Shown here: one piece after another, positions 1 to 64,000 of the stretch | Position numbering within the stretch: position 1 is the stretch's first letter | Layout: each line of letters begins with the position of its first letter | Source of the DNA: Catellatospora coxensis | GTDB taxonomy: Bacteria; Actinomycetota; Actinomycetes; Mycobacteriales; Micromonosporaceae | DNA: 64,000 nucleotides | NCBI RefSeq assembly: GCF_016862635.1 | Contig: NZ_BONI01000009.1 | Location: 62,001 to 126,000 of the forward strand | Direction of reading: 5' to 3' | The notes under the pieces: model-generated | Told to the model about the DNA's origin: nothing | Databases searched by the model: none | What the model saw: only the letters and a program-made list of their open reading frames with translations | Program-made: the position numbers and the translations under genes

Positions 1-1586
1 TGCGCGACGAGTGGGGCTTCACGGGACTGGTCGTGTCCGACTGGGGCGCGGTCGTCGACCGCGTCGCCGCCGTACGCGCCGGACTCGACCTGACCATGCC
101 CGGCCCGGACCCCACCGGGGACGAGGCGCTGGTGCGGGCCGTCGCCGACGGCACGCTCGACCCGGCGGCCCTGGACACCTCCGCCGCGCGGATGCGCGCC
201 CTGGTCGAGCGCTCGGTCGCGGCCCTGGACCCGGCCGCGAGCTACGACGCCGACGCCCACCACGCCCTGGCCCGCGAGGCCGCCGGACGCGGCATCGTGC
301 TGCTCAAGAACGACGGCGGCCTGCTGCCGCTGGCTCAGGGCGCCTCGCTCGCCGTCATCGGCGAGTTCGCCCGCAGCCCGCGTTTCCAGGGCGGCGGCAG
401 CTCGCAGATGATCCCGACCCGGCTCGACGACGCGCTCACCGAGATCACCGCGCTGACCAGCGCGCAGGTCACGTTCGCGGCCGGCTACACCGTCGACGGC
501 ACGGCAGTCGAGCGCCTGGTCGCCGAGGCCGAGGACGCGGCCCGGTCCGCCGACGTGGCCGTGGTGTTCATCGGCACCGCCCAGGAGACCGAGGGCGCCG
601 ACCGGGACACCCTGGAGCTGCCCGCCGCGCAGCTTGCGCTCGTCGCCCGGGTCGTGGCGGCCAACCCGCGCACCGTCGTGGTGCTGTCGCACGGTGCGGT
701 CGTGCTCACCAGCCCGTGGGACAGCGAGGTGCCCGCGCTCGTCGAGGGCTGGCTGCTCGGCCAGGCGGGCGGCGGAGCCGTCGCCGACGTGCTGTTCGGC
801 GTCGCCAACCCGTCCGGGCGGCTCACCGAGACGATCCCGCTCAAGCTCGCGCACCACCCGTCCCACCTGGACTTCCCGGGCGAGGCCAGCCACGTGCGCT
901 ACGGCGAGGGCATCCACGTCGGCTACCGGGGCTTCGACGCCCGCGAGCAGGAGGTCGCATACCCGTTCGGCTTCGGCCTGTCCTACACCACCTTCGCGTA
1001 CGGCGACGCCACCGCGACGGCCGTCGACGGCGGGATCGAGGTGCGCGTCCCGGTGACCAACACCGGCGGGCGGGACGGGCGCGAGGTCGTCCAGGTGTAC
1101 GCGAGCCTGCCGGGTTCCCGCGTCCGGCGCGCGCCCCGGGAGCTGAAGGGCTTCACCCACGTCGCGATCGCCGCCGGCGAGACGGCAGACGTGCTGGTCC
1201 GGATCGACCGCGACGACCTCGCCTACTGGGACCCGAGCCTGCGCCGCTGGGCCGTCGAGGGCGGCGACTACCTGCTCGCCGTCGGCGCGTCGTCCCGGGA
1301 CCTGCGTACCTCCGTGACCGTCAAGGTCGACGGCGACGACACCCGGGTGCCGCTGACGGCCGAGTCGACGCTCGGCGAGTGGCTGTCCGACCCGCTGGGC
1401 GGCCATGTGCTCGCCGAGGCCTTCGCCGCAGCGGCGGCCCAGGGCGGCGGCCTCGTCGGCATGGCCGCCGACCCGCAGATGTTCACCCTGCTCGCCGGAG
1501 TCCCACTGATCCGCATGGCCGCCTTCCCCGGCAGCCCCCTCACCCCCGAGGCGATCGCCCACCTGGTCGAAGCCGCCAACCCCTGA
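1..1586 (+). CDS. Glycoside hydrolase family 3 beta-glucosidase-like, C-terminal part (5' truncated by window)
   Basis: The reading frame is already open at base 3, so the start lies upstream of the window. The first visible residues end in GLVVSDWG; in GH3 enzymes the Asp of this SDW motif is the catalytic nucleophile. What remains is that motif, the linker, the alpha/beta sandwich domain (LLKNDGGLLPL, then ALVEGWLLGQAGG, typical of GH3-C) and a C-terminal fibronectin III-like domain beginning near GFGLSYTTF. Known GH3 members release terminal beta-linked sugars. No secretion signal can be judged because the N-terminus is missing. The last 70 residues, after the FN3-like domain, are Ala-rich and helical and are seen in cytosolic actinobacterial GH3 proteins. 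The family is clear; substrate is not determined. Confidence 0.93.
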   Translation, partial: RDEWGFTGLVVSDWGAVVDRVAAVRAGLDLTMPGPDPTGDEALVRAVADGTLDPAALDTSAARMRALVERSVAALDPAASYDADAHHALAREAAGRGIVLLKNDGGLLPLAQGASLAVIGEFARSPRFQGGGSSQMIPTRLDDALTEITALTSAQVTFAAGYTVDGTAVERLVAEAEDAARSADVAVVFIGTAQETEGADRDTLELPAAQLALVARVVAANPRTVVVLSHGAVVLTSPWDSEVPALVEGWLLGQAGGGAVADVLFGVANPSGRLTETIPLKLAHHPSHLDFPGEASHVRYGEGIHVGYRGFDAREQEVAYPFGFGLSYTTFAYGDATATAVDGGIEVRVPVTNTGGRDGREVVQVYASLPGSRVRRAPRELKGFTHVAIAAGETADVLVRIDRDDLAYWDPSLRRWAVEGGDYLLAVGASSRDLRTSVTVKVDGDDTRVPLTAESTLGEWLSDPLGGHVLAEAFAAAAAQGGGLVGMAADPQMFTLLAGVPLIRMAAFPGSPLTPEAIAHLVEAANP

Positions 1587-1604
1587 CCCCTGACCCCGCG
1601 CCCG

Positions 1605-1701
1605 CCCCAAGATCGCGACGATCTTGCTTGAACTGTGGCTCATATGACCGTTATGGGCGTGTCACACCCACAGTTCACGCAAGATCGTCGCGATCTTGGG
1701 G
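1605..1701. repeat. Long near-perfect inverted repeat between convergent genes
   Basis: Two 34-base arms (1605-1638 and 1668-1701) are reverse complements with one mismatch, around a 29-base loop. Each arm contains a smaller near-palindrome built on AAGATCG/CGATCTT. It sits between the GH3 stop and the 3' end of a minus-strand gene, so it can act as a bidirectional terminator. Arm length and the nested symmetry exceed an ordinary terminator and resemble a REP- or MITE-like element. Confidence 0.75.
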
Positions 1702-1718
1702 TGTCGGCGGGGCGGGGG

Positions 1719-1982
1719 TCAGCGGGCGCGGCGGCGTTGGATCGAGCCCCAGATGAGGAGCACGATGACGGCGCCGATCACCGAGCCGATCAGGCCGGAC
1801 GGGCGCAGGGCCAGGCCGTCGCCGTTGAGCAGGCTGATGCCGAGGCCGCCGACGAACGAGCCGATGAGCCCGGCGGCCACGGCCTGCGGCCAGCGGATGG
1901 TCCGGAAACCGCCGCCGCGCACGATCAACCATGCCAGCCAGCCGACCAGGAAGCCCCATACCAAGATCGCAAGAATCAGCAC
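1719..1982 (-). CDS. GlsB/YeaQ/YmgE-family small membrane protein
   Basis: A protein of about 87 residues with three hydrophobic segments and a glycine-rich core (AGLIGSFVGG, then GLIGSVIGAVIVLLIWG), the signature of the transglycosylase-associated/GlsB family. These are small stress-associated inner-membrane proteins of unknown biochemical role. The start is taken at GTG 1982 because an AAGG ribosome-binding site lies 9 bases upstream. A GTG at 1991 is in frame but almost touches that site. The gene ends in RRRAR on the cytosolic side, facing the inverted repeat at 1605-1701. Confidence 0.82.
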   Translation of the reverse strand: MLILAILVWGFLVGWLAWLIVRGGGFRTIRWPQAVAAGLIGSFVGGLGISLLNGDGLALRPSGLIGSVIGAVIVLLIWGSIQRRRAR

Positions 1983-2129
1983 GTAACGCACCCTTCACGT
2001 CGGCAGGCGGTCGCCCCGATGTGCGGGACATCGGAATTACAGTGTCTCGTACTGATTTGAGATGTTATGCACGAATCAGCAAGACCCCTGCCCGCCACAG
2101 ACGATCACCGCACCCGGCGGCGGCTGTCC

Positions 2130-2135
2130 TACGCT
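2130..2135 (+). promoter_or_regulatory. Candidate -10 box (TACGCT) for a leaderless transcript
   Basis: TACGCT fits the TANNNT pattern and lies 6 bases before GTG 2142. In actinobacteria this spacing places transcription start at the start codon. No Shine-Dalgarno sequence precedes that GTG. Confidence 0.45.
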
Positions 2136-2141
2136 CCTCCG

Positions 2142-3146
2142 GTGACCTGGCTGCCGACCGACCTCACCCCGCTGCTGGCGCGCCTCTCCGGGCCCGACCG
2201 CCGCACCCGGGAGGCCGCCGCCGAGCACCTGGCCGACCTGCTGCGCTCCGGCGCGCTGCACCAGGATCAGGCGGAGCACGTCATCAGCAGGCTCGCCGAG
2301 GTCGCCGTGGCGGAACACCCAGGCGCGGACGCCTCGGCCGCCCGCTACGCCATCGGCGAGGCCACGGCCTGCTACCGGCCACCGCTGGAACTGGTCCGGC
2401 GCCTGACCGCCCTGCCGACGGACGAGCCCGCGATCCTGGAAGACGTGCTCGACATCCTGGCCTGCACGTACGACCCGGCGGCCGAGGACATCATCCGGAC
2501 CCACCGCGCCGACCCGCGAGCCGAGGTCAGAGCCGCGGCGGAGCAGGCGCTGACCGAGCTGCCGGGACGTGTTCCGGGCCCGACCCCGCAGCGGTACGTG
2601 ACCTGGGCGTACGCGGACCAGTGGGTGCGTGACCTGTCAGCCGTCCTCGCCACGTTCACCACGACGTTCGAGCAGGACCGCGGCTACCCGTGTGGCGAGC
2701 ACACCCTCGGCGCGGCCGCCGGCCAGGCCGAACTGGTCGCGATGACGGCGGGTGAACTACACGACGTCATGCCCTCGGACCTGCTGACCTGGTGCCGCCG
2801 GGTGCGCGAGGTCAGCCTGCCCGACGTGGGCGCCGGCTACTTCCTGCACCCGCCGGACCTCATCGTGGCCCACGCCCTGGTCGAAGGCGTGCAGTGGATC
2901 ATCGACGGGGACGGCAGCCGGGAGCGGGTGGTGGTGTTCGGCAGCGACGGCGGTGGCACCCTGTACGCGCTGAACCCCACCGGCACGGCCGTCCACCGGC
3001 TCCCGCCCGGCGAGATGCACGACGGCGTATACCGCACCGACGACCCGCGGGCCGGCGTCGTCGCCCCGCACCTGGTCGGCTTCCTCGATCTGCTGCGGGC
3101 GGCGGTCCACGAGCACGTCCGGACCGGGGCGGCGCCCGAGCTGTGA
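2142..3146 (+). CDS. HEAT-repeat-like hypothetical protein with a SUKH-like C-terminal region
   Basis: The first 160 residues are helical, with HEAT-like pairs (RTREAAAEHLADLLRSGA, DEPAILEDVLDILACTYD, DPRAEVRAAAEQALTELP). The C-terminal half resembles SMI1/KNR4 (SUKH) proteins: a WIIDGDG strand, VVVFGSDGGGTLYALN, and a closing PHLVGFLDLLRAAV helix. SUKH domains often bind proteins and many act as immunity factors, but no toxin gene is seen nearby, so no function is assigned. The start is placed at GTG 2142 because of the -10-like box just upstream. An in-frame ATG at 2067 would add 25 residues of non-domain sequence. Confidence 0.7.
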   Translation: MTWLPTDLTPLLARLSGPDRRTREAAAEHLADLLRSGALHQDQAEHVISRLAEVAVAEHPGADASAARYAIGEATACYRPPLELVRRLTALPTDEPAILEDVLDILACTYDPAAEDIIRTHRADPRAEVRAAAEQALTELPGRVPGPTPQRYVTWAYADQWVRDLSAVLATFTTTFEQDRGYPCGEHTLGAAAGQAELVAMTAGELHDVMPSDLLTWCRRVREVSLPDVGAGYFLHPPDLIVAHALVEGVQWIIDGDGSRERVVVFGSDGGGTLYALNPTGTAVHRLPPGEMHDGVYRTDDPRAGVVAPHLVGFLDLLRAAVHEHVRTGAAPEL

Positions 3147-3225
3147 TCACCACTGCCTGGGCGGCTCGCGCGTAGGTTAAGGTTGCCAGCCGGCGAGTCG
3201 GTCAACGGCGTACGGAGAGATCGTG

Positions 3226-3789
3226 ATGGCAACAGGGCAGTCTGCTCCCACCGTCCCGGTGGCGGAGCGCCGCGGCTCGCGGCTGTTCGTGCTGGTGCTC
3301 GCCCTGGCCGCCGTGCTGGTGGTGGTGGACCAGCTGACCAAGTGGTGGGCGGTGGCGGAGCTGACCGGCCGCGCGCCGATCGACGTCATCGGCGAGCTGC
3401 TGCAGCTGCGGCTGACCTACAACCCGGGCGCAGCCTTCTCCATCGGCACCGAGTACACCTGGGTGCTGACGCTGATCGCGGCGGCGGCCGTCGTGGCGAT
3501 CATCGTCGTCTCGCGCCGGGTGCAGTCGCGGGCCTGGGCGATCGGGCTGGGCATGATGCTGGGTGGGGCGTTCACCCACCTGCTCGACCGGCTGTTCCGC
3601 GAGCCCGGCTTCATGCGCGGACACGTGGTGGACTTCATCGACTACGGCCCGTTCGTGGGCAACGTCGCGGACATCGCCCTGGTCGGGGGCGTGGCGCTGA
3701 TCCTGGTGCTCAGCCTGCGCAACATCCCGATGGCCGGACCCGCCGCCGAGCCGGAGACCGCACCCGATCAGACCGCCGAGACGCAGTAA
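3226..3789 (+). CDS. lspA: Signal peptidase II-like protein (divergent LspA)
   Basis: About 187 residues with four membrane segments. LspA removes signal peptides from prolipoproteins. Visible hallmarks are VVVDQLTK near residue 35, YNPGAAFS with Asn66, VVDFIDYG with Asp136 and GNVADIAL with Asp149; the two Asp residues form the catalytic dyad of the family. One conserved element is changed: the usual GGALGNLxDR reads GGAFTHLLDR, so the invariant Gly-Asn is Thr-His (117-118). GN also replaces the usual FN before VAD. A GGAGAGA ribosome-binding site (3214-3220) precedes ATG 3226; GTG 3223 is also in frame. It may be a paralogue with altered specificity rather than the housekeeping enzyme. Confidence 0.85.
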   Translation: MATGQSAPTVPVAERRGSRLFVLVLALAAVLVVVDQLTKWWAVAELTGRAPIDVIGELLQLRLTYNPGAAFSIGTEYTWVLTLIAAAAVVAIIVVSRRVQSRAWAIGLGMMLGGAFTHLLDRLFREPGFMRGHVVDFIDYGPFVGNVADIALVGGVALILVLSLRNIPMAGPAAEPETAPDQTAETQ

Positions 3790-3838
3790 GGCGTAGGCAG
3801 GGCAGCGGCGACACTCGTTCCATGCGAGCCTGACGGCT

Positions 3839-4105
3839 ATGTACCTGAAGGCACGAATCCCGCTGGTCTGCACCTACGACAGCGAAGCCGACGCGGCGTA
3901 CGTCTACCTCGATCACCCCATCGCATCCGGGGCGGCGGTGGAGCAGATCATTGCTTTCGACCCCACGGATGGCATGTTCAACCTCGATGCCGACGCCGAC
4001 GGCCACATTCTCGGCCTGGAGATCCTCGGTGCCCGCAAACACCTACCGACCGCCCTCCTGCAAGCAATCCTGGAGAGCGGCCAAGATCAGGTGCAAGAAG
4101 ACTGA
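3839..4105 (+). CDS. DUF2283 domain protein
   Basis: An 88-residue protein with the DUF2283 pattern: TYDSEADAAYVYL near the N-terminus, then FNLDADADGHILGLEILGA. The family is widespread, small and beta-rich, with no known activity. It sits alone between lspA (50 bases upstream) and a convergent membrane-protein gene. The start is ATG 3839; no strong ribosome-binding site is visible. The family assignment is firm and the role is unknown. Confidence 0.85.
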   Translation: MYLKARIPLVCTYDSEADAAYVYLDHPIASGAAVEQIIAFDPTDGMFNLDADADGHILGLEILGARKHLPTALLQAILESGQDQVQED

Positions 4106-4137
4106 CGACCGCCCAGCCTGGCGTGACCTGTCATCCG

Positions 4138-4587
4138 TCACGCATCAAGCTGGCCCGACACGGATTCGACGGTCGTTCCCGGATCCGGCGCGGCAGCGCC
4201 AGGCTTGGCGTTGGCGGCAGCGCTGCACCACAGACCGATGAAGCATGCGAAGAAGCTGAAGATCCCTGTCAACGCCCGAACGTCATTCTTTCGAGTGGTG
4301 GCGACCACCACGACCACCACGACGACGGCGAAGATCATGAGGGCGTTCGACCACCAAGGCGAATCACCCGCCTTGTCACTGAGGGCGAAACCCGGTCCGC
4401 GTACCTCGAGGTATGGGTGGCACAGGACGACCCCGATGCACACCGTCCCGGCGACGGCCATCGCATGGGCGTAAGACACCCACATCGGGAGCATCACCGC
4501 GTAGCGCAGACCGATGACGGCGAAACCGGCCACCGCAAGGCCGGCCGCGACTCGACTGATCCAGACCATGCCCTTGCCGCGGCTCAC
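4138..4587 (-). CDS. Four-segment integral membrane protein, unknown function
   Basis: A protein of about 149 residues with four predicted membrane segments: ISRVAAGLAVAGFAVIGLRY, YAHAMAVAGTVCIGVVLCHP, NALMIFAVVVVVVVVAT and GIFSFFACFIGLWCSAAA. The C-terminus is polar. I recognise no family. GTG 4587 is used because TACGCT (4601-4596, minus strand) lies 8 bases upstream, consistent with near-leaderless expression. An internal ATG at 4569 is possible. Confidence 0.62.
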   Translation of the reverse strand: MSRGKGMVWISRVAAGLAVAGFAVIGLRYAVMLPMWVSYAHAMAVAGTVCIGVVLCHPYLEVRGPGFALSDKAGDSPWWSNALMIFAVVVVVVVVATTRKNDVRALTGIFSFFACFIGLWCSAAANAKPGAAAPDPGTTVESVSGQLDA

Positions 4588-4672
4588 GGGTGCGAAGCGT
4601 ACCCGGCGGACGCAACCGGGCCCAGCTGCGAGTTCGCAGCACGAAGGATCCTGCTGCGCCCGGGGCTTCTGT

Positions 4673-5278
4673 TCAGGCCGGCCGCGTGGCCCGAACCAGG
4701 AAGGTCGGCTGCCCTCCCTCGCCGTCGGCGGGCGGGGCCACCTCCCGGTGCTCGATGTCCACGAAGCCGTGCTTGTCCAGGCGGTCGCCCCATTCGGCGG
4801 CCTCCAGATCCCAGCGAGGAAGTGTCGGGACCACGTTCATCGGGGACCACGAGAACGCGAGTGTGCCACGCAGGCGACGGTTGATCGCCGGAAGCAACAC
4901 CTCCGGGTCGACGAACCAGACTGCCCCGAACACGGAGTAGACCGCGGCGAAGGGCTCGTCGCCCCCTTCCAGGTAGGCAGCGGCGTCGCCTTGGACGACA
5001 TTCAGGTGTGGCCACCGACTCCGAGCGTGAGCCACCTGCAGCGCCGACACATCGACGCCGACTGCGCGGTACCCCATCGCGTCGACGTGGGCGAGATTGC
5101 CGCCCTTTCCACACCCCAGCTCGAGCACCCGCACGCCAGGCTCGAGGTTGAGAACTTCGAGGCCGGGGCCATGATCCGGGTATTGAGTCCAGTTGAACCA
5201 AGTACTCGCCCCGCCGGCGTTGACGAGCCGTCGGGACGGGCTGCGCTCTGCGTACCGGTCCCACTTCCCAGAAGCCAT
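4673..5278 (-). CDS. Class I SAM-dependent methyltransferase
   Basis: A 201-residue protein with the Rossmann-type methyltransferase core: motif I VLELGCGKGGN (residues 50-60), an acidic end to strand 2 (VGVDVSALQVAHAR), VVQGDAAAYL, and AVYSVFGAVWFVDPEVLLP. It resembles the Methyltransf_11/25 group acting on small molecules or unknown acceptors. The N-terminal region SGKWDRYAERSPSRRLVNAGG is typical of stand-alone actinobacterial members. A GAGAGG ribosome-binding site precedes ATG 5278. It lies 20 bases downstream of the Cys-rich protein gene on the same strand and may be co-transcribed with that operon. Substrate unknown. Confidence 0.85.
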   Translation of the reverse strand: MASGKWDRYAERSPSRRLVNAGGASTWFNWTQYPDHGPGLEVLNLEPGVRVLELGCGKGGNLAHVDAMGYRAVGVDVSALQVAHARSRWPHLNVVQGDAAAYLEGGDEPFAAVYSVFGAVWFVDPEVLLPAINRRLRGTLAFSWSPMNVVPTLPRWDLEAAEWGDRLDKHGFVDIEHREVAPPADGEGGQPTFLVRATRPA

Positions 5279-5298
5279 GGCCCCAGCCTCTCACTCTG

Positions 5299-5772
5299 TC
5301 ACTTCGGGCTGTTGTGGCAGCCCTGGTAGCACTGCGTGCACTTGGAGTTGCAGTCTGCCGCCAGCTCTGGCCAGAACTCTTCGTCGACCTCGTGACCGGC
5401 GGCCGTGATCACCTCAACCGCACGGGCGCGCATGGCCTCGGCCTTCGGGATGCGCGACTCCTGCTCATCCTTCTCACGGTCGTCGTCGGGCTGGTGGTGG
5501 ATGAACCGCCCGGCGACGCGCTCGCAGAACGCGGCATAGGGCACCGTCCGGACGATGAACGCGTGCCAGAACTCGTCGACCGGCTCGGACGGGGACAGCG
5601 GCTCGGCCGCCACGGCGCATGCGGCGAGGAAGCCGACCATCTGGGCAACGCCCCTGCGGCAGTAGTCGTCGCTCCACTCCGGGAACTTCTTCTGCACGTC
5701 CTCGACCAGCAGTGCGGCAAGGTCGTCGTCGAGGACCGCACCGACCGTGATCGGGTCGAGTAGCGTGGTCAT
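5299..5772 (-). CDS. Hypothetical protein with DEFWHAFI motif and Cys-rich tail
   Basis: 157 residues. The central motif PVDEFWHAFIVRTVPYAAFC followed by RFIHH is shared with a common actinobacterial family often described as glycine-rich-domain-like. The conserved Trp-His and His-His pairs suggest a metal or ligand site, but no activity is known. The C-terminus has four cysteines in 12 residues (CNSKCTQCYQGC). The start is ATG 5772, with GGAGG 5 bases upstream. It is the last of three minus-strand genes (6264 to 5299) that carry Cys-rich segments and lie divergent from an XRE regulator. Confidence 0.72.
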   Translation of the reverse strand: MTTLLDPITVGAVLDDDLAALLVEDVQKKFPEWSDDYCRRGVAQMVGFLAACAVAAEPLSPSEPVDEFWHAFIVRTVPYAAFCERVAGRFIHHQPDDDREKDEQESRIPKAEAMRARAVEVITAAGHEVDEEFWPELAADCNSKCTQCYQGCHNSPK

Positions 5773-5848
5773 GTGACCTCCACTTCGGGTGTTGGTTACC
5801 GGCGGGGAGGGCGACGTTGCTAGGCGGCAGCCCTTCCCCGTTGTGCAT

Positions 5849-6073
5849 CTATCGGGATGTGCGGTGTTGCTGGACTCTCCGCCGGGGCAAAGTGCCCAGG
5901 CTTCGGAATGCTGCGTGAGCCAGTTCGCGCCCACGGCACGGCGCTGCTTCGCCGCAATTGCTGCACTTGCCTGTGTATGGCTGACAATCCAGGTGCGCTT
6001 CGACGAGTTCCTGCGCCTCGTGGACCGTGGCGGGAAGCCGGGCAACGCCCTTCGCCAGGGTCTCGGTGGTCAT
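5849..6073 (-). CDS. Small Cys-containing hypothetical protein
   Basis: A 74-residue protein with a CNxC-type cluster (CQPYTGKCSNCGEAAPC) in its middle, which could bind zinc. ATG 6073 overlaps the TGA of the upstream gene in ATGA, indicating translational coupling. A GAGGGG ribosome-binding site lies inside the end of that gene. The gene is too short for a confident family call. Confidence 0.62.
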   Translation of the reverse strand: MTTETLAKGVARLPATVHEAQELVEAHLDCQPYTGKCSNCGEAAPCRGRELAHAAFRSLGTLPRRRVQQHRTSR

Positions 6074-6264
6074 GCAGGTGTCCCCTCTGTCGTCATCCGC
6101 ACGTGCTCTGCCCAGCGATGCGCGGTGCAGGGGTGCGGCGTCCAGATGCCGTGGTCCCCATAGCAGCCGACGCAACACCCCGTCACGTCGGCGACATGCG
6201 CTTCGAGCACGGCGAACGCCTGAGGAAGTGCCGGCACCAGATCGCGACTCGCGTCAGTGACCAT
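6070..6264 (-). CDS. Small Cys/His-rich hypothetical protein
   Basis: A 64-residue protein whose C-terminal half is rich in potential metal ligands: CCVGCYGDHGIW, then HPCTAHRWAEHV. ATG 6264 is preceded by GAGGGGAG at good spacing. It starts the three-gene minus-strand operon (this gene, 5849-6073, 5299-5772) and lies divergent from the XRE regulator at 6441. The divergent arrangement suggests that the regulator controls it; this is inference. Confidence 0.62.
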   Translation of the reverse strand: MVTDASRDLVPALPQAFAVLEAHVADVTGCCVGCYGDHGIWTPHPCTAHRWAEHVRMTTEGTPA

Positions 6265-6440
6265 CGTTGATCTCCCCTCGGACTCCGCGTACGGTCGTAA
6301 GTGGCTACGAGGCGGAAGGTCTTGGTCGGCTCCACCGCCCCGCGCCTGAACCCAGCGTGCGCGTTTCACGACAGGGCAGGTAGGCGTTGCCTGTGGCTTT
6401 GGAATCCAGGCAACACCGCGGGATCGAAGGGAGCGAGGCC

Positions 6441-7670
6441 GTGGACGAGACCTTCGGCCAGGCGTTGGCCCGAATGCGGGCAGCATCCGGTTTGTCTTTG
6501 CGACGCCTTGGCGCCGCAGCCAAGGTGGACTCCGGATTCATCAGCAAGATCAGCAACCGCAACGTGGCGGTCTCACAGGGTGTTGCCCAGGCACTCGATG
6601 TAGCGCTTCAAGCAGGCGGCGAGTTGATGTTGGCGTGGCAGGCTGAGGACGCACGGCGGCGGATGGCGGAGGTAACGTCGGAAGCTATGAAGCGTCGCAC
6701 CCTGATGGCTGGCACCACCGGCCTCATCCTCGGCGGGCTGCTGCCGGGGCGAGCGGAGGCCGGCCACCGCCTGGGCCTCGCCGACGTTACCCAGATCCAG
6801 CGCCACATCGACCGACTCATCGCGATGGACTACCAGTTCGGCGGCGAGGGCCTGTGGCAAGCGGCGGTCGGCTACGCCCGTGAGGCGTACTGGTGGCTGG
6901 ACAACGGCACCTTCACGGAAGAGGTCGAATCAGCACTGCTTCGGGTTACCAGCCGCGTCCAGATGTGCGCTGGGTGGCTCTCCTTCGACGCTGGACAGCA
7001 CGACGTGGCGCGGAACAGCTTCAATGAGGCCCTGGGCTTGGCGCAGCAGGCCGACAACGCGGAAGCGGAAACCCACGCACTGGTCAACCTCGCCTACCTA
7101 TCCAACTACCTGGGCAGCCCCAAGCAGGCTCGCCGATGGGCCGACGCAGCCGAGCGTGCTGCCAAACCGACGGGCGAGCACGCGAGGCTGCCGGTCCTCC
7201 CGATGCTGCGCATGGCGATGTCGACCGCGCTGACCGCGGACAAGCCAGCCTTCGAGAAGGCCATCGCCAGCGCCCGAAGGCACCTCAACCGGGACGGGGA
7301 TACACCTGTGGCCGAGTGGCGGGCCTTCGTAACCTGGCACGAACTGGATGGCGTCGAAGGAACCTGTGCATTGGAGCTCGGAGAGACGGAGCGAGCCATC
7401 CGGCTGTTGCGCCAGGCCATCACCGCCCACCCGGACGGCTTTGCTCGCAACAGGGCGACCTACAAGGTACGCCTGGCACGGGCGAACCTCGACGCCAAGA
7501 ATGTGGAGGAGGCGGCGACGGCCGCGCACTCCGCGCTCGACGACGTCTCGGGCAACGTGACGAGCTGGCGCCTGGGTACCGAGCTGGGCGCAGTCGCGCA
7601 GCGGATGGCCGGCTACCACGACGTGCCGAGCGCCCAACGATTCCTCACCAGGTACAAGGCCCTGGTGTAG
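6441..7670 (+). CDS. XRE-family transcriptional regulator with TPR-like C-terminal domain
   Basis: About 409 residues. Residues 5-60 form an XRE helix-turn-helix (FGQALARMRAASGLSLRRLG, then VDSGFISKI and VSQGVAQALD). The remaining 300 residues are helical with tetratricopeptide-like pairs (AEAETHALVNLAYLSNYLG, WHELDGVEGTCALELGETER, NVEEAATAAHSAL). This resembles actinobacterial XRE regulators whose TPR part senses a ligand or partner. GTG 6441 is chosen because AAGGGAG lies 7 bases upstream; an ATG at 6387 has no such signal. It is divergent from the Cys-rich operon and followed after 23 bases by a GNAT gene. Confidence 0.84.
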   Translation: MDETFGQALARMRAASGLSLRRLGAAAKVDSGFISKISNRNVAVSQGVAQALDVALQAGGELMLAWQAEDARRRMAEVTSEAMKRRTLMAGTTGLILGGLLPGRAEAGHRLGLADVTQIQRHIDRLIAMDYQFGGEGLWQAAVGYAREAYWWLDNGTFTEEVESALLRVTSRVQMCAGWLSFDAGQHDVARNSFNEALGLAQQADNAEAETHALVNLAYLSNYLGSPKQARRWADAAERAAKPTGEHARLPVLPMLRMAMSTALTADKPAFEKAIASARRHLNRDGDTPVAEWRAFVTWHELDGVEGTCALELGETERAIRLLRQAITAHPDGFARNRATYKVRLARANLDAKNVEEAATAAHSALDDVSGNVTSWRLGTELGAVAQRMAGYHDVPSAQRFLTRYKALV

Positions 7671-7693
7671 CAGCCACCCCCAAGGAGCAAGCC

Positions 7694-8248
7694 TTGAGTC
7701 ACCACCCGGACCTGCGCATCACCACCCACGATGCCGCCGGTCTCGCCGCGCATATGGACGATGTCCTCGCCACCTTCGCCGAGGTCTACGCCCACGAGGT
7801 CGCCACCGACCCGTTCTTCTCGCTGGCCCGCTACGGGGAGCGGCTTAACGCCTACGCCTCTCGCGCGGGGTTCAGTCTCGTCATGGGGTACCTGGGCAAC
7901 GAGCTGGTGGGCTACGCCCTCGGCTTCCGACTCCCGGCCGGCTCGGGCTGGTGGAGTGGGCTCCAGGACCACGTCGACCCCGAGATGCTGAACGAGGATG
8001 GCACACGCACCGTGGCCATCTGCGAGATCATGGTCCGCGAGCAGTTCCGGAGACGTGGCTACGCTCGCCGGCTCCACGACGCCTTCCTGCACGACCGCAC
8101 TGAATCCCGCGCCACACTCCTCGTCGACCCAACGAACACGCCAGCCAAGGCTGCCTACCTGTCATGGGGCTGGCAGCGCCTGGGAGGAGTCCGCCCGTTC
8201 GCTGACTCGCCGACCTATGACGGAATGCTGCTGACGCTGGGTCGATAA
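7694..8248 (+). CDS. GNAT-family N-acetyltransferase
   Basis: A 184-residue acetyltransferase-like protein. The acetyl-CoA site is visible as ICEIMVREQFRRRGYARRLHD, with the R/Q-x-x-G/R-x-A-type loop (RRRGYA), followed by LLVDPTNTPAKAAYLSWGW, a typical C-terminal strand-helix of the family. The start is TTG 7694, supported by AAGGAG ending 6 bases upstream and 23 bases after the XRE gene, so the two are probably one operon. Acceptor substrate unknown. Confidence 0.83.
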   Translation: MSHHPDLRITTHDAAGLAAHMDDVLATFAEVYAHEVATDPFFSLARYGERLNAYASRAGFSLVMGYLGNELVGYALGFRLPAGSGWWSGLQDHVDPEMLNEDGTRTVAICEIMVREQFRRRGYARRLHDAFLHDRTESRATLLVDPTNTPAKAAYLSWGWQRLGGVRPFADSPTYDGMLLTLGR

Positions 8249-8331
8249 CCTTGGAGTGCGGCGACGGTAAGGAGACGCCCTGGCCCGCTGGCGGCCCGCA
8301 TACGCGGGGCCGGTCAAGGGGCAGGGCAGCT

Positions 8332-8430
8332 TCAGCAGGTATGTGCCGCGATCCAGCGGTGGAGGGTCGTCGCGGCGGCTCCGGTGTCGATCGCGGCGGC
8401 GCAGCGGACCGCAGCCCAACGGCTCGACGC
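8332..8430 (-). pseudogene. Remnant of a trpD 3' end
   Basis: Reading the minus strand from about 8430 gives AVRCAAAIDTGAAATTLHRW followed by IAAHTC and a TGA at 8334-8332. The intact trpD at 9568-10590 ends in VRCAVAIDTGAADATLHRW, ITASSC and stop. The match covers about 30 codons including the stop position and then fades upstream. No start or upstream TrpD sequence is present. It therefore looks like an old partial duplication or recombination scar about 1.2 kb from the functional gene. Confidence 0.7.
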
Positions 8431-8494
8431 CCGGGCCGCCTTCGTGTGCTGAGCATGGCTGGCAGCAGTAGGAGCGCGTTGGGGCGCAGTCGCA

Positions 8495-8500
8495 TATCGT
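8495..8500 (+). promoter_or_regulatory. Candidate -10 box (TATCGT) for a leaderless transcript
   Basis: TATCGT lies exactly 7 bases before GTG 8508, the spacing expected for leaderless actinobacterial mRNAs. No ribosome-binding site precedes that GTG. Confidence 0.45.
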
Positions 8501-8507
8501 GTCCGCC

Positions 8508-9077
8508 GTGAACAACGCGCAGGTGTGGTTCGATCGAGCGGATGACCTGGCCTCTCGGGGCGGACACCAGGAAGAGGCCGAGCAGCTTCTCCGTGACGCG
8601 ATAGCGGCCGGACATCGACCTGCGCTGGTGCGGCTGGCCGAGTTCCTGTGGCACGAGAGTGGCCGCGATTGGCCGGACGTCATCGTCGAGGTCGAGGAGT
8701 TGCTCACACACGCGATCGACGACGTACCTGGAGCAGCCAACGCGTTCGGCAACGTCCTGGCCGACACCGGGCAGGATCAGCGGGCGGAAGAAATGTTCCG
8801 CCGAGCAGTCGCCGACGGCGACCCGTACGCCGCGACGAATCTGGCGTCCGTGCTGCATGGACGCGGCGCCGACCTGGCGGCTTACGACATCTTGGTGTCG
8901 GCGGCCAAGAACGGCGACGACCTCGCCTACCAGATACTCGGCCACAACCTCGATCAGGCCGAACCCGTATGGGCCGAGATCACCGCCGCCTGGTCGGGCG
9001 CACGGCCGGCCGACGAGCCGCCCCAGCTGTTCTGCTATATCCGTGGTTCCTGGGACCTGGACTTGACCGCCCGCTGA
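8508..9077 (+). CDS. TPR/Sel1-like repeat protein
   Basis: About 189 residues of helical repeats: FDRADDLASRGGHQEEAEQL, then GHRPALVRLAEFLW, PGAANAFGNVLADTGQDQRA and DPYAATNLASVLHGRGADLA. The spacing (A/G-rich helix A, then helix B, about 34-36 residues) fits TPR or Sel1 repeats, which mediate protein-protein contacts. No enzymatic domain is present. GTG 8508 is preferred over the in-frame GTG 8499 because of the leaderless-type -10 box. It lies in the segment between the trpD remnant and trpD. Confidence 0.7.
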   Translation: MNNAQVWFDRADDLASRGGHQEEAEQLLRDAIAAGHRPALVRLAEFLWHESGRDWPDVIVEVEELLTHAIDDVPGAANAFGNVLADTGQDQRAEEMFRRAVADGDPYAATNLASVLHGRGADLAAYDILVSAAKNGDDLAYQILGHNLDQAEPVWAEITAAWSGARPADEPPQLFCYIRGSWDLDLTAR

Positions 9078-9133
9078 ACGAACCCGGAGCGACCGGCGCG
9101 AGCCCGGTCGGCAAACTGTCGCGGGAGGGCCCC

Positions 9134-9553
9134 ATGCGAGACGATCACCCGATCGACCGGCTTAGCGCCGTGGTGGAAGGGCGGACGTCCGGCCCGGTCG
9201 CCGACGCGATGCGAGTGTTGTCTCAGCAGTTGGCCCGCCGGCGGCATTGGATCCTCGGGCCACCTGAACTGGTGAGCGAATCAGGTGGCCCGCCGGGGTT
9301 CGTGCTGTCGATCCACACGGCGCGGCCACCCTGGGGCGAGGTGATGGATCCCGCGATCGACCGAGCCCACCTGGACGAGGTCAAGGACCTTCTCGGCGAG
9401 ATCGGTCGATTCTCTGGCGAGCATCATGTCTCGTTGGTAGTTGATTTCGCAGGGGAAGAGATCGGCACCATCGAAGACGGTCACCTGGACGAGGCGCTTA
9501 CGACCGGCTTGATCGGGGAGTGGGAACGCGTCCTGGATGAACGAGACCGGTAG
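9134..9553 (+). CDS. Hypothetical protein
   Basis: A 139-residue acidic protein with no family I recognise. A GGGAGGG ribosome-binding site lies just upstream of ATG 9134. It starts 56 bases after the TPR-like gene and the two may be co-transcribed. It ends 14 bases before the convergent trpD stop. Predicted alternation of short strands and helices (PGFVLSIHTARPPWGEV, HHVSLVVDFAGEEIGTIEDG) suggests a small alpha/beta fold. Confidence 0.6.
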   Translation: MRDDHPIDRLSAVVEGRTSGPVADAMRVLSQQLARRRHWILGPPELVSESGGPPGFVLSIHTARPPWGEVMDPAIDRAHLDEVKDLLGEIGRFSGEHHVSLVVDFAGEEIGTIEDGHLDEALTTGLIGEWERVLDERDR

Positions 9554-9567
9554 GCCCGTTGCGGGAA

Positions 9568-10590
9568 TCAGCAACTGGATGCGGTTATCCAGCGGTGGAG
9601 GGTCGCGTCGGCCGCACCGGTGTCGATCGCGACGGCGCAGCGGACCAACGCGGCCGCGATCCGGTCCTCCAGGTCACCGTCCCCGTCGGCCGCCGCGCAG
9701 GCCGCGGCCGCGTTGAGCAGCACCGCGTCGCGCACCGGGCCGCGCTGCCCGGCGAGCAGCGCGTGCACGACCGCCGCGTTCGCGGCCGCGTCCCCGCCGC
9801 GCAGCGCCCCGGGGACGGACCGGGCGATGCCGAACCGTTCCGGGTCGAGCACCGCGTGCCGCACCTGCCCGTCGCGCACCTCCACGACCTGCGAGGTGGT
9901 GCTCGTGGACAGCTTGTCGAGGCCGTCGTCGCCGCGTACGACCAGCGCCCGGCAGCCGCGGCCGGCCAGCACGTACGCGAGCACCGACACGAACCGCGGG
10001 TCGGCGACCCCGACCAGCGCGTACGCGGGCCGGGCCGGGTTGATCAGCGGCGCGAGCACGTTGAAGATCGTCGGCACGCCCAGTTCACGGCGTACCGGCC
10101 CGGCGTGCCGCATCCCGGCGTGGAAGGCCGGGGCGAACAGGTACGCGATCCCGGCCTGCTCAGCGACCTTCGCCACCTGCGCGGGCGGCAGGTCCAGCGG
10201 AATGCCGAGGCGTTCGATGACGTCACCGGACCCGGCCGAGGTCGACGATGCCGCCCGCCCACCGTGTTTGGCCACGGTGAGCCCGGTCGCCGCGACCACG
10301 ATCGCCGCCATGGTGGAGATGTTGACCGCGCCGGTGCCGTCCCCGCCGGTGCCGACGATGTCCACGGCCGGGCCGGGGAAGTCGACGGGCGCGGCGTGGG
10401 CCAGCAGCGCGTCCGCCGCACCGGCGACCTCCACGGCGGTCTCGCCCTTGGCACGCAGCGCCACCAGGTATGCGGCGAGCTGCACCGGGCTGGCCTCGCC
10501 GCGCACGATCTGCGTCATCGCCCACGCGGACTCGGCGGCGGTGAGGTCGCGCCGGGCGAGCAGCGTGGCGAGAATCGTGGTCCAGGTCAT
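9568..10590 (-). CDS. trpD: Anthranilate phosphoribosyltransferase
   Basis: TrpD joins anthranilate and phosphoribosyl pyrophosphate in tryptophan synthesis. The 340-residue length is normal. Signature motifs are present in order: the PRPP-binding VDIVGTGGDGTGAVNISTM, KHGGRAASSTSAGSGDVIE, and FAPAFHAGMRHAGPVRRELG followed by TIFNVLAPLINP. The start ATG 10590 has GAGGACG upstream. The gene stands alone here, without other trp genes, and its leader (10641-10729) carries a Trp-codon leader peptide and hairpins, so it is probably controlled by attenuation. Part of its 3' end is duplicated at 8332-8430. Confidence 0.96.
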   Translation of the reverse strand: MTWTTILATLLARRDLTAAESAWAMTQIVRGEASPVQLAAYLVALRAKGETAVEVAGAADALLAHAAPVDFPGPAVDIVGTGGDGTGAVNISTMAAIVVAATGLTVAKHGGRAASSTSAGSGDVIERLGIPLDLPPAQVAKVAEQAGIAYLFAPAFHAGMRHAGPVRRELGVPTIFNVLAPLINPARPAYALVGVADPRFVSVLAYVLAGRGCRALVVRGDDGLDKLSTSTTSQVVEVRDGQVRHAVLDPERFGIARSVPGALRGGDAAANAAVVHALLAGQRGPVRDAVLLNAAAACAAADGDGDLEDRIAAALVRCAVAIDTGAADATLHRWITASSC

Positions 10591-10640
10591 CGTCCGTCCT
10601 CGGAGGTCGGGCCGACCGGTCGAGGCCTGTCAACGACGAC

Positions 10641-10663
10641 GGCCGCCTCGTCCGGAGGCGGCC
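10641..10663 (-). terminator. trpD attenuator hairpin
   Basis: A perfect 9-bp stem (10655-10663 with 10641-10649, loop GTCCG on the plus strand) lies between the leader peptide and trpD. The 5' arm contains CCGCCT, which can pair instead with AGGCGG just after the leader stop (10687-10692), giving an antiterminator. AGGCGG can also pair with CCGCC inside the leader ORF. There is no U-run, as is common in high-GC actinobacteria. Confidence 0.68.
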
Positions 10664-10690
10664 GCGGGTGACGCGTGCAGGAGTGACCGC

Positions 10691-10729
10691 CTAAGTGGCG
10701 GGCCACCAGCCCTGACGACGCGAGATCAT
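10691..10729 (-). CDS. trp leader peptide with tandem Trp codons
   Basis: A 12-codon minus-strand ORF reads MISRRQGWWPAT then TAG. Two adjacent Trp codons just before alternative hairpins are the hallmark of ribosome-mediated attenuation. When charged tRNA-Trp is scarce the ribosome stalls at WW, frees the AGGCGG segment to pair with the terminator's 5' arm, and transcription of trpD continues. A WW(W)-rich leader of this type is known in front of actinobacterial trp genes. Confidence 0.75.
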   Translation of the reverse strand: MISRRQGWWPAT

Positions 10730-10757
10730 GCGCGAACGGTAGCACGTGTCGATGGGC

Positions 10758-10788
10758 GGGACCGCCCCGGACGGGCCGGGGCGGTCCC
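10758..10788 (-). terminator. Terminator hairpin after the GH78 gene
   Basis: A perfect 13-bp GC stem (10758-10770 with 10776-10788, loop ACGGG) lies just 3' of the rhamnosidase stop on the minus strand and upstream of the trpD leader, separating the two transcripts. Confidence 0.65.
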
Positions 10789-10806
10789 TGGTTCAGCGGT
10801 GCGCGC

Positions 10807-13800
10807 TCACGCCGGGGCGGTGAACACGTAGCTGCCCGAGGGCAGGTGGTACGACGCCGCGCCCTGGCCGTAACCGAACGGCACGGCCTGCGCCGGTGCG
10901 GTCACCGCGGCCGCCGAGGCGGCCGGGACCCGTACCGTCGCCGAGGTGCCCGCGGGCACGGTGACCCGCAGCGTGAGCACCCCGCCGGACACCGACCAGT
11001 CGCTGACCGCCTGCCCGTAGGGCGTCTGCATGGCCGACTTCGCCGAGGTCAGCCCGCCGCCGGGACGCGGCGCGACCAGCTGCGACTGGTAGCCGGGGCT
11101 GGCCGCGGACAGGCCGCCGACCTGCCGGTAGAGGAAGTCCCCGACCGAGCCCAGGCCGTAGTGGTTGAAGGAGTTCATCGACGGGGTCTGGAACGCGCCG
11201 TTGGTCTGGATGCCGTCCCAGCGCTCCCAGATCGTGGTCGCTCCCCTGCTGAGCATGTAGCCCCAGCCGGGATAACCGGGCTGCAGCAGGATCTGGTACG
11301 CGATGTCGGCGCGCCCGTTGTCGGCGAGCACCGGCAGCAGGTTCTCGACGCCGAGGAAGCCGACGGTCAGGTGCCCGCCGGCGGCCGCGACCTCGGCGAC
11401 GAGCTTGTTGACCGCCCCGGCGACCCGGTTGGCGGGCAGCAGCCCGAACGCCAGCGCCAGCACGTACCCGGTCTGGGTGTTGCCGGCGACGGTGCCGTCG
11501 GCGGCGACCCAGCGGTTGGTGAACGCCGTGGCGACCTGGTCGGCGAGCGTGCCGTAGCTGCTCGCCTGCGCGGTGCGCCCGGTGGCCGCGGCCATCCGCG
11601 ACACCAGCCGCGCCGACCAGGAGAAGAACGCCGTGGCGATCAGGTCCCGGGCGGTGTCGTCGTTGACGTTGAGCCAGTCGCCGTAGCCGCCGGTGTTGCG
11701 GATCAGGTCCGCGCCGGAGGTGGCCCGCAGGTAGTCGACCCAGCGGGCCATCGCGTCGAAGTGCTGGTTGACGACGTTCAGGTCGCCGTAGCGCTGCCAC
11801 AGGGTGTACGGCACGATCACGCCCGCGTCGCCCCAGCCGGCCGTGCCCGCGCCGCAGCAGGCGTCGGGCGCGGTGTCGGTGAACGCGCCGTCGGCGTGCT
11901 GGGCGTCGACCAGGTCGTCGGCGAACTTGTCCAGGAACGCCTGCATGTCGATGTTGAACGTGGACGTGGCCGCGAACGAGGCGATGTCGCCGGTCCAGCC
12001 GAGCCGCTCGTCGCGGTTCGGGCAGTCGGTCGGGATGGACAGCATGTTGGACCGCTGCCCCCAGACGATCGCCTGCTGGAGCTGGTTGACCAGGGTGTTG
12101 GAAGTGGTGAGGGTGCCGGGCTGGGACGCGCTGGTCCAGGCGGCCAGGCCGGTGACGGTGTCCAGGTTCGGGGTGCCCGGGAAGCCGGTCACCTCGACGT
12201 AGCGGTAGCCGTGCACGGTGAACCGGGGTGTCCAGACCTCCTGGGCGCCGGTGCCGGCCAGGGTGTACCGGTCGGTGGCCAGGCCCGCGGCGCGCAAGTT
12301 GTCGGTGTAGATGGTGCCGTCGGCGTTGAGCACCTCGGCGTGGCGCATGGTGACCACGGTCCCGGCCGCGCCGGTGACCCGCAGCCGGTTCCAGCCGGTG
12401 AAGTTCTGGCCGAGGTCGAACACCCATACGCCGGGCTTGGGCTGGTTGAGCGAGACGGGGCGCAGCTCGCTCTGCACGGTGACGCCGTTGTCCACCTGCG
12501 ACACCAGCCGGGGCGCGGTGCCGGTGCGGGCCGCGGCGGTGGCCCAGGAGCCGTCGTTGTAGTCGGGGCCGTCCCAGCCGTTGACGGTGAGCCGGTTGTC
12601 GTACTCCTCACCGGCGTACAGGTCCTCGGCCCGGATCGGACCGGTGGCGACCTTCCACGTGTTGTCGGTGCGGATCATCGCGCCGGTGCCGTCGGTGTAG
12701 GAGATGTGCAGCTGGGCGGAGTACCACGGCTGGGTGCCGTAGCGCTGCGAGCCGGCCATGCCCAGGCTGCCCGAGTACCAGCCGCTGCCCAGCCACGCGC
12801 CGAGGGCGTTGGTACCCTGCCGCAGCTGGCCGGTGACGTCGTACACCTTGTACTGCAGGCGCTTGTTGTAGTCGGTCCAGCCGGGCGCGAGCGCGTCCGC
12901 GCCGACCTTGGCCCCGTTGAGCCGGGTCTCGTGCAGGCCGAGGGCGGTGGTCAGCAGCCGGGCCGAGGCGACCGGCTTGCTGATGGTGAAGCCCTTGCGC
13001 AGCAGCGGAGCCGCCCGGCGCACGACCACGTTGGACCCCCACGGACCGGTGCCGTACGCGGTGAGCGCCCGCGCGGCGGGCCAGCCGCTGTCGTTGAAGC
13101 CTGTCTGCTGCCAGCCCGACGGGCCGGACTGGAACGCCTTCCAGCTCGCGTCGGTGGTGACGGTGATGCCGCCGCCGATGGTGAGCTTGGCGATGACGCC
13201 GGTCGGCGACTGGGTGGTGTTCTGGGCGGCGACCGCGATGACGTTGTTACCCGAGGTCAGCCGTCCGGCCAGGTCGACGACGGTGGCCTGCTTCCACGAG
13301 TCGACGACCCGTGGCGAGCTGCTGACCTGCGTGCCGTTGACCCATACGTCGGCGGTGTCGTCGCCGGTGATCACCAGGCTCGCCTGCGTGGGCGCGCTGG
13401 ACAGGCTCACGGTGCGGCGGAAGTAGCGGGTCATCGGCGGGAGACCGGCGATCGGGTCGCCTTCGGGGTACCAGATCCAGCTGGCGCCGCTGAGGCCGTC
13501 GGTGACGGCGGGCTGGCCGATGTAGGAGGCCTGCCACTCGGTGGCCGGGTTGCGCAGTCCGGTCTCGAAGAACTGGGTGGTGCTGTACGCGCTGACGCGG
13601 CCGTGGGTGTCCCAGACCCGCACGCGCCAGAAGTAGCGGCGCAGCGAGGTCAGCGCCGGGCCGCCGTAGGCGACGTCGACGGCCTGGCGTCCGGTCACCC
13701 GGCCGCTGTCCCACACGTCGCCGGTGCCGCTGCCCGCGTTGGCGCTGCTGGTGGCCACGATCACCTGGTACGCGGCCTGGAACTGCTGGCCGGTGCCCGA

Positions 13801-14517
13801 CGTCAGCTTCCAGCCGAACCTCGGCACGGCCGCGTCGACGCCGAGCGGGTTGACCCTGCGCTCAGTGGTGGCCTCCCCCACCGCGAACGGCGAGCTGCCG
13901 GAGCCGGTCGGTGCGATCACGGAGCTGTTCCACGGGGCGATGCCGTAGGCGCCCAGGTCCGCGACGGCGGGCCAGCCGCTGTCGTTGAATCCGGGCTGCT
14001 CCCATCCCGTCGCGGGGCTCTGGGACGCCTTCCAGCCGCCGTCGGTGATCAGGTCGGTGGTGCCGCCGGCGGTGGTCACCTGCACCCGGCCGAGCAGGCC
14101 CGCGGGGCCGGAGGCGGTGTTCCGGGCGGCGATCGCCAGGGTGTTGGTCCCGCTGACGAGGGCGGGGGCCAGGTCGATGTAGAGGGCGTTCTTCCAGGAG
14201 TCGACGGCCCGGGGCGACCCTGCGAGGGGTTTGCCGTTGAGCCACACGTCGACGGTGTCGTCGCCGGTGACGACGAGCTGCGCGTCGGTGACCGTGCCGG
14301 ACGGCGCGGCGAAGGTCTTGCGGAAGTAGCGGGTGGCGGCGGGCGCGGTGGTGCGCGGGTCGCCTTCGGGATACCAGATCCAGTGCGCGCCGCTGACGCT
14401 GACCGGGGTGGCGGCGGCTGCGGGTACGGCGGACAGGACGGCGGTTGCGGTGAGCAGGACGGCGAGGACGGCTGCCACTCGTCCACGGGGGCTGGGGGTG
14501 TGATCGGGACGGTGCAT
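10807..14517 (-). CDS. Secreted alpha-L-rhamnosidase (GH78)
   Basis: 1236 residues with a signal peptide (VAAVLAVLLTATAVLSAVPA, cut near residue 35). Two similar jelly-roll domains start at GAHWIWYPEGDP (about 43) and ASWIWYPEGDP (about 345), separated by an FN3-like domain, and match the rhamnose-binding CBM67-like modules of GH78 enzymes. The rhamnosidase N domain follows (WDGPDYNDGSW; FDLGQNFTGWNRL). The catalytic (alpha/alpha)6 domain has PTDCPNRDERLGWTGD near residue 830 and a conserved WERWDGIQTNG. GH78 removes terminal alpha-L-rhamnose from polysaccharides or glycosides. It has its own promoter and a LacI-type operator upstream, so sugar-responsive repression is likely. Confidence 0.94.
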   Translation of the reverse strand: MHRPDHTPSPRGRVAAVLAVLLTATAVLSAVPAAAATPVSVSGAHWIWYPEGDPRTTAPAATRYFRKTFAAPSGTVTDAQLVVTGDDTVDVWLNGKPLAGSPRAVDSWKNALYIDLAPALVSGTNTLAIAARNTASGPAGLLGRVQVTTAGGTTDLITDGGWKASQSPATGWEQPGFNDSGWPAVADLGAYGIAPWNSSVIAPTGSGSSPFAVGEATTERRVNPLGVDAAVPRFGWKLTSGTGQQFQAAYQVIVATSSANAGSGTGDVWDSGRVTGRQAVDVAYGGPALTSLRRYFWRVRVWDTHGRVSAYSTTQFFETGLRNPATEWQASYIGQPAVTDGLSGASWIWYPEGDPIAGLPPMTRYFRRTVSLSSAPTQASLVITGDDTADVWVNGTQVSSSPRVVDSWKQATVVDLAGRLTSGNNVIAVAAQNTTQSPTGVIAKLTIGGGITVTTDASWKAFQSGPSGWQQTGFNDSGWPAARALTAYGTGPWGSNVVVRRAAPLLRKGFTISKPVASARLLTTALGLHETRLNGAKVGADALAPGWTDYNKRLQYKVYDVTGQLRQGTNALGAWLGSGWYSGSLGMAGSQRYGTQPWYSAQLHISYTDGTGAMIRTDNTWKVATGPIRAEDLYAGEEYDNRLTVNGWDGPDYNDGSWATAAARTGTAPRLVSQVDNGVTVQSELRPVSLNQPKPGVWVFDLGQNFTGWNRLRVTGAAGTVVTMRHAEVLNADGTIYTDNLRAAGLATDRYTLAGTGAQEVWTPRFTVHGYRYVEVTGFPGTPNLDTVTGLAAWTSASQPGTLTTSNTLVNQLQQAIVWGQRSNMLSIPTDCPNRDERLGWTGDIASFAATSTFNIDMQAFLDKFADDLVDAQHADGAFTDTAPDACCGAGTAGWGDAGVIVPYTLWQRYGDLNVVNQHFDAMARWVDYLRATSGADLIRNTGGYGDWLNVNDDTARDLIATAFFSWSARLVSRMAAATGRTAQASSYGTLADQVATAFTNRWVAADGTVAGNTQTGYVLALAFGLLPANRVAGAVNKLVAEVAAAGGHLTVGFLGVENLLPVLADNGRADIAYQILLQPGYPGWGYMLSRGATTIWERWDGIQTNGAFQTPSMNSFNHYGLGSVGDFLYRQVGGLSAASPGYQSQLVAPRPGGGLTSAKSAMQTPYGQAVSDWSVSGGVLTLRVTVPAGTSATVRVPAASAAAVTAPAQAVPFGYGQGAASYHLPSGSYVFTAPA

Positions 14518-14545
14518 GGCGACTCCTATGAGAAGATCGCGTGGA

Positions 14546-14557
14546 TTAAAACGTTTC
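14546..14557. promoter_or_regulatory. LacI-family-type operator
   Basis: TAAAACGTTTCA contains the palindromic AAACGTTT core typical of LacI/CcpA-like operators. It lies between the predicted transcription start (about 14571) and the GH78 start codon, a position suited to repression. The regulator is not encoded in this window. Confidence 0.55.
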
Positions 14558-14577
14558 AGTGCACGGCCGGTGCCCAG

Positions 14578-14606
14578 ACCCTAGGTCTCACAATTAATGC
14601 TGTCAA
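14578..14606 (-). promoter_or_regulatory. Sigma-70-type promoter for the GH78 gene
   Basis: On the minus strand TTGACA (14606-14601) and TAGGGT (14583-14578) are 17 bases apart, close to the vegetative consensus. The rhamnosidase ATG lies about 60 bases downstream, with the AAACGTTT operator in between. Confidence 0.62.
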
Positions 14607-14648
14607 TATCTCTCCGCAACGAGCCCGACACACGAACCAAGGTCGGTA

Positions 14649-14696
14649 CGGGCCGGAGCCGCTTTCCGGCATGGTTCGGACGGCGGCTCCGGCCCG
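14649..14696 (-). terminator. Terminator hairpin after the M23 gene
   Basis: A perfect 14-bp stem (14649-14662 with 14683-14696) and 20-base loop lie immediately 3' of the M23 peptidase stop on the minus strand, upstream of the GH78 promoter. Confidence 0.6.
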
Positions 14697-14700
14697 GGTC

Positions 14701-16035
14701 TCAGTTGGAGTACAGGTACTTCACCCCGTTGATGGTCAGCACGCTGGTCCGCGAGCCGGTGACGCCCGAGTTGAGGTTGCGCCAGCCGTTGTTGCTGCTC
14801 GCCTCGTGCACGTAGCCGCCGGCCATGGTGTAGATCAGCTTCTCGCCGTTGAGGTTCGCGGCCGCGATCGTCGCGCTGGAGACCCCGGAGATGCCGGTCC
14901 AGTTGTTCGCCCAGCCGGCGTTGCTGGCCGCCTCGTACACCGAGCCGCCGTTGACGACGTACAGGATCTTCGTGGTGCCGACGGTGATCGCGGCGACGCC
15001 CGAGCCGGGCACGCCGGTGTTGAGGTTGCGCCAGCCGTTGGCGCTGTGCGCCTCGTGCACGTACCCGCCGACGATGCTGTAGAGGTACTTGACCCCGTTG
15101 AGGCCGATCACCGCGATCGAGGAGTTGCTCACCCCGCCGATGCCGGTGTTCAGGTTGCGCCAGCCGTTGTTGCTGCTCGCCTCGTGGATGTAGCCACCGA
15201 CGACGCTGTAGACGAGCTTCTCGCCGTTGAGGTTGAGCGCGGCGAGCGCCGTGCCCTGCGCGCCGCTGATGCCGGTGTACAGGTTGTTCCAGCCGGCGTT
15301 GCTGGCCGCCTCGAAAATCTGGCCGCCCTTGCTGCTGTACAGGATCTTCACGCCGTTGAGCTGGATCGCGGCCGTCGCCGACGCGGTGACCGGGCCGTAG
15401 CCGCCGGACACCGGGAGCATGCGCCACCCGTTGGCGCTGTGCGCCTCGTACACCTGCTGGCCGCCGTTGCAGTTGGCGCTGGTGACGTTGCGGGCCGGGG
15501 ACACCGGGCCGCTGACGTAGATCGGGCCGGTCGACGCGCTGCCGTCGGAGGTGATGCCCGACGGCGAGCCGTTGAAGTACGCCTCGGTCTTACCGCCGTC
15601 GCGGGTCACCTCGTAGTGCAGGTGCGGGCCGGTGGAGTTGCCGGTGCTGCCGACCCAGCCGATCGGGGTGCCGCCGTCGACCCAGCCGGAGCTGCGCGTG
15701 GCCGGCTGGAGCAGGTGCATGTACGTGGTGCGCCAGCCGCCGCCGTGGTCGATGACCGCGTAGTTGCCGCCGCCGCTGCTCCACCCGGCGCTGATGGTGC
15801 CGCCGGCCGCGGCCAGGATCATGCGGCCGTTGCTGCCGCCGCCGGTGAACGTCATGTCGATGTCGTAGTCGTCGTGGCCTGCATAGGTGGCCAGCCGCCA
15901 CGTCTCGCCGCACGGGAACGGCAGCTGGAAGAAGGGCATCGGACCGGCCGCCTGGGCCGGGCCGGCCCCGACCGCCGACACGGCCAGCAGCAGGGCACAC
16001 ACGCCGGTGACGGCGCGCAGGAGTCTTCTGGACAA
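14701..16035 (-). CDS. Secreted M23-family peptidase with six 43-residue repeats
   Basis: 444 residues with a signal peptide ending near AQAA (residue 30). Residues 40-150 form an M23 (LytM) domain with metal ligands HDDYD (His54, Asp58) and HLH (His138, His140), and the YMH catalytic His107. All ligands are present, so an active zinc peptidase that cuts cell-wall peptides is plausible. From about residue 190 six repeats follow with an exact period near 43 residues: VYEA.S..GWRNL, then a variable TG..G segment, then LNGVK.LYS..GG. The pattern suggests a beta-propeller lectin-like module, although the family is not one I can name. It is monocistronic, divergent from the AfsR-like gene. Confidence 0.85.
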   Translation of the reverse strand: MSRRLLRAVTGVCALLLAVSAVGAGPAQAAGPMPFFQLPFPCGETWRLATYAGHDDYDIDMTFTGGGSNGRMILAAAGGTISAGWSSGGGNYAVIDHGGGWRTTYMHLLQPATRSSGWVDGGTPIGWVGSTGNSTGPHLHYEVTRDGGKTEAYFNGSPSGITSDGSASTGPIYVSGPVSPARNVTSANCNGGQQVYEAHSANGWRMLPVSGGYGPVTASATAAIQLNGVKILYSSKGGQIFEAASNAGWNNLYTGISGAQGTALAALNLNGEKLVYSVVGGYIHEASSNNGWRNLNTGIGGVSNSSIAVIGLNGVKYLYSIVGGYVHEAHSANGWRNLNTGVPGSGVAAITVGTTKILYVVNGGSVYEAASNAGWANNWTGISGVSSATIAAANLNGEKLIYTMAGGYVHEASSNNGWRNLNSGVTGSRTSVLTINGVKYLYSN

Positions 16036-16226
16036 GGGGTGCCTTTCGACGGGGCGGGCCGCGCCTGCGAACGGGGGGTGTCAGGCGGGTGAAGGTCGCG
16101 CGCTGATCGACGCAGCTCGAAGGATCAGGCGCGGCAGGATGGTACGGTGGCCGACCTACAACCCGTGCACATCGCCGCACCACCGGTGGGCCGCGGCCGC
16201 CGGCGCACCGCACGCTGAGGTGAGGA

Positions 16227-19016
16227 TTGTCCGTCCACTTCGACCTGCTCGGTCCGCTGACGGTGACCCGGGACGACCGGCCGGTCCCGCTGGGCTCGAC
16301 GAAGCAGCAGCTGATCCTGGCGGCGCTGCTGCTGCGCCCGGCCGAGGCGATCAGTACCGGCGAGCTGGCGGCGATGCTGTGGGGCGACCTGCCGCCCGCG
16401 TCGGCCGCCGCCAACGTGCGCACCTACGTGCGCGGGCTGCGGCAGGCGCTGGCCGGACAGCGGCGCGCCGAGCGCCGCATCCTCACCACGCCGGGCGGCT
16501 ACCTGCTGCACGTCGAGCCGGGCGAGCGCGACGTGGACCGGTTCGACGCCGCCGCGGCCCGGGGCCGGGCGGCGCTGGCCGAGGGCGATCCCGCGGGCGC
16601 GCAGGCGGAGCTGGCCGCCGCGGTCGCGCTGTGGCGCGGTCCGGCGCTGGCCGGGTTGCCGGTGCCGCGGCTGCTCAGCGGCCGGGTCGGGCAGCTGGAG
16701 GAGCGGCGGCTGCTGGCCGAGGAGGACTATGCGGTGGCGCGGATCGCGCTCGGCGAGCCGGCCGAGGTGATCCCGCGGCTGCGTGCCCTGCTCGACCGCC
16801 ATCCGCTGCGGCAGCGGGCCTGGGCGCAGCTGATGATGTGCCTGTACCAGATCGGCGACGTCGCCGGCGCGCTCGCGGCGTACCGGCAGGCCCGGCGGGT
16901 GCTCGCGGAGCAGACCGGGATGGACCCCGGGCCGGAGCTGACCCGGATGCACGACGACGTCCTGCACCACCGCGTCGCGGGCCGGCCGGTGTCCCCCGGC
17001 GGCACGGTGCAGGCGCCGCCGCGGCAGCTGCCGCTCGTGCCGGCGGGATTCGCGGGCCGCGACGCCGAGCTGGCCCGGCTCGACGCCGGGCTGCGCCCCG
17101 GTGCGGGGCGACCGGCCGGAGTGGACATCACGGCGGTCAGCGGCATGGCCGGTGTCGGCAAGACCACCCTCGCCCTGCACTGGGCCCACCGGGTCGTCGC
17201 GCATTTCCCCGACGGCCAGCTGTACGTCAACCTGCGCGGCTACGACGACGCCGACGCCGTGTCCCCGGCCGACGCCCTGGTCGCCTTCCTGGAGGCGCTC
17301 GGCGTGCCGATCGGCCGCGTCCCGAGCAGCATCGACGCCCGGACCGGGCTGTACCGGGGCCTGCTGTCCACCCGGCGGATGCTCATCGTGCTCGACAACG
17401 CGCGCGACGCCGGCCAGGTGCGCCCGCTGCTGCCCGGCGCGGGCCGTTGCGTCGTCGTCGTGACGAGCCGGGACCAGCTCAGCGGCCTCGTCGCCGCGGA
17501 GGGGGCGCGGCCGTTGACGCTGGACGTGCTGACCGCCGAGGAGTCGACGGACCTGCTGCGCGGCCGGCTCGGCGCGGACCGGCTCGCCGCGGAACCGGCG
17601 GCCACCGCCGAGCTGATCGAGGCGACCGGCCGCCTGCCGCTAGCCCTGTCGCTGGTGGCCGCGCGGGTGGCCGCCAAACCCGCCTTCCCGCTCGGGGCCG
17701 TCGCGGCGCAGCTGCGTCCGGCCGAGGGCAGGCTGGCGGCGCTGGCCGACGGGGATGTCCGGCGGGTGTTCTCGTGGTCGCACCGTGCCCTGAGCGCGGA
17801 CGCGGCACACCTGCTGCGGCTGCTCGGCCTGCATCCAGGCCCCGACCTGACCGGCGACGCCGCTGCGGCGCTGCTCGGGCGGCCCCGGGCCGCCGCCGCG
17901 CCGCTGCTGCACGAGCTGACCCGGCTCCACCTGCTGACCGAGCATCAACCGGGGCGCTACGCGCTGCACGACCTGCTCCGCTCGTACGCGGCCGAGCTGG
18001 TCCTGGCGTCCGAACCGGCCGGCAGCCGGCATGCCGCGAGCAGCCGCCTGTACGACCACTACCTGCACAGCGCCCATCCCGCCGCGGTGCTGCTCCAGCC
18101 GACGTGGACACCGGTGGAGACCGTGCCCGCGCTGCCGGCGAACCCCCACGTGCCGGTCCGGGACCGGGCCGAGGCGGCGGCGTGGTTCTCCGCCGAGCAC
18201 CCGGTCCTGCTGCGGGTGCTGCGCCAGGCCGCCGAGACCGGCTTCGAGCGGTACGCCGGCCCGCTGGCCTGGGCGCTGGCCGCGTACCTCGCCCCGCGCG
18301 GGCTGTTCGCGGAGCAGCTCGCCGCCCAGCAGGCCGCGCTGGCCGCCGCCGAGCGCATCGGCGACCTGCCCGCGCAGGCGCTCGCGGGGCGGATGCTCGC
18401 CCGCGCGCTCATGCGACTCGGCGACCACGATGCCGCCGAACACCATGTCCAGCAGGCGCTCAAGCTGTACGAGCAGATCGGCGACCTGGACGGTCTCGCG
18501 CTGACCCTGCGGCACCTGACCGAGCACTGCACCGCGCGCGGGCGCTTGACGGAGGCGCTCGCGCACAGCGTCGAGGCACTGCGGGTGTCCCGGCTCATCG
18601 GCAGCGGCTACGCCGAGGCGCGGGCCCTGAACACCAAGGGCTACCTGCATGCCCTCAACGGCGACTACCGGCAGGCCGTCGCCGACTGCACGCAGGCGCT
18701 CGCCTGGCAGCGGCGGATGGCCGACCGGGTGGGCCAGGCGGCGACGCTGGACAGCCTCGGTTTCGCCCACCACCGGCTCGGCGACCTGGCCCAGGCGGTG
18801 ACGTGCTACGAGCAGTCCGTCGAGCGTTTCCGGGAGTCCGCGAACCGCTATCACGAGGCGGAGACGCTGACCCGGCTCGGCGAGGCGTACGAGCAGCTGG
18901 CGGACCTGCCCGCGGCCGCCGAGGCGTGGCAGCGGGCGAAGCGCATCTACGAGGACCTGGGCGACCCGGCGGCCGACGCGGCCCGGCAGCGCCTGGCCCG
19001 CGTGCTCTCCGCCTGA
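16227..19016 (+). CDS. AfsR/SARP-family transcriptional regulator (BTAD, NB-ARC, TPR)
   Basis: 929 residues in the AfsR order. An OmpR-like winged helix comes first (FDLLGPLTVTRDDRPVPLGS, then TGELAAMLWGD). A BTAD bacterial activator domain follows at about 95-245 (DVDRFDAAAARGRAAL; HPLRQRAWAQLMMCLYQIGD). The NB-ARC ATPase has a P-loop GMAGVGKTTLALHWA near residue 306 and a LLIVLDNARD-type Walker B. Tetratricopeptide repeats run from about 690 to the end. Members activate secondary-metabolism or developmental genes; no biosynthetic cluster is visible here, so the target is unknown. The TTG 16227 start follows a GAGG-rich site. The 3' end overlaps the convergent gene by 70 bases. Confidence 0.9.
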   Translation: MSVHFDLLGPLTVTRDDRPVPLGSTKQQLILAALLLRPAEAISTGELAAMLWGDLPPASAAANVRTYVRGLRQALAGQRRAERRILTTPGGYLLHVEPGERDVDRFDAAAARGRAALAEGDPAGAQAELAAAVALWRGPALAGLPVPRLLSGRVGQLEERRLLAEEDYAVARIALGEPAEVIPRLRALLDRHPLRQRAWAQLMMCLYQIGDVAGALAAYRQARRVLAEQTGMDPGPELTRMHDDVLHHRVAGRPVSPGGTVQAPPRQLPLVPAGFAGRDAELARLDAGLRPGAGRPAGVDITAVSGMAGVGKTTLALHWAHRVVAHFPDGQLYVNLRGYDDADAVSPADALVAFLEALGVPIGRVPSSIDARTGLYRGLLSTRRMLIVLDNARDAGQVRPLLPGAGRCVVVVTSRDQLSGLVAAEGARPLTLDVLTAEESTDLLRGRLGADRLAAEPAATAELIEATGRLPLALSLVAARVAAKPAFPLGAVAAQLRPAEGRLAALADGDVRRVFSWSHRALSADAAHLLRLLGLHPGPDLTGDAAAALLGRPRAAAAPLLHELTRLHLLTEHQPGRYALHDLLRSYAAELVLASEPAGSRHAASSRLYDHYLHSAHPAAVLLQPTWTPVETVPALPANPHVPVRDRAEAAAWFSAEHPVLLRVLRQAAETGFERYAGPLAWALAAYLAPRGLFAEQLAAQQAALAAAERIGDLPAQALAGRMLARALMRLGDHDAAEHHVQQALKLYEQIGDLDGLALTLRHLTEHCTARGRLTEALAHSVEALRVSRLIGSGYAEARALNTKGYLHALNGDYRQAVADCTQALAWQRRMADRVGQAATLDSLGFAHHRLGDLAQAVTCYEQSVERFRESANRYHEAETLTRLGEAYEQLADLPAAAEAWQRAKRIYEDLGDPAADAARQRLARVLSA

Positions 19017-20077
19017 CGACGCGCTCTTCCGCGCGCGGACCAGCAGTGACCGCTCGACGTCGCCCGGAGCGCGGTCGTCACTTCGGGCCGCAGCGCCAGC
19101 ACCGCGAGGACCGCCCGGTGGTCCGTGCCCGGCACGGTCTGCTCGCCGACGCGGACGCCGATCAGGCCGGGGCCGTGCAGCACGTGGTCGAGCTGCACCA
19201 GGGGCGGTACGAGGGTCTTGCCGACCGGCCAGGTGCGGGCCCAGCCGCGGCCCAGTTCGGCGTGGGTGTCGACCAGGCCCGCCGCGAGCAGGTCGCGCAT
19301 CGGCGCGTGGTCGAGCGTGGCGTTGAAGTCGCCCAGGAACACGGTGTCCGGGCCGCTGTCGCGGGCGACGGCGGCGAGCGCGGCCATGTCCCGGGTCCAG
19401 CGTTCCGGGTCGCCGACCGGGTAGTACGTGTGCACGGCCACCAGGCGTACGGTGCGCCCGCCGACGGTCACCTCCGCGGTGGTCTGCGGCCATGCGGTGT
19501 CGGCGTGCAGGGGCCCGCCGCGGGTCAGCGGGGTCCGCGAGTAGATCGAGGTGTCGTACTCGGGGCGCAGCTCGTGGTAGGGCAGCAGGTCGTCGAGGCC
19601 GGCTTCGGTGAGCGCGGCGATCCCGGCCGTCGGCAGCTGCTGCACGGCCAGCACGTCGATCCGCTCGTCCCGGACCAGCCGGACGAGAGTCCGCGGGTCC
19701 GCCGCGCCGACGTCGGCGTTGACGGTGGCCACCCGCAGTTCGGCGGCCGCCGCCGGGATCTGCCACCGGTCGGGTGTGAACCGGGGCGCCAGCACCACGA
19801 TCTGCGCGGCCACCAGCACGGCGGCGGCGGTCACCGCCCAGCGCGAGCGCAGCGCGGGCACGGCGAGCGACACGGCCAGCCCGAGCACGCTGAGCACGGC
19901 CGCGTACGGCAGGAGGACCACCGGCACCGCGAGCGGGGTGCCGGCGTCCGACCCGGTGAGGCGCACGACGAGCAGCGCGGACGAGACGGCCAGACCGAGG
20001 CCGAGCGCGCAGCGGGACAGCAGCACGGGCAGCCGCCCACGCCGGGCGGCTGCGGGTGCGGCGTCGACGGCGGTCAT
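18947..20077 (-). CDS. Membrane-anchored endonuclease/exonuclease/phosphatase-family protein
   Basis: 376 residues. Three membrane segments occupy residues 15-95, followed by an EEP catalytic domain: LRVATVNADVGAADP, IDVLAVQQLPT, FLGDFNATLDH (the conserved GDFN) and GTDHRAVLA (catalytic His). Such proteins are annotated as metal-dependent hydrolases with nuclease or phosphodiesterase activity, probably facing outside the membrane. The last 45 residues are a basic, low-complexity tail; its final 23 codons lie antisense to the end of the AfsR-like gene, suggesting that an original stop was lost. It starts 45 bases after cydB on the same strand and may share its transcript. Confidence 0.82.
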   Translation of the reverse strand: MTAVDAAPAAARRGRLPVLLSRCALGLGLAVSSALLVVRLTGSDAGTPLAVPVVLLPYAAVLSVLGLAVSLAVPALRSRWAVTAAAVLVAAQIVVLAPRFTPDRWQIPAAAAELRVATVNADVGAADPRTLVRLVRDERIDVLAVQQLPTAGIAALTEAGLDDLLPYHELRPEYDTSIYSRTPLTRGGPLHADTAWPQTTAEVTVGGRTVRLVAVHTYYPVGDPERWTRDMAALAAVARDSGPDTVFLGDFNATLDHAPMRDLLAAGLVDTHAELGRGWARTWPVGKTLVPPLVQLDHVLHGPGLIGVRVGEQTVPGTDHRAVLAVLALRPEVTTALRATSSGHCWSARGRARRQAESTRARRCRAASAAGSPRSS

Positions 20078-20122
20078 CTCTCCTCCCAGGGCCGGGGCCT
20101 GGCGAGCGTACCGCCTTGATCG

Positions 20123-21124
20123 TCAGTCGTCGGTGACGTCGGCGGCGGTGACCCGCTGCCGGAAGACGTGATAGGTCCAGGCCTGGTACAGGATGACCAC
20201 CGGCAGCATGACGACGAGCACGACCGTCATCACCTTGAGCGCGTACGAGCCGGACGCGGTGTTGGCGAGGGTGAGGTCGTTGGCCGCGCCCATGGTGGAG
20301 ACCATGACCCGCGGGTACAGGTTGGTGAAGATGACCAGCACGCTGGTGGCCATGGCGAAGGTGGTGGCGGTGAACGCCCAGCCCTCCTTGCCGTCGCCGG
20401 CCAGCCAGGCGGCGGCGAGCACGGCCAGCACCGCGGCGATCTCGATGACGTTGGGGAAGAAGCCCTTGCCCGAGATCACGTGGGACCAGGTGATGTAGAC
20501 CAGCACCGCCAGCGCGGTGACCGGGGCGAGCCGGCGGGTGAGGCGGGTCGCGCGTTCGCGCACGTCGGCGGTGGTCTTCAGGGCCAGGAACGTGGCCCCG
20601 TGCAGCGCGCACAGCAGCACGAAGGTGAGGCCGACGAACAGCGAGTACGGCGGCAGCAGGTCGGCGAACGTGCCCGCGAACTCCTGGTCCGCGCCGATCG
20701 GCAGGCCGTGCAGGAGGTCGCCGAGCCCGACGCCGAGCAGGAACGGGGCGACCACGCTGCCCACGGTGAGCAGCGTGCTCCAGGTGCGCCGCCAGCGCGG
20801 GTGCTTGTCCTTGTCGCGGTACTCGAAGGACATGCCGCGCACGATGAGCGCGGCGAGCACCAGCACCAGGGCGAGGTAGAGGCTGGAGAACATGGTGGCG
20901 TACCAGCCGGGGAAGGCGGCGAACATGGCCGCGCCGGCGACGACGAGCCAGACCTCGTTGCCGTCCCACAGCGGCCCGATCGAGCTGACCGCCATGCGCC
21001 GCCCGGCGTCGTCACGCCCGACGACCCCGTGCAGCATGCCGACCCCGAAGTCGAATCCCTCCAGAATGAAGAAGCCCGTCCACAGCACGGCGACGGCGAT
21101 GAACCACAGGTCGGCGAGTGACAT
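20123..21124 (-). CDS. cydB: Cytochrome bd oxidase subunit II
   Basis: 333 residues with about nine membrane segments. It carries the subunit II signatures: the start LADLWFIAVAVLWTGFFILE followed by GFDFGVGM, then GPLWDGNEVWLVVAGAAMFAAFP. With CydA it forms the quinol-oxidising cytochrome bd complex, a high-affinity terminal oxidase used at low oxygen or under respiratory stress. It lies 7 bases after cydA, so the pair is one operon. The cydDC assembly transporter genes that often follow are absent here. Confidence 0.95.
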   Translation of the reverse strand: MSLADLWFIAVAVLWTGFFILEGFDFGVGMLHGVVGRDDAGRRMAVSSIGPLWDGNEVWLVVAGAAMFAAFPGWYATMFSSLYLALVLVLAALIVRGMSFEYRDKDKHPRWRRTWSTLLTVGSVVAPFLLGVGLGDLLHGLPIGADQEFAGTFADLLPPYSLFVGLTFVLLCALHGATFLALKTTADVRERATRLTRRLAPVTALAVLVYITWSHVISGKGFFPNVIEIAAVLAVLAAAWLAGDGKEGWAFTATTFAMATSVLVIFTNLYPRVMVSTMGAANDLTLANTASGSYALKVMTVVLVVMLPVVILYQAWTYHVFRQRVTAADVTDD

Positions 21125-21131
21125 GGCGGCC

Positions 21132-22523
21132 TCAGCGGGAGAAGGTCGGCTCGGGCGCGGGGACGTCGTCGGCGGGCACGGTCGGCGGCGGGGCCTTGCG
21201 GGCGTAGCGCAGCATCAGCACCAGCCAGACGACGGTCAGCGCGTTGTAGAGCAGGAAGAAGACGGTCAGGCTGATCGCGACCGTGGTGGCGCTGATCGAC
21301 GGTGACACGCCGTTCTGGGTCAGCATGAGGCCCTGCACGATCCAGGGCTGGCGGCCGTTCTCGGTCAGCAGCCAGCCGGCGGTGTTCATCAGGACCGGCA
21401 GGACCGCGGCCCAGGCGGCGAACGCGAGGAACCGGCGCGCGGTCTCCAGGTGTTTGCGCCGCATCACCCACAGTCCCCACAGCGACAGCAGGAAGGTCAC
21501 CACCGCGGTGTACGCCATCACCCGCATGGCCCAGTACTGGATGAAGACGTTGGGCACGTAGTCGCCGGGGCCGTACTGCTGCTGGTACTGAGCGTTGATC
21601 TCGTTGAGCCCGACGACCTGGCCGTTCCAGTGGTTGGTGGCGAGCAGCGACAGCACGTGCGGCACTTCGATGATCTTCGTGGGGGTCTGGTCCTGCTTGC
21701 CGCCGCCGATCTGGATGATCGAGAACGAGCACGGCTGGCAGGTCTCCCACTGCGCCTCGGCGGCGGCGATCTTCATCGGCTGGTACTTGGCCTCGACGAC
21801 GCCGAGCTCGCTGCCGACGAACATCGCGAAGATCATCGTCGGCGCCAGGATGATCAGCGACAGCTTGGCCGTGGGGGCGAAGACCTCGGGGTGGGACTTG
21901 CGGCGCAGGTGCCAGGCCGACACGGCGAGCATGAGGGCGCAGCCGGTGGCCGTCGCGGCGAGCAGCACGTGGGCGTACCCCCACAGGAACACCGGGTTGG
22001 TCATCACCGCCCAGATGTCGTTGAGCTGCGGACGGCCGGTCGTCGGGTTGATCTCGTAGCCGACCGGGTGCTGCATCCACGAGTTCGCGGCCATGATGAA
22101 CGCCGCCGACCCGGCGGCGCCCAGCGCCACCAGCCAGATCGCGGCGAGATGGATCCGGGGCGACAGCTTGCCCCAGCCGAAGATCCACAGACCGAGGAAG
22201 GTCGACTCCAGGAAGAACGCGGCCAGGCCCTCCATCGCCAGCGGCGCGCCGAACACGTCGCCGACCATCCGGGAGTACGCCGACCAGTCCATGCCGAACT
22301 GGAACTCCTGGACCAGGCCGGTGACCACGCCGACGGCGACGTTGATCACCAGCAGCACGCCGAAGAACTTCGTGGCCCGCAGGTACTCGTCGCGGCCGGT
22401 GCGGTGCCAGACGGTCTGCAGGATCGCGGTGAGAAAGCCCAGCCCGATGGTGATCGGCACGAAGATGAAGTGGTAGATCGACGTCATCGCGAACTGAATC
22501 CGGGCCAGATCTACGTTCGACAT
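21132..22523 (-). CDS. cydA: Cytochrome bd oxidase subunit I
   Basis: 463 residues, the usual length for the short-Q-loop type. The N-terminus LARIQFAMTSIYHFIFVPIT carries the heme b595 ligand His18. EFQFGMDWSAYSRMVGDVFG, ANSWMQHPVG and ENGRQPWIVQGLMLTQNG (the quinol-site GRQPW motif) follow. ATG 22523 is used because a GAGGCGGG site precedes it and the family begins there; the longer GTG start at 22562 adds 13 unrelated residues. It is the first gene of the cydAB operon, and its upstream gap also holds the terminator of the DUF4832 cluster. Confidence 0.95.
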   Translation of the reverse strand: MSNVDLARIQFAMTSIYHFIFVPITIGLGFLTAILQTVWHRTGRDEYLRATKFFGVLLVINVAVGVVTGLVQEFQFGMDWSAYSRMVGDVFGAPLAMEGLAAFFLESTFLGLWIFGWGKLSPRIHLAAIWLVALGAAGSAAFIMAANSWMQHPVGYEINPTTGRPQLNDIWAVMTNPVFLWGYAHVLLAATATGCALMLAVSAWHLRRKSHPEVFAPTAKLSLIILAPTMIFAMFVGSELGVVEAKYQPMKIAAAEAQWETCQPCSFSIIQIGGGKQDQTPTKIIEVPHVLSLLATNHWNGQVVGLNEINAQYQQQYGPGDYVPNVFIQYWAMRVMAYTAVVTFLLSLWGLWVMRRKHLETARRFLAFAAWAAVLPVLMNTAGWLLTENGRQPWIVQGLMLTQNGVSPSISATTVAISLTVFFLLYNALTVVWLVLMLRYARKAPPPTVPADDVPAPEPTFSR

Positions 22524-22614
22524 GCTCGTCCCGCCTCGCCACCAGGGAGCTTTCGTGCTCATTCTGCCCAGACGGGGGGTGCGGCGAGCGTGAAACTACT
22601 AAATTGTCCGAATA

Positions 22615-22663
22615 GACGGGCCGGCCAGGCGCGCCACGGGTGCGCGTCGCCCGGCCGGCCGTC
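22615..22663 (-). terminator. Terminator hairpin after the DUF4832 cluster
   Basis: GGCCGGCC arms (22619-22626 and 22653-22660), extended by an imperfect GC-rich inner stem, lie just 3' of the last DUF4832 gene on the minus strand and upstream of cydA. Confidence 0.6.
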
Positions 22664-22670
22664 GGTCGGC

Positions 22671-25187
22671 TTACTGGAAGGTGATGTGGTCGATGGTGAC
22701 CGTGGAGTTGCCGCCGTACCAGAAGCCCATGGCCAGCTGGGACGGCGAGTTGCGGTTGATGCCGTTGGCGACCATCGGAATCTTGATGTCCTGGTAGCCC
22801 GTCGTGATCACCGGGTGCGCTCCCCCGTCGAGGGTGAAGTCGGCGAACAGCTTCGTCGACCCGCCCAGCCCGAGATTGAAGTGGTTCTGCTCGCCACCGG
22901 CCGCGCCCTTGATCCGGACGACCAGGTACGTGTACGACGACAGGTCCACGCCGACGTCCGAGCCGAACCAGCCGCAGTTGTTGTAGCGCAGGCTCAGCGC
23001 CCCGCCCGTGACCGCGCCCGAACCGCCGCCGTCGAGGAAGCAGTTGCCGCCCGTCCACTTGCCGAGGTCGTTCTGCGAGGCCGCCGGGTACGCCGGGGTG
23101 CCGTCGTAGTTGTCCAGGACCAGCCCGGTCGGCGGCTGCGGCGTCGCGTCCGTGGTCACCGGGACCGTGTTGCTCGCCGCCGACCGGTTCCCGGCCGCGT
23201 CACGCGCCTTGACCGTGTACGAGTACGCGGTCGACGCGGTCAGGCCGGTGTCGGTGTACGAGGTCCCCGCCGGGCTGCCGACCAGGGTCGCGCCCCGGAA
23301 CACCTCGTAGCCCGTCACGCCCACGTTGTCGGTGGACGCCGTCCACGACAGCGACACGGTCGTGTCGGACTTGCCCGGTGACGACAGCGCCGGCGCGCTC
23401 GGCGCGATGCAGTCGCCCGAGCAGCCCGTCGTCGTCGCCGACACGGTCGCCGACGAGCCGGACACGTTGCCCGCGGCGTCGACCGCCCGGACCGTGTACT
23501 GGTAGGTCTGCCCCGGCGAGCGGCCGGTGTCCGTGAACGAGGTCCCCGTCGGGGCGCCGACCTGCGTGCCCCCGCGGAACACCTGGTAGCCGGCGACGCC
23601 CACGTTGTCCGTGGCCGCCGACCACGACAGCGACACGCTCGTGTTCGTCACCCCGGACACGGTGAGCCCGATCGGGGTCGACGGAGCCGTGCAGTCACCC
23701 GTGCAGGAGCCCACGGTGACCGCCGACGCCAGCACGTTGTAGCCCTTGGCCGCGTCCCAGGTGCCGGTGTTGGCGAGCCGGATCGAGTACTCCGGACGGG
23801 ACTGCAGCGCCGCGGTCGGGTCCGGCAGCCAGAGTGCCAGCTTGTAGTTGCCGGCGACGGCCCCGCCGGGCACGGTGACGCTGCCGGTGACGGTGCTCGC
23901 GCCGGCCAGCCAGCTGCGGGCGTCGACGCCGGTCAGCGGCAGGTTGTAGCGGTTGCTGCCGCTGTCGAGCACCAGGTACGCGGTGCGCTGCTTGATCAGC
24001 CCAGACCAGCCGTCGTTGCTGAGGTGCGCGGACAGGCCCAGGCTGCCGCCGGGGGCGACGGTGGTCGGGAAGGTGGCGTCGAGCAGGCGCAGGCGATACC
24101 CCATCTTGCGCTTGATGCGGGTGAAGCAGGTCTCGGCCGGGTCGCTGCCGGAGGCGGCGAGGTTGGCGGCCTTCCACTTGTCGGTGTTGACGGCCGCGTA
24201 GTCCTCGTTGATCTCGGTGAAGTTGAGCTTGTTCATCTCGGTCTGCGCGTTGACGCAGGCGGCGTCGTTGTAGCCGTCGGCGCCGCAGGTCTCCCCGCCG
24301 ACCATCTTGTTGAACCCGGTCGAGGTGGCCAGGTCGTACATCCACTGCTTCTTCTGCTCGATGTAGTACCAGCCCATCCAGGACGGGTTGTCGTAGGTGC
24401 CCATGTCGTTGGCGTCGGCCAGGAAGCAGTCGTTGTGGAAGCTGATCCGGTCCTTCTGCGCCTGGGTCAGCCCGCAGCCCTCGGGCACGACGCAGGAGGT
24501 CGGGTCGACCATCTCCTTGACGTAGATCGGGTAGCGCAACGCCAGGGGGATGCTCGCCGGGGTGGTGTCGGCGATCTTCTTGACGATGCGGTACCGGGCC
24601 GGGGCCTCCTCGACCGAGGACGGGTTGGTCAGGGTGCCGGTGTGCCACTCGCCCCACGCGCCGAGGTAGCCCGTCTCCAGGTGCAGCACGACGTCGGCGT
24701 TCGCGGTGATCACGGCGTTGATCTGGGCGATGTGGGCGAGGATCTGCGACTCGGCGACGCTGGCGTAGCCGTCCCAGGTGTACGCGGGCCGCAGCACGAT
24801 CTTCATCCCGGCGGTGCGGACCGCGGCCAGGCCGGAGGCGAGGTTGTCGAGCAGCGCCTGCGGCAGGGCCTGGGTCTTGTACTTGTCGAGGTGCACGTAG
24901 CTGTGCACCAGGGTGTTGCCGTTGGCCTTGGCGCGGGCGAAGGTCCGGTCGAGCAGGTCCGGGTTGAAGCCGGGGATGGTGGCGGCGTTGACGTAGTCGT
25001 TGACCGCCGGGTCGTTGATGATCTCGTAGCGGTTGTGGTAACCACGCTCCGGGTTGGCGAACGCGGTGGCCAGGTCGGCCTGGTAGGTGACGGTCGCGGC
25101 CTGGGCCGGCGTGGCACCGATCGCCACGGCGGCCACGGTGGCCAGTAACGTTGTCGCGGTGAACATCCGCATGAAGCGGGTGGGCAT
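22671..25187 (-). CDS. Secreted DUF4874/DUF4832 protein with two FN3 domains and a C-terminal carbohydrate-binding-like module
   Basis: 838 residues; signal peptide to about residue 31 (AAVAIGATPAQA). Residues 40-330 form a TIM-barrel-like DUF4874 region starting FANPERGYHNRYE, with YLGAWGEWH (Glu180), LALRYP, FHNDCF (His251, Asp253) and VGGET (Glu299). A DUF4832 beta-domain follows, then two FN3 domains (SVSLSWSAATDNVGVAGYQV; VSLSWTASTDNVGVTGYEV) and a 150-residue module (LDNYDGTPAYP; LGKWTGGNCFLDGGG) nearly identical to that of the next paralogue. Barrel, Glu positions and accessory modules suggest an extracellular glycoside hydrolase, but no activity is known. ATG 25187 follows AGGAAGG. 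Last of four tandem paralogues. Confidence 0.85.
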   Translation of the reverse strand: MPTRFMRMFTATTLLATVAAVAIGATPAQAATVTYQADLATAFANPERGYHNRYEIINDPAVNDYVNAATIPGFNPDLLDRTFARAKANGNTLVHSYVHLDKYKTQALPQALLDNLASGLAAVRTAGMKIVLRPAYTWDGYASVAESQILAHIAQINAVITANADVVLHLETGYLGAWGEWHTGTLTNPSSVEEAPARYRIVKKIADTTPASIPLALRYPIYVKEMVDPTSCVVPEGCGLTQAQKDRISFHNDCFLADANDMGTYDNPSWMGWYYIEQKKQWMYDLATSTGFNKMVGGETCGADGYNDAACVNAQTEMNKLNFTEINEDYAAVNTDKWKAANLAASGSDPAETCFTRIKRKMGYRLRLLDATFPTTVAPGGSLGLSAHLSNDGWSGLIKQRTAYLVLDSGSNRYNLPLTGVDARSWLAGASTVTGSVTVPGGAVAGNYKLALWLPDPTAALQSRPEYSIRLANTGTWDAAKGYNVLASAVTVGSCTGDCTAPSTPIGLTVSGVTNTSVSLSWSAATDNVGVAGYQVFRGGTQVGAPTGTSFTDTGRSPGQTYQYTVRAVDAAGNVSGSSATVSATTTGCSGDCIAPSAPALSSPGKSDTTVSLSWTASTDNVGVTGYEVFRGATLVGSPAGTSYTDTGLTASTAYSYTVKARDAAGNRSAASNTVPVTTDATPQPPTGLVLDNYDGTPAYPAASQNDLGKWTGGNCFLDGGGSGAVTGGALSLRYNNCGWFGSDVGVDLSSYTYLVVRIKGAAGGEQNHFNLGLGGSTKLFADFTLDGGAHPVITTGYQDIKIPMVANGINRNSPSQLAMGFWYGGNSTVTIDHITFQ

Positions 25188-25215
25188 GGCAGCCTTCCTG
25201 TGCATCGGGAGGGTA

Positions 25216-25252
25216 GGCCGCCTGGCCGGGTCGGGAGCCCTGCCAGGCGGCC
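25216..25252 (-). terminator. Intergenic hairpin between DUF4832 genes
   Basis: A perfect 11-bp stem (25216-25226 with 25242-25252, 15-base loop) lies 3' of the gene at 25259-27931 and before the next start at 25187. It may terminate transcription or protect upstream mRNA. Confidence 0.55.
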
Positions 25253-25258
25253 GGGCGA

Positions 25259-27931
25259 CTACTGGAACGAGATGTGGTCGATGGTGACGGTAGAGTTGCC
25301 CCCGTACCAGAAGCCCATGGCCAGCTGGGACGGGCTGTTGCGGTTGATGCCGTTGGCCACCAGCGGGATCTTGATGTCCTGGTAGGACGCCGTGATCACC
25401 GGATGCGCGCCGCCGTCGAGGGTGAAGTCGCCGAACACCTTCGTCGAGCCGCCCAGACCCAGGTTGAAGTGGCTCTGCTCGCCGCCTGCCGTGCCCTTGA
25501 TCCGCACGACCAGGTAGGTGTACGAGCTGAGGTCCACACCGACGTCGGAGCCGAACCAGCCGCAGTTGTTGTAGCGCAGGCTCAGCGCCCCGCCGGTGAC
25601 GACGCCGTTGCCGCCGCCGTCGAGGAAGCAGTTGCCGCCGGTCCACTTGCCGAGGTCGTTCTGGTTCGCCGACGGGTACGCGGGCGTGCCGTCGTAGTTG
25701 TCCAGCACCAACCCGGTCGGCGGCTGCGGCGCCGCATCCGTGGTGACCGCGACCGCATTGCCGGCCGCAGACCTGTTCCCGGCCGCGTCCCGTGCCTTGA
25801 CGGTGTAGCTGTAGGCCGTGTTCGCGGTCAGCCCCGTGTCGGTGAACGACGTGCCCGTCGGGCTGCCGACCAGCGTCGCGCCCCGGAACACCTCGTAACC
25901 GGTCACCCCCACGTTGTCCGTCGACGCCGTCCAGGACAGCGACACGCTCGTGTCGGTCTTCGACGGTGCGGACAGAGTGGGAGAACTCGGGGCGGTGCAG
26001 TCACCCGCGCAGCCCGTGGTGGTGGCCGACACCGATGCAGACAAACCGGACACATTCCCGGCCGCGTCGAGCGCCCGGACCGTGTACTGGTAGGTCTGCC
26101 CCGGCGAGCGCCCACTGTCGGTGTACGTCGTCCCGGTCGGCGAACCGACCTGGACCCCGTCGCGCAGCACCTGGTAGCCGGTCACGCCGACGTTGTCGGT
26201 CGAGGCCGACCAGGACAGCGCGACGCTGGTGTCGGTCACCCCGGTGACCGCGAGGTTCGCGGGCGTCGACGGTGCGGTGCAGTCGCCGGTGCAGGTGCCC
26301 GAGGTGCTGACCGCGCCGAGGTTCACCCAGCCGTCCGCGCCCTGGTTGGTGTTGGCGAACGACAGCGGCAGGCGCGGCCGCCACTGGTCGATGATCCAGT
26401 CGGTGAGCCTGCTCGCGGCGGGACGGGCGCGCAGCACGTCCTGGGTCACCGCCTCCAGGGGGTTGCGCACCTTCAGGACCAGGCTGTAGCTGCCCGCGGG
26501 CACGCCCGCGGTGCTGACGGTCGTGGCGAAGTTGACCGGCCGGCCGAAGTCGAGGTACTTCGGGTCGGCGCCCACGTTCCAGTCCGGGAAGGCGCGGATC
26601 TTCAAGGGCTGCACGGTGCGCAGGTCCCAGCTGGTGTCCCAGGTCTTCACGACCGCTCCCGCGCTGTTGCGCAGGCCGAGCTGCACCGTCCACGGGTAGT
26701 AGAACGGGGCGACGCCGTCGTTCTGCATCGTGACGCCGACCTTGAACGTGCCCGAGGCGGTCGCGTTGAAGTTGGCCTGCGGGATGTGCAGGTTGTAACC
26801 CATCTTGCGGACACCGGCGGACACCTTCGGGTCGCTGGTGCTGTACCCGCCCGCGCCGGTCTGGTTGATCATCCAGGTGATGTGGGTCAGCTCGGTCGCC
26901 GCCAGCACGTCGTCGACCTGCCCGGAGCCGCCCGGCCAGTTGGCGTAGAGGGTGCCCTGGATCTCGGGCCGGGCCTCGCCGCCGATGGACTGGGTGACCC
27001 ACCGGTTCTCGGTGCCGGTGTTGAGCTGGAGCTGGAGGAACGCGTCCTCCCAGCCGTTCATCGACATCGGCAGGGTCATGCTCTTGAGCTGCCCGCCGTT
27101 GCGGAACTCCTTGTACGGCCAGGAGTCGTCGTGGAAGCCGATGTTCGCGGTCTCGGTGCCCGCGAGCGGGTAGCGGACCTCCAGCTGGATGTTGTCGAAC
27201 GCGGTGTCGTACGCCCCGATGATGGTGCGGATCGTGTTGTCGGTCGGCATCAGGTTCGGGTAGCCGTCGGCCAGGTCCCGGTCGTACGGCCAGGTGTGCC
27301 ACTCGCCCCACAGGCCGACCAGGCCCAGCGACATGAACCCGATGCGCGGGTCGGCGGTGCCGCCCGGCCCGGCCTTGTCGTAGCGGGCCGCGAACGCGTT
27401 GATGAAGGTGACCAGCGCGCTGATGACGTCCGGGTCGTCGTAGTCGGGGCTGACGGTGCCCCAGAACCCGTTGGTGCGCAGCGCCATCTTGCCGTTCAGG
27501 CACGGCGGGATGCCGTTGCCGGGGTGCGTGCCGCTGCCGCCGGGATACTCCAGGTAGAAGCGGAACGCGGTCTGGCGGCTCCAGACGGCGGCCTCGTCGA
27601 GCGCCTTCTCGAACACGCTCCAGTCGATGTTCGCGCAGCTGGCCGGGTCCTTCATCACCTCGTTGAGGGCGAAGTAGCTCCAGACCAGGCCGCCGGGGTA
27701 CTTGGTGGACAGGTTGTCGCCGGGGAAGAGGTAGGGGGCGAACCCCTTCAGCGGCTGGCCGAGGGCGGCGTCGGCGTAGGTGTAGGAGTGGGTGGTCAGG
27801 CTGGTGTCGGGGCCGGGACCGGCCGGCGGCCGGGCGGGCGGGCCCGCGGGTGCGGCGGCCGCGCTGGTGGCGACCAGCGCGATCGTCAGTGCCGCCGCCG
27901 TGGTGGCGAACAGCTTGCGTAGGGATGGCAT
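25259..27931 (-). CDS. Secreted DUF4832 protein with two FN3 domains and a C-terminal carbohydrate-binding-like module
   Basis: 890 residues; signal peptide to about residue 27. The catalytic-like region (50-535) contains GQPLKGFAPYLFPG, RFYLEYPGG, GLVGLWGEWHTWPYD (Glu210, His212), VRYPLAG, GFHDDSW (His267-Asp269), GGEARPE (Glu319, Glu323) and LTHITWMIN. These are shared with the two upstream paralogues and look like active-site positions of a retaining-type barrel hydrolase. FN3 domains at about 553-640 and 648-733 and the 738-890 module follow. The last 330 residues are nearly the same as in the downstream paralogue, indicating recent duplication or gene conversion. Substrate unknown; probably a plant or microbial polysaccharide. 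Confidence 0.85.
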   Translation of the reverse strand: MPSLRKLFATTAAALTIALVATSAAAAPAGPPARPPAGPGPDTSLTTHSYTYADAALGQPLKGFAPYLFPGDNLSTKYPGGLVWSYFALNEVMKDPASCANIDWSVFEKALDEAAVWSRQTAFRFYLEYPGGSGTHPGNGIPPCLNGKMALRTNGFWGTVSPDYDDPDVISALVTFINAFAARYDKAGPGGTADPRIGFMSLGLVGLWGEWHTWPYDRDLADGYPNLMPTDNTIRTIIGAYDTAFDNIQLEVRYPLAGTETANIGFHDDSWPYKEFRNGGQLKSMTLPMSMNGWEDAFLQLQLNTGTENRWVTQSIGGEARPEIQGTLYANWPGGSGQVDDVLAATELTHITWMINQTGAGGYSTSDPKVSAGVRKMGYNLHIPQANFNATASGTFKVGVTMQNDGVAPFYYPWTVQLGLRNSAGAVVKTWDTSWDLRTVQPLKIRAFPDWNVGADPKYLDFGRPVNFATTVSTAGVPAGSYSLVLKVRNPLEAVTQDVLRARPAASRLTDWIIDQWRPRLPLSFANTNQGADGWVNLGAVSTSGTCTGDCTAPSTPANLAVTGVTDTSVALSWSASTDNVGVTGYQVLRDGVQVGSPTGTTYTDSGRSPGQTYQYTVRALDAAGNVSGLSASVSATTTGCAGDCTAPSSPTLSAPSKTDTSVSLSWTASTDNVGVTGYEVFRGATLVGSPTGTSFTDTGLTANTAYSYTVKARDAAGNRSAAGNAVAVTTDAAPQPPTGLVLDNYDGTPAYPSANQNDLGKWTGGNCFLDGGGNGVVTGGALSLRYNNCGWFGSDVGVDLSSYTYLVVRIKGTAGGEQSHFNLGLGGSTKVFGDFTLDGGAHPVITASYQDIKIPLVANGINRNSPSQLAMGFWYGGNSTVTIDHISFQ

Positions 27932-27985
27932 GTACCGGTGTTCCCTTCGGGGACGAGGTTCGTAGAACAGGAAGGGTTCGGTGCG

Positions 27986-28014
27986 GGCGCCGCCGGCCGG
28001 GTGCCGGCGGCGCC
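27986..28014 (-). terminator. Intergenic hairpin between DUF4832 genes
   Basis: A perfect 12-bp GC stem (27986-27997 with 28003-28014, loop CGGGT) lies 3' of the single-domain DUF4832 gene on the minus strand. Confidence 0.55.
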
Positions 28015-28040
28015 GAGGTGCGGGTGGTGCGGCGGCGCCG

Positions 28041-29405
28041 TCAGCGGGTGGTGACGGAGCCGAGGTGCAGCCAGCCGGTGTGGGTGTCCTGGCTGGTGTT
28101 GGCGAACCGCAACGGGATGCCGTTGGGCAGCGGGTTGGCCACGCGCAGCACGAGGCCGTAGCTGCCGGGGCGCAGGCCGCGGGTGTCGATGCGGGTGGTC
28201 AGCTCGGCGGGGTCCTGGCCGGGCTGGATGCCGGCGACCGTCCAGTCGGTCTTCCAGCGCCTGACGACACGGCCCTGGCCGTCGACGGCGGCCAGCTCGG
28301 CGCGCCAGTCGTAGTAGAAGGGCGCGGTGCCGCGGTTGGCCACGCGCACCGACACCCGGTCGCGGGACAGCGCCGCCTCGGTGACGGTCAGCTCGTAGCC
28401 CAGCGACTTCGACGCGGCCAGGGCGCGGAAGTACTCGTCGCCGGTGTAGCCGTCGTTCGCGAACGCCGCATGGTTGATCATCCAGCTGATGTGGGTCAGG
28501 TCGACGGACTGCGTGAAGTCCTCGTACTGGCCGCAGCTGACGGGCTGCTCGAACAGGCAGGACTGGATCTCGGGGCGCAGCTCGCCGCCGACGGGCTCGC
28601 GCTGCCACTTGCCGGTGACGCCCTCGTCGATGAGGCGCTGCACGAAGTGCCAGGACTGCACGGGCAGCGTCTCGAAGGCGAACGAGTCGTCGTGGTAGCC
28701 GATGCCCAGCTCCTTGTTCTGCGGGCTCGGGTAGCGGGCCAGCAGCCGGGTCCTGTCGAACGAGGTCTCGAAGGTGTTGAGGATGCCGGTGAGGATCTCG
28801 GTGGACGGCATCCAGTTCTCGGGCTTGGTCCAGCCGTCGTACGGCCAGGTGTGCCACTCGCCCCAGAAGCCGATCAGGCCGAGGGTGAGGAAGCCGATGC
28901 GCGGATCGCCGTCGTACCTGCGCCCGAGCGCGGTGATGAAGTTCTGCACGGCGCTGACCAGGCGCGGGTCGCTGTAGTCGGGGGCGACGCTGACGCCGTT
29001 GTTGCCGAAGTCGTCGTAGGCGTGCGTGGCCAGGCCCTGGTCCAGCAGGTACTGCGGGATGCCGGTGGGCTTGCCCGGGTAGTCCAGATAGAACCGGAAC
29101 ACGGCCTGGTGGCCGCGCGCGGCGATCGCGTTGAGCTGCCGTTCCACGGCGTCCCAGCGGAACCGGTCCGGGCCGGTCATGACGTCGCGGACCGGCAGGT
29201 AGAACCATTCCATGCTGTACGGGAAGGTCTGGTAGCTGCCCGCGTACGGCATGAAGCCCTTGAGCGGGTTGTCGGCGGGCGCGGAGGTGTAGGTCAGCGG
29301 CGTCCACTGCGGTTCGGTGGGCGCGGGCCGGGCCGCGGCGGGCGTGCCCGCGGCGAGGGTGAGCGCCGCCAGCAGGGCGACGGTGATACGTGCTGCTCTT
29401 CTCAT
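28041..29405 (-). CDS. Secreted DUF4832 protein, single catalytic-like domain
   Basis: 454 residues; signal peptide to about residue 25 (LLAALTLAAGTPAAA). It is the minimal paralogue: only the barrel plus beta-domain, with no FN3 or binding module. Conserved positions are DNPLKGFMPY, RFYLDYPG, GLIGFWGEWHTWPYD (Glu183, His185), LARYPSP, GYHDDSF (His238-Asp240), GGELRPE (Glu275, Glu279) and LTHISWMIN. The end, IPLRFANTSQDTHTGWLHLG, matches the barrel-module boundary of the larger paralogues. Its existence without accessory domains shows which part carries the core function. Role inferred only: extracellular carbohydrate-active protein. Confidence 0.83.
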   Translation of the reverse strand: MRRAARITVALLAALTLAAGTPAAARPAPTEPQWTPLTYTSAPADNPLKGFMPYAGSYQTFPYSMEWFYLPVRDVMTGPDRFRWDAVERQLNAIAARGHQAVFRFYLDYPGKPTGIPQYLLDQGLATHAYDDFGNNGVSVAPDYSDPRLVSAVQNFITALGRRYDGDPRIGFLTLGLIGFWGEWHTWPYDGWTKPENWMPSTEILTGILNTFETSFDRTRLLARYPSPQNKELGIGYHDDSFAFETLPVQSWHFVQRLIDEGVTGKWQREPVGGELRPEIQSCLFEQPVSCGQYEDFTQSVDLTHISWMINHAAFANDGYTGDEYFRALAASKSLGYELTVTEAALSRDRVSVRVANRGTAPFYYDWRAELAAVDGQGRVVRRWKTDWTVAGIQPGQDPAELTTRIDTRGLRPGSYGLVLRVANPLPNGIPLRFANTSQDTHTGWLHLGSVTTR

Positions 29406-29430
29406 GTGGGCTTCCTCGGTCGGGGGTGGG

Positions 29431-29457
29431 CCGGCCAGGCCCCCGTCGCCTGGCCGG
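29431..29457 (-). terminator. Intergenic hairpin between DUF4832 genes
   Basis: A perfect 10-bp stem (29431-29440 with 29448-29457, 7-base loop) built on CCGGCCAGGC lies 3' of the first gene of the cluster. The same CGCCTGGCCGG-type sequence recurs in the 25216 hairpin. Confidence 0.5.
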
Positions 29458-29472
29458 AGTGCGCGGGCAGGG

Positions 29473-32355
29473 TCAGCCGACGGTGATGCGGTCGATGTCG
29501 GGAGCCCAGCCGGAGGGGTTGGCGACGGTGATCGTGTTGTTGCCCGCGGCCAGATTGAGGGTGACCGTGACGGTGCCGACGGTGTCCCAGTTGGCGGTGG
29601 GCGCGAAGTTCACCGTCTGGCCGTTGACCGTGGCGGAACGTGCCACGGCCGACAGGTAGTGGATCGTCACGGTGCGCGCGCCGCCCGTGCCGCCGGCGAC
29701 GTTGTTGAACGACAGGGTCGCGCCGCTGCCGACGTAGCCGACCTTCGAACCGCCCGAGCAGGCCGCGCAGGATGCCACGGCCGCGGTGCCGGTCCGGGTG
29801 TTGCCGGAGGACTCGGCCTCGTAGCTGACGGGTGTCGTGCCGCCCGCGTTGGTCGTCACGGTCAGCGGGCTCGACGCGGCCGAGTAGTTGCCAGCGGCGT
29901 CATAGGCCTTGACCGTGTACGTGTAGGCGGTCGACGCAGCCAGTCCGGTGTCGGTGAAGCCGGTGCTCGTCGAGGTGCCGACCGGGCTGCCCCCACGCAG
30001 GATCTGGTATCCGGTCACGCCGACGTTGTCGGTCGAGCCGCTCCACGACAGCGTGACCGAGTTGGCGGTCTTGCTCGGCGAGGCCAGGCCCGTGGGGGCG
30101 CTCGGCGCGGTGGTGTCGCCTCCGCCGCCCGCGGTGGACACGGTGATGCGGTCGATGTCGGGAGCCCAGCCGGACGGGTTGGCGATGGTGATGGTGTTGC
30201 TGCCGGCGGCGAGGTTGAGCGTGACGGCGGTGGAGCCGACGGTGGTCCAGCTACCGGTCGAGGCGAAGTCGACGGTCTGCCCGTTGACCACGGCGGTGCG
30301 CGCCTCGGCCGTCAGGTAGTAGATCGTCACCGTCCGCGAACCGCCGGTGCCGCCCGCGACGTTGTTGAACGCCATCGACGCCCCGTTGCCGAGGTAGCCG
30401 ACCTTCGACCCGCCCGAGCATGTGCCGCAGGACGCCGTCAGCGCGCCGCCGGACAGCGTGTTGCCCGACGCCTCAGCCTCGTGGGTCACCGCACCGCCGC
30501 CGCCCGCCGAGGTGGAGGCGGTGACCGTGCTGCTCGCCGCCGACCGGTTCCCGGCGGCGTCGCGGGCCTTGACCGTGTAGCTGTAGCTCGTCGACGCGGC
30601 CAGGCCGGTGTCGGTGAACGTCGTCCCGGTCGGGCTGCCGACCAGCGTCGCGCCACGGAACACCTCGTAGCCGGTCACCCCGACGTTGTCCGTCGAGGCG
30701 GACCAGGACAGCGAGATCGACGACGACGTCTGGCCGGTGGAGGTGATGCCCGTCGGGACCGAGGGCGCGGTGGTGTCGCCGCCGCCGGTGCCGACGGTCA
30801 CCGCGCCGAGGCCGAGCCAGCCGTCCGCGTTCTGGGTGGTGTTGGCGAAACGCAGCTTCTTGGCGTCGGCGTCGACGGTCTCCAGCGGGTTCTTGACGCG
30901 CAGGACCCACTGGTAGCTGCCCTGCGGCACCGCGGAGAGGCTGACGCTGGTCTGGAAGTACTGCGGGTAGCCGAAGCTGCGGTACGTGGGATCGGATCCC
31001 ACGTTCCAGTCGGGGAACGCCCGGATGGAGAGCGGCTGGACGGTACGCAGGTCCCAGGGGGTGTCCCAGGTCTGCACCACGGCGCCCGAGCTGTTCTTGA
31101 GCCCGAGGGTCATGGTCCACGGGTAGTAGAACGGGGCGACGCCGGTGTTGCTGATCTGCACGCCGACGTTGGTCGTGCCGGAGGCGGTGTCCTTGAAGTA
31201 CGAGTTGTTGACGCTGAGGTTGTAGCCCATCGCGCGCACCGCGGCCGAGACGTTGGCGTCGGTGGGCGAGTAGGCGGCACTCCCCTCGTTGATCATCCAG
31301 CTGGCGTGGGCGAGCTCGATGCACGCCTTGAGGTTGTCGACGGTGCCGGAGCCGTTCGGCCAGGACTGGAACGCGAAGGTCTGGATCTCGGGGCGCAGCT
31401 CACCGCCGATCGAGCTGCTGATCCACTTGTTCTCGGTGCCGGTGGCGATGTTGCGCTGCAGGTGGGCGTAGGAGGCACCGCCCAGGGACGTCGGCAGGGT
31501 CACGCCCTGCAGGGGTGAGCCTTCCCGGAAGCAGAACGAGTCGTCGTGGTAGCCGATGTCGCGGGAGTTGGCCGCGCCGCCGGCCGCGTCGGCGTAGCGG
31601 ATCTCCACCTTGGTGGTGTTGAACGCGGTGTCGAAGGCGGCCACGAGCTGCGCCCCGTTGGCGTCGGTGGGCATGTAGTTGGGCAGCCCGTCAGCGGTGT
31701 CGGTGTCGTAGGGCCAGGTGTGCCACTCGCCCCACAGCCCGACCAGGCCCAGGTGGATGAACCCGAGCCGGGAGTCGCCGTCGTAGCGGGCCCCGAACGC
31801 GGCGATGAAGTTCTTCAGCGCGTTGATCAGGAACGGGCTGTCGTAGTCGGGGTGCGTGACGTTCCACGTGGCGTCGGCGCGGGTGGCGACGTTGCCGTTG
31901 AAGCACGGCGGGATGGCGTTGGCCGGATGGCTGCCGGTGCCCCCGGGGTACGTCATGTAGATGCGGATGGCGGCCTGGTTGCCGTAGCCGGCGGTCTCGG
32001 CCAGCATGCTGTCGATGATCGACCAGTTGTAGCTGCCGCAGTTCGAGGCGCTGGTCATGATCTCGGACAGGCCGAAGTAGCCCCAGGTCAGCGAGTGCGG
32101 GAAGCCGTTGTTCTGGTCACCGCCGGGCGAGTAGAACCTGGCCCAGCCCTTGAGCGGGTTGTCCACCGGCCCCGGAGCGGCGCTCAGGGCGTGGACCTGC
32201 AGGGACGGGTCGGGGCTGGCGGGCGCCGCGGGACGGGACGGCGGTCCGGCGGGAGCGGCTGACGCGCCGGCCGGGCCGACGAGCGTCAGGGCCGCGCCGA
32301 GGGCGGCGGTGGCGAGTGCGGCCAGGACGGTACGGCCGCGTGAACGTGATTTCAC
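29473..32355 (-). CDS. Secreted DUF4832 protein with two FN3-CBM6/35-like pairs
   Basis: 960 residues; signal peptide to about residue 33. The DUF4832 region (60-520) has DNPLKGWARFYSPGG, RIYMTYPGG, GLVGLWGEWHTWPYD (Glu210, His212), EIRYAD, GYHDDSF (His270-Asp272), GGELRPE (Glu319, Glu323) and LAHASWMINE. Then come FN3 (530-617), a CBM6/35-like beta-sandwich (623-740, VTHEAEASGNTLSGG to PSGWAPDIDRITV), FN3 (748-836) and a second CBM6/35-like domain (842-960). The two binding modules are similar tandem copies. CBM6/35 families bind beta-glycans, galactans or uronic acids. GTG 32355 follows GGAG. It is the first gene of the four-gene array, divergent from the sugar importer. Confidence 0.86.
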   Translation of the reverse strand: MKSRSRGRTVLAALATAALGAALTLVGPAGASAAPAGPPSRPAAPASPDPSLQVHALSAAPGPVDNPLKGWARFYSPGGDQNNGFPHSLTWGYFGLSEIMTSASNCGSYNWSIIDSMLAETAGYGNQAAIRIYMTYPGGTGSHPANAIPPCFNGNVATRADATWNVTHPDYDSPFLINALKNFIAAFGARYDGDSRLGFIHLGLVGLWGEWHTWPYDTDTADGLPNYMPTDANGAQLVAAFDTAFNTTKVEIRYADAAGGAANSRDIGYHDDSFCFREGSPLQGVTLPTSLGGASYAHLQRNIATGTENKWISSSIGGELRPEIQTFAFQSWPNGSGTVDNLKACIELAHASWMINEGSAAYSPTDANVSAAVRAMGYNLSVNNSYFKDTASGTTNVGVQISNTGVAPFYYPWTMTLGLKNSSGAVVQTWDTPWDLRTVQPLSIRAFPDWNVGSDPTYRSFGYPQYFQTSVSLSAVPQGSYQWVLRVKNPLETVDADAKKLRFANTTQNADGWLGLGAVTVGTGGGDTTAPSVPTGITSTGQTSSSISLSWSASTDNVGVTGYEVFRGATLVGSPTGTTFTDTGLAASTSYSYTVKARDAAGNRSAASSTVTASTSAGGGGAVTHEAEASGNTLSGGALTASCGTCSGGSKVGYLGNGASMAFNNVAGGTGGSRTVTIYYLTAEARTAVVNGQTVDFASTGSWTTVGSTAVTLNLAAGSNTITIANPSGWAPDIDRITVSTAGGGGDTTAPSAPTGLASPSKTANSVTLSWSGSTDNVGVTGYQILRGGSPVGTSTSTGFTDTGLAASTAYTYTVKAYDAAGNYSAASSPLTVTTNAGGTTPVSYEAESSGNTRTGTAAVASCAACSGGSKVGYVGSGATLSFNNVAGGTGGARTVTIHYLSAVARSATVNGQTVNFAPTANWDTVGTVTVTLNLAAGNNTITVANPSGWAPDIDRITVG

Positions 32356-32508
32356 GGTGATCTCCGGTGGGAGTCGGGCACTTCTCCGGGCTGTTCGCGG
32401 TGCGTGTGCCACGCGGGCACACCACTGAGCCGACGCACAGGGTCCACATAGGCCCTGGTCGGAGCGTTGGCGCAGCGGTTCTGAGCTGGTCGTCCTCCTC
32501 GTCGTTAC

Positions 32509-32559
32509 CGAAGTAATACGAAGAGGTGTTGACAAAATTTCGAAGGTCTACATCATTAT
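32509..32559 (+). promoter_or_regulatory. Candidate promoter and operator region of the sugar importer
   Basis: This AT-rich stretch is unusual for the window. TTGACA (32529-32534) is followed after 16-19 bases by CATCAT/CATTAT (32551-32559). CGAAG occurs three times (32509, 32519 and 32541), about one and two helical turns apart. It lies between the divergent DUF4832 array and importer, where the ROK repressor encoded at 37533 could act. Confidence 0.5.
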
Positions 32560-32613
32560 TCGAGAGCGGGGCGGCTGGCAAGAGCCGACCGATAGACGGA
32601 TCCGAGGACGTTG

Positions 32614-33495
32614 ATGAGCTCGACAAAACCGCGAGACGACCGGCGGGCGGCGTGGCTGTTCCTGCTGCCGGTGCTGGTCGGATTCGCCGTCTTCTACGGC
32701 TACCCGGCCGCCCGGGGCGTGTGGTACTCGGTCACCGACTACAACATGCTCAACACGGCGACGTACGTCGGCGCGGAGAACTACACCAAGCTGCTGCAAG
32801 ACGACCAGTTCTGGAACGCCATGCTGGTCACGGCCTGGTACGTGGTGCTCAACATCGGCTCGCAGACGCTGCTGGCGCTGGGCATCGCGACGCTGATGCA
32901 CCGGCTGACCCGCTCGGTGGTGCTCCGGGCGACGCTGCTGCTGCCGTGGCTGGTCCCCAACGTCACCATCGGCCTGCTCTGGATGTGGCTGCTGGACACC
33001 AACCTCGGGTTCGTCAACCAACTGCTGCACACCGTCGGCCTGGGCCCGGTCGGCTTCTTCACCGACGAGACCTGGGCGATGCCGACCGTGGCCGGCATCA
33101 ACACCTGGGCGTACACCGGCTACACGGCGCTGCTGCTCTACGCCGGGATGCTGCAGATCCCGCAGTACCTGTACGAGGGCGCGTCGATCGACGGCGCCGG
33201 CGAGTGGCGCATGTTCCGCCGGATCACGCTGCCGCTGCTGCGGCCGGTGCTCGCGCTGGTGCTGGTCGTGTCGCTGATCGGCTCGTTCCAGATCTTCGAC
33301 ACCATCGCGGTCACCACCAAGGGCGGCCCGGTCTCGGCCACGCAGGTCATCTACTACTTCATCTACCTGCAGGCGTTCAAGTACTTCCACATGGGCTACG
33401 CCGCCGCGGCGGCGGTCTTCCTGGCCCTGATCCTCGGCGTGCTCACCGCGATACAGATGCGCCTGCTGCGCGCCTCGCGCTCGGACCTGGCGTGA
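32614..33495 (+). CDS. Sugar ABC transporter permease (MalF/UgpA-like)
   Basis: About 293 residues with six membrane segments. The first begins at AWLFLLPVLVGFAVFYGYPA, and the EAA-type loop contacting the ATPase reads YEGASIDGAGEWRMFRRITLPLL (EGA-x-x-DGA). This is the MalFGK-type permease of carbohydrate uptake-1 importers. ATG 32614 with GAGG upstream is used. The second permease starts 15 bases after its stop, and the lipoprotein gene follows. No ATPase gene is present; in actinomycetes such importers usually share the MsiK ATPase encoded elsewhere. Confidence 0.93.
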   Translation: MSSTKPRDDRRAAWLFLLPVLVGFAVFYGYPAARGVWYSVTDYNMLNTATYVGAENYTKLLQDDQFWNAMLVTAWYVVLNIGSQTLLALGIATLMHRLTRSVVLRATLLLPWLVPNVTIGLLWMWLLDTNLGFVNQLLHTVGLGPVGFFTDETWAMPTVAGINTWAYTGYTALLLYAGMLQIPQYLYEGASIDGAGEWRMFRRITLPLLRPVLALVLVVSLIGSFQIFDTIAVTTKGGPVSATQVIYYFIYLQAFKYFHMGYAAAAAVFLALILGVLTAIQMRLLRASRSDLA

Positions 33496-33509
33496 AGGGG
33501 ACGACAGAC

Positions 33510-34394
33510 ATGACCCGCAGAACCTTCAACCCCGGACGCGCGCTGGCCTGGGTGGCGATGGCCGTCGTCATCGTGGTGACCGTCTTCCCCTTCTGGTGGA
33601 TGATCCGCACCGCGCTCACCCCGGCCGCCGACATCTACACCGACAACGCGAGCCTGCTGCCGGAACACCCGACGCTGATCAACTTCCTGCGGGTGCTCGG
33701 CCTGACCAGCGAGGCCGAGGCCCGCGCGGCGGGCGGGTCCGGGGCGCACCTCGACTTCGCCGGCTACCTGTGGAACTCGATCGTGTACTGCGGCCTCATC
33801 GCCGCCGTGCAGACCCTGTTCTGCGCGATGGCCGGTTACGCGTTCGCCCGGCTGCGCTTCCCCGGCCGCGACCTGGTGTTCGCGATCGTGATCGCGGCGC
33901 TGATGGTGCCGCCGATCTTCACGCTGCTGCCCAACTTCATCCTGGTCAAGGACCTCGGCTGGATGAACACCATGGCCGGTATGGTCGCCCCCACGATCCT
34001 GATGACGCCGTTCGCGGTGTTCTTCCTGCGCCAGTTCTTCCTGTCGCTGCCCCGCGACGTGGAGGAGGCGGCGATCCTCGACGGCAACGGCCCCTGGGGC
34101 ATCTTCTGGCGCATCGCGCTGCCGATGAGCCGCGGCCCGCTGATCACGATCGGTCTCACCACGACCGTGTGGGCCTGGAAGGACTACCTGTGGCCGCTGC
34201 TGGTCGGCCGTGACGAGGAGAACCGCCTGGTCACCGTCGCGCTCGGGGTGTTCCTGCAGCAGTCGCCCAACACCCAACCCGACTGGACCGGCCTGATGGC
34301 CGCCTCGACGCTGTCGGTCCTGCCCGTGCTGCTCCTGCTCGTCTTCGTGGGCAAGCGGCTGGTCCAGTCCCTGAACTTCACCGGAAGCAAGTGA
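33510..34394 (+). CDS. Sugar ABC transporter permease (MalG/UgpE-like)
   Basis: 294 residues with six membrane segments. The EAA loop is VEEAAILDGNGPWGIFWRIALP and the C-terminus FVGKRLVQSLNFTGSK is typical of MalG-type partners (family end GxxKG/GSVK). It pairs with the preceding permease to form the membrane channel of an oligosaccharide importer. An insertion around EAEARAAGGSGAHLDFAGYL in the first periplasmic loop is as found in relatives for larger sugars. Translation probably couples to the gene before it (15-base gap). Confidence 0.93.
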   Translation: MTRRTFNPGRALAWVAMAVVIVVTVFPFWWMIRTALTPAADIYTDNASLLPEHPTLINFLRVLGLTSEAEARAAGGSGAHLDFAGYLWNSIVYCGLIAAVQTLFCAMAGYAFARLRFPGRDLVFAIVIAALMVPPIFTLLPNFILVKDLGWMNTMAGMVAPTILMTPFAVFFLRQFFLSLPRDVEEAAILDGNGPWGIFWRIALPMSRGPLITIGLTTTVWAWKDYLWPLLVGRDEENRLVTVALGVFLQQSPNTQPDWTGLMAASTLSVLPVLLLLVFVGKRLVQSLNFTGSK

Positions 34395-34423
34395 CACACC
34401 CACCCCCGAGAAAGAAGGAAATG

Positions 34424-35773
34424 ATGATCCGCACATCACGGGTCGGGGCGGCGCTGCTGACCCTGGCTGTGGCGGCCGGCGTGGCCGCGTGCAGCAGCAC
34501 CACCGAGGAGGAGCCCGGCGCCGCCGTCACCCTCGACTACTGGCTGTGGGACGACAACCAGAAGGCGTCCTACCAGCAGTGCGCCGACGAGTTCACCAAG
34601 GCCAACCCGAACATCACCATCAAGATCAGCCAGGCGGCCTGGAACGAGTACTGGCAGAACCTGACCACGCAGATCGCCGCGGGGGACGCGCCGGACGTGT
34701 GGACCAACCAGGGCTCGTACTACCCGCAGTTCGTCAGCTCCGGCCAGATCCTCGACATCCAGCCCTACGTCACCGCCGACAAGGTGGACCTGTCGCAGTA
34801 CCAGGGCGGCCTGGCCGACCTGTTCACCAAGGGCGACCAGCGCTTCGGCCTGCCGAAGGACTGGGACACCATGGCCCTGGTCTACAACACCGAGCACCTC
34901 AAGGCCCAGGGCATCGACGCCGCGTCACTGGCGAACCTGACCTGGAACCCGACCGACGGTGGCACCTTCGAGCAGCTCATCGCCAAGGCCACGGTCGACG
35001 AGAAGGGTCGCAACGGCCTGGACCCGGCGTTCGACAAGACCAAGGTCAAGGTGTTCGGCTACCTGCCGGAGTGGGCCGACGGCTCGCAGGGCCAGAACGG
35101 CTGGGGCAACCTGGCCGCCAGCAACGGGTTCACCTACCTCGACAAGAACCCGTGGGGCACCCAGTACAAGTACGACGACCCCAAGCTGGCCCAGACCATC
35201 GACTGGTTCAAGTCGCTGAGCGCCAAGGGTTACGCCCCCGCGCTGGACAAGGCGTCCACGCTGAGCCGGGACTCCCTGCTCAACGCGGGCAAGGGCGCGA
35301 TCACCTTCGCGGGCTCCTGGATGATCAACAGCTACCTGGGTGAGGGCGCGAAGCTGAAGTTCGCGTTCGCGCCGCTGCCGGCCGGCCCGCAGGGCCGCAA
35401 GACGGCGATCAACGGCCTGTCGGACGCGATCTGGGCCGGCACCAAGCACAAGGACGAGGCCTGGAAGTGGGTCAAGTTCCTGGGCTCGGCCGACTGCCAG
35501 AACATCGTGGGCGGCAACGGCGTGGTCTTCCCCGCCATCAAGACCGCCAGCGAGAAGGCCCTGGCCGCGCACACCGCCAAGGGCCGCGACGTGAAGGTGT
35601 TCGTCGACGAGGCCGCCGCGCCCGGTGGCACGTTCTTCGTGCCGATCACCGAGCACGGCAACGAGGTCAGCCAGCTCGTGCAGGACGCCATCCAGTCGGC
35701 GATCCTCGGCCAGAGCGACTCGGCCACCGCGCTGAAGAAGGCCAACGACCAGGTCAACGCCCTGTTCAAGTAG
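34424..35773 (+). CDS. Sugar ABC transporter substrate-binding lipoprotein
   Basis: About 449 residues with a lipoprotein signal peptide (LLTLAVAAGVAAC; the Cys is the lipidation site). It is a group 1 solute-binding protein: YWLWDDNQKASYQQCADEFT, GDAPDVWTNQGSYYPQF, GLPKDWDTMALVYNTEHLKA, GKGAITFAGSWMINSY and an aromatic-rich cleft expected for oligosaccharides. ATG 34424 lies 4 bases after AAGGA; ATG 34421 is alternative. It belongs to the importer operon and probably binds the product released outside by the DUF4832 enzymes; this is inference from position. Confidence 0.93.
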   Translation: MIRTSRVGAALLTLAVAAGVAACSSTTEEEPGAAVTLDYWLWDDNQKASYQQCADEFTKANPNITIKISQAAWNEYWQNLTTQIAAGDAPDVWTNQGSYYPQFVSSGQILDIQPYVTADKVDLSQYQGGLADLFTKGDQRFGLPKDWDTMALVYNTEHLKAQGIDAASLANLTWNPTDGGTFEQLIAKATVDEKGRNGLDPAFDKTKVKVFGYLPEWADGSQGQNGWGNLAASNGFTYLDKNPWGTQYKYDDPKLAQTIDWFKSLSAKGYAPALDKASTLSRDSLLNAGKGAITFAGSWMINSYLGEGAKLKFAFAPLPAGPQGRKTAINGLSDAIWAGTKHKDEAWKWVKFLGSADCQNIVGGNGVVFPAIKTASEKALAAHTAKGRDVKVFVDEAAAPGGTFFVPITEHGNEVSQLVQDAIQSAILGQSDSATALKKANDQVNALFK

Positions 35774-35787
35774 GCCCCGCACGAACA

Positions 35788-35823
35788 GGTGCGGCGGGAC
35801 GCACGGTCGCGGCCCGCCGCACC
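35788..35823 (+). terminator. Stem-loop after the binding-protein gene
   Basis: A perfect 11-bp stem (35788-35798 with 35813-35823, 14-base loop) follows the binding-protein stop. In importer operons such a hairpin often stabilises the binding-protein mRNA while letting some transcription continue into the next gene, here GH36. Confidence 0.55.
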
Positions 35824-35867
35824 CCCACCTCAGCGACTCATCTGCATCTCACCCGCCAAGGAGAACC

Positions 35868-37364
35868 ATGGCACTGCTCATCGAGCTGGCCGGCCACACT
35901 TTCGCCCTCGAACACGACGGCCCCGGCAGCCCGCAAGCAGCCGACGGGGGCCTGGTCCTGCCACCGGGACGGGTCGCGTTGCTGCACGGACTGGGCGATG
36001 CCCTGTTCTACCGGCACGGGCACAACTCTTGGAGCCCCTGCGGCTGGCGGCGGCTGAGCGAGGCTCCGCTGCGCATCGCCAACCCGCAGCGGCGGCTCAC
36101 CGCCGACGACACCGTCTGGGACGACCCGGCCCGCCACCACTCCTCCGCGGTGGCCGCCCTGGACGCCGGTGACGGCGACATCCTGCTGCTGGGCGCGCTC
36201 GGACTGGGCGTGCCGCGGCTGGCCGCCGACCGGGACACCATCTCCGGCTGGTACGAGACCGGCGCGCACCCGTGGTTCGCCGCGTACGGCCCCGAGGACG
36301 AGGTGTTCGCCGCGTACACCCGGCAGCTGGCCGAGCGCCTGGGCAGCAGCAGCCGCCGCGCCGGCAACGTCTGGTGCTCCTGGTACGCCTACTACGAGAC
36401 CATCACCGAGCAGCAGCTGGCCAAGGACGTCGACGACCTGCGCGGGTTGCCGTTCGACGTGGTGCAGGTCGACGACGGCTGGGAGCGGCTGGTCGGCGAC
36501 TGGCAGCCCAACCACAAGTTCCCGTCCGGCATGAAGGCCCTCGCGGACCGGATCACCGACGCGGGCATGACGGCCGGGCTGTGGCTGGCCCCGTTCATCG
36601 CCCTGCCCGGCTCCGAGCTGGCCCGCGAGCACCCGGAGCTGCTGCTGCGCGACGCGCGCGGCAAGCTCGTGATCGCCGGCAACAACTGGGGCAGCGGGTA
36701 TCACGCCCTCGACCTGTCCCGGCCCGACACCCGCGAGTACCTGGCCGAGCTGACCCAGCGGGTGGTGCACGAGTGGGGCTTCAAGTACCTGAAGCTCGAC
36801 TTCGTCAACGCCGGGGCGGCCCCGGGCGTACGCGCCGACGGCGGCGAGCGCGAGCAGTCCTACCGCGACGCGCTGGCGCTGATCCGCGAGGTCGCCGGGG
36901 ACGACGTCTACCTGCTGGGCAGCGGGGCGATGCTGCTGCCGTCGCTGGGCATCCTCGACGGGCTGCGCAGCGGGCCGGACGTCGCGCCGATGTGGCAGAA
37001 CTACGCCAGCGACGACCCGTCGGACGCGATGGCCCGCAACGCCGTCGTGAACACGCTGCACCGGTTGTGGCAGCAGCCGCTGGCCGAGGTCGACCCCGAT
37101 GTCATCTACTTCCGCAGCCGGCTGAACCTGCTCACCGAGCAGCAGCTGGAGTGGCTGCGGGACCTGGCCGACATCTGCCGGTTCCGGGCCGTGTCCGACC
37201 CGCCGAGCTGGCTGTCGGCCACCGAGCTGGACGACATGACCGGTTACCTGGCGGCGCGGCCGGACGTCCGGCGGCTGGGCCGTTACGAGTACGCCGTCGG
37301 TGGGCGGCGGGCGGACTTCACCGCGGCGGTCACCCCCGCGGCGCAGGCGTACCCCATCTCCTGA
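35868..37364 (+). CDS. Glycoside hydrolase family 36-type alpha-galactosidase, intracellular
   Basis: 498 residues, no signal peptide. The barrel carries NVWCSWYAYYETI, VVQVDDGWER, LWLAPFIALPGSEL and FKYLKLDFVNA, where Asp311 of KLD is the expected nucleophile, and LRSGPDVAP, where Asp371 is the expected acid/base. It is shorter than classical 700-residue GH36 enzymes, as in the compact actinobacterial branch, because the N-terminal beta-sandwich is reduced. Members remove terminal alpha-galactose or related sugars from imported oligosaccharides. AAGGAG precedes ATG 35868. Position after the importer genes places it in the same pathway. Confidence 0.88.
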   Translation: MALLIELAGHTFALEHDGPGSPQAADGGLVLPPGRVALLHGLGDALFYRHGHNSWSPCGWRRLSEAPLRIANPQRRLTADDTVWDDPARHHSSAVAALDAGDGDILLLGALGLGVPRLAADRDTISGWYETGAHPWFAAYGPEDEVFAAYTRQLAERLGSSSRRAGNVWCSWYAYYETITEQQLAKDVDDLRGLPFDVVQVDDGWERLVGDWQPNHKFPSGMKALADRITDAGMTAGLWLAPFIALPGSELAREHPELLLRDARGKLVIAGNNWGSGYHALDLSRPDTREYLAELTQRVVHEWGFKYLKLDFVNAGAAPGVRADGGEREQSYRDALALIREVAGDDVYLLGSGAMLLPSLGILDGLRSGPDVAPMWQNYASDDPSDAMARNAVVNTLHRLWQQPLAEVDPDVIYFRSRLNLLTEQQLEWLRDLADICRFRAVSDPPSWLSATELDDMTGYLAARPDVRRLGRYEYAVGGRRADFTAAVTPAAQAYPIS

Positions 37365-37385
37365 GATGGCTCCGGCGGCGGACCA

Positions 37386-37429
37386 GGCCCGGTTGCACTC
37401 CCCCACCTGGGGGAGGACGCAGCCGGGCC
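37386..37429 (+). terminator. Terminator hairpin after the GH36 gene
   Basis: An 18-bp interrupted stem (37386-37404 with 37409-37429, loop ACCT) closes the importer-GH36 transcript before the ROK gene. Confidence 0.65.
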
Positions 37430-37456
37430 CGACCCGTCAGCTCACTGTCAGTGGGC

Positions 37457-37485
37457 TTGCCATCACTCCACGATTTTGTAAAGAT
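37457..37485 (+). promoter_or_regulatory. Candidate promoter of the ROK gene
   Basis: TTGCCA (37457-37462) and TAAAGA (37479-37484) are 16 bases apart in an AT-rich stretch. This suggests that ROK has its own promoter, downstream of the GH36 terminator, and may be autoregulated. Confidence 0.4.
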
Positions 37486-37532
37486 CAAAGCGTATTGCGC
37501 GGGCATTCCCGCACGCAAACAAGGGACAGAAC

Positions 37533-38702
37533 GTGACAGAGTTAGCTACCACCGGAACGGATCTGCCGCGGCTGCGCGAGCTCAACTCGTTGAGCATCGT
37601 GCGCGCGCTGCGTGACCACCCGCCGTCCACCGTCACCGAACTGTCCCAGCGCACCGGCCTGTCCCGGCCCGCCGTGGACGTCATCGCCCAGGGGCTGGTC
37701 ACCGACGGCTGGGCCACGGTACTCGAACCCGGCGCGAGCAGCGCCGTCGGCCGCCCCGCCCGGCGCTACCAGTTCCGCGCCGGAGCCGGGTACGTGGTGG
37801 GCGTCGACGTGGGCGTGCACAAGATCCTGGCGCTGCTGGCCGACCTCGACGGCAACATCGTGCAGTCCGTACGGCAGTCCGTCGCCGCCGAGGCCGCGCC
37901 CGCCGAACGTCTCGCCGTGCTCGACGCCGTGCTGGACGCCTGCGTGGCCGGGGCCGGCAAGTCCCCGGGCGACATCTGGGCCGTCACCGCCGCGGTCACC
38001 GGCGCCGTGGACGCCGCCGGGCGGACCAGCTTCTTCACCCCGCTGCCGGGCTGGAAGAGCGTCGACCTGGCCGGGCACCTCGGCGGGCGCTTCTCCTGCC
38101 CGATCGTGGTGGAGAACGACTGCAAGCTGGCCGCGCTGGCCGAGCGGTGGAAAGGCGCGGCGACCGACGCCGACGACATCGTCTACCTGCTCGGCGGCAT
38201 GCGCAACGGCGCCGGCCTGATCATCGACGGGGTGCTGCGGCGCGGGTTCGGCGGCGCGGCCGGTGAGATCGGCGCGCTCAAGCACGTGCGCTGGCTCAAC
38301 GCCCCCTCGCACCTGCAGAACTGCCCCGGCGTGCCCGACACGGTCAGCCCCGACGACGCCGCGGCCTGGGTCTTCAACGCCGCCCGGCAGGGCGACAAGG
38401 CGGCCCGTGGCGCGGTCAATCGCTACGTCAAGGACCTCGCCGTCGGCGCGGCCGCGCTGGTGCTCACCCTGGACCCGCAGGTGGTCGTGTTCGGCGGCGG
38501 CTTCTCCCGGTCCGCCGATCTGGTGCTCGACCCGCTGCGCCACGAACTCCAGCGCCTATGCCTGCGGATGCCGGAGGTGCGCGCGTCCACGCTGGGCGCC
38601 GACTCGGTCGCCCTCGGCGCACTGAAGCTGTCCCTGAACGAGGTCGACACCCGCCTGTTCAGCGCGGGCCTGTCCGCCCCCGTCGCACCGCGCCGCCACT
38701 GA
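37533..38702 (+). CDS. ROK-family transcriptional repressor
   Basis: 389 residues. An N-terminal winged helix (RLRELNSLSIVRALRDHPP, then TELSQRTGLSRPAVDVIAQG) is followed by a ROK sugar-kinase-like domain (VVGVDVGVHKILALLADLDG; VENDCKLAALAERW; GAGLIIDGVLRRGFGGAAGE). The ROK zinc motif H-x-CxCGxxGCxE, needed for kinase activity and often kept in repressors, is not recognisable: the region reads LKHVRWLNAPSHLQNCPG. So it is probably a pure sugar-responsive regulator. GTG 37533 follows AAGGGA. It likely controls the importer and perhaps the DUF4832 array, releasing DNA when it binds a pathway sugar. Confidence 0.88.
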   Translation: MTELATTGTDLPRLRELNSLSIVRALRDHPPSTVTELSQRTGLSRPAVDVIAQGLVTDGWATVLEPGASSAVGRPARRYQFRAGAGYVVGVDVGVHKILALLADLDGNIVQSVRQSVAAEAAPAERLAVLDAVLDACVAGAGKSPGDIWAVTAAVTGAVDAAGRTSFFTPLPGWKSVDLAGHLGGRFSCPIVVENDCKLAALAERWKGAATDADDIVYLLGGMRNGAGLIIDGVLRRGFGGAAGEIGALKHVRWLNAPSHLQNCPGVPDTVSPDDAAAWVFNAARQGDKAARGAVNRYVKDLAVGAAALVLTLDPQVVVFGGGFSRSADLVLDPLRHELQRLCLRMPEVRASTLGADSVALGALKLSLNEVDTRLFSAGLSAPVAPRRH

Positions 38703-38715
38703 CCGGCCACAGGCG

Positions 38716-39741
38716 TCATGACCTTGGCGGCTTGAGAGTGTGGGCGAGGTTGCGCACGCCGACGGAGGTGTCCGGGTCGGACCGGCCCGCGACGGCGAGC
38801 ACGCCCGCGCCCCAGCTCATGACGTAGGCGACCGAGCCGTAGTCGATGACGCCGCGCTCGCCGGGCCGCCAGCGTGGCTGCTTGCCGCCGCGCTGGGCGG
38901 CCAGGCGGTCGACCCCGGCCGCCGCGTCGGGTGTGTCGGCCTCGGTGACCTGCAGGTGCGGCCCGCCCGGGCTGTCGCCGAACAGGCGCGTGCCGACGGG
39001 CACGTAGACGTACCGGCGAGCGCCGGGGACGGCCACGGCTACGGCGACCACCTCGACCGGGCCGCCGAGGAACGCCGCGGCCCGGTCCGGGCCGACCTTC
39101 AGGTCCGCCACCCCGTGCGGGAACAGGGCGGCGTGCTCACCGGGGAACTCGTTGGCGGCGGCGGGATGGGCCAGCACCTCGATGGCCTTGACCCGCCGCG
39201 CGCGCGGGGTGACGTGCAGCCGGACCGTGGATCCGGCGACCACCCGCCGGTATTCGGCGTGGCTGACGGCGATACCGCGGATCCGGGTGGCCCCGCGGCT
39301 GTCGTCGACGGCGATCCAGTGGTGGCGGGTCTGCCCGTCCTCGCCGCTGTAGGTGATCCGGCGTTGCACCACCCGCCCTTCGACGTGCTCGGTGCGCACC
39401 TGGTCGGCGAACGAGAGCACGGCTAGCAGCAGCAGGATGCCCGCGACGATCGCCGTGCCCGCGGCGACCGGCACCTGCCAGCGCTCCGGCGCGTACCGCA
39501 CGAACAGCAATGACACGGCGGCGTTACCGCCGAGCCAGAGCAGGATCAGGCCCTTCCAGACACCGCCGAGACGGCTGTGGCCGCTGCCCCGGTACACGAT
39601 GTCCTTGCCCGCGACGGTGGACCGGCGCTGGGCCCGGTCCTTCCTGGCGTCGGCGATTCCCTGCCAGACCAGGAACACCACGGCCACGACGACGACGGCC
39701 CAGGCGAGAGCCTTCTGAAGATCCACGTCGGACACCCTCAC
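38716..39741 (-). CDS. Membrane protein of unknown function
   Basis: 341 residues with three membrane segments in the first 110 (ALAWAVVVVAVVFLVWQG; GLILLWLGGNAAVSLLFV; TAIVAGILLLLAVLSF). A soluble part follows that includes a DUF3592-like stretch (VEGRVVQRRITYSGEDGQTR, SHAEYRRVVAGSTVRLHVTP). The C-terminal 120 residues carry SYGVSVAYVMSW-like hydrophobic stretches and an RPGERGVIDYG motif. I do not recognise the whole protein. It runs convergent to the ROK gene (13-base gap) and starts just after the 39776 hairpin. Confidence 0.7.
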   Translation of the reverse strand: MRVSDVDLQKALAWAVVVVAVVFLVWQGIADARKDRAQRRSTVAGKDIVYRGSGHSRLGGVWKGLILLWLGGNAAVSLLFVRYAPERWQVPVAAGTAIVAGILLLLAVLSFADQVRTEHVEGRVVQRRITYSGEDGQTRHHWIAVDDSRGATRIRGIAVSHAEYRRVVAGSTVRLHVTPRARRVKAIEVLAHPAAANEFPGEHAALFPHGVADLKVGPDRAAAFLGGPVEVVAVAVAVPGARRYVYVPVGTRLFGDSPGGPHLQVTEADTPDAAAGVDRLAAQRGGKQPRWRPGERGVIDYGSVAYVMSWGAGVLAVAGRSDPDTSVGVRNLAHTLKPPRS

Positions 39742-39775
39742 GCATTGTCCGACGCCGATGCAACCGCCTTGCGGT

Positions 39776-39825
39776 AAGGAAGGGCACCTTCACATCGCTA
39801 TGTGTTGTAGAAGGTGCCCTTCCTT
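39776..39825 (-). terminator. Perfect 16-bp inverted repeat / terminator
   Basis: AAGGAAGGGCACCTTC (39776-39791) and its exact complement (39810-39825) flank an 18-base loop just 3' of the response-regulator stop on the minus strand. On the minus strand the stem is followed by TTACCGC, not a U-run. Its length and near-palindromic arms suggest a dispersed genomic repeat as well as a terminator. Confidence 0.65.
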
Positions 39826-39828
39826 TCC

Positions 39829-40476
39829 TCAGGCGCGGAGGAAGGCGAGCACGGCCAGGACGCGGCGGTGCTGGTCGCCGGCCGGCGGCAGGTCGAGTTT
39901 GGAGAAGATGCTGCTGACGTGCTTGTTCACGGCCGCCTCGGTGACGAACAGGCTGCGCGCGATTGCTGCGTTGGCCTGGCCCTGGGCCATCTGCTCCAGA
40001 ACCTCGCGTTCGCGTGGGCTCAGCCGCTGCAACGGGTCCTGCCTACGGCGCAGCAGCTGGCGTACGACCTCGGGGTCGACGACGGTGGCCCCGGCGGCGA
40101 CCCGTTCGGCGGCCTGTGCGAACTCCGCGACCGCACCGACGCGGTCCTTGAGCAGGTAACCCACCGCGTGGCCGCCGCCGGTGTCGAGCAGCTTCGCGGC
40201 ATAGGACTGCTCGACGTACTGGCTCAGCACGAGCACGGGCAGGCCGGGGTCGGCGGCGCGCAGGGTGACGGCGGCGCGCAGGCCGTCGTCGGTGTGGCTC
40301 GGCGGCATGCGTACGTCGGTGACGACCAGGTCGGGGCGGTCTGCCGTGACCGCGGCGATCAGCGCCGGGGCGTCGCCGACGGCCGCGGCGACGGTGTGGC
40401 CGAAGCGTTCCAGCAGGCTGGTGAGGCCCTCGCGGAGCAGCACGCTGTCCTCGGCGATCACGATCCGGAGTGGCAC
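39829..40476 (-). CDS. LuxR-type response regulator (NarL/LiaR-like)
   Basis: 215 residues. The receiver domain has the acidic pair EDS (residues 9-11), the phosphorylation Asp54 in VVTDVRMPP, and Lys in the LLKDRVG motif. A LuxR helix-turn-helix closes the protein (LSPREREVLEQMAQGQANAA, then LFVTEAAVNKHVSSIFSKLDL). The GTG 40476 start overlaps the kinase gene by 19 bases, showing translational coupling. The pair is divergent from an ABC exporter across a palindromic site, so the likely target is that exporter. Confidence 0.92.
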   Translation of the reverse strand: MPLRIVIAEDSVLLREGLTSLLERFGHTVAAAVGDAPALIAAVTADRPDLVVTDVRMPPSHTDDGLRAAVTLRAADPGLPVLVLSQYVEQSYAAKLLDTGGGHAVGYLLKDRVGAVAEFAQAAERVAAGATVVDPEVVRQLLRRRQDPLQRLSPREREVLEQMAQGQANAAIARSLFVTEAAVNKHVSSIFSKLDLPPAGDQHRRVLAVLAFLRA

Positions 40477-41687
40477 GGCACCTCCACGTGCAGCAGGGTC
40501 GGCCCGCCCGGCGGGCTGGACAGGCGCATCCGTCCGTCGAGGACGGACAGGCGGTCGGCCAGCCCGGCCAGGCCGCTGCCCGCGGCGGCGTCGGCTCCGC
40601 CCGTTCCGTTGTCGCGGATCTCCAGTACGAGCAGGTCGGTGTGCAGCCGCCCGGTCACCTCGGCCCGCTGCGCGCCGCTGTGCTTGGCGATGTTGGCCAG
40701 CGCCTCGGCCACGACGTAGTACGCGGTCACCTCGACCGGCGCGGGCAGACGGTGCGGCAGCCGGATGTCGACGCCCACCGGGACCTGCGACAGCGTCGCC
40801 AGCTCGCCGACCGCGTCGGCGAGGCCGTGGTCGGTGAGCACCTGCGGATGCACGCCGCGGATCAGCGCCCGCAGTTCCTGCAACGTCAGCGCGACCTGGT
40901 CCTGCGCGGCGGCCAGGTGCCGGGCGACCGGCGAGCCCGGTTCGGCGTCGAGCCCGGCCAGGCCCAGCTGCACGCTCAGCGAGACGAGGCGCTGCTGCGC
41001 GCCGTCGTGCAGGTCCCGCTCGATCCGGCGGCGCTCCAGCTCGAACGCGTCCATCAGCCGGGCCCGGGAGGCGCGTACCTCGCGCAGCTGCGCGCCGAGC
41101 TCGTCGTCGCGCGGGGCGAGCACGGCGCGGGTGAACGCGGCCCTGGCCCCGGCCCAGGCGGTGATGGTGTACGGGGCCGGCAGCAGCAGGACGAACCCGA
41201 GGATGGCCAGCCCCCACACGTCGGAGTCGTCGACCGGGGACAGCATCACGATGACGGGCACGGCGAGCGCGCCGAACAGCACGCCGAGATCCATCCACCA
41301 CAGCCCGACCAGCGACAGCGCGGTGAAGCCCAGCTCGCGCCAGGTCGCGGGCTCGCGCAGCCGGGTCGTCAGCCAGGCCCGCAGGCCCGCTTCGGCCGGC
41401 CGCTGGTGCGGGTCGGGCGCCGGGTCGAGGTCGACCAGCCGCAGCCGCCAGCGCTCGAACCGGGCCACGTAGATGCCCGACAGCAGCAGCGCCAGGATCG
41501 CCAGCACGCCGACCAGCACTATCAGCAGCACCAGCCCGGCCGCGGCGAGCATGAGCACGACCGTGCCGACCAGCCCGCCGACGAGCACCCCGGAGACCAG
41601 GTACGCCAGGGAGCGCCACGGCCACCAGGAGGTCAGGAACCGCAGCGGCCGCTGAGCCAGGGCCTGCCAGGCGGTACGCGCATGCAC
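40458..41687 (-). CDS. Sensor histidine kinase (HisKA_3 type)
   Basis: 409 residues. Two blocks of paired membrane helices (residues 20-75 and 110-180), in a sensor arrangement common in actinobacterial LiaS/DesK-like kinases, carry no large external domain. The phosphoacceptor segment ERRRIERDLHDGAQQRLVSL (His near residue 225) and a HATPase_c domain with AEALANIAKHSGAQ and DNGTGGADAAAGSGLAGLAD follow. Membrane-embedded sensing of envelope stress or of a peptide is usual for this class. GTG 41687 is used. It pairs with the overlapping response regulator and lies divergent from a FtsX-type exporter. Confidence 0.92.
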   Translation of the reverse strand: MHARTAWQALAQRPLRFLTSWWPWRSLAYLVSGVLVGGLVGTVVLMLAAAGLVLLIVLVGVLAILALLLSGIYVARFERWRLRLVDLDPAPDPHQRPAEAGLRAWLTTRLREPATWRELGFTALSLVGLWWMDLGVLFGALAVPVIVMLSPVDDSDVWGLAILGFVLLLPAPYTITAWAGARAAFTRAVLAPRDDELGAQLREVRASRARLMDAFELERRRIERDLHDGAQQRLVSLSVQLGLAGLDAEPGSPVARHLAAAQDQVALTLQELRALIRGVHPQVLTDHGLADAVGELATLSQVPVGVDIRLPHRLPAPVEVTAYYVVAEALANIAKHSGAQRAEVTGRLHTDLLVLEIRDNGTGGADAAAGSGLAGLADRLSVLDGRMRLSSPPGGPTLLHVEVPCHSGS

Positions 41688-41720
41688 GGCTCGACGGTAC
41701 CCGCCGGTTGATCTCGTGAC

Positions 41721-41738
41721 GGTAGTGCACGCACTACC
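41721..41738. promoter_or_regulatory. Palindromic operator candidate between two-component system and ABC exporter
   Basis: GGTAGTGC (41721-41728) and GCACTACC (41731-41738) are perfect inverted halves with a 2-base spacer, centred in the 108-base divergent intergenic region. Size and position suit a NarL/LiaR-type dimer. Confidence 0.55.
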
Positions 41739-41795
41739 TCCGAAGTCCCGTCCACGCCAATGCGCCGGGGCCGACGCACGAGTGGACTGGACCGC

Positions 41796-42560
41796 ATGAC
41801 GATCACACCATCCCCCGCCGCCGAGGCGGTCGGGCTGACCGGCGCCCGCAAGGTGTACGGGACCGGAGCCCAGGCCGTCACGGCGCTGGACGAGCTGACC
41901 CTGGCCTTCCCGCAGGGGACCTTCACCGCGGTCATGGGTCCGTCGGGGTCCGGCAAGTCCACCCTGCTGCAGTGCGCCGCCGGGCTGGACCGGCTGACCT
42001 CGGGCGCCGTCCGCGTCGGCGGGGTCGACCTGGGCGGGCTGAACGAGCAGCGGCGCACCGTGCTGCGCCGGGAGCGGATCGGCTTCGTGTTCCAGTCGTT
42101 CAACCTGGTCGCGTCGCTGACCGCGGCGCAGAACGTGGAGCTGCCGCTGCGCCTGGCGGGCCGCCGTCCGGCAGCGGCGGCGGTGCGGGCCGCGCTCGCC
42201 GAGGTGGGCCTGGCCGACCGGGCGACGCATCGGCCCGCCGAGCTGTCCGGTGGGCAGCAGCAGCGCGTCGCCATCGCCCGTGCCCTGATCACCCGCCCGG
42301 ACGTGGTCTTCGCCGACGAGCCGACGGGCGCACTGGACACCGCGGCCTCGCGCGAGGTGCTGGGCCTGCTGCGGGCCGCCGTGGACGGGCACGGGCAGAC
42401 GGTCGTGATGGTCACCCACGACCCGGTCGCCGCCTCGTACGCCGACGAGGTGGTGTTCCTGCGCGACGGGCGGATCGCCGACCGGCTCGGCGGGGCCGCC
42501 CAGGTGCCCGGCCGCGCCGAGCAGATCGCCGGCCTGATGGCCCGCCTGGAGCAGCGATGA
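41796..42560 (+). CDS. ABC transporter ATP-binding protein (MacB/LolD-like)
   Basis: 254 residues with all ATPase motifs: Walker A GPSGSGKST, Q-loop FVFQSFNL, signature LSGGQQQRVAIARAL, Walker B VVFADEPTGALD and the H-loop VTHD. It belongs to the MacB/LolD group that works with FtsX-type permeases and uses ATP for mechanical transmission or export. The permease ATG overlaps its stop (ATGA at 42557-42560). The start is ATG 41796. The divergent LiaRS-like system suggests drug- or envelope-stress-responsive expression. Confidence 0.95.
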   Translation: MTITPSPAAEAVGLTGARKVYGTGAQAVTALDELTLAFPQGTFTAVMGPSGSGKSTLLQCAAGLDRLTSGAVRVGGVDLGGLNEQRRTVLRRERIGFVFQSFNLVASLTAAQNVELPLRLAGRRPAAAAVRAALAEVGLADRATHRPAELSGGQQQRVAIARALITRPDVVFADEPTGALDTAASREVLGLLRAAVDGHGQTVVMVTHDPVAASYADEVVFLRDGRIADRLGGAAQVPGRAEQIAGLMARLEQR

Positions 42561-44887
42561 TCGCGCTCGCGGCGGTACGCGGCCGGGCCGCGTCGCTGGC
42601 CGGCACGTTCGCCGGCCTCACCCTCGGGGTGGCGCTGATCGCGATGGCGCTGCTCGTGCACGTCTCGGCGCAGCCGCGCACACCCCAGCGGCTGGCGGCC
42701 GCGCCGGTGCTGGTGCACGGGCCGGTCGCGCCGGACGCGGCCGGGGTCGGCAGCGGGGTGCGGCCGTGGACGGGCTCCGACGCCGCCGCGCTCGCCGGAC
42801 GCCTGGCCGGGCTGCCCGGTGTCGCCGCGGCGGTGCCCGACCGCTCGTTCTACGCGCAGCTCGTCATCGGGGGCGAGCCGGTCGGCGACGCCGAGGACGC
42901 CGGGGCCGGGCACGGCTGGTCCAGCGCCGCGCTGGGCGCGTACCCGCTGGTCGAGGGGGTGGCCCCGGCCGCCGCCGGGCAGGTCGCCGCCGACGTCGCG
43001 ACCGGGCTCGCGGTCGGCGCGCGCACCACGCTGCTGACCGCCGGCGGCCCGGCGGAGGTGATCGTCACCGGGCTGGTCGGCGGGCCGGGCGTGTACGTGT
43101 CCGATGCCGAGGCGGCGCGGCTGTCGCCCGGCGTGCCGGTGATCGGGCTGCTGCTGCGGGACGGGGCCGATCCGGCCGGTGCCGCCGCCGCCGCGCGCGA
43201 CGTCGCGACCGGGGCCGTGGTCGCGACCGGCGAGCAGCGGGCCGCGCTGGAACCGGTGCAGCAGGCCAAGACCCGCTGGCTGGGCACCCAGCTGCTGATC
43301 GCGATGGCGAGCCTGGCCGTGTTCGTGACCGTGTTCGTGGTCGCGTCGACGTTCGCGCTCAACGTCGCGCAGCGGCGGCGTGAGCTGGGCCTGCTGCGCA
43401 CCGTCGGGGCGACCCCGCGCCAGATCCGGCGGTTCGTGCTGGGTGAGGCGATGCTCGTCGGGGCGGCCGGTGGCGTCGCCGGGGCGCTGCTGGGCACCGC
43501 GGCGGCCGGTCCGGCGGGCGGGCTGCTGGTGCGGTGGGGCCTGGCCGAGCCGGGACTGGAGGTCCGGCCGCAGCTGCTGCCGGTGCTCGCGGCGGTCGCG
43601 GTCGGCGTCGGGGTCGCGCTGGTCGGCGCGTACGCGGCCGGACGCCGCGCCGCGAAGGTGCCGCCGATGGACGCGCTGCGCGAGGCCTCGGTCGAGGCGC
43701 GGGCCATGGGGCCGGGCCGCTGGCTGCTCGGCGGCGGCGCGCTGCTGCTCGGCGGCTTCCTGGCGATCCGCACCGCCGCCGCCGCGGCCGACGAGCGCGT
43801 CAACTCGGCGCTGTTCGCCGCGATGGCACTGACCGCCGCCGCGGCCCTGCTCGCCCCGGTGCTGGTGCCGCCGCTGGTGCGGCTGGTCTCCTGGCCGCTG
43901 CGCGGCGCCCGGGGAGCCGGGCCGATGCTGGTGCGGGCCGAGTCGCTGACCGCCGCCCGGCGCACCGCCGCCACCGCGGCCCCGGTGATCGCCACGGTCG
44001 GGTTCGCGGTGCTGCTGTCCGGCATGGTCTCCACCATGCGGGAGGCGTACCCGGCCGGGCAGGCCGCGAAGCTGGCCGGGATCACCGTCGCGGTGCCGGA
44101 CGGCACCCCCGGGTTGACCGAGGCCGCCGCGGGCGGCCGGGCGGTCCTGCCGACCCGGGTGTACGCCAACGGCCTGTCCATCGCCGCGTTCGGCACCGCC
44201 ACCGCCCCGGTCAGCGTGGCGGCCGACGTCGCCGACGCCCTCGGCGTGCGGGTCGGCGACACCCTCAGCGTCGTCTTCGCCGACGGGAACGCCGAGCGGC
44301 TGACCATCGCGAAGCTGACCCCCGACGGGCAGGTCGACGACGACCTCATCCTGCCGCGGGAGCTGGTCCGCCGGCACGACCCGTCCGCCCTGGCCGGAGC
44401 GGTGATCGGGGTGGACGCCGCCGCGCCGGCCGGGCTGCCCGGCGTCGAGGTGCTCGACGCGAAGGCGTACGCCGACCGCGAGAGCAGCGAGGACACCCGG
44501 CTGCTGTGGCTGTTCGCGACGGTGCTGATCGCACTGTCCGTCGGGTACACGGGTATCGCGGTCGTCAACACGATGGCCATGTCGGCCGAGAGCCGACGCC
44601 CTGACCTGGCCGTGCTGCGCCGTGCCGGGGCCACACCACGGCAGACCCTGCGCTATGCGGCGGCCGAGGCGCTGCTGGTGGTGGCGCTGGGCACGGGCCT
44701 CGGCCTGGCGGTGACCATCCCGCCGCTGCTGGGCATGGCCGGCGGGCTGGCGGAGGAGGTCGGCGTGCCGGTTGCGCTGCGCCTGCACTGGCCGGTGCTG
44801 GTGGCGACGGTGCTGGCCACGGCCGCCGTGGCGGTGGCCGCGACGCTGACCGCGACCCGGCGGGCGTCGGCCCACCGGTCGGGATGA
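42557..44887 (+). CDS. FtsX-like ABC transporter permease
   Basis: 776 residues with two FtsX domains. The N-terminal helix and extracellular MacB-like part (40-235) are followed by three helices (LLIAMASLAVFVTVFVVAST; RRELGLLRTVGATPRQIRRF; VLAAVAVGVGVALVGAYAAG). A central pair of helices, a second external region and a last FtsX unit (SRRPDLAVLRRAGATPRQTL) complete it. The duplicated LRxxGATPRQ cytosolic motif is typical. Such permeases with a MacB-type ATPase commonly confer resistance to antimicrobial peptides or export lipids. ATG 42557 is inside the ATPase stop. Confidence 0.92.
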   Translation: MIALAAVRGRAASLAGTFAGLTLGVALIAMALLVHVSAQPRTPQRLAAAPVLVHGPVAPDAAGVGSGVRPWTGSDAAALAGRLAGLPGVAAAVPDRSFYAQLVIGGEPVGDAEDAGAGHGWSSAALGAYPLVEGVAPAAAGQVAADVATGLAVGARTTLLTAGGPAEVIVTGLVGGPGVYVSDAEAARLSPGVPVIGLLLRDGADPAGAAAAARDVATGAVVATGEQRAALEPVQQAKTRWLGTQLLIAMASLAVFVTVFVVASTFALNVAQRRRELGLLRTVGATPRQIRRFVLGEAMLVGAAGGVAGALLGTAAAGPAGGLLVRWGLAEPGLEVRPQLLPVLAAVAVGVGVALVGAYAAGRRAAKVPPMDALREASVEARAMGPGRWLLGGGALLLGGFLAIRTAAAAADERVNSALFAAMALTAAAALLAPVLVPPLVRLVSWPLRGARGAGPMLVRAESLTAARRTAATAAPVIATVGFAVLLSGMVSTMREAYPAGQAAKLAGITVAVPDGTPGLTEAAAGGRAVLPTRVYANGLSIAAFGTATAPVSVAADVADALGVRVGDTLSVVFADGNAERLTIAKLTPDGQVDDDLILPRELVRRHDPSALAGAVIGVDAAAPAGLPGVEVLDAKAYADRESSEDTRLLWLFATVLIALSVGYTGIAVVNTMAMSAESRRPDLAVLRRAGATPRQTLRYAAAEALLVVALGTGLGLAVTIPPLLGMAGGLAEEVGVPVALRLHWPVLVATVLATAAVAVAATLTATRRASAHRSG

Positions 44888-44930
44888 CCCGCCGCGCACC
44901 CGCTCCCGGCCACGGCCGGCGGCAGGTCCC

Positions 44931-44969
44931 GTGAACGGCCCGCGTCGACTCTCGGCGCGGGCCGTTCAC
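44931..44969 (+). terminator. Terminator hairpin after the ABC exporter
   Basis: A perfect 14-bp stem (44931-44944 with 44956-44969, 11-base loop) lies 43 bases after the permease stop and before the -10 box of the next gene. Confidence 0.65.
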
Positions 44970-45007
44970 CGCCCGCCGGACGCCGACGGCGACGGGCGGG
45001 CGCCCGC

Positions 45008-45013
45008 TACCGT
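45008..45013 (+). promoter_or_regulatory. Candidate -10 box (TACCGT) for a leaderless transcript
   Basis: TACCGT lies 7 bases before ATG 45021, and no ribosome-binding site intervenes. Confidence 0.5.
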
Positions 45014-45020
45014 GTGCGCC

Positions 45021-45524
45021 ATGACCGAGATCCTGCTGGCCGTCATCGTGGTGCTGCTTGTCGTCATCGCTCTGCTGCTCGGCCGGCGGAGCCGCCGCGA
45101 CTCGACCGATCTGCTCGGATCAGCGATGGCCGCCCGCGAGGCCGAGCACGCCCGCGCGAGCGGCGCCGGCACCGCGGGGGCCGGCGCGCCGGAGGCCGAG
45201 TTCCTCGTGCAGCAGGTGCGGATGCTGATGAACCAGCGCCAGAAGATCCCTGCCGTGAAGCTGTGGCGCGACGCCACCGGGGCGTCTCTCGCCGACGCGG
45301 TCAAGGCCGTCGAGCTGATCGCGGCCGGCGGCACGCCTGCCCTGCCGAAGTCGGGCCTGTCGGCGGCGGCCGGACGGCCGGCGGATCCGCTGCTCGGGCC
45401 GGCACTGATGACCGACGCCCGCGACCTCAAGCGGCAGGGCCGAGCGATCGAGGCGATCAAGCTGGTACGCCAGCACACCGGGCTGGGCCTGCGCGAGGCG
45501 AAGGACGTCGTCGACGGGCTCTGA
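45021..45524 (+). CDS. Membrane-anchored protein with two ribosomal L7/L12 C-terminal-like motifs
   Basis: 167 residues. An N-terminal membrane helix (ILLAVIVVLLVVIALLLG) is followed by a linker and two copies of the L7/L12 C-terminal-like helix pair: IPAVKLWRDATGASLADAVK AVELI and AIEAIKLVRQHTGLGLREAK DVVDGL. In bL12 this unit contacts translation GTPases; in stand-alone proteins the role is unknown. It is not the ribosomal protein itself, which lacks a membrane helix. ATG 45021 looks leaderless. The 3' end faces the convergent SDR gene across 11 bases. Confidence 0.8.
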   Translation: MTEILLAVIVVLLVVIALLLGRRSRRDSTDLLGSAMAAREAEHARASGAGTAGAGAPEAEFLVQQVRMLMNQRQKIPAVKLWRDATGASLADAVKAVELIAAGGTPALPKSGLSAAAGRPADPLLGPALMTDARDLKRQGRAIEAIKLVRQHTGLGLREAKDVVDGL

Positions 45525-45535
45525 CCTGCGGTCCG

Positions 45536-46288
45536 TCACCCGGGCAGGAGCTGCTGCCCGCCGTCGATGTCGTACGTCGCCCCGGTCAGCGCCGTGTTCG
45601 TCATGAGGTGCACGGCGAGCGCTGCCACGTCGGCCGGCCCGACGACGCGGCGGATCGGCAGCGTGGCGCGCAGCTGCTCGCGCCGCTGGTCGAGGTCGTC
45701 GCCGAGCAGTTCCGCCGACAGCGGCGTGTCGACGAACCCGGCGGCGATGAGGTTGACCCGGATCGGCGCGAGTTCCAGGGCGAGGTTGGCGGTCATCGCG
45801 GGCAGGGCCGCGGTGCCCATCGCGGCGACCGTCAGGCCCGGGTGCGGGCGGCGCGAGCCGGTGCCGCCCATGAAGATGAGCGTGCCGCCGGGCCGGACCC
45901 GGCCCGGGGCCAGCCGGGCCACGTTGATGGGCAGCCACATGTGCTCGTCGAACGAGCGTCGTGCCCGCTCGACGTCCATGTCGGCGAGCAGCCCGTAGTA
46001 GGGCCGGCCGGCCGTGATCAGCACGTGGTCGACCGGTCCGGGCAGGTCCTGGAAGAAGCGTTCGAGCGCGGCCGGGTCGGTGGCGTCGAACGCCGCGCTG
46101 CGCAGCGCGCCGAGGTCCGCGGCGGCCCGGGCCAGCCGGTCGGCGTCGCGGCCGGTGAGGATGACCTCGGCGCCCTCGGCGCGGGCCAGCCGGGCGGTCT
46201 CCAGGCCGATGCCGGCGCTGCCGCCGATCACGACGACGGTCGCGCCGGACAGGACGGGCTCGCGCGGGGCGGTGGATGCGGCTGCCAC
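45536..46288 (-). CDS. SDR-family protein lacking the YxxxK catalytic motif
   Basis: About 250 residues with a Rossmann nucleotide site (VVVIGGSAGIGLETARLA, a G-x-x-x-G-I-G pattern; TGRDADRLARAAADL; ITAGRPYYG) and the C-terminal IRVNLIAAGFVDTPL typical of short-chain dehydrogenases. At the usual Ser...Tyr-x-x-x-Lys site it reads GGTGSRRPHPGLTVAAMGTAALPA, with no Tyr or Lys in register. It may bind NAD(P) without classical dehydrogenase chemistry, or use other residues. GTG 46288 follows GAGGAGG. Function unassigned. Confidence 0.82.
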   Translation of the reverse strand: MAAASTAPREPVLSGATVVVIGGSAGIGLETARLARAEGAEVILTGRDADRLARAAADLGALRSAAFDATDPAALERFFQDLPGPVDHVLITAGRPYYGLLADMDVERARRSFDEHMWLPINVARLAPGRVRPGGTLIFMGGTGSRRPHPGLTVAAMGTAALPAMTANLALELAPIRVNLIAAGFVDTPLSAELLGDDLDQRREQLRATLPIRRVVGPADVAALAVHLMTNTALTGATYDIDGGQQLLPG

Positions 46289-46561
46289 GATTCCTCCTCG
46301 GCCGGTACGCGGCGCTGACGGCGATCGGCTCAGCCCGCCTTCCCGGAGCGTAGCCGCGCACGACCCTCGACCGGTGCCGTACCGGAGGAGGCCGCGGACC
46401 GCGCACCTGCTGTGGTAGCGCTCCCAGCGCCCCATCGTGTACGTTCCCGTCCAGACAACGACCGCCCTCTATGCAATGAATCCGCTCCAGCACCGGCCGC
46501 TCGACGCGACCCGATCCGCGGCGACCGCATCCCTGACCGCACCACTCCCAAGGGGATGCCC

Positions 46562-47725
46562 ATGTTCCGCAGATCCGTCCCGTACTCCCTGCTCGCAGCA
46601 CTGCTCACGGCCCTGCTCGGCGCGGCCGTGCTCGCCGCGGCCCCACCGGCCCGGTCCGCGGCCGCACCCGTGCGCGTCATGGCGCTCGGGGACTCCATCA
46701 CCGCCGGCACCGGCTGCTGGCGTGCCATGCTCTGGCACCGACTGCAGACGACCGGGTACACCGGCATCGACTTCGTCGGCGGCGTGTCCGACGGCGGCGG
46801 CTGCAACCCCGGATACTCCTACGACTGGGACCACGAGGGCCACGGCGGCTACTCGGCCACCGGCATCGCCGACAACAACCAGCTCCCGCCCTGGCTCAGC
46901 GCGGCCAGGCCGGACGTCGTGCTCATGCACCTCGGCACCAACGACATGTGGGGCCACTACATCTCCACCGCGACCAAGCTGGCCGCGTTCACGAAGCTGA
47001 TCGGGCAGATGCGGGCCGCCAACCCGAACATGCGGATCATCGTCGCGAAGATCATCCCGATGAGCGCGTCGAGCTGCTCCACCTGCCCGGCCGACATCGT
47101 GGAGTTCAACAGCGCGATCCCGGGCTGGGCGGCCGGCCTCAGCACGGCGCAGTCGCCGATCACGGTCGTCGACCAGTGGACCGGCTTCGACCCGGCGGTC
47201 GACACCGGCGACGGGGTGCACCCGAACAACACCGGCCACCAGAAGATGGCCGACCGCTGGTATCCGGCGCTCGCGCAGGTGCTCGGCGGCGCGACGCCGT
47301 CCGCCTCCGCGACGCCCTCGGCCAGCCCCAGTCCGTCGGCCTCCCCGTCGCCGTCGGCCAGCCCTCGCCCCTCGGCCTCCCCGTCGGCCAGCCCGACGCC
47401 ATCGCCGAGCTCGACCGGCGGCGCCTGCACGGCCACCTACCGGGTGGTCTCCCAGTGGGCTGGCGGCTTCCAAGGCGAGGTGACGGTGCGCAACAGCTCC
47501 GCGGCAGCCTCCTCGGCGTGGACGGCCGTCTGGTCGTACGCCGGCGGGCAGCAGATCACCCAGTCGTGGGGCACCACCCTCACCCAGAGCGGAACCGGCG
47601 TCACGGCGCGCAACGTGAGCTACAACGGCAGCCTGGCGGCCGGCGCTACCGCGAGTTTCGGCTTCCTCGCCGGCTGGAACAACGTCGCCAACGAGGTGCC
47701 GACGGTGCGCTGCACGCTGTCCTGA
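46562..47725 (+). CDS. Secreted SGNH/GDSL hydrolase with CBM2
   Basis: 387 residues; signal peptide to about residue 35. The SGNH esterase domain has VMALGDSITAGT (Ser45), the oxyanion Gly in HEGHGGYSA, HLGTNDMWGH (Asn) and GVHPNNTGH (Asp/His of the triad). A Pro/Ser/Ala-rich linker (about 247-285) leads to a family 2 carbohydrate-binding module (CTATYRVVSQWAGGFQGEV to EVPTVRCTLS) with the conserved surface Trp residues and paired Cys. CBM2 binds cellulose, chitin or xylan; the enzyme is likely a carbohydrate esterase that deacetylates plant polysaccharide. ATG 46562 with AGGGG 6 bases upstream. Confidence 0.92.
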   Translation: MFRRSVPYSLLAALLTALLGAAVLAAAPPARSAAAPVRVMALGDSITAGTGCWRAMLWHRLQTTGYTGIDFVGGVSDGGGCNPGYSYDWDHEGHGGYSATGIADNNQLPPWLSAARPDVVLMHLGTNDMWGHYISTATKLAAFTKLIGQMRAANPNMRIIVAKIIPMSASSCSTCPADIVEFNSAIPGWAAGLSTAQSPITVVDQWTGFDPAVDTGDGVHPNNTGHQKMADRWYPALAQVLGGATPSASATPSASPSPSASPSPSASPRPSASPSASPTPSPSSTGGACTATYRVVSQWAGGFQGEVTVRNSSAAASSAWTAVWSYAGGQQITQSWGTTLTQSGTGVTARNVSYNGSLAAGATASFGFLAGWNNVANEVPTVRCTLS

Positions 47726-47989
47726 CATCGACGATCTTATTCTGCCAACCACCCCTCCGACCTGCCCCGGCCTGCGGTTTCCGTAAATTTGGAGCCGCCT
47801 GCCGGGAATGGTCACGCGTATGGGAGAGTTGTACTCATTCAGTCGTGATTTTGCGTGTTCAGTAGTTGATCTTTTGACGCCCGCGAATCAGGTCACGCGG
47901 GTGGTTTCGTCTTCCTCTTGGGGCGGATGTTGCCGCCGGGACAACGGCTGGGCGCCGCAGAGTGCGGCCCCACTTCCTAGGAGGAAAAC

Positions 47990-48193
47990 ATGGCACAGGG
48001 CACCGTGAAGTGGTTCAACGCCGACAAGGGCTTCGGCTTCATCTCCGTCGACGGCGGCGGCGCCGACGTCTTCGTCCACTTCTCCGAGATCCAGTCGAAC
48101 GGCTTCCGCAGCCTCGAGGAGAACCAGAAGGTCGAGTTCGACATCGTGCAGGGCCAGAAGGGCCCCCAGGCGGCGGGCGTTCGCGTCCTCTGA
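47990..48193 (+). CDS. cspA: Cold-shock protein
   Basis: 67 residues, a single cold-shock domain with both RNA-binding motifs: KGFGFIS (RNP1) and VFVHFSEI (RNP2). It binds single-stranded RNA and DNA and melts mRNA structure. A strong AGGAGG site precedes ATG 47990. The 264-base gap after the upstream gene includes an AT-rich stretch (about 47810-47880), and a long structured 5' leader is usual for csp genes. A terminator follows; the next gene is an acyl desaturase. Confidence 0.95.
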
Positions 48194-48204
48194 GCAAACC
48201 TGAT

Positions 48205-48237
48205 CATGGCCGGGAACCCGTCGGGCTCCCGGCCATG
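48205..48237 (+). terminator. Terminator hairpin after the cold-shock gene
   Basis: A perfect 11-bp stem (48205-48215 with 48227-48237, 11-base loop) begins 12 bases after the cspA stop. Confidence 0.72.
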
Positions 48238-48286
48238 TCGTTACCGGCCTGCTCGAACCCACCACCGGATCTCAGACAGGAGTCGC

Positions 48287-49252
48287 ATGGGCGCGACCAC
48301 TCCGACGGCAGTCGTCGATCACCTCGATGTCCCCCGTACCGTGCAGGGACCGAAACCGATGCTCGCCGCGCCGCAGAGCAGAGCGGGCGCGATCGCGATC
48401 TGGATCTTCGTGGTCACCCCGTTCCTCGCCCTGCTCGCCGCCATGCCGATCGCCTGGGGCTGGGGCCTGTCCGGTGTCGACCTGACCCTGGCGATCACCA
48501 CCTACCTGGTCAGCGGCTTCGGCATCGCGGCCGGGTACCACCGCCACCTGACCCACGGATCGTTCAAGGCACGCCGCGGGCTGCGCGTCGCGCTGGCCGT
48601 GGCCGGATCGCTGGCTGTCGAAGGTTCGCCGACCCAGTGGGTCGCCAATCACCGCCGCCACCACGCCTTCTCCGACCGGGAAGGCGACCCGCACTCCCCC
48701 TGGCGCTACGGAACCAGCGTCACCGCGGTGCTCAAGGGGCTGTTCCACGCCCACATCGGCTGGATGTTCCGGCGAGAGGTGAGCAACCGGGCCCGGTTCG
48801 CCCCCGACCTGGTCGCCGACCGCGACATCCAGGTGGTCGACCGCCTGTTCGGCCCGCTGGTCGCGGTGTCGCTGCTCTCCCCCGCCCTGATCGGCGGCCT
48901 GGTCACCGGCACCTGGGTGGGCGCGTTGAGCGCGTTCTTCTGGGCCGGGCTGGTCCGGATGGCCGTGCTGCACCACGTCACCTGGTCGGTCAACTCCATC
49001 TGCCACGTCGTCGGCGAGCGCCCCTTCGTCAGCAAGGACCGGGCCACCAACTTCTGGCCGCTGGCGCTTCTCTCCTTCGGCGAGAGCTGGCACAACTCCC
49101 ACCACGCCGATCCGACCGGAGCGCGGCACGGCGTGCTGCGCGGCCAGCTCGACCCCGCCGCCCGGCTCATCTGGATCTTCGAGAAGCTCGGGCTCGCCCG
49201 GGACGTGCGCTGGCCGGTGCCCGAGCGGCTCGACGCCAAGCGCGCTCGATAG
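48287..49252 (+). CDS. Membrane acyl-CoA/acyl-lipid delta-9-type desaturase
   Basis: 321 residues with four membrane segments and the three histidine boxes of integral-membrane desaturases: HRHLTH (about 85-90), HRRHH (about 122-126) and HNSHH (about 268-272). These bind the diiron centre that introduces a double bond into saturated acyl chains, raising membrane fluidity. AGGAG precedes ATG 48287. It lies just downstream of cspA, after its terminator, an arrangement consistent with a cold-response pair. Electron donor not encoded nearby. Confidence 0.93.
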   Translation: MGATTPTAVVDHLDVPRTVQGPKPMLAAPQSRAGAIAIWIFVVTPFLALLAAMPIAWGWGLSGVDLTLAITTYLVSGFGIAAGYHRHLTHGSFKARRGLRVALAVAGSLAVEGSPTQWVANHRRHHAFSDREGDPHSPWRYGTSVTAVLKGLFHAHIGWMFRREVSNRARFAPDLVADRDIQVVDRLFGPLVAVSLLSPALIGGLVTGTWVGALSAFFWAGLVRMAVLHHVTWSVNSICHVVGERPFVSKDRATNFWPLALLSFGESWHNSHHADPTGARHGVLRGQLDPAARLIWIFEKLGLARDVRWPVPERLDAKRAR

Positions 49253-49268
49253 CGCCTCGCTTCGCGGG

Positions 49269-50252
49269 CTACTTCGCCAGTTCGGGCAGGAACGCCGCCA
49301 GAGCGCTGGTGGCCAGCGGAGCGAAGACGCTCAGCGCGGTCAGCGGCGAGCGCAGCAGCGAGACGTCCAGCTGCAGCAGTCCCTCCCACCGCTTGCGCTG
49401 GTCGTCCCAGGCGGGGTCGAAGGCGAGCGTGTCCGGGATCGGCACGATCGCCTCGACGGCCAGGGTCGCCCGCGCCCGCCACGCGGCGATCATCGGCACG
49501 GTCACCAGCAGCAGCAGGAACGCGAACGCCGCGCCGTACAGCAGCACGTAGCTCGACGGGAACGGGTCGGGCCCGTCCTTCGGGGGCGGGAACGCCTCCA
49601 GGGTGACACTGCGCATCGCTCCGGTGGTGACGATGGCGGCGACGACGGTGAGCGCGAAGGCCAGGACGCAGCGTGTGATCACCTCCCAGAGCGCGAGGAG
49701 CTGCTGCAGCGGCGCGTACAGCGGCGACGGACCGGTCTGCGCCGTGGTGGGTTCGATCGACACCTGGCTGATCTCCCGGCCGAGGTCGCGGATGCGCGCG
49801 TGCACCAGCCAGACCTGCGCCAGCCACGGCACCAGGGCGAGCGCGCCGATGGCGACCAGGCCGGAGGTCCGTACGCTGCCGTAGCCGATCGGCACCGGCT
49901 CACGGTGCGCGGCCACGGCGCGTGCGCCCAGGGTGACCGCGGTGGCGGTCACCACGACGAAGAGCAGCGCCAGCCAGGTGAACACCGTGATGCGACGCCG
50001 GCCGGCCGGATCGGACTCACGACGGCTCTGCCGGAGCTGCGCCACGCCACGGGAGCCGACGACGAGGAACAGCAGCAGGCTGGCCGCGCCGACGGCCCGC
50101 CAGAGCAGCCAGCTCGTCGAATCCGTCACCGTGTGGCTGTGCGCGGTGCCGGTGTCGGCGCCCCAACCCAGCAGCGGCACCGCGGCGACCAGCACCACCA
50201 CGGCGGCGAGCGTGTTGACCGCGGGGGCGAACGGCGCGAGCTTCGACGACAT
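49269..50252 (-). CDS. Multi-pass membrane protein, unknown function
   Basis: 327 residues with about six membrane segments (for example NTLAAVVVLVAAVPLLG; TVFTWLALLFVVVTATAV; SYVLLYGAAFAFLLLLVTVPMI). The C-terminal part has SPLTALSVFAPLATSALAAFLPE, likely a re-entrant or peripheral hydrophobic stretch. I do not recognise the family. A GAGGATCGG site precedes ATG 50252. It is convergent with the desaturase (16-base gap) and divergent from the DUF488 gene. Confidence 0.72.
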   Translation of the reverse strand: MSSKLAPFAPAVNTLAAVVVLVAAVPLLGWGADTGTAHSHTVTDSTSWLLWRAVGAASLLLFLVVGSRGVAQLRQSRRESDPAGRRRITVFTWLALLFVVVTATAVTLGARAVAAHREPVPIGYGSVRTSGLVAIGALALVPWLAQVWLVHARIRDLGREISQVSIEPTTAQTGPSPLYAPLQQLLALWEVITRCVLAFALTVVAAIVTTGAMRSVTLEAFPPPKDGPDPFPSSYVLLYGAAFAFLLLLVTVPMIAAWRARATLAVEAIVPIPDTLAFDPAWDDQRKRWEGLLQLDVSLLRSPLTALSVFAPLATSALAAFLPELAK

Positions 50253-50369
50253 GACCGATCCTCGGGTCGACGCGACATGACTGCCGGTGACTGTACGGTC
50301 CGCCATCGACGGTCGCCATCCCCCATGCGACACGTCCGACATCGCACCTCGGCGAGCCCGCGCCGTGGC

Positions 50370-50375
50370 GACAAT
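50370..50375 (+). promoter_or_regulatory. Candidate -10 box (GACAAT) for a leaderless transcript
   Basis: GACAAT lies 6 bases before ATG 50382, with no ribosome-binding site between. Confidence 0.42.
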
Positions 50376-50381
50376 GGGCGT

Positions 50382-50768
50382 ATGCCGACAAGACGCACCG
50401 CCCCGGCGGCGAACCTGCGGATGCGCCGCGTGTACGACCCGCCCTCGCCCGACGACGGCCTGCGGGTGCTCGTGGACCGGCTGTGGCCGCGCGGCCTGGC
50501 CAAGGAGCGGGCGGAGATCGCGCTGTGGCCCAAGGAGCTGACCCCGTCCACCGAGCTGCGCCGCTGGTATCACGAGGCTCCGGACGCACGCCAGGCCGAG
50601 TTCGTGGCCCGCTACGAGGCCGAACTCGACGACCCCGCCGCGCAGCAGGCGCTGGCCGGGCTGCGCCGGGCCCTGCACGACGGCCCGGTGACCCTGCTGA
50701 CCGCGGTGAAGGAGTTCCCCGGCAGCCACGTCGACGTGCTCGCCCGGCACCTGACGGCAAAGGGCTGA
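50382..50768 (+). CDS. DUF488-family protein
   Basis: 128 residues matching the compact DUF488 branch: RVYDPPSPDDGLRVLVDRLWPRG, then ELRRWYHEAP, FVARYEAELDDP and VTLLTAVKEFPGSHVDVLARHL. The conserved DRLWPRG and W-Y-H positions are present. The family is widespread and uncharacterised; some members sit near stress genes. Its stop codon lies inside the stem of the following terminator. It is probably leaderless. Confidence 0.88.
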   Translation: MPTRRTAPAANLRMRRVYDPPSPDDGLRVLVDRLWPRGLAKERAEIALWPKELTPSTELRRWYHEAPDARQAEFVARYEAELDDPAAQQALAGLRRALHDGPVTLLTAVKEFPGSHVDVLARHLTAKG

Positions 50769-50798
50769 CGCGGCGCGGGTCGCGCGCCGCGTCAGCCC
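50762..50798. terminator. Bidirectional terminator hairpin
   Basis: A perfect 16-bp stem (50762-50777 with 50783-50798, loop GGTCG) between convergent genes; it includes the DUF488 stop codon. Confidence 0.72.
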
Positions 50799-50859
50799 GT
50801 CCGGGCCGGTCAGCTGATGGGTGCGCAGGCCGGCGCGGTGACCCGGTGAGCGCTGCGGC

Positions 50860-52230
50860 TCACCCGCCCACGCCGGAGGCGAGCGCGTCGCGGAGATTGC
50901 CGAGGGCGTCGGCCGGCAGCAGGTAGCCGGAGCGCACGTTGCCGAGGTCGGCGTGCACGACCTTCGCGACGTAGCCGCCCCGGGTGCGGTACAGCCCGTC
51001 GAGGGTGGCCTCGTCGAACGGCTGGTGGCTGCCGAACAGGAAGCAGAACGACTGCCCGGCGTTGTCGCCCGTGTTGCGTGCCGTCGGCACCGTCACCTGC
51101 GAATACCGGATGCCGCCGAGGGCCAGCCCCAGCTCGTCCCGGGCCTTGGTGCCGTCGGCGTTGAACAGCAGCGGCGGCGCGGTCGGCGGCGCGACGCCCG
51201 AGCGGACCCAGCGCACCAGGTGGTCGTAGGCCGCCGCGGTGGCGTGGTCGACCGGGACCCGGCTGAACGGCGGCTGGGCGCAGTCGTAGACCGGAGCCGC
51301 CCCGAGGTCGCGGACCGAGATCGGGGCCCGGTACTGCTGGCCGCGCCAGCCGGAGTGGGCGCCGCCGGCGACCTCCCAGCGGCGGAACCGGTCGGTGTCC
51401 GGCGACGGCCGGACGGGGGTGCGCACGTCGGTCTCGGACAGCACCTGGAACACCGGCTCCGGGCCCACCCGGGTCGGCGCGTTGCCGACGATGAAGGCGT
51501 ACCCGTCGAACACCGGCTCGACCTTCGGCAGGATGCTCTGGTAGTAGACGGTCATCCGCGCGGCGGACTGCGACGCGCCGATCGCGAGCACGGTGCGCAC
51601 GTCGAGCCGCCCCAGCGGTGCGCCGTTGCCGCGCACGCCGAGGGCCTTGGCGGCCTGGGCGAAGATGTCGTACGACAGCTCGTCGGCCACGTACCGCCCG
51701 CCGCCGGTGACGTCGAGGGCGCCGTACCGCGCGGGGCTCCAGCCGCGCAGCTGGTCGACGCCGACCCGCTGGGCGGACACGCCGATCCAGGCGTACCCGG
51801 CGCGCATCATGGCCGCGCCGTTCCACAGCGCGTCCAGGTCGTAGCCGGCGGTCACGTTCTGCCACTCGACCAGCGCGGTGCCGTTGAACGCGCGGTCGGC
51901 GGCCGGGCGGCGCACCACGATCCGGGTCCGGTAGGGCACGTCGGTGGCGACCTGGTTGCCCGACGTGTCCCAGCCGTCGGCGACGCCCGAGAGGTGGAAC
52001 TCCTGCTCGACGTAGCCTTTCGCGGCCAGGTCGTCGGGTGTGGAGAAGAACGGGTAGGTGTCCTCGACGGCGGGCGCGAGCCGGTCGCCCGGCACCGTGC
52101 CCGGGATCGGCGCGGAGACCACCGGAACCGGGACGGGCGAGCGCTCGGCGGCGACCGCGGGCACGGCCGGGACGAGCGTCACGATCACAGCGGCGGCCAC
52201 GGCCGCGCGGCACAAGCGACGATGCTTCAT
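50860..52230 (-). CDS. Secreted alpha/beta-hydrolase domain protein
   Basis: 456 residues with a signal peptide to about residue 28. The core matches the alpha/beta hydrolase domain family found in actinobacteria and proteobacteria: ALVEWQNVTAGYDLDALWNG, the nucleophile elbow IGASQSAARM (Ser220, G-x-S-x-S), and GGAHSGWRG. Full size and order are typical. The substrate is unknown; the family includes secreted esterase-like proteins. AGGA lies 9 bases before ATG 52230. It is monocistronic, convergent to DUF488 and 64 bases downstream of the phosphotransferase gene on the same strand. Confidence 0.85.
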   Translation of the reverse strand: MKHRRLCRAAVAAAVIVTLVPAVPAVAAERSPVPVPVVSAPIPGTVPGDRLAPAVEDTYPFFSTPDDLAAKGYVEQEFHLSGVADGWDTSGNQVATDVPYRTRIVVRRPAADRAFNGTALVEWQNVTAGYDLDALWNGAAMMRAGYAWIGVSAQRVGVDQLRGWSPARYGALDVTGGGRYVADELSYDIFAQAAKALGVRGNGAPLGRLDVRTVLAIGASQSAARMTVYYQSILPKVEPVFDGYAFIVGNAPTRVGPEPVFQVLSETDVRTPVRPSPDTDRFRRWEVAGGAHSGWRGQQYRAPISVRDLGAAPVYDCAQPPFSRVPVDHATAAAYDHLVRWVRSGVAPPTAPPLLFNADGTKARDELGLALGGIRYSQVTVPTARNTGDNAGQSFCFLFGSHQPFDEATLDGLYRTRGGYVAKVVHADLGNVRSGYLLPADALGNLRDALASGVGG

Positions 52231-52294
52231 ACAGCAGCATCCTGGCCAGCCGCGCCCGCGCCCGCATCGGCGATGTCACCAGTGTCGATCGTGT

Positions 52295-53281
52295 TCAGCG
52301 CGCCCCGGCGGCCGCCAGCACCTGCTCGATGTGCCAGTCCGCGATGCCGAGCATGAACTCACGGCCGGGGAAGTCGCCGTCGGCGATGCGCAGCGGGCCC
52401 TCGATCAGCGCCAGGGAGTGCGCGAGCCGGTAGAGGTCCAGGCGGGCGGGGTCGAGGCCGGGCTGCCGCAGCGGTGCGTACGCGCTGCCGAACCGCATGC
52501 CCGTGAACGCGTGCTCCCATTCGACGTCGAAAAACATGGCGCCTTCGATGTCGATGAGCACGGGCCGTCCCCGCCCGTCGACGAGGATGTGATCGGGTCC
52601 GAGTTCACCGTGGATCAGGCCGTACTCCTCGCGCGGCCGTACGGCGGCGGCACGTTCGCGGACCAGGTCCTCGATCCGGCTCCGCGACGGCCGGAGGCGC
52701 TCGGCGCGTTCGGCGGCGCTCGCCAGGTGCCGCAGGGCCCGGTCGAGGACGACCTGCTCCGGCCTGCGGTCCTGCGGGGCCGTCCCGTTCGCGACGAGCG
52801 CGACCTTGCCGAGGTGCGGGCTCCGGTGCCGCGCCATCGCCCGCAGCGCCGCACCGAGTGTCTGCAGCGTCGCCTCAGCCCCCTGCGGGTCACGGGCGAG
52901 GAGCGCCTCCAGCGTGCCGCCCCGGACGTCCTCGACGAGGGCCACGTCCGCCGGGTGGTGGCTGCCGCTGCGGTCCATCAGGTACAGCCGGGGCGTGCGG
53001 ACCCCGAGGGCGTCGAACCGCGCGCGGCTCGCCTCGAACAGGTCCGCGCCCGAGGCGTCGGCGAACGGATCGGCGACGTCGTCGCCGCCTTCGGGCCAGT
53101 AGTTCTCGTCGGCGCCCCAGACGTAGAGGATCACCGACCCGCCGTCGTCGAGGGTGAGCCGGTACACCCCCTTCTTGCTGCCGCCGGTGAGCCGGACGAC
53201 GTCGACCGGCCGCCGCGCCGCGCCGAAGGCCGCGCGTACGAGAGCGGCCATCTGCTCGCGCTCGACGAACCGCCGTTCCAA
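52295..53281 (-). CDS. Aminoglycoside-phosphotransferase-like kinase with altered catalytic loop
   Basis: 328 residues in the APH/ChoK fold: a GGSKKGVYRLTL nucleotide loop (about 24-35), GSVILYVW (strand 3, no Lys), LVEDVRGGTL, and the catalytic region GLIHGELGPDHILVDGRG RPVLIDIEG near residues 221-245. The canonical HGDxxxxN is HGELGPDH here, with Glu for the catalytic Asp and His for Asn; DIE keeps the metal-binding Asp. The same HGELGPDH form recurs in actinobacterial relatives as I know them, so it is a subfamily trait rather than decay. TTG 53281 is preceded by GGGAGGCG. Substrate unknown; antibiotic resistance should not be assumed. Confidence 0.8.
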   Translation of the reverse strand: MERRFVEREQMAALVRAAFGAARRPVDVVRLTGGSKKGVYRLTLDDGGSVILYVWGADENYWPEGGDDVADPFADASGADLFEASRARFDALGVRTPRLYLMDRSGSHHPADVALVEDVRGGTLEALLARDPQGAEATLQTLGAALRAMARHRSPHLGKVALVANGTAPQDRRPEQVVLDRALRHLASAAERAERLRPSRSRIEDLVRERAAAVRPREEYGLIHGELGPDHILVDGRGRPVLIDIEGAMFFDVEWEHAFTGMRFGSAYAPLRQPGLDPARLDLYRLAHSLALIEGPLRIADGDFPGREFMLGIADWHIEQVLAAAGAR

Positions 53282-53355
53282 GATCGCCTCCCGGGTCCGG
53301 GTAGAGGATGCCCTCAGGTGCGCGCGTCCGCAACCGGATTGGCGGTCGCGGCGGG

Positions 53356-54108
53356 TCAAGCCGTGGCGACGCCCGGGTCACCCGTTCGCCGTGAACGCGA
53401 CCACCAGACCGCGGTGACGGCGAGCAGGCCCCCGGTGCCCGGCCCGGCACCCCAGGCGAACGCGGCGAACAGGGAGTTCGTGAGCAGCCCGTACTGGAAC
53501 CCGGCCGCGGCCGGGACCAGGATCACCGACCAGGCCAGCACCCGCAGCCGCAGCGGCAGCACGACGGCGTCCGCGCGTACGGGTGCACGACGCCACCAGG
53601 CGACGATCCACCCGGCGACGATCGCGGTCCCGGTGACGTCGCTGACCCGCTGCGCCCACTCCCAGCCCAGCAGCGAGCCGTGCCGAGCCGCCAGCCACGG
53701 CACGTACTGCGGTCCCCACATCCAGTCGTGGGTGATGCCGTCCCAGAGGAGGTGGGTCGCCGCGCCGATCAGGATCGCGACGAGCACGCGGGCGGCCCGG
53801 TCCCACGACGCGCGGTGGAAGGCGAGTCCCCGGGGAGCGTCGCGCGGAACGCGGGCGGCGATGGTGTGCGGCGCGACGGCGAGCGCCACCGGAGCGAACA
53901 CCGACTGCCACAGGACGAAGACGATCGTGCCGAGCACCAGGTCCGAGGTGACCAGGCCCCACGGGGTATGTCCGAAGTGGACGACCTCGGGGAACGGCAG
54001 CATCATCGGCAGATCGGGGGTGATGGCGCCGATCACGAGCGCCGAACCTGGCAGCCCCCAACGGGCGAGGGCCAGGACAGCGGCCGGGTGGCCTCCGGTG
54101 AAGGGCAT
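53356..54108 (-). CDS. DUF4184-family membrane protein
   Basis: 250 residues with about seven membrane segments. The N-terminus MPFTGGHPAAVLAL and the motif GAITPDLPMMLP, followed by THLLWDGITHD, are DUF4184 hallmarks, with His and Asp residues as in membrane metal-dependent hydrolases (YdjM-like). Function uncharacterised. It lies on the minus strand, 60 bases downstream of the FHA-HTH gene, and 74 bases before the phosphotransferase start; it may be part of the same transcript. Confidence 0.85.
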   Translation of the reverse strand: MPFTGGHPAAVLALARWGLPGSALVIGAITPDLPMMLPFPEVVHFGHTPWGLVTSDLVLGTIVFVLWQSVFAPVALAVAPHTIAARVPRDAPRGLAFHRASWDRAARVLVAILIGAATHLLWDGITHDWMWGPQYVPWLAARHGSLLGWEWAQRVSDVTGTAIVAGWIVAWWRRAPVRADAVVLPLRLRVLAWSVILVPAAAGFQYGLLTNSLFAAFAWGAGPGTGGLLAVTAVWWSRSRRTGDPGVATA

Positions 54109-54168
54109 CGCCCACCCTAACGTGGCACCGGGAGCCCGGGTGGCCCCCGCTGCTCCGGCGACCCCGGT

Positions 54169-54756
54169 TCAGCCGAGGTCGGTGCGGGTGATCGCGTTGC
54201 GGGCCATCGCCTCGTTGGCCAGGCGTACGCGCCGTTTCTCCCCCTCGCCGGAGATGCCGAACTTCTCGTACAGGCGCAGCAGGTGCTGCTTGACCGCGGC
54301 CTCGGTGACGACGAGCGCGGCGGCGATCTCGCGGCTGGACGCGGGCTCGGTGAACAGCGCGCCGTCCAGCAGCGGCCGGCACAGCTGGACGAGCACGTCG
54401 CGTTCGCGGCCGGTGAGTTCCGGCGGCGCGGCGCCCGCCTCGGTGACCTGCCCGGCGGGCACCCGGCCCGACCTCAGCACGAAGCGGGACGCGCCCGCGC
54501 GGATCTCGTCGCCGTCGGCCAGGGCGTGCTCCTGCCAGATGCGCCGGCCGTTGACGAAGGTCCCGTTGCGGGAGCCGAGGTCGCGTACGCACCAGCCGGC
54601 CGGATAGTGCTCGAAGACGGCGTGCAGCCGCGACATGATGCGGTCGGCGGGCACGGCGACGTCGTTGGAGTCGGAGCTGCCGAGGGTGATCCGGTCGCCG
54701 CCGAGCGGGATCATCGACACTCCCGCCGGTCCCCACATCTCCAGGTGGGCTGTCAT
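54169..54756 (-). CDS. FHA-domain transcriptional regulator (FHA plus LuxR-like HTH)
   Basis: 195 residues. Residues 15-95 are a forkhead-associated domain with the phosphothreonine-binding elements ITLGSSDSNDV, SRLHA and GSRNGTFVNG. Residues 112-180 form a helix-turn-helix of LuxR/GerE type (LTGRERDVLVQLCRPLL; SREIAAALVVTEAAVKQHLL RLYEKFGI). The domain pair suggests that phosphorylation by the adjacent Ser/Thr kinase controls DNA binding. GGAGGG lies within the kinase gene's stop region, 5 bases downstream of which this ATG (54756) starts, so the two are co-translated. Targets unknown. Confidence 0.88.
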   Translation of the reverse strand: MTAHLEMWGPAGVSMIPLGGDRITLGSSDSNDVAVPADRIMSRLHAVFEHYPAGWCVRDLGSRNGTFVNGRRIWQEHALADGDEIRAGASRFVLRSGRVPAGQVTEAGAAPPELTGRERDVLVQLCRPLLDGALFTEPASSREIAAALVVTEAAVKQHLLRLYEKFGISGEGEKRRVRLANEAMARNAITRTDLG

Positions 54757-54761
54757 GCCGT

Positions 54762-56300
54762 TCACCCTCCTGTCACCGTCAGGGCGTACTTCCCGCCGAC
54801 ACCGCGCCCCCCGATGCGCAGGTCGTAGTCGCCTGCCGGGAGGGTGTACGGCCCGAACTGCCGGCAGGCGAGCTTGGCGGACACGACGGCGGTGCCGTCC
54901 GCCCGGGACAGCTGCCAGGGCACCAGATCGTTGCACTCGTGACCGGTCAGGTAGACGCTGCGCGCGGTGGCGAGGTGCAGCCGGTAGCGGGTCGTCTCGC
55001 CTATGCCGACGGACAGGCTGCCCTGCTCGGGGACCCGTTCACCAAGACTGATCGGCCGGGGAGCCTGCTCGGTGCCCGAACCGGACGACGCCGCCGCCTG
55101 CGGCCGCGCGGACGGCGACGCCGCCGGGCCGCCCGGGGCGGACGGCAACCGGCCGGTCGAGGTGGCGGGCGTGGCGCCGAGGCGGCCGTCGGCGGGATCA
55201 GCGCCCAGCGAGCCGCGCAGTGCCACCGCCGCGACGGCCGCGACGGCCACCGCGGCGGTCGCCAGCAGCGCCGGTGTGCGCCGGGACCGTCCGGCCGCCG
55301 CCCGCTCGACCAGGGGCCGGCCGAGCAGCGGTCCCGCCGGGCCGCCGTCGTCGAGCCTGGTCGGCGCGGGGCCGACCCGGGTGGCGGCCGCGGGCGGGGG
55401 CGTCCACTTCGTCGACAGGAGCTGCGTGCTGGCGTCGATCGGGTCGGCGACGTCGCCGACGAGGGCGAGCAGCAGGTCCCGGGCGGTCGGACGCCGGCCC
55501 GGGTCCTTGTCGAGCGCGCGGCTGACGAGCCCGCGCAGCGGCTGCTCCAGCCCGCCGAGGTCAGGCGCCTCGGCCGTGATGCGGTGCATCAGCTCGTACG
55601 GCGTGCCGGTCCCGAACGGGAGGCGGCCGGTCGCGGCGAAGGTGACGACCGCGCCCCAGCTGAAGACGTCGGTGGCCGTGCTCGCCGTGCCGCGGAACTG
55701 CTCGGGTGCCATGTAGGCCGGGGTGCCGACGAGGTCACCGGACTCGGTGAGGCTCGCCAGGCCGTCCGGCGCGCGGGCGATGCCGAAGTCGATGACCTTC
55801 GGCCCGACCCGGGACAGCAGCACGTTGCCGGGCTTGAGGTCGCGGTGCACGACCCCGGCGGCGTGGATGCCGTTGAGCGCGGCGGCGATGCCGATCGCCA
55901 GGCTGTCCAGGGTGGAGCCGCGCATCGGCCCGTCGGCGCCGATCGCGGCGGTGAGCGTGGGGCCGTCGATGTACTCGGTGACCAGGTAGGCGACGTCGCC
56001 GTCGGCGCCGGCGTCGAGGACCTGCGCCGTGCAGAAGCGCGCGACCCGGCGGGCGGCGGCGGCCTCGGCGGCGAACCGGGCCCGGAACCGCCGGTCGCGG
56101 GCGTAGTCCGCTCGGATGACCTTGACGGCCACCTGCCGGCCGGTGTCGTCCCGGCCCAGGAACACCACGCCCATGCCGCCCGCGCCGAGCCGCCCGAGCA
56201 GCCGCACCCGGCCCACCTGCCGCGGATCGCCAGGATGCAGGACCGGCGCGGGCGCGCCGGTCCACTGTGTCCCGTCACCGCGGCCGGCGTCCAACGTCAT
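54762..56300 (-). CDS. PknB-like transmembrane Ser/Thr protein kinase
   Basis: 512 residues. The kinase domain (30-290) has the glycine loop LGAGGMGVVFLG, Lys60 in VAVKVI, HRDLKPGNVLL (Asp154), DFGIA (Asp171) and APEQF; all catalytic residues are present. A Pro/Ala linker leads to one membrane helix (343-362) and an extracellular part (about 400-512) with a beta-sandwich resembling PPC-type sensors. It lacks PASTA repeats, so it is not a classical PknB. The start ATG 56300 has TAGAAT 7 bases upstream, a near-perfect leaderless promoter. It is followed by the FHA-HTH gene, its likely partner. Confidence 0.92.
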   Translation of the reverse strand: MTLDAGRGDGTQWTGAPAPVLHPGDPRQVGRVRLLGRLGAGGMGVVFLGRDDTGRQVAVKVIRADYARDRRFRARFAAEAAAARRVARFCTAQVLDAGADGDVAYLVTEYIDGPTLTAAIGADGPMRGSTLDSLAIGIAAALNGIHAAGVVHRDLKPGNVLLSRVGPKVIDFGIARAPDGLASLTESGDLVGTPAYMAPEQFRGTASTATDVFSWGAVVTFAATGRLPFGTGTPYELMHRITAEAPDLGGLEQPLRGLVSRALDKDPGRRPTARDLLLALVGDVADPIDASTQLLSTKWTPPPAAATRVGPAPTRLDDGGPAGPLLGRPLVERAAAGRSRRTPALLATAAVAVAAVAAVALRGSLGADPADGRLGATPATSTGRLPSAPGGPAASPSARPQAAASSGSGTEQAPRPISLGERVPEQGSLSVGIGETTRYRLHLATARSVYLTGHECNDLVPWQLSRADGTAVVSAKLACRQFGPYTLPAGDYDLRIGGRGVGGKYALTVTGG

Positions 56301-56307
56301 CGCCGGC

Positions 56308-56313
56308 ATTCTA
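56308..56313 (-). promoter_or_regulatory. Strong -10 box (TAGAAT) for leaderless kinase mRNA
   Basis: TAGAAT on the minus strand (56313-56308) differs from TATAAT at one base and lies exactly 7 bases before ATG 56300. It is overlapped by the alternative in-frame ATG 56309, which therefore is unlikely to be the start. Confidence 0.6.
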
Positions 56314-56320
56314 ACGACCG

Positions 56321-57235
56321 TCAATCGATCGGCACGCGCAGCGCACCCTTCGCGTACCGGTTCCAGGTGAGCAGGTACTCGCCGCTCGCCGGGGAGGGCA
56401 CCAGGAAGCAGGCGAGCCCGCCGGTGGCGGTGGCGTACGGCGCGGGGTATATCTGCGCGCGGCTGCAGTTGTCGGCGGTGGCGATCACGGTGCCGTCGGG
56501 AAGCCGAAGGTGCAGGTCGCGGTCGAAGACCCAGGCGAACCCGGCGGCGGTGTCGTTCGTGGCGGAGAAGGTCAGCCGAACGAACTCCTGGCCCGTCGGG
56601 GCCTCGCCGTGCAGGAGCGGTTCGTCGGCGCGCACCTCCGCCGCGGACACCGTCAGGTACACCTTGCCGCTCTTCTCCCGCAGCACCTTACCGGTGATCG
56701 ACACCGGCTTGGGCTCCAGCGCGACGAGCCCGTCCGGGCCGGTGAAGGGGATCGCCGCCTGCCGGTCCGCCGGCCTGCCGACCACGAGCACCGCGTCGGC
56801 CAGCACGAAGTGCTCGTCGACGGCGAAGGCGTACGTGCCGGGTTGGCTGCGCTGCGCCGGCACCTCGGGCAGTTGCTCCAGCTGATGGTCCGGTTCGGCG
56901 TAGGTGCGGTCACCGACGGTCAGCAGGACGTCCGACGCCGGCTCGCGCGGGTGCTCGGGGCTGAGGTTCTGGAAGACGCCCTCGATCGTCACCGCCTTTC
57001 CGCCGGCGGACGACGCGACGAGGCGCGCCGCGCCCAGGGTCACCTTGAACCCGGTGTACCAGTAGGACTTGTTGATCTGGATCTCTGTCGGCGCCGCCGC
57101 CGCGGGGCTGCCGGAAGCGGCGGCCGGCCGGGAGGGGTCCGCCTGCCCGCCGCCGGAGCCCGGGACGCAGCCGGTCAGCGCCAGCGCGATCGCGGCCGAG
57201 ACGGCCGGGACCCGCAGCTTGCTCATCGCGCTCAT
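56321..57235 (-). CDS. Lipoprotein with DUF4352-like domains
   Basis: 304 residues. A lipoprotein signal (AAIALALTGCVPG; the Cys is the lipidation site) is followed by two beta-sandwich domains with DUF4352/telokin-like features: YTGFKVTLGAARLVASSAGG KAVTIEG, and a second unit with GQEFVRLTFSATNDTAAGFA. Such lipoproteins bind ligands or cell-wall components but have no defined function. ATG 57235 has GAGG upstream. The kinase gene follows after 20 bases but has its own promoter. Confidence 0.75.
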   Translation of the reverse strand: MSAMSKLRVPAVSAAIALALTGCVPGSGGGQADPSRPAAASGSPAAAAPTEIQINKSYWYTGFKVTLGAARLVASSAGGKAVTIEGVFQNLSPEHPREPASDVLLTVGDRTYAEPDHQLEQLPEVPAQRSQPGTYAFAVDEHFVLADAVLVVGRPADRQAAIPFTGPDGLVALEPKPVSITGKVLREKSGKVYLTVSAAEVRADEPLLHGEAPTGQEFVRLTFSATNDTAAGFAWVFDRDLHLRLPDGTVIATADNCSRAQIYPAPYATATGGLACFLVPSPASGEYLLTWNRYAKGALRVPID

Positions 57236-57357
57236 CGTCTTCTGCCTCAGTCTCTCGTCGAGCCGGCGGACGCCGGCTGTCGAGAACAAATATGTCGGCT
57301 GGTCGATGACCGGCGATATGGCCGCGAGGTGACACTTGCGGACCGGCGGGACAGGCC

Positions 57358-57379
57358 GGCCTTACCTTCCGGTAAGGCC
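57358..57379. promoter_or_regulatory. Palindromic element upstream of the MFS gene
   Basis: GGCCTTACC (57358-57366) and GGTAAGGCC (57371-57379) are perfect inverted halves around TTCC. It lies 107 bases before the MFS start in the 250-base divergent region. It could be an operator or part of a 5' leader hairpin. Confidence 0.4.
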
Positions 57380-57485
57380 GCCAGGGTGAACGCCGGGCAG
57401 GAGGGCTTCGCCGCGAAATACGTCTGCTCGATGACTTATCACCATAAACTGGCGACATGCTGGCAAATGCCGCAAGGGCTCCGCG

Positions 57486-58916
57486 ATGACGGCGACACCG
57501 GAGGCAGGCACGCCGCATCGGATCACCAAGTGGCTGGTCTTCGTCGGCGCGGTGGTCATGCTCGCCGGCCTGCTGTTCGGATACGACCAGGGTGTCATCG
57601 GCGGCGCGCTCAACGGCATCGAGCAGTCGTTCCACCCGAGCACGTTCGTCATCGAGATCATCACGAGCTGGGTGACGCTGGGCGCGCTGTTCGGCGCGCT
57701 GGTCGCCGGTGTCATGGCGGAGAAGCTCGGCCGGCGGGTCACCGTGATCTGGGCCGCGGTCCTGTTCACCATCGGCGCGCTCATCGAAGCGCTGGCCCCG
57801 GGCACCGGCGTCATGGTGGTCGGGCGGCTGGTGGTCGGGTTCGGCGTCGGGGTCGCGTCGCTGGCCGCTCCGCTGTACGCGGCCGAGATGGCGCCCACCC
57901 GGCTGCGCGGCCGGTTCGTGTCCATGTACCAGCTGGCGATCACCTTCGGCATCCTGATCGCCGACATCATCGACGAGTTGCTGTCCTCGGGCAGCCAGTG
58001 GCGGCTCATGCTCGGCCTGTCGGTCGTGCCCGGGGTGCTGCTGATCCTGGCCATGTTCCCGCTGCCGGACTCCATGGTGTGGTACATGAAGACCGGGCAG
58101 CGGGACAAGGCCGTGGACGCGATCGGCAAGGTGCGCCCCGACGAGGACGTCGAGGCGAACCTGAGCGACATCAAGGCGAGCCTGGGCACCGCGCAGGCGT
58201 CGTGGGGCGAGGTCTTCTCCCGCAGATGGCGGGCCCCGCTCGTGCTCGGCGTCGGCCTGGCGATCTTCCAGCAGTTCACCGGGATCAACGCGGTGATCTA
58301 CTACTCCGACAAGATCTTCGCGGCCGCCGGATTCAGCACCCCGCAGCAGCAGACGGCCGCCACGACGTGGTCGATCGGCGTGGTCAACGTCCTGGCCACC
58401 CTCATCGCCGTCGCGTACGTCGACCGGCTCGGCCGGCGGCCGCTGATGTTCGCCGGCCTCATCGGCATGGGCCTCTCCCTGCTGGTGATGGCCTTCTGCT
58501 TCCGCTACCTGGACAGGATCGCCACGGCCGCCACCGGGGCGACCGCGAACACCCCCAGCGACGCCGGGGTGATCCTGCTCGTGGCGATGGTGGTCTTCAT
58601 CGCCAGCTTCGCCTTCTCGCTGGGGCCCGTGGTGTGGACGGTCATCAACGAGATCTACCCGGGTTTCGTCCGCGGCCGCGGGGTGGCCGTCGCGACCGCC
58701 GCGAACTGGGGCGCGGCGTGGCTGGTGACCCGATTCTTCCTGACCCTGGTGGACCGGATCGGCGAGTCCGGCGCGTTCTTCCTGTTCGCCGCCATGTGCC
58801 TGATCACCTTCGTCTTCGTCTGGCGGCGGCAGCCGGAGACCAAGGGCCGCACCCTGGAGCAGATCCAGCAGATGTGGACGGACAAGGCGGCCGGGCACGC
58901 GCCCACCACGCCGTAG
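57486..58916 (+). CDS. Sugar-proton symporter, MFS sugar porter family
   Basis: 476 residues with twelve membrane segments. Sugar porter signatures are GLLFGYDQGVIGGAL, DRLGRRP-type repeats (AEKLGRRV; VDRLGRRPLM), PLYAAEMAPTRLRGR, the substrate-site QQFTGINAVIYYS, GPVVWTVINEIYP and PETKGRTLEQIQ. It imports a monosaccharide such as glucose, xylose or galactose with protons. ATG 57486 follows AAGG at moderate spacing; the region upstream is AT-rich. It is monocistronic, convergent with the GGDEF gene (12-base gap). Confidence 0.94.
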   Translation: MTATPEAGTPHRITKWLVFVGAVVMLAGLLFGYDQGVIGGALNGIEQSFHPSTFVIEIITSWVTLGALFGALVAGVMAEKLGRRVTVIWAAVLFTIGALIEALAPGTGVMVVGRLVVGFGVGVASLAAPLYAAEMAPTRLRGRFVSMYQLAITFGILIADIIDELLSSGSQWRLMLGLSVVPGVLLILAMFPLPDSMVWYMKTGQRDKAVDAIGKVRPDEDVEANLSDIKASLGTAQASWGEVFSRRWRAPLVLGVGLAIFQQFTGINAVIYYSDKIFAAAGFSTPQQQTAATTWSIGVVNVLATLIAVAYVDRLGRRPLMFAGLIGMGLSLLVMAFCFRYLDRIATAATGATANTPSDAGVILLVAMVVFIASFAFSLGPVVWTVINEIYPGFVRGRGVAVATAANWGAAWLVTRFFLTLVDRIGESGAFFLFAAMCLITFVFVWRRQPETKGRTLEQIQQMWTDKAAGHAPTTP

Positions 58917-58928
58917 CCGGTACGCAGG

Positions 58929-60863
58929 TCACGGGGTTCCGGTCGGCCGCGTGTCCTGGATCAGCCGCAGGATGCGCACGGGCCCCTGGAAGTCCCGGCC
59001 GTTGTACCGCTCCCGGGCCTGGTACATGGCCGCGTCGGCGCGGGCGATCAGGTCCTCGATCGTGTTCGGGGCGTCCTGGTCGATGAACGTCGCCCCGACC
59101 GTGAGCGCGAGCCGGTAGGGCTGGCGGCTCGTCTCGTTGTGCCGGGTCACCTGCTCGCGCAGCCGGCCGGCCCACAGGTCGACGTCGGCGTCCCGGCCCG
59201 CCTCGGTCAGCAGCACGCAGAACTCGTCGCCGCCGATGCGCCCCAGCACGTCACGGCGGCGGATGTTGGCCTGCAGCAGCTTGGAGGTGCTTTCCAGAGC
59301 GTGGTCGCCGACGCCGTGGCCGTAGCTGTCGTTGATGATCTTGAGTCCGTCGAGATCGACGAACAGCAGCACCCCGGGTCGACGGGCCTGCTCGGCCAGG
59401 GCCAGCTCCTGGCGTGCGGCGAGCAGGAAACCCCGGCGGTTGTTGACACCGGTGAGCTCGTCGATCACCGCGAGCTGGCGCAGCTCTTCGGCCATCCGAC
59501 GCTCGTCGGTGATGTCGGTGAAGGCGGTCAGCACGTAGCTGACCTGCGCGCCGTCTCGGATCGGCGTCGCCACCACCCGCAGCTGCCGGCGCTGGGCCTC
59601 CCGGTCGACCTCCATGTCCTCGACGGCGGCGACGTGGCCCTGCCGGGCCTGGGACACCGGCAGCTGTTCCGGGGGGTAGGGCTCGCCCGTGCCGCTGGTG
59701 TACAGGTGGGGCAGCTCGGCCGGTGAGTGGACCCGCCCGGGGTCGTAGCCGAGAATCCGGCCGGCCACCTGGTTGGCGTACACCGACCGGCCGGTCCCGG
59801 CATCCCGGACGTCCACCCCGATGGGGATCGCCTCGAGAAACTGCTGGAGCCGGCCCTGCTCGCGCCGGGCCGCGGCAACGATCTTGGCGAGCAGGTCGCC
59901 CACGCGCAGCATGAGCAGGACGAACATGACCGCCGAGGCGCACGCGAGCACGACGGGCTCGATCTGCTCCCCGTGCCGGACCGAGTCCACCACCAGCGCC
60001 GGCACGGCCAGCCCGCAGAGGCCGAGCGCGACCAGCCGCGCGCGGCCGGCCTCGTCGGCCCGCTCCCGGTGCGCGGTCACGTTGCGCATCGTCGGGTGGA
60101 GCGCGGCCACGCCCACGAAGAGGAACGACAGCAGGTAGCCGTAGAACGGCCAGTCGCCGTCGCCGGTGACACCCCGCACCTGCCGGAGGCCGTAGGCCAG
60201 GTCCGCCAGGAGCAGGGCGGCTGCCCACGCCGCGAGCGGCGCCAGCGCGCGCCGTGAACTGCCCGCACCGAAGAAGAGCCTGGTCGCCAGAGCAAGGAAG
60301 ATCATGTCCAGGAACGGGTAGACCCCCGCCAGCAGCTGGCCGTGCCAGGACAACTGCGACGCACCGAGCAGGGGCGCGACGACCAGTACGAAGTTGGCGC
60401 TGGTGAACGCGATGGTGACTATCAGGGCGTCGAGCAGCGCCGACCAGTCCCCGCCGGCCCGCCGGGCCCGGATGAGCTGCAGCAGCGCCAGCCCGCTGAG
60501 CACGTATGAGGCCAGGAAGACGTCCACCGCGGGCGACGGGAACGCGGTCGGCCTGCCTTGCGCGGCCGCCGCGACGTACCAGCCAACGTTGCCGACCACG
60601 TAGGCGGCCTGCCCGGCGGCCAGTAGATACCACGCCTCGGGGCTGGTGGGCCGGTTCAGATGGATGCCGACCAGGATCGCCACGACGGCGGCCAGGCTCG
60701 AACCGGTGAATATGATCGCCTGCGTCAAGCCGTGGCCGGCCGTCGCCGCGTACGCCGCCAGCAGTGCCAGCGACACGCCGACGTACCAGATCCACACTCT
60801 GGCGCGCTTGCGCAGGCCGGAATCCTCGCCGGCCGCAGTGCCGGAGCTTGCGTCGGTGAACAT
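58929..60863 (-). CDS. Membrane diguanylate cyclase (PAS-GGDEF)
   Basis: 644 residues. About nine or ten membrane helices occupy residues 20-300, an integral sensor of the MASE/7TM kind without a named match. A PAS domain follows (FLEAIPIGVDVRDAGTGRSV; TAFTDITDERRMAEELR), then a GGDEF domain with RIGGDEFCVLL near residue 541 and an I-site RRRD five residues before. Catalytic residues and the product-inhibition site are intact, so c-di-GMP synthesis is expected. ATG 60863 follows GGAGG. It precedes no other gene on its strand and lies 93 bases downstream of the EAL gene on the same strand. Confidence 0.9.
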   Translation of the reverse strand: MFTDASSGTAAGEDSGLRKRARVWIWYVGVSLALLAAYAATAGHGLTQAIIFTGSSLAAVVAILVGIHLNRPTSPEAWYLLAAGQAAYVVGNVGWYVAAAAQGRPTAFPSPAVDVFLASYVLSGLALLQLIRARRAGGDWSALLDALIVTIAFTSANFVLVVAPLLGASQLSWHGQLLAGVYPFLDMIFLALATRLFFGAGSSRRALAPLAAWAAALLLADLAYGLRQVRGVTGDGDWPFYGYLLSFLFVGVAALHPTMRNVTAHRERADEAGRARLVALGLCGLAVPALVVDSVRHGEQIEPVVLACASAVMFVLLMLRVGDLLAKIVAAARREQGRLQQFLEAIPIGVDVRDAGTGRSVYANQVAGRILGYDPGRVHSPAELPHLYTSGTGEPYPPEQLPVSQARQGHVAAVEDMEVDREAQRRQLRVVATPIRDGAQVSYVLTAFTDITDERRMAEELRQLAVIDELTGVNNRRGFLLAARQELALAEQARRPGVLLFVDLDGLKIINDSYGHGVGDHALESTSKLLQANIRRRDVLGRIGGDEFCVLLTEAGRDADVDLWAGRLREQVTRHNETSRQPYRLALTVGATFIDQDAPNTIEDLIARADAAMYQARERYNGRDFQGPVRILRLIQDTRPTGTP

Positions 60864-60956
60864 TCGAGACCGCCTCCGAACCGCGACCATCGTCCCCAGG
60901 ATGCCCCAGCGCTCGACTCCGAACAAATGGGAACTTAATGATGAAACCGGATAATG

Positions 60957-63041
60957 CTAGGGCGGCGGAGCGCGATGCGCCTCGGCGAGCCAGCTGACGG
61001 TGTCCGTTTCCGGCATCGGCACGGCGAAGAGGTAGCCCTGGCCGTACGTGCAGCCCGTGGCGAGGCAGGCCTGGCGCTGGTGCTCGGTCTCGATGCCCTC
61101 CGCCACGACGTCCAGGCTCAACGCCCGGGTCAGCGTGACGATGCCCTCGACCAGGTCCCGCTGCCGGCGGGAGGTGGTCAGCCCGCGGACGAACAGCCGG
61201 TCCAGCTTGACGATGTCCAACGGGATCTGCCGCAGGTAGCCCAGCGCGGAGTAGCCGGTGCCGAAGTCGTCGATGGCGACCCGGACCCCCCTGGCCCGGA
61301 GCAGTTCGAGCGCGTGCCACACCTTGTCGTCGTCGCGCAGGAGCAGGCTCTCCGTTATCTCCAGGACCAGCCCGTGCGCGCGCAGCCCGGTCTGCGCGAG
61401 CAGGCGCACGACGGTGTCGACGAAGCCGTCCGACCGGAACTGCTGGGCCGAGACGTTGACGCTCACGTACGGGGCGCGCGCCTGCCCCGCGTCGCGCCAC
61501 CGGCCCGCGGCCCGCATCGCCGCCCCGAGCACCCACTCGCCGATCGGAACGATGAGTCCCGACTCCTCGGCGACCTCGATGAACTCTCCCGGCAGGAGCC
61601 GGCCCCAGGTCGGATGCTGCCACCGCAGCAGGGCCTCGAAGCCGACGGTACGGCCCGTACGCAGCGCCACGATCGGCTGGTACTCCAGCAGCAGCGCCTC
61701 GCCGTCGATGGCCGCGCCCAGGGCCGCGCGCAGTTCCGACTGCCGCACCTGGTCGGTCATCGACGGCTCGTACCTGCGCCACTGCCCCGTGCCGGCGGAC
61801 TTGGCGGTGCGCAGTGCCAGATTCGCGTTGCGCAGCAGTTCGTGCGCGCTGCCGCCCGGCGCGCTCATGGCCGCCCCGATGCTCGCCGAGCAGACGACGA
61901 CCGTTCCGCCGCTGGTCCGCATCGGCTCGGCCAGTGATCGGCAGAGCCGGGCCGCGACGCGTTCGACGTCTGCCGCGGTGTCGGCGTCCTGGATCAGCGC
62001 GGCGAACTGGTCGCCGCCGTACCGGGCGGCGACCCCGTGGTCGCCGACGACGTCGCGCAGCCGCTCGCTCATCAGGTGGAGGACCTCGTCGCCGACGGCG
62101 TGCCCGAAGCTGTCGTTGACGGCCCCGAAGTCGTCGAGGTCGACGAGCAGCACCGCGGTGAGGCCTCCGTCGGCGGCGACCGCGTGCTCGGTGCGCTCCG
62201 CGAACAGCACCCGGTTGGGCAGGCCGGTCACGGCGTCGTGGAACATGCGCTCGGTCAGGTCGTGTTCGAGCCGCCGCTGCGCGGTCACGTCGTGCAGGGT
62301 GAGTGCCAGGTCGCGGGCCGGGCCCGCCGGGCACAACTCCCGGCAGGCGACCTCGACCACCGGGGTCCTGCCGTCCAGCGCCTGGACGGTCCAGTCGGCG
62401 CGGCTCTCCACCGCACCGGCTCGGCCGGAGCGCACGTGCCGCAGGAGGAACTCGGCCGCCGGCCGCTGCGCGGCGTCGATGAAGTCGAGCAGCTTGGCAT
62501 GCAGCAGCGCAGAAGTCCCGAACACGTGGCGCGCCGACGGGCTCGCGTACTGGATGCAGCCGTCCTCATCGATGATCAGCACCACGTCGCGGGTCTGCTC
62601 CATCAGCGCTTCGATCTCGCGGAAGCTGCGGTAGCGGCTCACCTCCGCGGCCAGCCGTATCCTCTCGATCGCCAGCGCGGCCTGTGCCGACATGACCTCC
62701 AGCGCCGGTCGCAGGTGCGCAACCGCCGCGGTGGCCCGGTCGATCAGCAGGATGCCGACCTGACCCGACCGGGGCGTGTCCACCTCGATCAGCACCAGCC
62801 CCGCGGCTTCGTCCCGGCCCGGCAGCCGACCGGCGGACCCGGCCGGGTCCTCCGGCAGCAGAATGCGCAACTCGTGCGGCGAGCCGGCCGGAACGAGCCG
62901 GGTGACGGCCCGGTCCAGCGCCTCGACCACGTCCTCGGCGCCCGCGGCCACGGCCAGTTCGGCCGCGACGTCGCGCAGCACCCTGTCCGCGTCGGCCCGC
63001 TCACGCGGCGGAGAGGACACGTCTGGCTCGTAGGCGGTCAT
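60957..63041 (-). CDS. c-di-GMP phosphodiesterase (GAF-PAS-GGDEF*-EAL)
   Basis: 694 residues, cytosolic. An N-terminal GAF-like domain (15-160) is followed by a PAS domain (IEALMEQTRDVVLIIDEDGC), a GGDEF domain whose signature is YGGDQF (Glu to Gln, near residue 343) and an EAL domain with FEALLRW (about 465-471), VLEITESLL, VRVAIDDFGTGYSALGYL and GIETEHQRQACLATGC. Glu-to-Gln in the cyclase makes synthesis unlikely, so the protein probably hydrolyses c-di-GMP, with the GGDQF part as a regulatory GTP sensor. No ribosome-binding site precedes ATG 63041; translation may couple to the GAF gene 31 bases upstream. Confidence 0.9.
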   Translation of the reverse strand: MTAYEPDVSSPPRERADADRVLRDVAAELAVAAGAEDVVEALDRAVTRLVPAGSPHELRILLPEDPAGSAGRLPGRDEAAGLVLIEVDTPRSGQVGILLIDRATAAVAHLRPALEVMSAQAALAIERIRLAAEVSRYRSFREIEALMEQTRDVVLIIDEDGCIQYASPSARHVFGTSALLHAKLLDFIDAAQRPAAEFLLRHVRSGRAGAVESRADWTVQALDGRTPVVEVACRELCPAGPARDLALTLHDVTAQRRLEHDLTERMFHDAVTGLPNRVLFAERTEHAVAADGGLTAVLLVDLDDFGAVNDSFGHAVGDEVLHLMSERLRDVVGDHGVAARYGGDQFAALIQDADTAADVERVAARLCRSLAEPMRTSGGTVVVCSASIGAAMSAPGGSAHELLRNANLALRTAKSAGTGQWRRYEPSMTDQVRQSELRAALGAAIDGEALLLEYQPIVALRTGRTVGFEALLRWQHPTWGRLLPGEFIEVAEESGLIVPIGEWVLGAAMRAAGRWRDAGQARAPYVSVNVSAQQFRSDGFVDTVVRLLAQTGLRAHGLVLEITESLLLRDDDKVWHALELLRARGVRVAIDDFGTGYSALGYLRQIPLDIVKLDRLFVRGLTTSRRQRDLVEGIVTLTRALSLDVVAEGIETEHQRQACLATGCTYGQGYLFAVPMPETDTVSWLAEAHRAPPP

Positions 63042-63072
63042 CCGCGCCGCCGCGGGGAGTCCGGTTCCGGCC

Positions 63073-63591
63073 TCAGACGGCCAGGGCGCGGTCTGCGCCC
63101 GTCCGGCCGACGGGCGACGACAGCCTGGCCAGCGCCCGACCCGCCGCCTCCGCGAGCCGCTCCAGCACGGCCTTCTCCTCCGCGGTCGCCTGGTGCAGGT
63201 CCGCCCAGTAGGCCCCGATCGCGCCGACGGGCACACCGCCGACCCGGATAGGGACCATGAGCAGACTGCGGACGAACGTCGGGCGGTACGCGGCCTGCGG
63301 GATACGGTCGTCGGCGCGGATGTCGGGAATGGCCACGGTCTGGTCGTGCAGCATCGCCCATCCGCTGATGCACGACGTGGCAGGGAAGCGCTGCCCCTGC
63401 CAGAGCGGGCTCATCGCGTCCTCGCACAGGTAGTGGCACTGGCCGTCCTCGAGCTGCACGACGGTCACACCCTGAGCCTGCACCGCGGCCCGCCCGCTGC
63501 ATCGCAGAGCGGTCTGGACGTCCTCGACGGTTTTCGCACCGTCCATCATGTCGATCGCCCAGTCAATGGGACTGACCGAAATAATCTGCAT
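63073..63591 (-). CDS. Stand-alone GAF-domain protein
   Basis: 172 residues forming a single GAF domain: VTVVQLEDGQCHYLCEDAMS, TSCISGWAML (Cys in the ligand pocket region), IPDIRADDRIPQAAYRPTFV, RSLLMVPIRVGGVPVGAIGAYW. No output domain is present. GAF domains bind cyclic nucleotides, tetrapyrroles or redox ligands. GGAGGGGG precedes ATG 63591 with a TATAAC box (63633-63628) upstream. Together with the EAL gene it forms a two-gene operon and probably feeds a signal into that phosphodiesterase. Confidence 0.82.
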   Translation of the reverse strand: MQIISVSPIDWAIDMMDGAKTVEDVQTALRCSGRAAVQAQGVTVVQLEDGQCHYLCEDAMSPLWQGQRFPATSCISGWAMLHDQTVAIPDIRADDRIPQAAYRPTFVRSLLMVPIRVGGVPVGAIGAYWADLHQATAEEKAVLERLAEAAGRALARLSSPVGRTGADRALAV

Positions 63592-63690
63592 TATTCGCCC
63601 CCTCCCACTCCTGCTTTAACTTTCAATGTTATATCGGGTGAAACCACCGCGCACCTCATCCGGCGAAATGACGGCCCCGAGCGGCAGCGG

Positions 63691-64000
63691 TCAGACCAGG
63701 TTGACCATCTGGTATCCGGAGTACCGGCACTTGCGGATCAGGACCAGTTCGCCGGAGACGGTCAGCTGCTGCATCGCGCCGAACTCGGCGAACGTGGTGA
63801 ACGAGGCCGCCGTCGACGCCGCGTCGGCCAGGTCGTTCAGCGCCAGCTTCACCTCGTCGTCGGCCACCCGGTCCGCGGCCTCGCCGAACTTCGCCGACAC
63901 GGCGAGGAACACCGGGTCCAGCGCCGCCAGCTCCTTGGCCACCGTCGCCGTGTCGCCGCGCTTCTCCGCCGCGAAGCCGCGCTGGATGTGTGCCTGTGTC
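63691..64000 (-). CDS. Hypothetical protein, C-terminal part (5' truncated by window)
   Basis: The frame is open to the right edge, reading QAHIQRGFAAEKRGDTATVA before the visible body. At least 102 residues remain: a helical, Ala-rich stretch (FLAVSAKFGEAADRVADDEV, LNDLADAASTAASF) and a C-terminal end with LVLIRKCRYSGYQMVNLV. It resembles small cell-surface or lipoprotein hypothetical proteins of actinobacteria, but I recognise no family. It is on the same strand as the GAF gene, 99 bases upstream of it. Confidence 0.65.
   Translation of the reverse strand, partial: TQAHIQRGFAAEKRGDTATVAKELAALDPVFLAVSAKFGEAADRVADDEVKLALNDLADAASTAASFTTFAEFGAMQQLTVSGELVLIRKCRYSGYQMVNLV

Follow-up and report, generated by a model that had tools for sequence, protein, structure and literature searches.

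Positions 22671-32355 of the window (the whole stretch of Catellatospora coxensis DNA that was analysed, 64,000 nt) hold four adjacent minus-strand genes, D1 to D4, which encode proteins with DUF4832 cores as the earlier note had claimed, each with a signal-peptide-like stretch at its start as read from the sequence (Table 1). The likely start codons are ATG at 25187 (or 25205) for D1, ATG at 27931 for D2, ATG at 29405 for D3 and GTG at 32355 for D4. The whole genome gave four matches to PF16116 (DUF4832), every one inside this cluster, and D3 shares 91-94% identity with its counterparts in four Catellatospora species. D4-D1 are divergent from the genes for two permeases and the solute-binding protein of a sugar ABC importer, a GH36-type alpha-galactosidase and a ROK-family regulator. 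The position of the tandem genes beside a sugar importer, proposed before, was confirmed and extended to the GH36 and ROK regulator genes, whose linkage is conserved. Neither an importer ATPase gene nor a recognisable GalNAc-use gene was found in the gene set of the locus. The genes next to D1, cydA and cydB, were rejected as partners because neither has a match in any of the 20 relatives' stretches.

Table 1. Features of the D1-D4 locus in the window.
Feature	Coordinates	Strand	Content or basis
D1	22671..25187	-	canonical DUF4874-DUF4832 barrel, secreted, with two fn3 and an unassigned C-terminal module; Glu180, Glu299
D2	25259..27931	-	secreted DUF4832 core, two fn3, D1-like C-terminal module; Glu210 and Glu319
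D3	28041..29405	-	bare DUF4832 core, secreted; Glu183 following strand 4, Glu275 ending strand 7
D3 Glu275 codon (strand-7 Glu)	28581..28583	-	arithmetic from D3 coordinates
D3 Glu183 codon (strand-4 Glu)	28857..28859	-	arithmetic from D3 coordinates
D4	29473..32355	-	secreted DUF4832 core, two fn3-CBM6/CBM35 units; Glu210 and Glu319
Promoter-like site towards importer	32529..32556	+	consensus match only
Promoter-like site in the D4-D1 direction, overlapping that of the importer	32552..32581	-	consensus match only
Sugar ABC importer permease 1	32611..33495	+	PF00528; synteny
Sugar ABC importer permease 2	33510..34394	+	PF00528; synteny
Importer solute-binding protein	34391..35773	+	PF01547; synteny
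GH36-type alpha-galactosidase, without evident signal peptide	35868..37364	+	best PDB match 6lcj, E 1e-109
ROK-family regulator with HTH domain	37533..38702	+	domain match; synteny

The proposal that three of the proteins carry additional modules while one is a bare core held for fn3 (D1, D2 and D4), CBM6/CBM35 (D4) and the bare D3. The C-terminal modules of D1 and D2 gave no Pfam CBM match and are only presumptively carbohydrate-binding. The fn3-fn3-C-terminal parts of D1 and D2 (22671-23723 and 25259-26315) share 84% DNA identity over 1059 bases, unlike the barrels of the two genes, between which no DNA match was found; the shared C-terminal parts suggest module exchange or gene conversion. 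Within the C-terminal half of D4 (29473-30790) the fn3-CBM unit is duplicated in tandem, the two copies sharing 77% identity over about 656 bases. A G+C-rich hairpin of 12 pairs (z -2.5) lies in the D3-D2 gap (27930-28042) and a long G+C-rich hairpin (z -1.7) in the D1-cydA gap, both without a T run.

A scan of 10 kb detected two promoter-like sites, where shuffled sequence would give 0.3, and both are in the interval that separates D4 from the first permease gene. Counting the window, 29 of 41 rows have TTGACA within 160 nt upstream of the permease gene. A shared palindromic operator, sought in 17 of these 41 upstream stretches, gave no clear result, the promoter core being all that recurred. 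The ROK protein may control the overlapping divergent promoters.

The D genes and GH36 occurred together in 15 of 20 same-family stretches, with importer and ROK genes linked to them. Among 150 genomes of the family, DUF4832 was present in 42 and GH36 in 34, in 33 of the latter at 69% identity or more. All 33 genomes with this close GH36 carry a DUF4832 match 4112-4629 bases away from it, and the genome with the remaining GH36 (38% identity) lacks DUF4832; the Fisher value for this association, 2.7e-25, treats related genomes as independent and is not readable as a probability. Among the best 80 of 367 loci, GH36 was found at 45% identity or more in 37, the importer at 40% or more in 42 and at 25% or more in 53, and a set of galE, GHL15 and PelF-like genes in 7; 20 loci, some of them on short contigs, contained neither importer nor GH36 nor this set. 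In Leifsonia, Microbacterium, Agromyces and Cellulomonas the same gene set as in the window is rearranged, mostly on one strand.

The PF16116 cut-off of 29.2 bits is passed by all four proteins (D1 165.9, D2 39.8, D3 29.6 and D4 35.5). Only D1 passes the PF16173 (DUF4874) cut-off of 30.1 bits, with 107.2 (D2, D3 and D4 score 20.7, 18 and 12.3); therefore we regard D1 as canonical and D2-D4 as a divergent subfamily. Profile A4, which is led by the D3 query row and itself includes D1 types, matched the canonical profile A2 with a probability of 100 (E 1.6e-56), the two being homologous over nearly their full length, and all 92 rows of A4 match PF16116 at E up to 1. Alignment A2 retrieved three canonical members from viral contigs and alignment A1 none; the three were accompanied by none of the queried neighbour genes.

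AlphaFold2 models of D3 residues 27-454, from the 92-row alignment (mean pLDDT 96.8, pTM 0.93), and of D1, from a 28-row alignment (pLDDT 83.5, pTM 0.87), show a (beta/alpha)8 barrel followed by a beta-sandwich. With strands numbered by our reading of the DSSP element order, D3 has Arg104 on strand 3 and both His238 and Asp240 on strand 6; Glu183 comes after strand 4, and Arg224 and Glu275 lie at the ends of strands 5 and 7, respectively. The Glu pair of D1 occupies the same strand places. As predicted structures, both models have the 4/7 layout usual for hydrolases and seen in clan GH-A (strand-4 Glu, Glu at the end of strand 7, (beta/alpha)8 barrel), which supports the earlier note's proposal of a hydrolase with a barrel-like region. 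Glu183 and Glu275 of D3 would form the catalytic pair, with Arg104, Arg224 and Asp240 at the corresponding ends of strands 3, 5 and 6. In D1, DUF4874 matches over barrel strands 1-5 and DUF4832 over the remaining three, 6-8, together with the sandwich, and therefore each DUF holds one of the two Glu; judged by the model, the two Pfam entries are two parts of one barrel. PMC12345266 reserves the name DUF4832 for the sandwich; in Pfam, the match on D1 takes in barrel strands 6-8 as well.

Foldseek searches with the predicted structures returned hydrolase-type barrels as the best solved folds. GH35 beta-galactosidases came first for D3 (E 7e-9), and a GH14 beta-amylase came first for D1 (E 2.3e-7), with PslG/GH39 and GH5 also among the D1 matches; the query-normalised TM-scores were low for both (0.33-0.36 in the top ten for D3, 0.35-0.39 for D1). 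The GH14 and GH35 matches agree with the likeness to beta-amylase and beta-galactosidase given for the Streptococcus protein SIR_1591 in PMC12345266. Among viral predicted structures, the best match to the D3 model was an annotated DUF4832 protein (E 3.6e-31). BFVD entry A0A8S5R645, a 731-aa annotated DUF4832 protein from an Ackermannviridae contig, matches the D3 model with a TM-score of 0.78.

The positions given earlier for the first Glu and for the Glu of GGE were reproduced in all four proteins (Table 1), as were RYP in D1-D3 and RYA in D4. The H-D/N-D motif was recovered as HDD in D2-D4 and HND in D1, but its His is not fixed in the wider family, the Pel-operon members described below, for example, having YND instead; the final Asp of the motif is kept in 47 of 48 rows. 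In A4, Glu183, Glu275, Asp240, Arg224 and Arg104 are each present in 92 of 92 rows, a count that is biased for Glu183 because the genome-scan pattern contained the first Glu; the other four residues lie outside the pattern. Among 48 rows picked without the motif, by HMM or tblastn match and including some near-duplicates, Glu183 was retained in 47, Glu275 in 46, Asp240 in 47, Arg104 in 47 and Arg224 in 45. With both Glu present in 46 of these motif-independent rows, the pair is nearly invariant across the aligned DUF4832 relatives. At Arg224, two Enterobacteriaceae plasmid members show an alignment gap, and the distant member L139 lacks Arg224 as well as Glu275. L139 (L139:9923-12673) is 916 aa long, matches DUF4832 below the cut-off and is encoded among PTS genes in a small genome.

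The other exception, an Acidisarcina protein (L055:9953-11302), has lost Glu183, Glu275, Asp240 and Arg104 and is likely inactive. Because of it, degenerate DUF4832 members must be taken to exist, and together with the fn3 and CBM modules this would suit barrels that bind sugar without catalysis and keep a polymer at the cell surface. For D1-D4 such a function is very improbable, as all four window proteins and nearly all independently picked relatives retain both Glu, and SIR_1591 is reported to be active.

PDB sequences searched with D3 alone and with A4 gave nothing up to E 10. By profile comparison, GH14 was rejected (hhalign probabilities of 1.3 and 0.1 with a single GH14 sequence), as were GH35 (3.8, 6-row profile), GH42 (0.2 and 16.1) and GH114 (0.2, 6-row profile), and GH135, GH166 and GH191 were absent among the best 25 Pfam families listed for the 92 members. 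One Pel-operon member has a Pfam GH42 match below the cut-off (19.2 of 21 bits). In clan GH-A, an Asn before the strand-4 Glu is a signature accompanying the 4/7 layout; the DUF4832 proteins have Gly instead of Asn at this place in 92 of 92 A4 rows. The earlier note had suggested a retaining mechanism, which we do not endorse: the strand-4 Glu follows Gly, and the best solved folds are GH35 for D3 but the inverting GH14 for D1. GH14 beta-amylases, whose two Glu follow strand 4 and sit at strand 7, are inverting and provide a precedent for cleavage of axial alpha-D bonds in a 4/7 barrel, should the bond here be of that kind.

These comparisons bear on the alternative that the D proteins are retaining clan GH-A-type hydrolases cutting a beta-linked backbone with alpha-galactosyl side groups (e.g. 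galactomannan or arabinogalactan), the intracellular GH36 removing the side groups. The GH35 beta-galactosidases as best solved folds for D3, PslG/GH39 and GH5 among the D1 matches and the GH42 match of the Pel-operon member are consistent with this assignment. We nevertheless consider it unlikely, given that the strand-4 Glu lacks the preceding Asn, that neither the GH35 nor the GH42 profile comparison is significant, and that SIR_1591 disperses an alpha-GalNAc-type polymer.

The statement in the earlier note that DUF4832/DUF4874 have no defined activity is out of date, SIR_1591 having been reported as an active glycoside hydrolase in 2025 (PMC12345266). According to that paper, the purified protein disrupts S. 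intermedius Pel aggregates about as well as PelAh and is called a glycoside hydrolase, the assay being one of dispersal; deletion of its gene is described as giving no phenotype, and the word 'catalytic' is absent from the paper's main text (PMC12345266). In five relatives located in Pel operons (L159-L162 and L165), a DUF3492 PelF-type transferase is encoded in every locus, and PelG was confirmed in L159, L160, L161 and L165. The gene order in L161 is CotH, VTC, DUF4956, DUF4832 and epimerase, which, the epimerase apart, is described for streptococci and clostridia in PMC7112168. The A4 profile matched the five Pel-operon members over 389 columns with a probability of 100 (E 6.1e-46), with RF, WGEWH, R-P, ND and GGE in register and both Glu aligned. 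Genome G478, which is small and has a weak match, was rejected as a SIR_1591 host; its DUF4832 gene sits among PTS genes.

Arthrobacter-group loci (L049, which is on a plasmid, L083, L090, L094, L095, L096, L098 and L126) contain DUF4832 in an exopolysaccharide-like set with galE, GHL15 (PF14885), a DUF3492 transferase and a membrane protein without a Pfam match. The transferase is 25% identical to PelF of L161 (E 4e-44), and the membrane protein has no clear match to PelG (E 0.13). The Arthrobacter/Pseudarthrobacter DUF4832 members share 51-55% identity with D3. In a quick tree with many long branches, the Arthrobacter group branched within the GH36-linked D3 members; those from the five Pel operons formed one clade outside D2-D4. 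Plasmid capsule clusters of Enterobacter and E. coli (L048 and L052) end in a DUF4832 gene adjoining galE; these Enterobacteriaceae members are too divergent to carry a substrate argument by themselves.

Membership in Pel operons, in the galE/PelF-like loci of the Arthrobacter group and in capsule loci beside galE would be expected of hydrolases for dispersal or remodelling, which trim the exopolysaccharide made by their own cell or set it free and are not nutrient enzymes. For D1-D4 we regard this as improbable, since the genes divergent from the window cluster encode an importer, a cytoplasmic GH36 and a ROK regulator rather than glycosyltransferases. A nutrient role is what the D1-D4 locus would imply.

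Altogether, homology, fold prediction, residue conservation and gene linkage make it highly probable that D1-D4 are glycoside hydrolases. The GH36 partner, the action of SIR_1591 on Pel and the Arthrobacter-group members beside galE, GHL15 and DUF3492 genes point to an alpha-galactosyl/galactosaminyl substrate. An alpha-galactosyl-type substrate is probable on these grounds, and the chance of a Pel- or galactosaminogalactan-type polymer in particular falls slightly below even. In PMC12054363, galactosaminogalactan is described as containing Gal, GalNAc and GalN, and Pel as lacking Gal, so the alpha-galactosidase partner would fit galactosaminogalactan better than Pel. Alternatively, GH36 could trim alpha-Gal side groups of a beta-linked polymer.

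Taken as a whole, our preferred reading, to which we give a probability of roughly 0.6, is that D1-D4 are secreted hydrolases of an alpha-galactosyl/galactosaminyl polymer feeding the importer and GH36 pathway. Outside the cell, the D enzymes would cleave a polymer of the Pel or galactosaminogalactan type that is rich in alpha-linked galactose, galactosamine or both, the pieces would enter via the ABC importer, and the cytoplasmic GH36 alpha-galactosidase would finish them. A further-reaching proposal, which we hold to be doubtful, is that DUF4874-DUF4832 constitutes one new GH family, GH14-like and inverting, acting on axial alpha-galactosaminyl/galactosyl links and unrelated in sequence to known galactosaminidases, with the locus as a complete nutrient pathway for fungal galactosaminogalactan or bacterial Pel. 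If this were true, soil actinomycetes would eat the matrix of fungi and biofilms. An unsequenced galactosaminidase of Streptomyces griseus receives mention in PMC12054363, and DUF4874-DUF4832 enzymes might account for it.

Part of the hydrolase claim is already in print for the distant member SIR_1591. New are the barrel and residue map, the splitting of one barrel over two Pfam entries and the conserved catabolic locus, which suggests the substrate class. If the preferred reading is true, two Pfam entries of 'unknown function' are parts of the same enzyme, each contributing one member of the catalytic pair, and the many proteins in which they occur could therefore be re-annotated as glycoside hydrolases. 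The locus would moreover add a conserved catabolic setting to a family known from one biofilm-dispersal assay, point to alpha-galactosyl/galactosaminyl polymers of fungal walls and biofilms, and name a partner enzyme and an importer.

Some Gram-positive sugar-use loci combine a CUT1-type importer, a cytoplasmic glycosidase and a ROK or LacI regulator. The window locus resembles them in having importer, cytoplasmic glycosidase and regulator, and differs in that its secreted step belongs to an unclassified family present in up to four copies and in having no importer ATPase gene. GH14 beta-amylases, the best Foldseek match of D1, share the placing of the two Glu at strands 4 and 7, but show no significant profile match to DUF4832 and differ in beta-sandwich and setting. 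GH35 and GH42 of clan GH-A, the former being the best Foldseek match of D3, share the 4/7 layout, but their profile match is not significant and DUF4832 has Gly before the strand-4 Glu. The galactosaminidases of GH114, GH135, GH166 and GH191, as they are presented in PMC12054363, are likewise barrels and act on the suspected substrate class, but the GH114 profile is unrelated to DUF4832. Proteins of the SIR_1591 type are also close, judged by the five Pel-operon members compared. The members seen stand in a biosynthetic setting, in one copy and without fn3 or CBM, are about 23% identical and have Tyr in place of the His of HDD; yet they share with the D proteins the barrel and sandwich, near-full-length homology, both Glu, Arg224 and Asp240.
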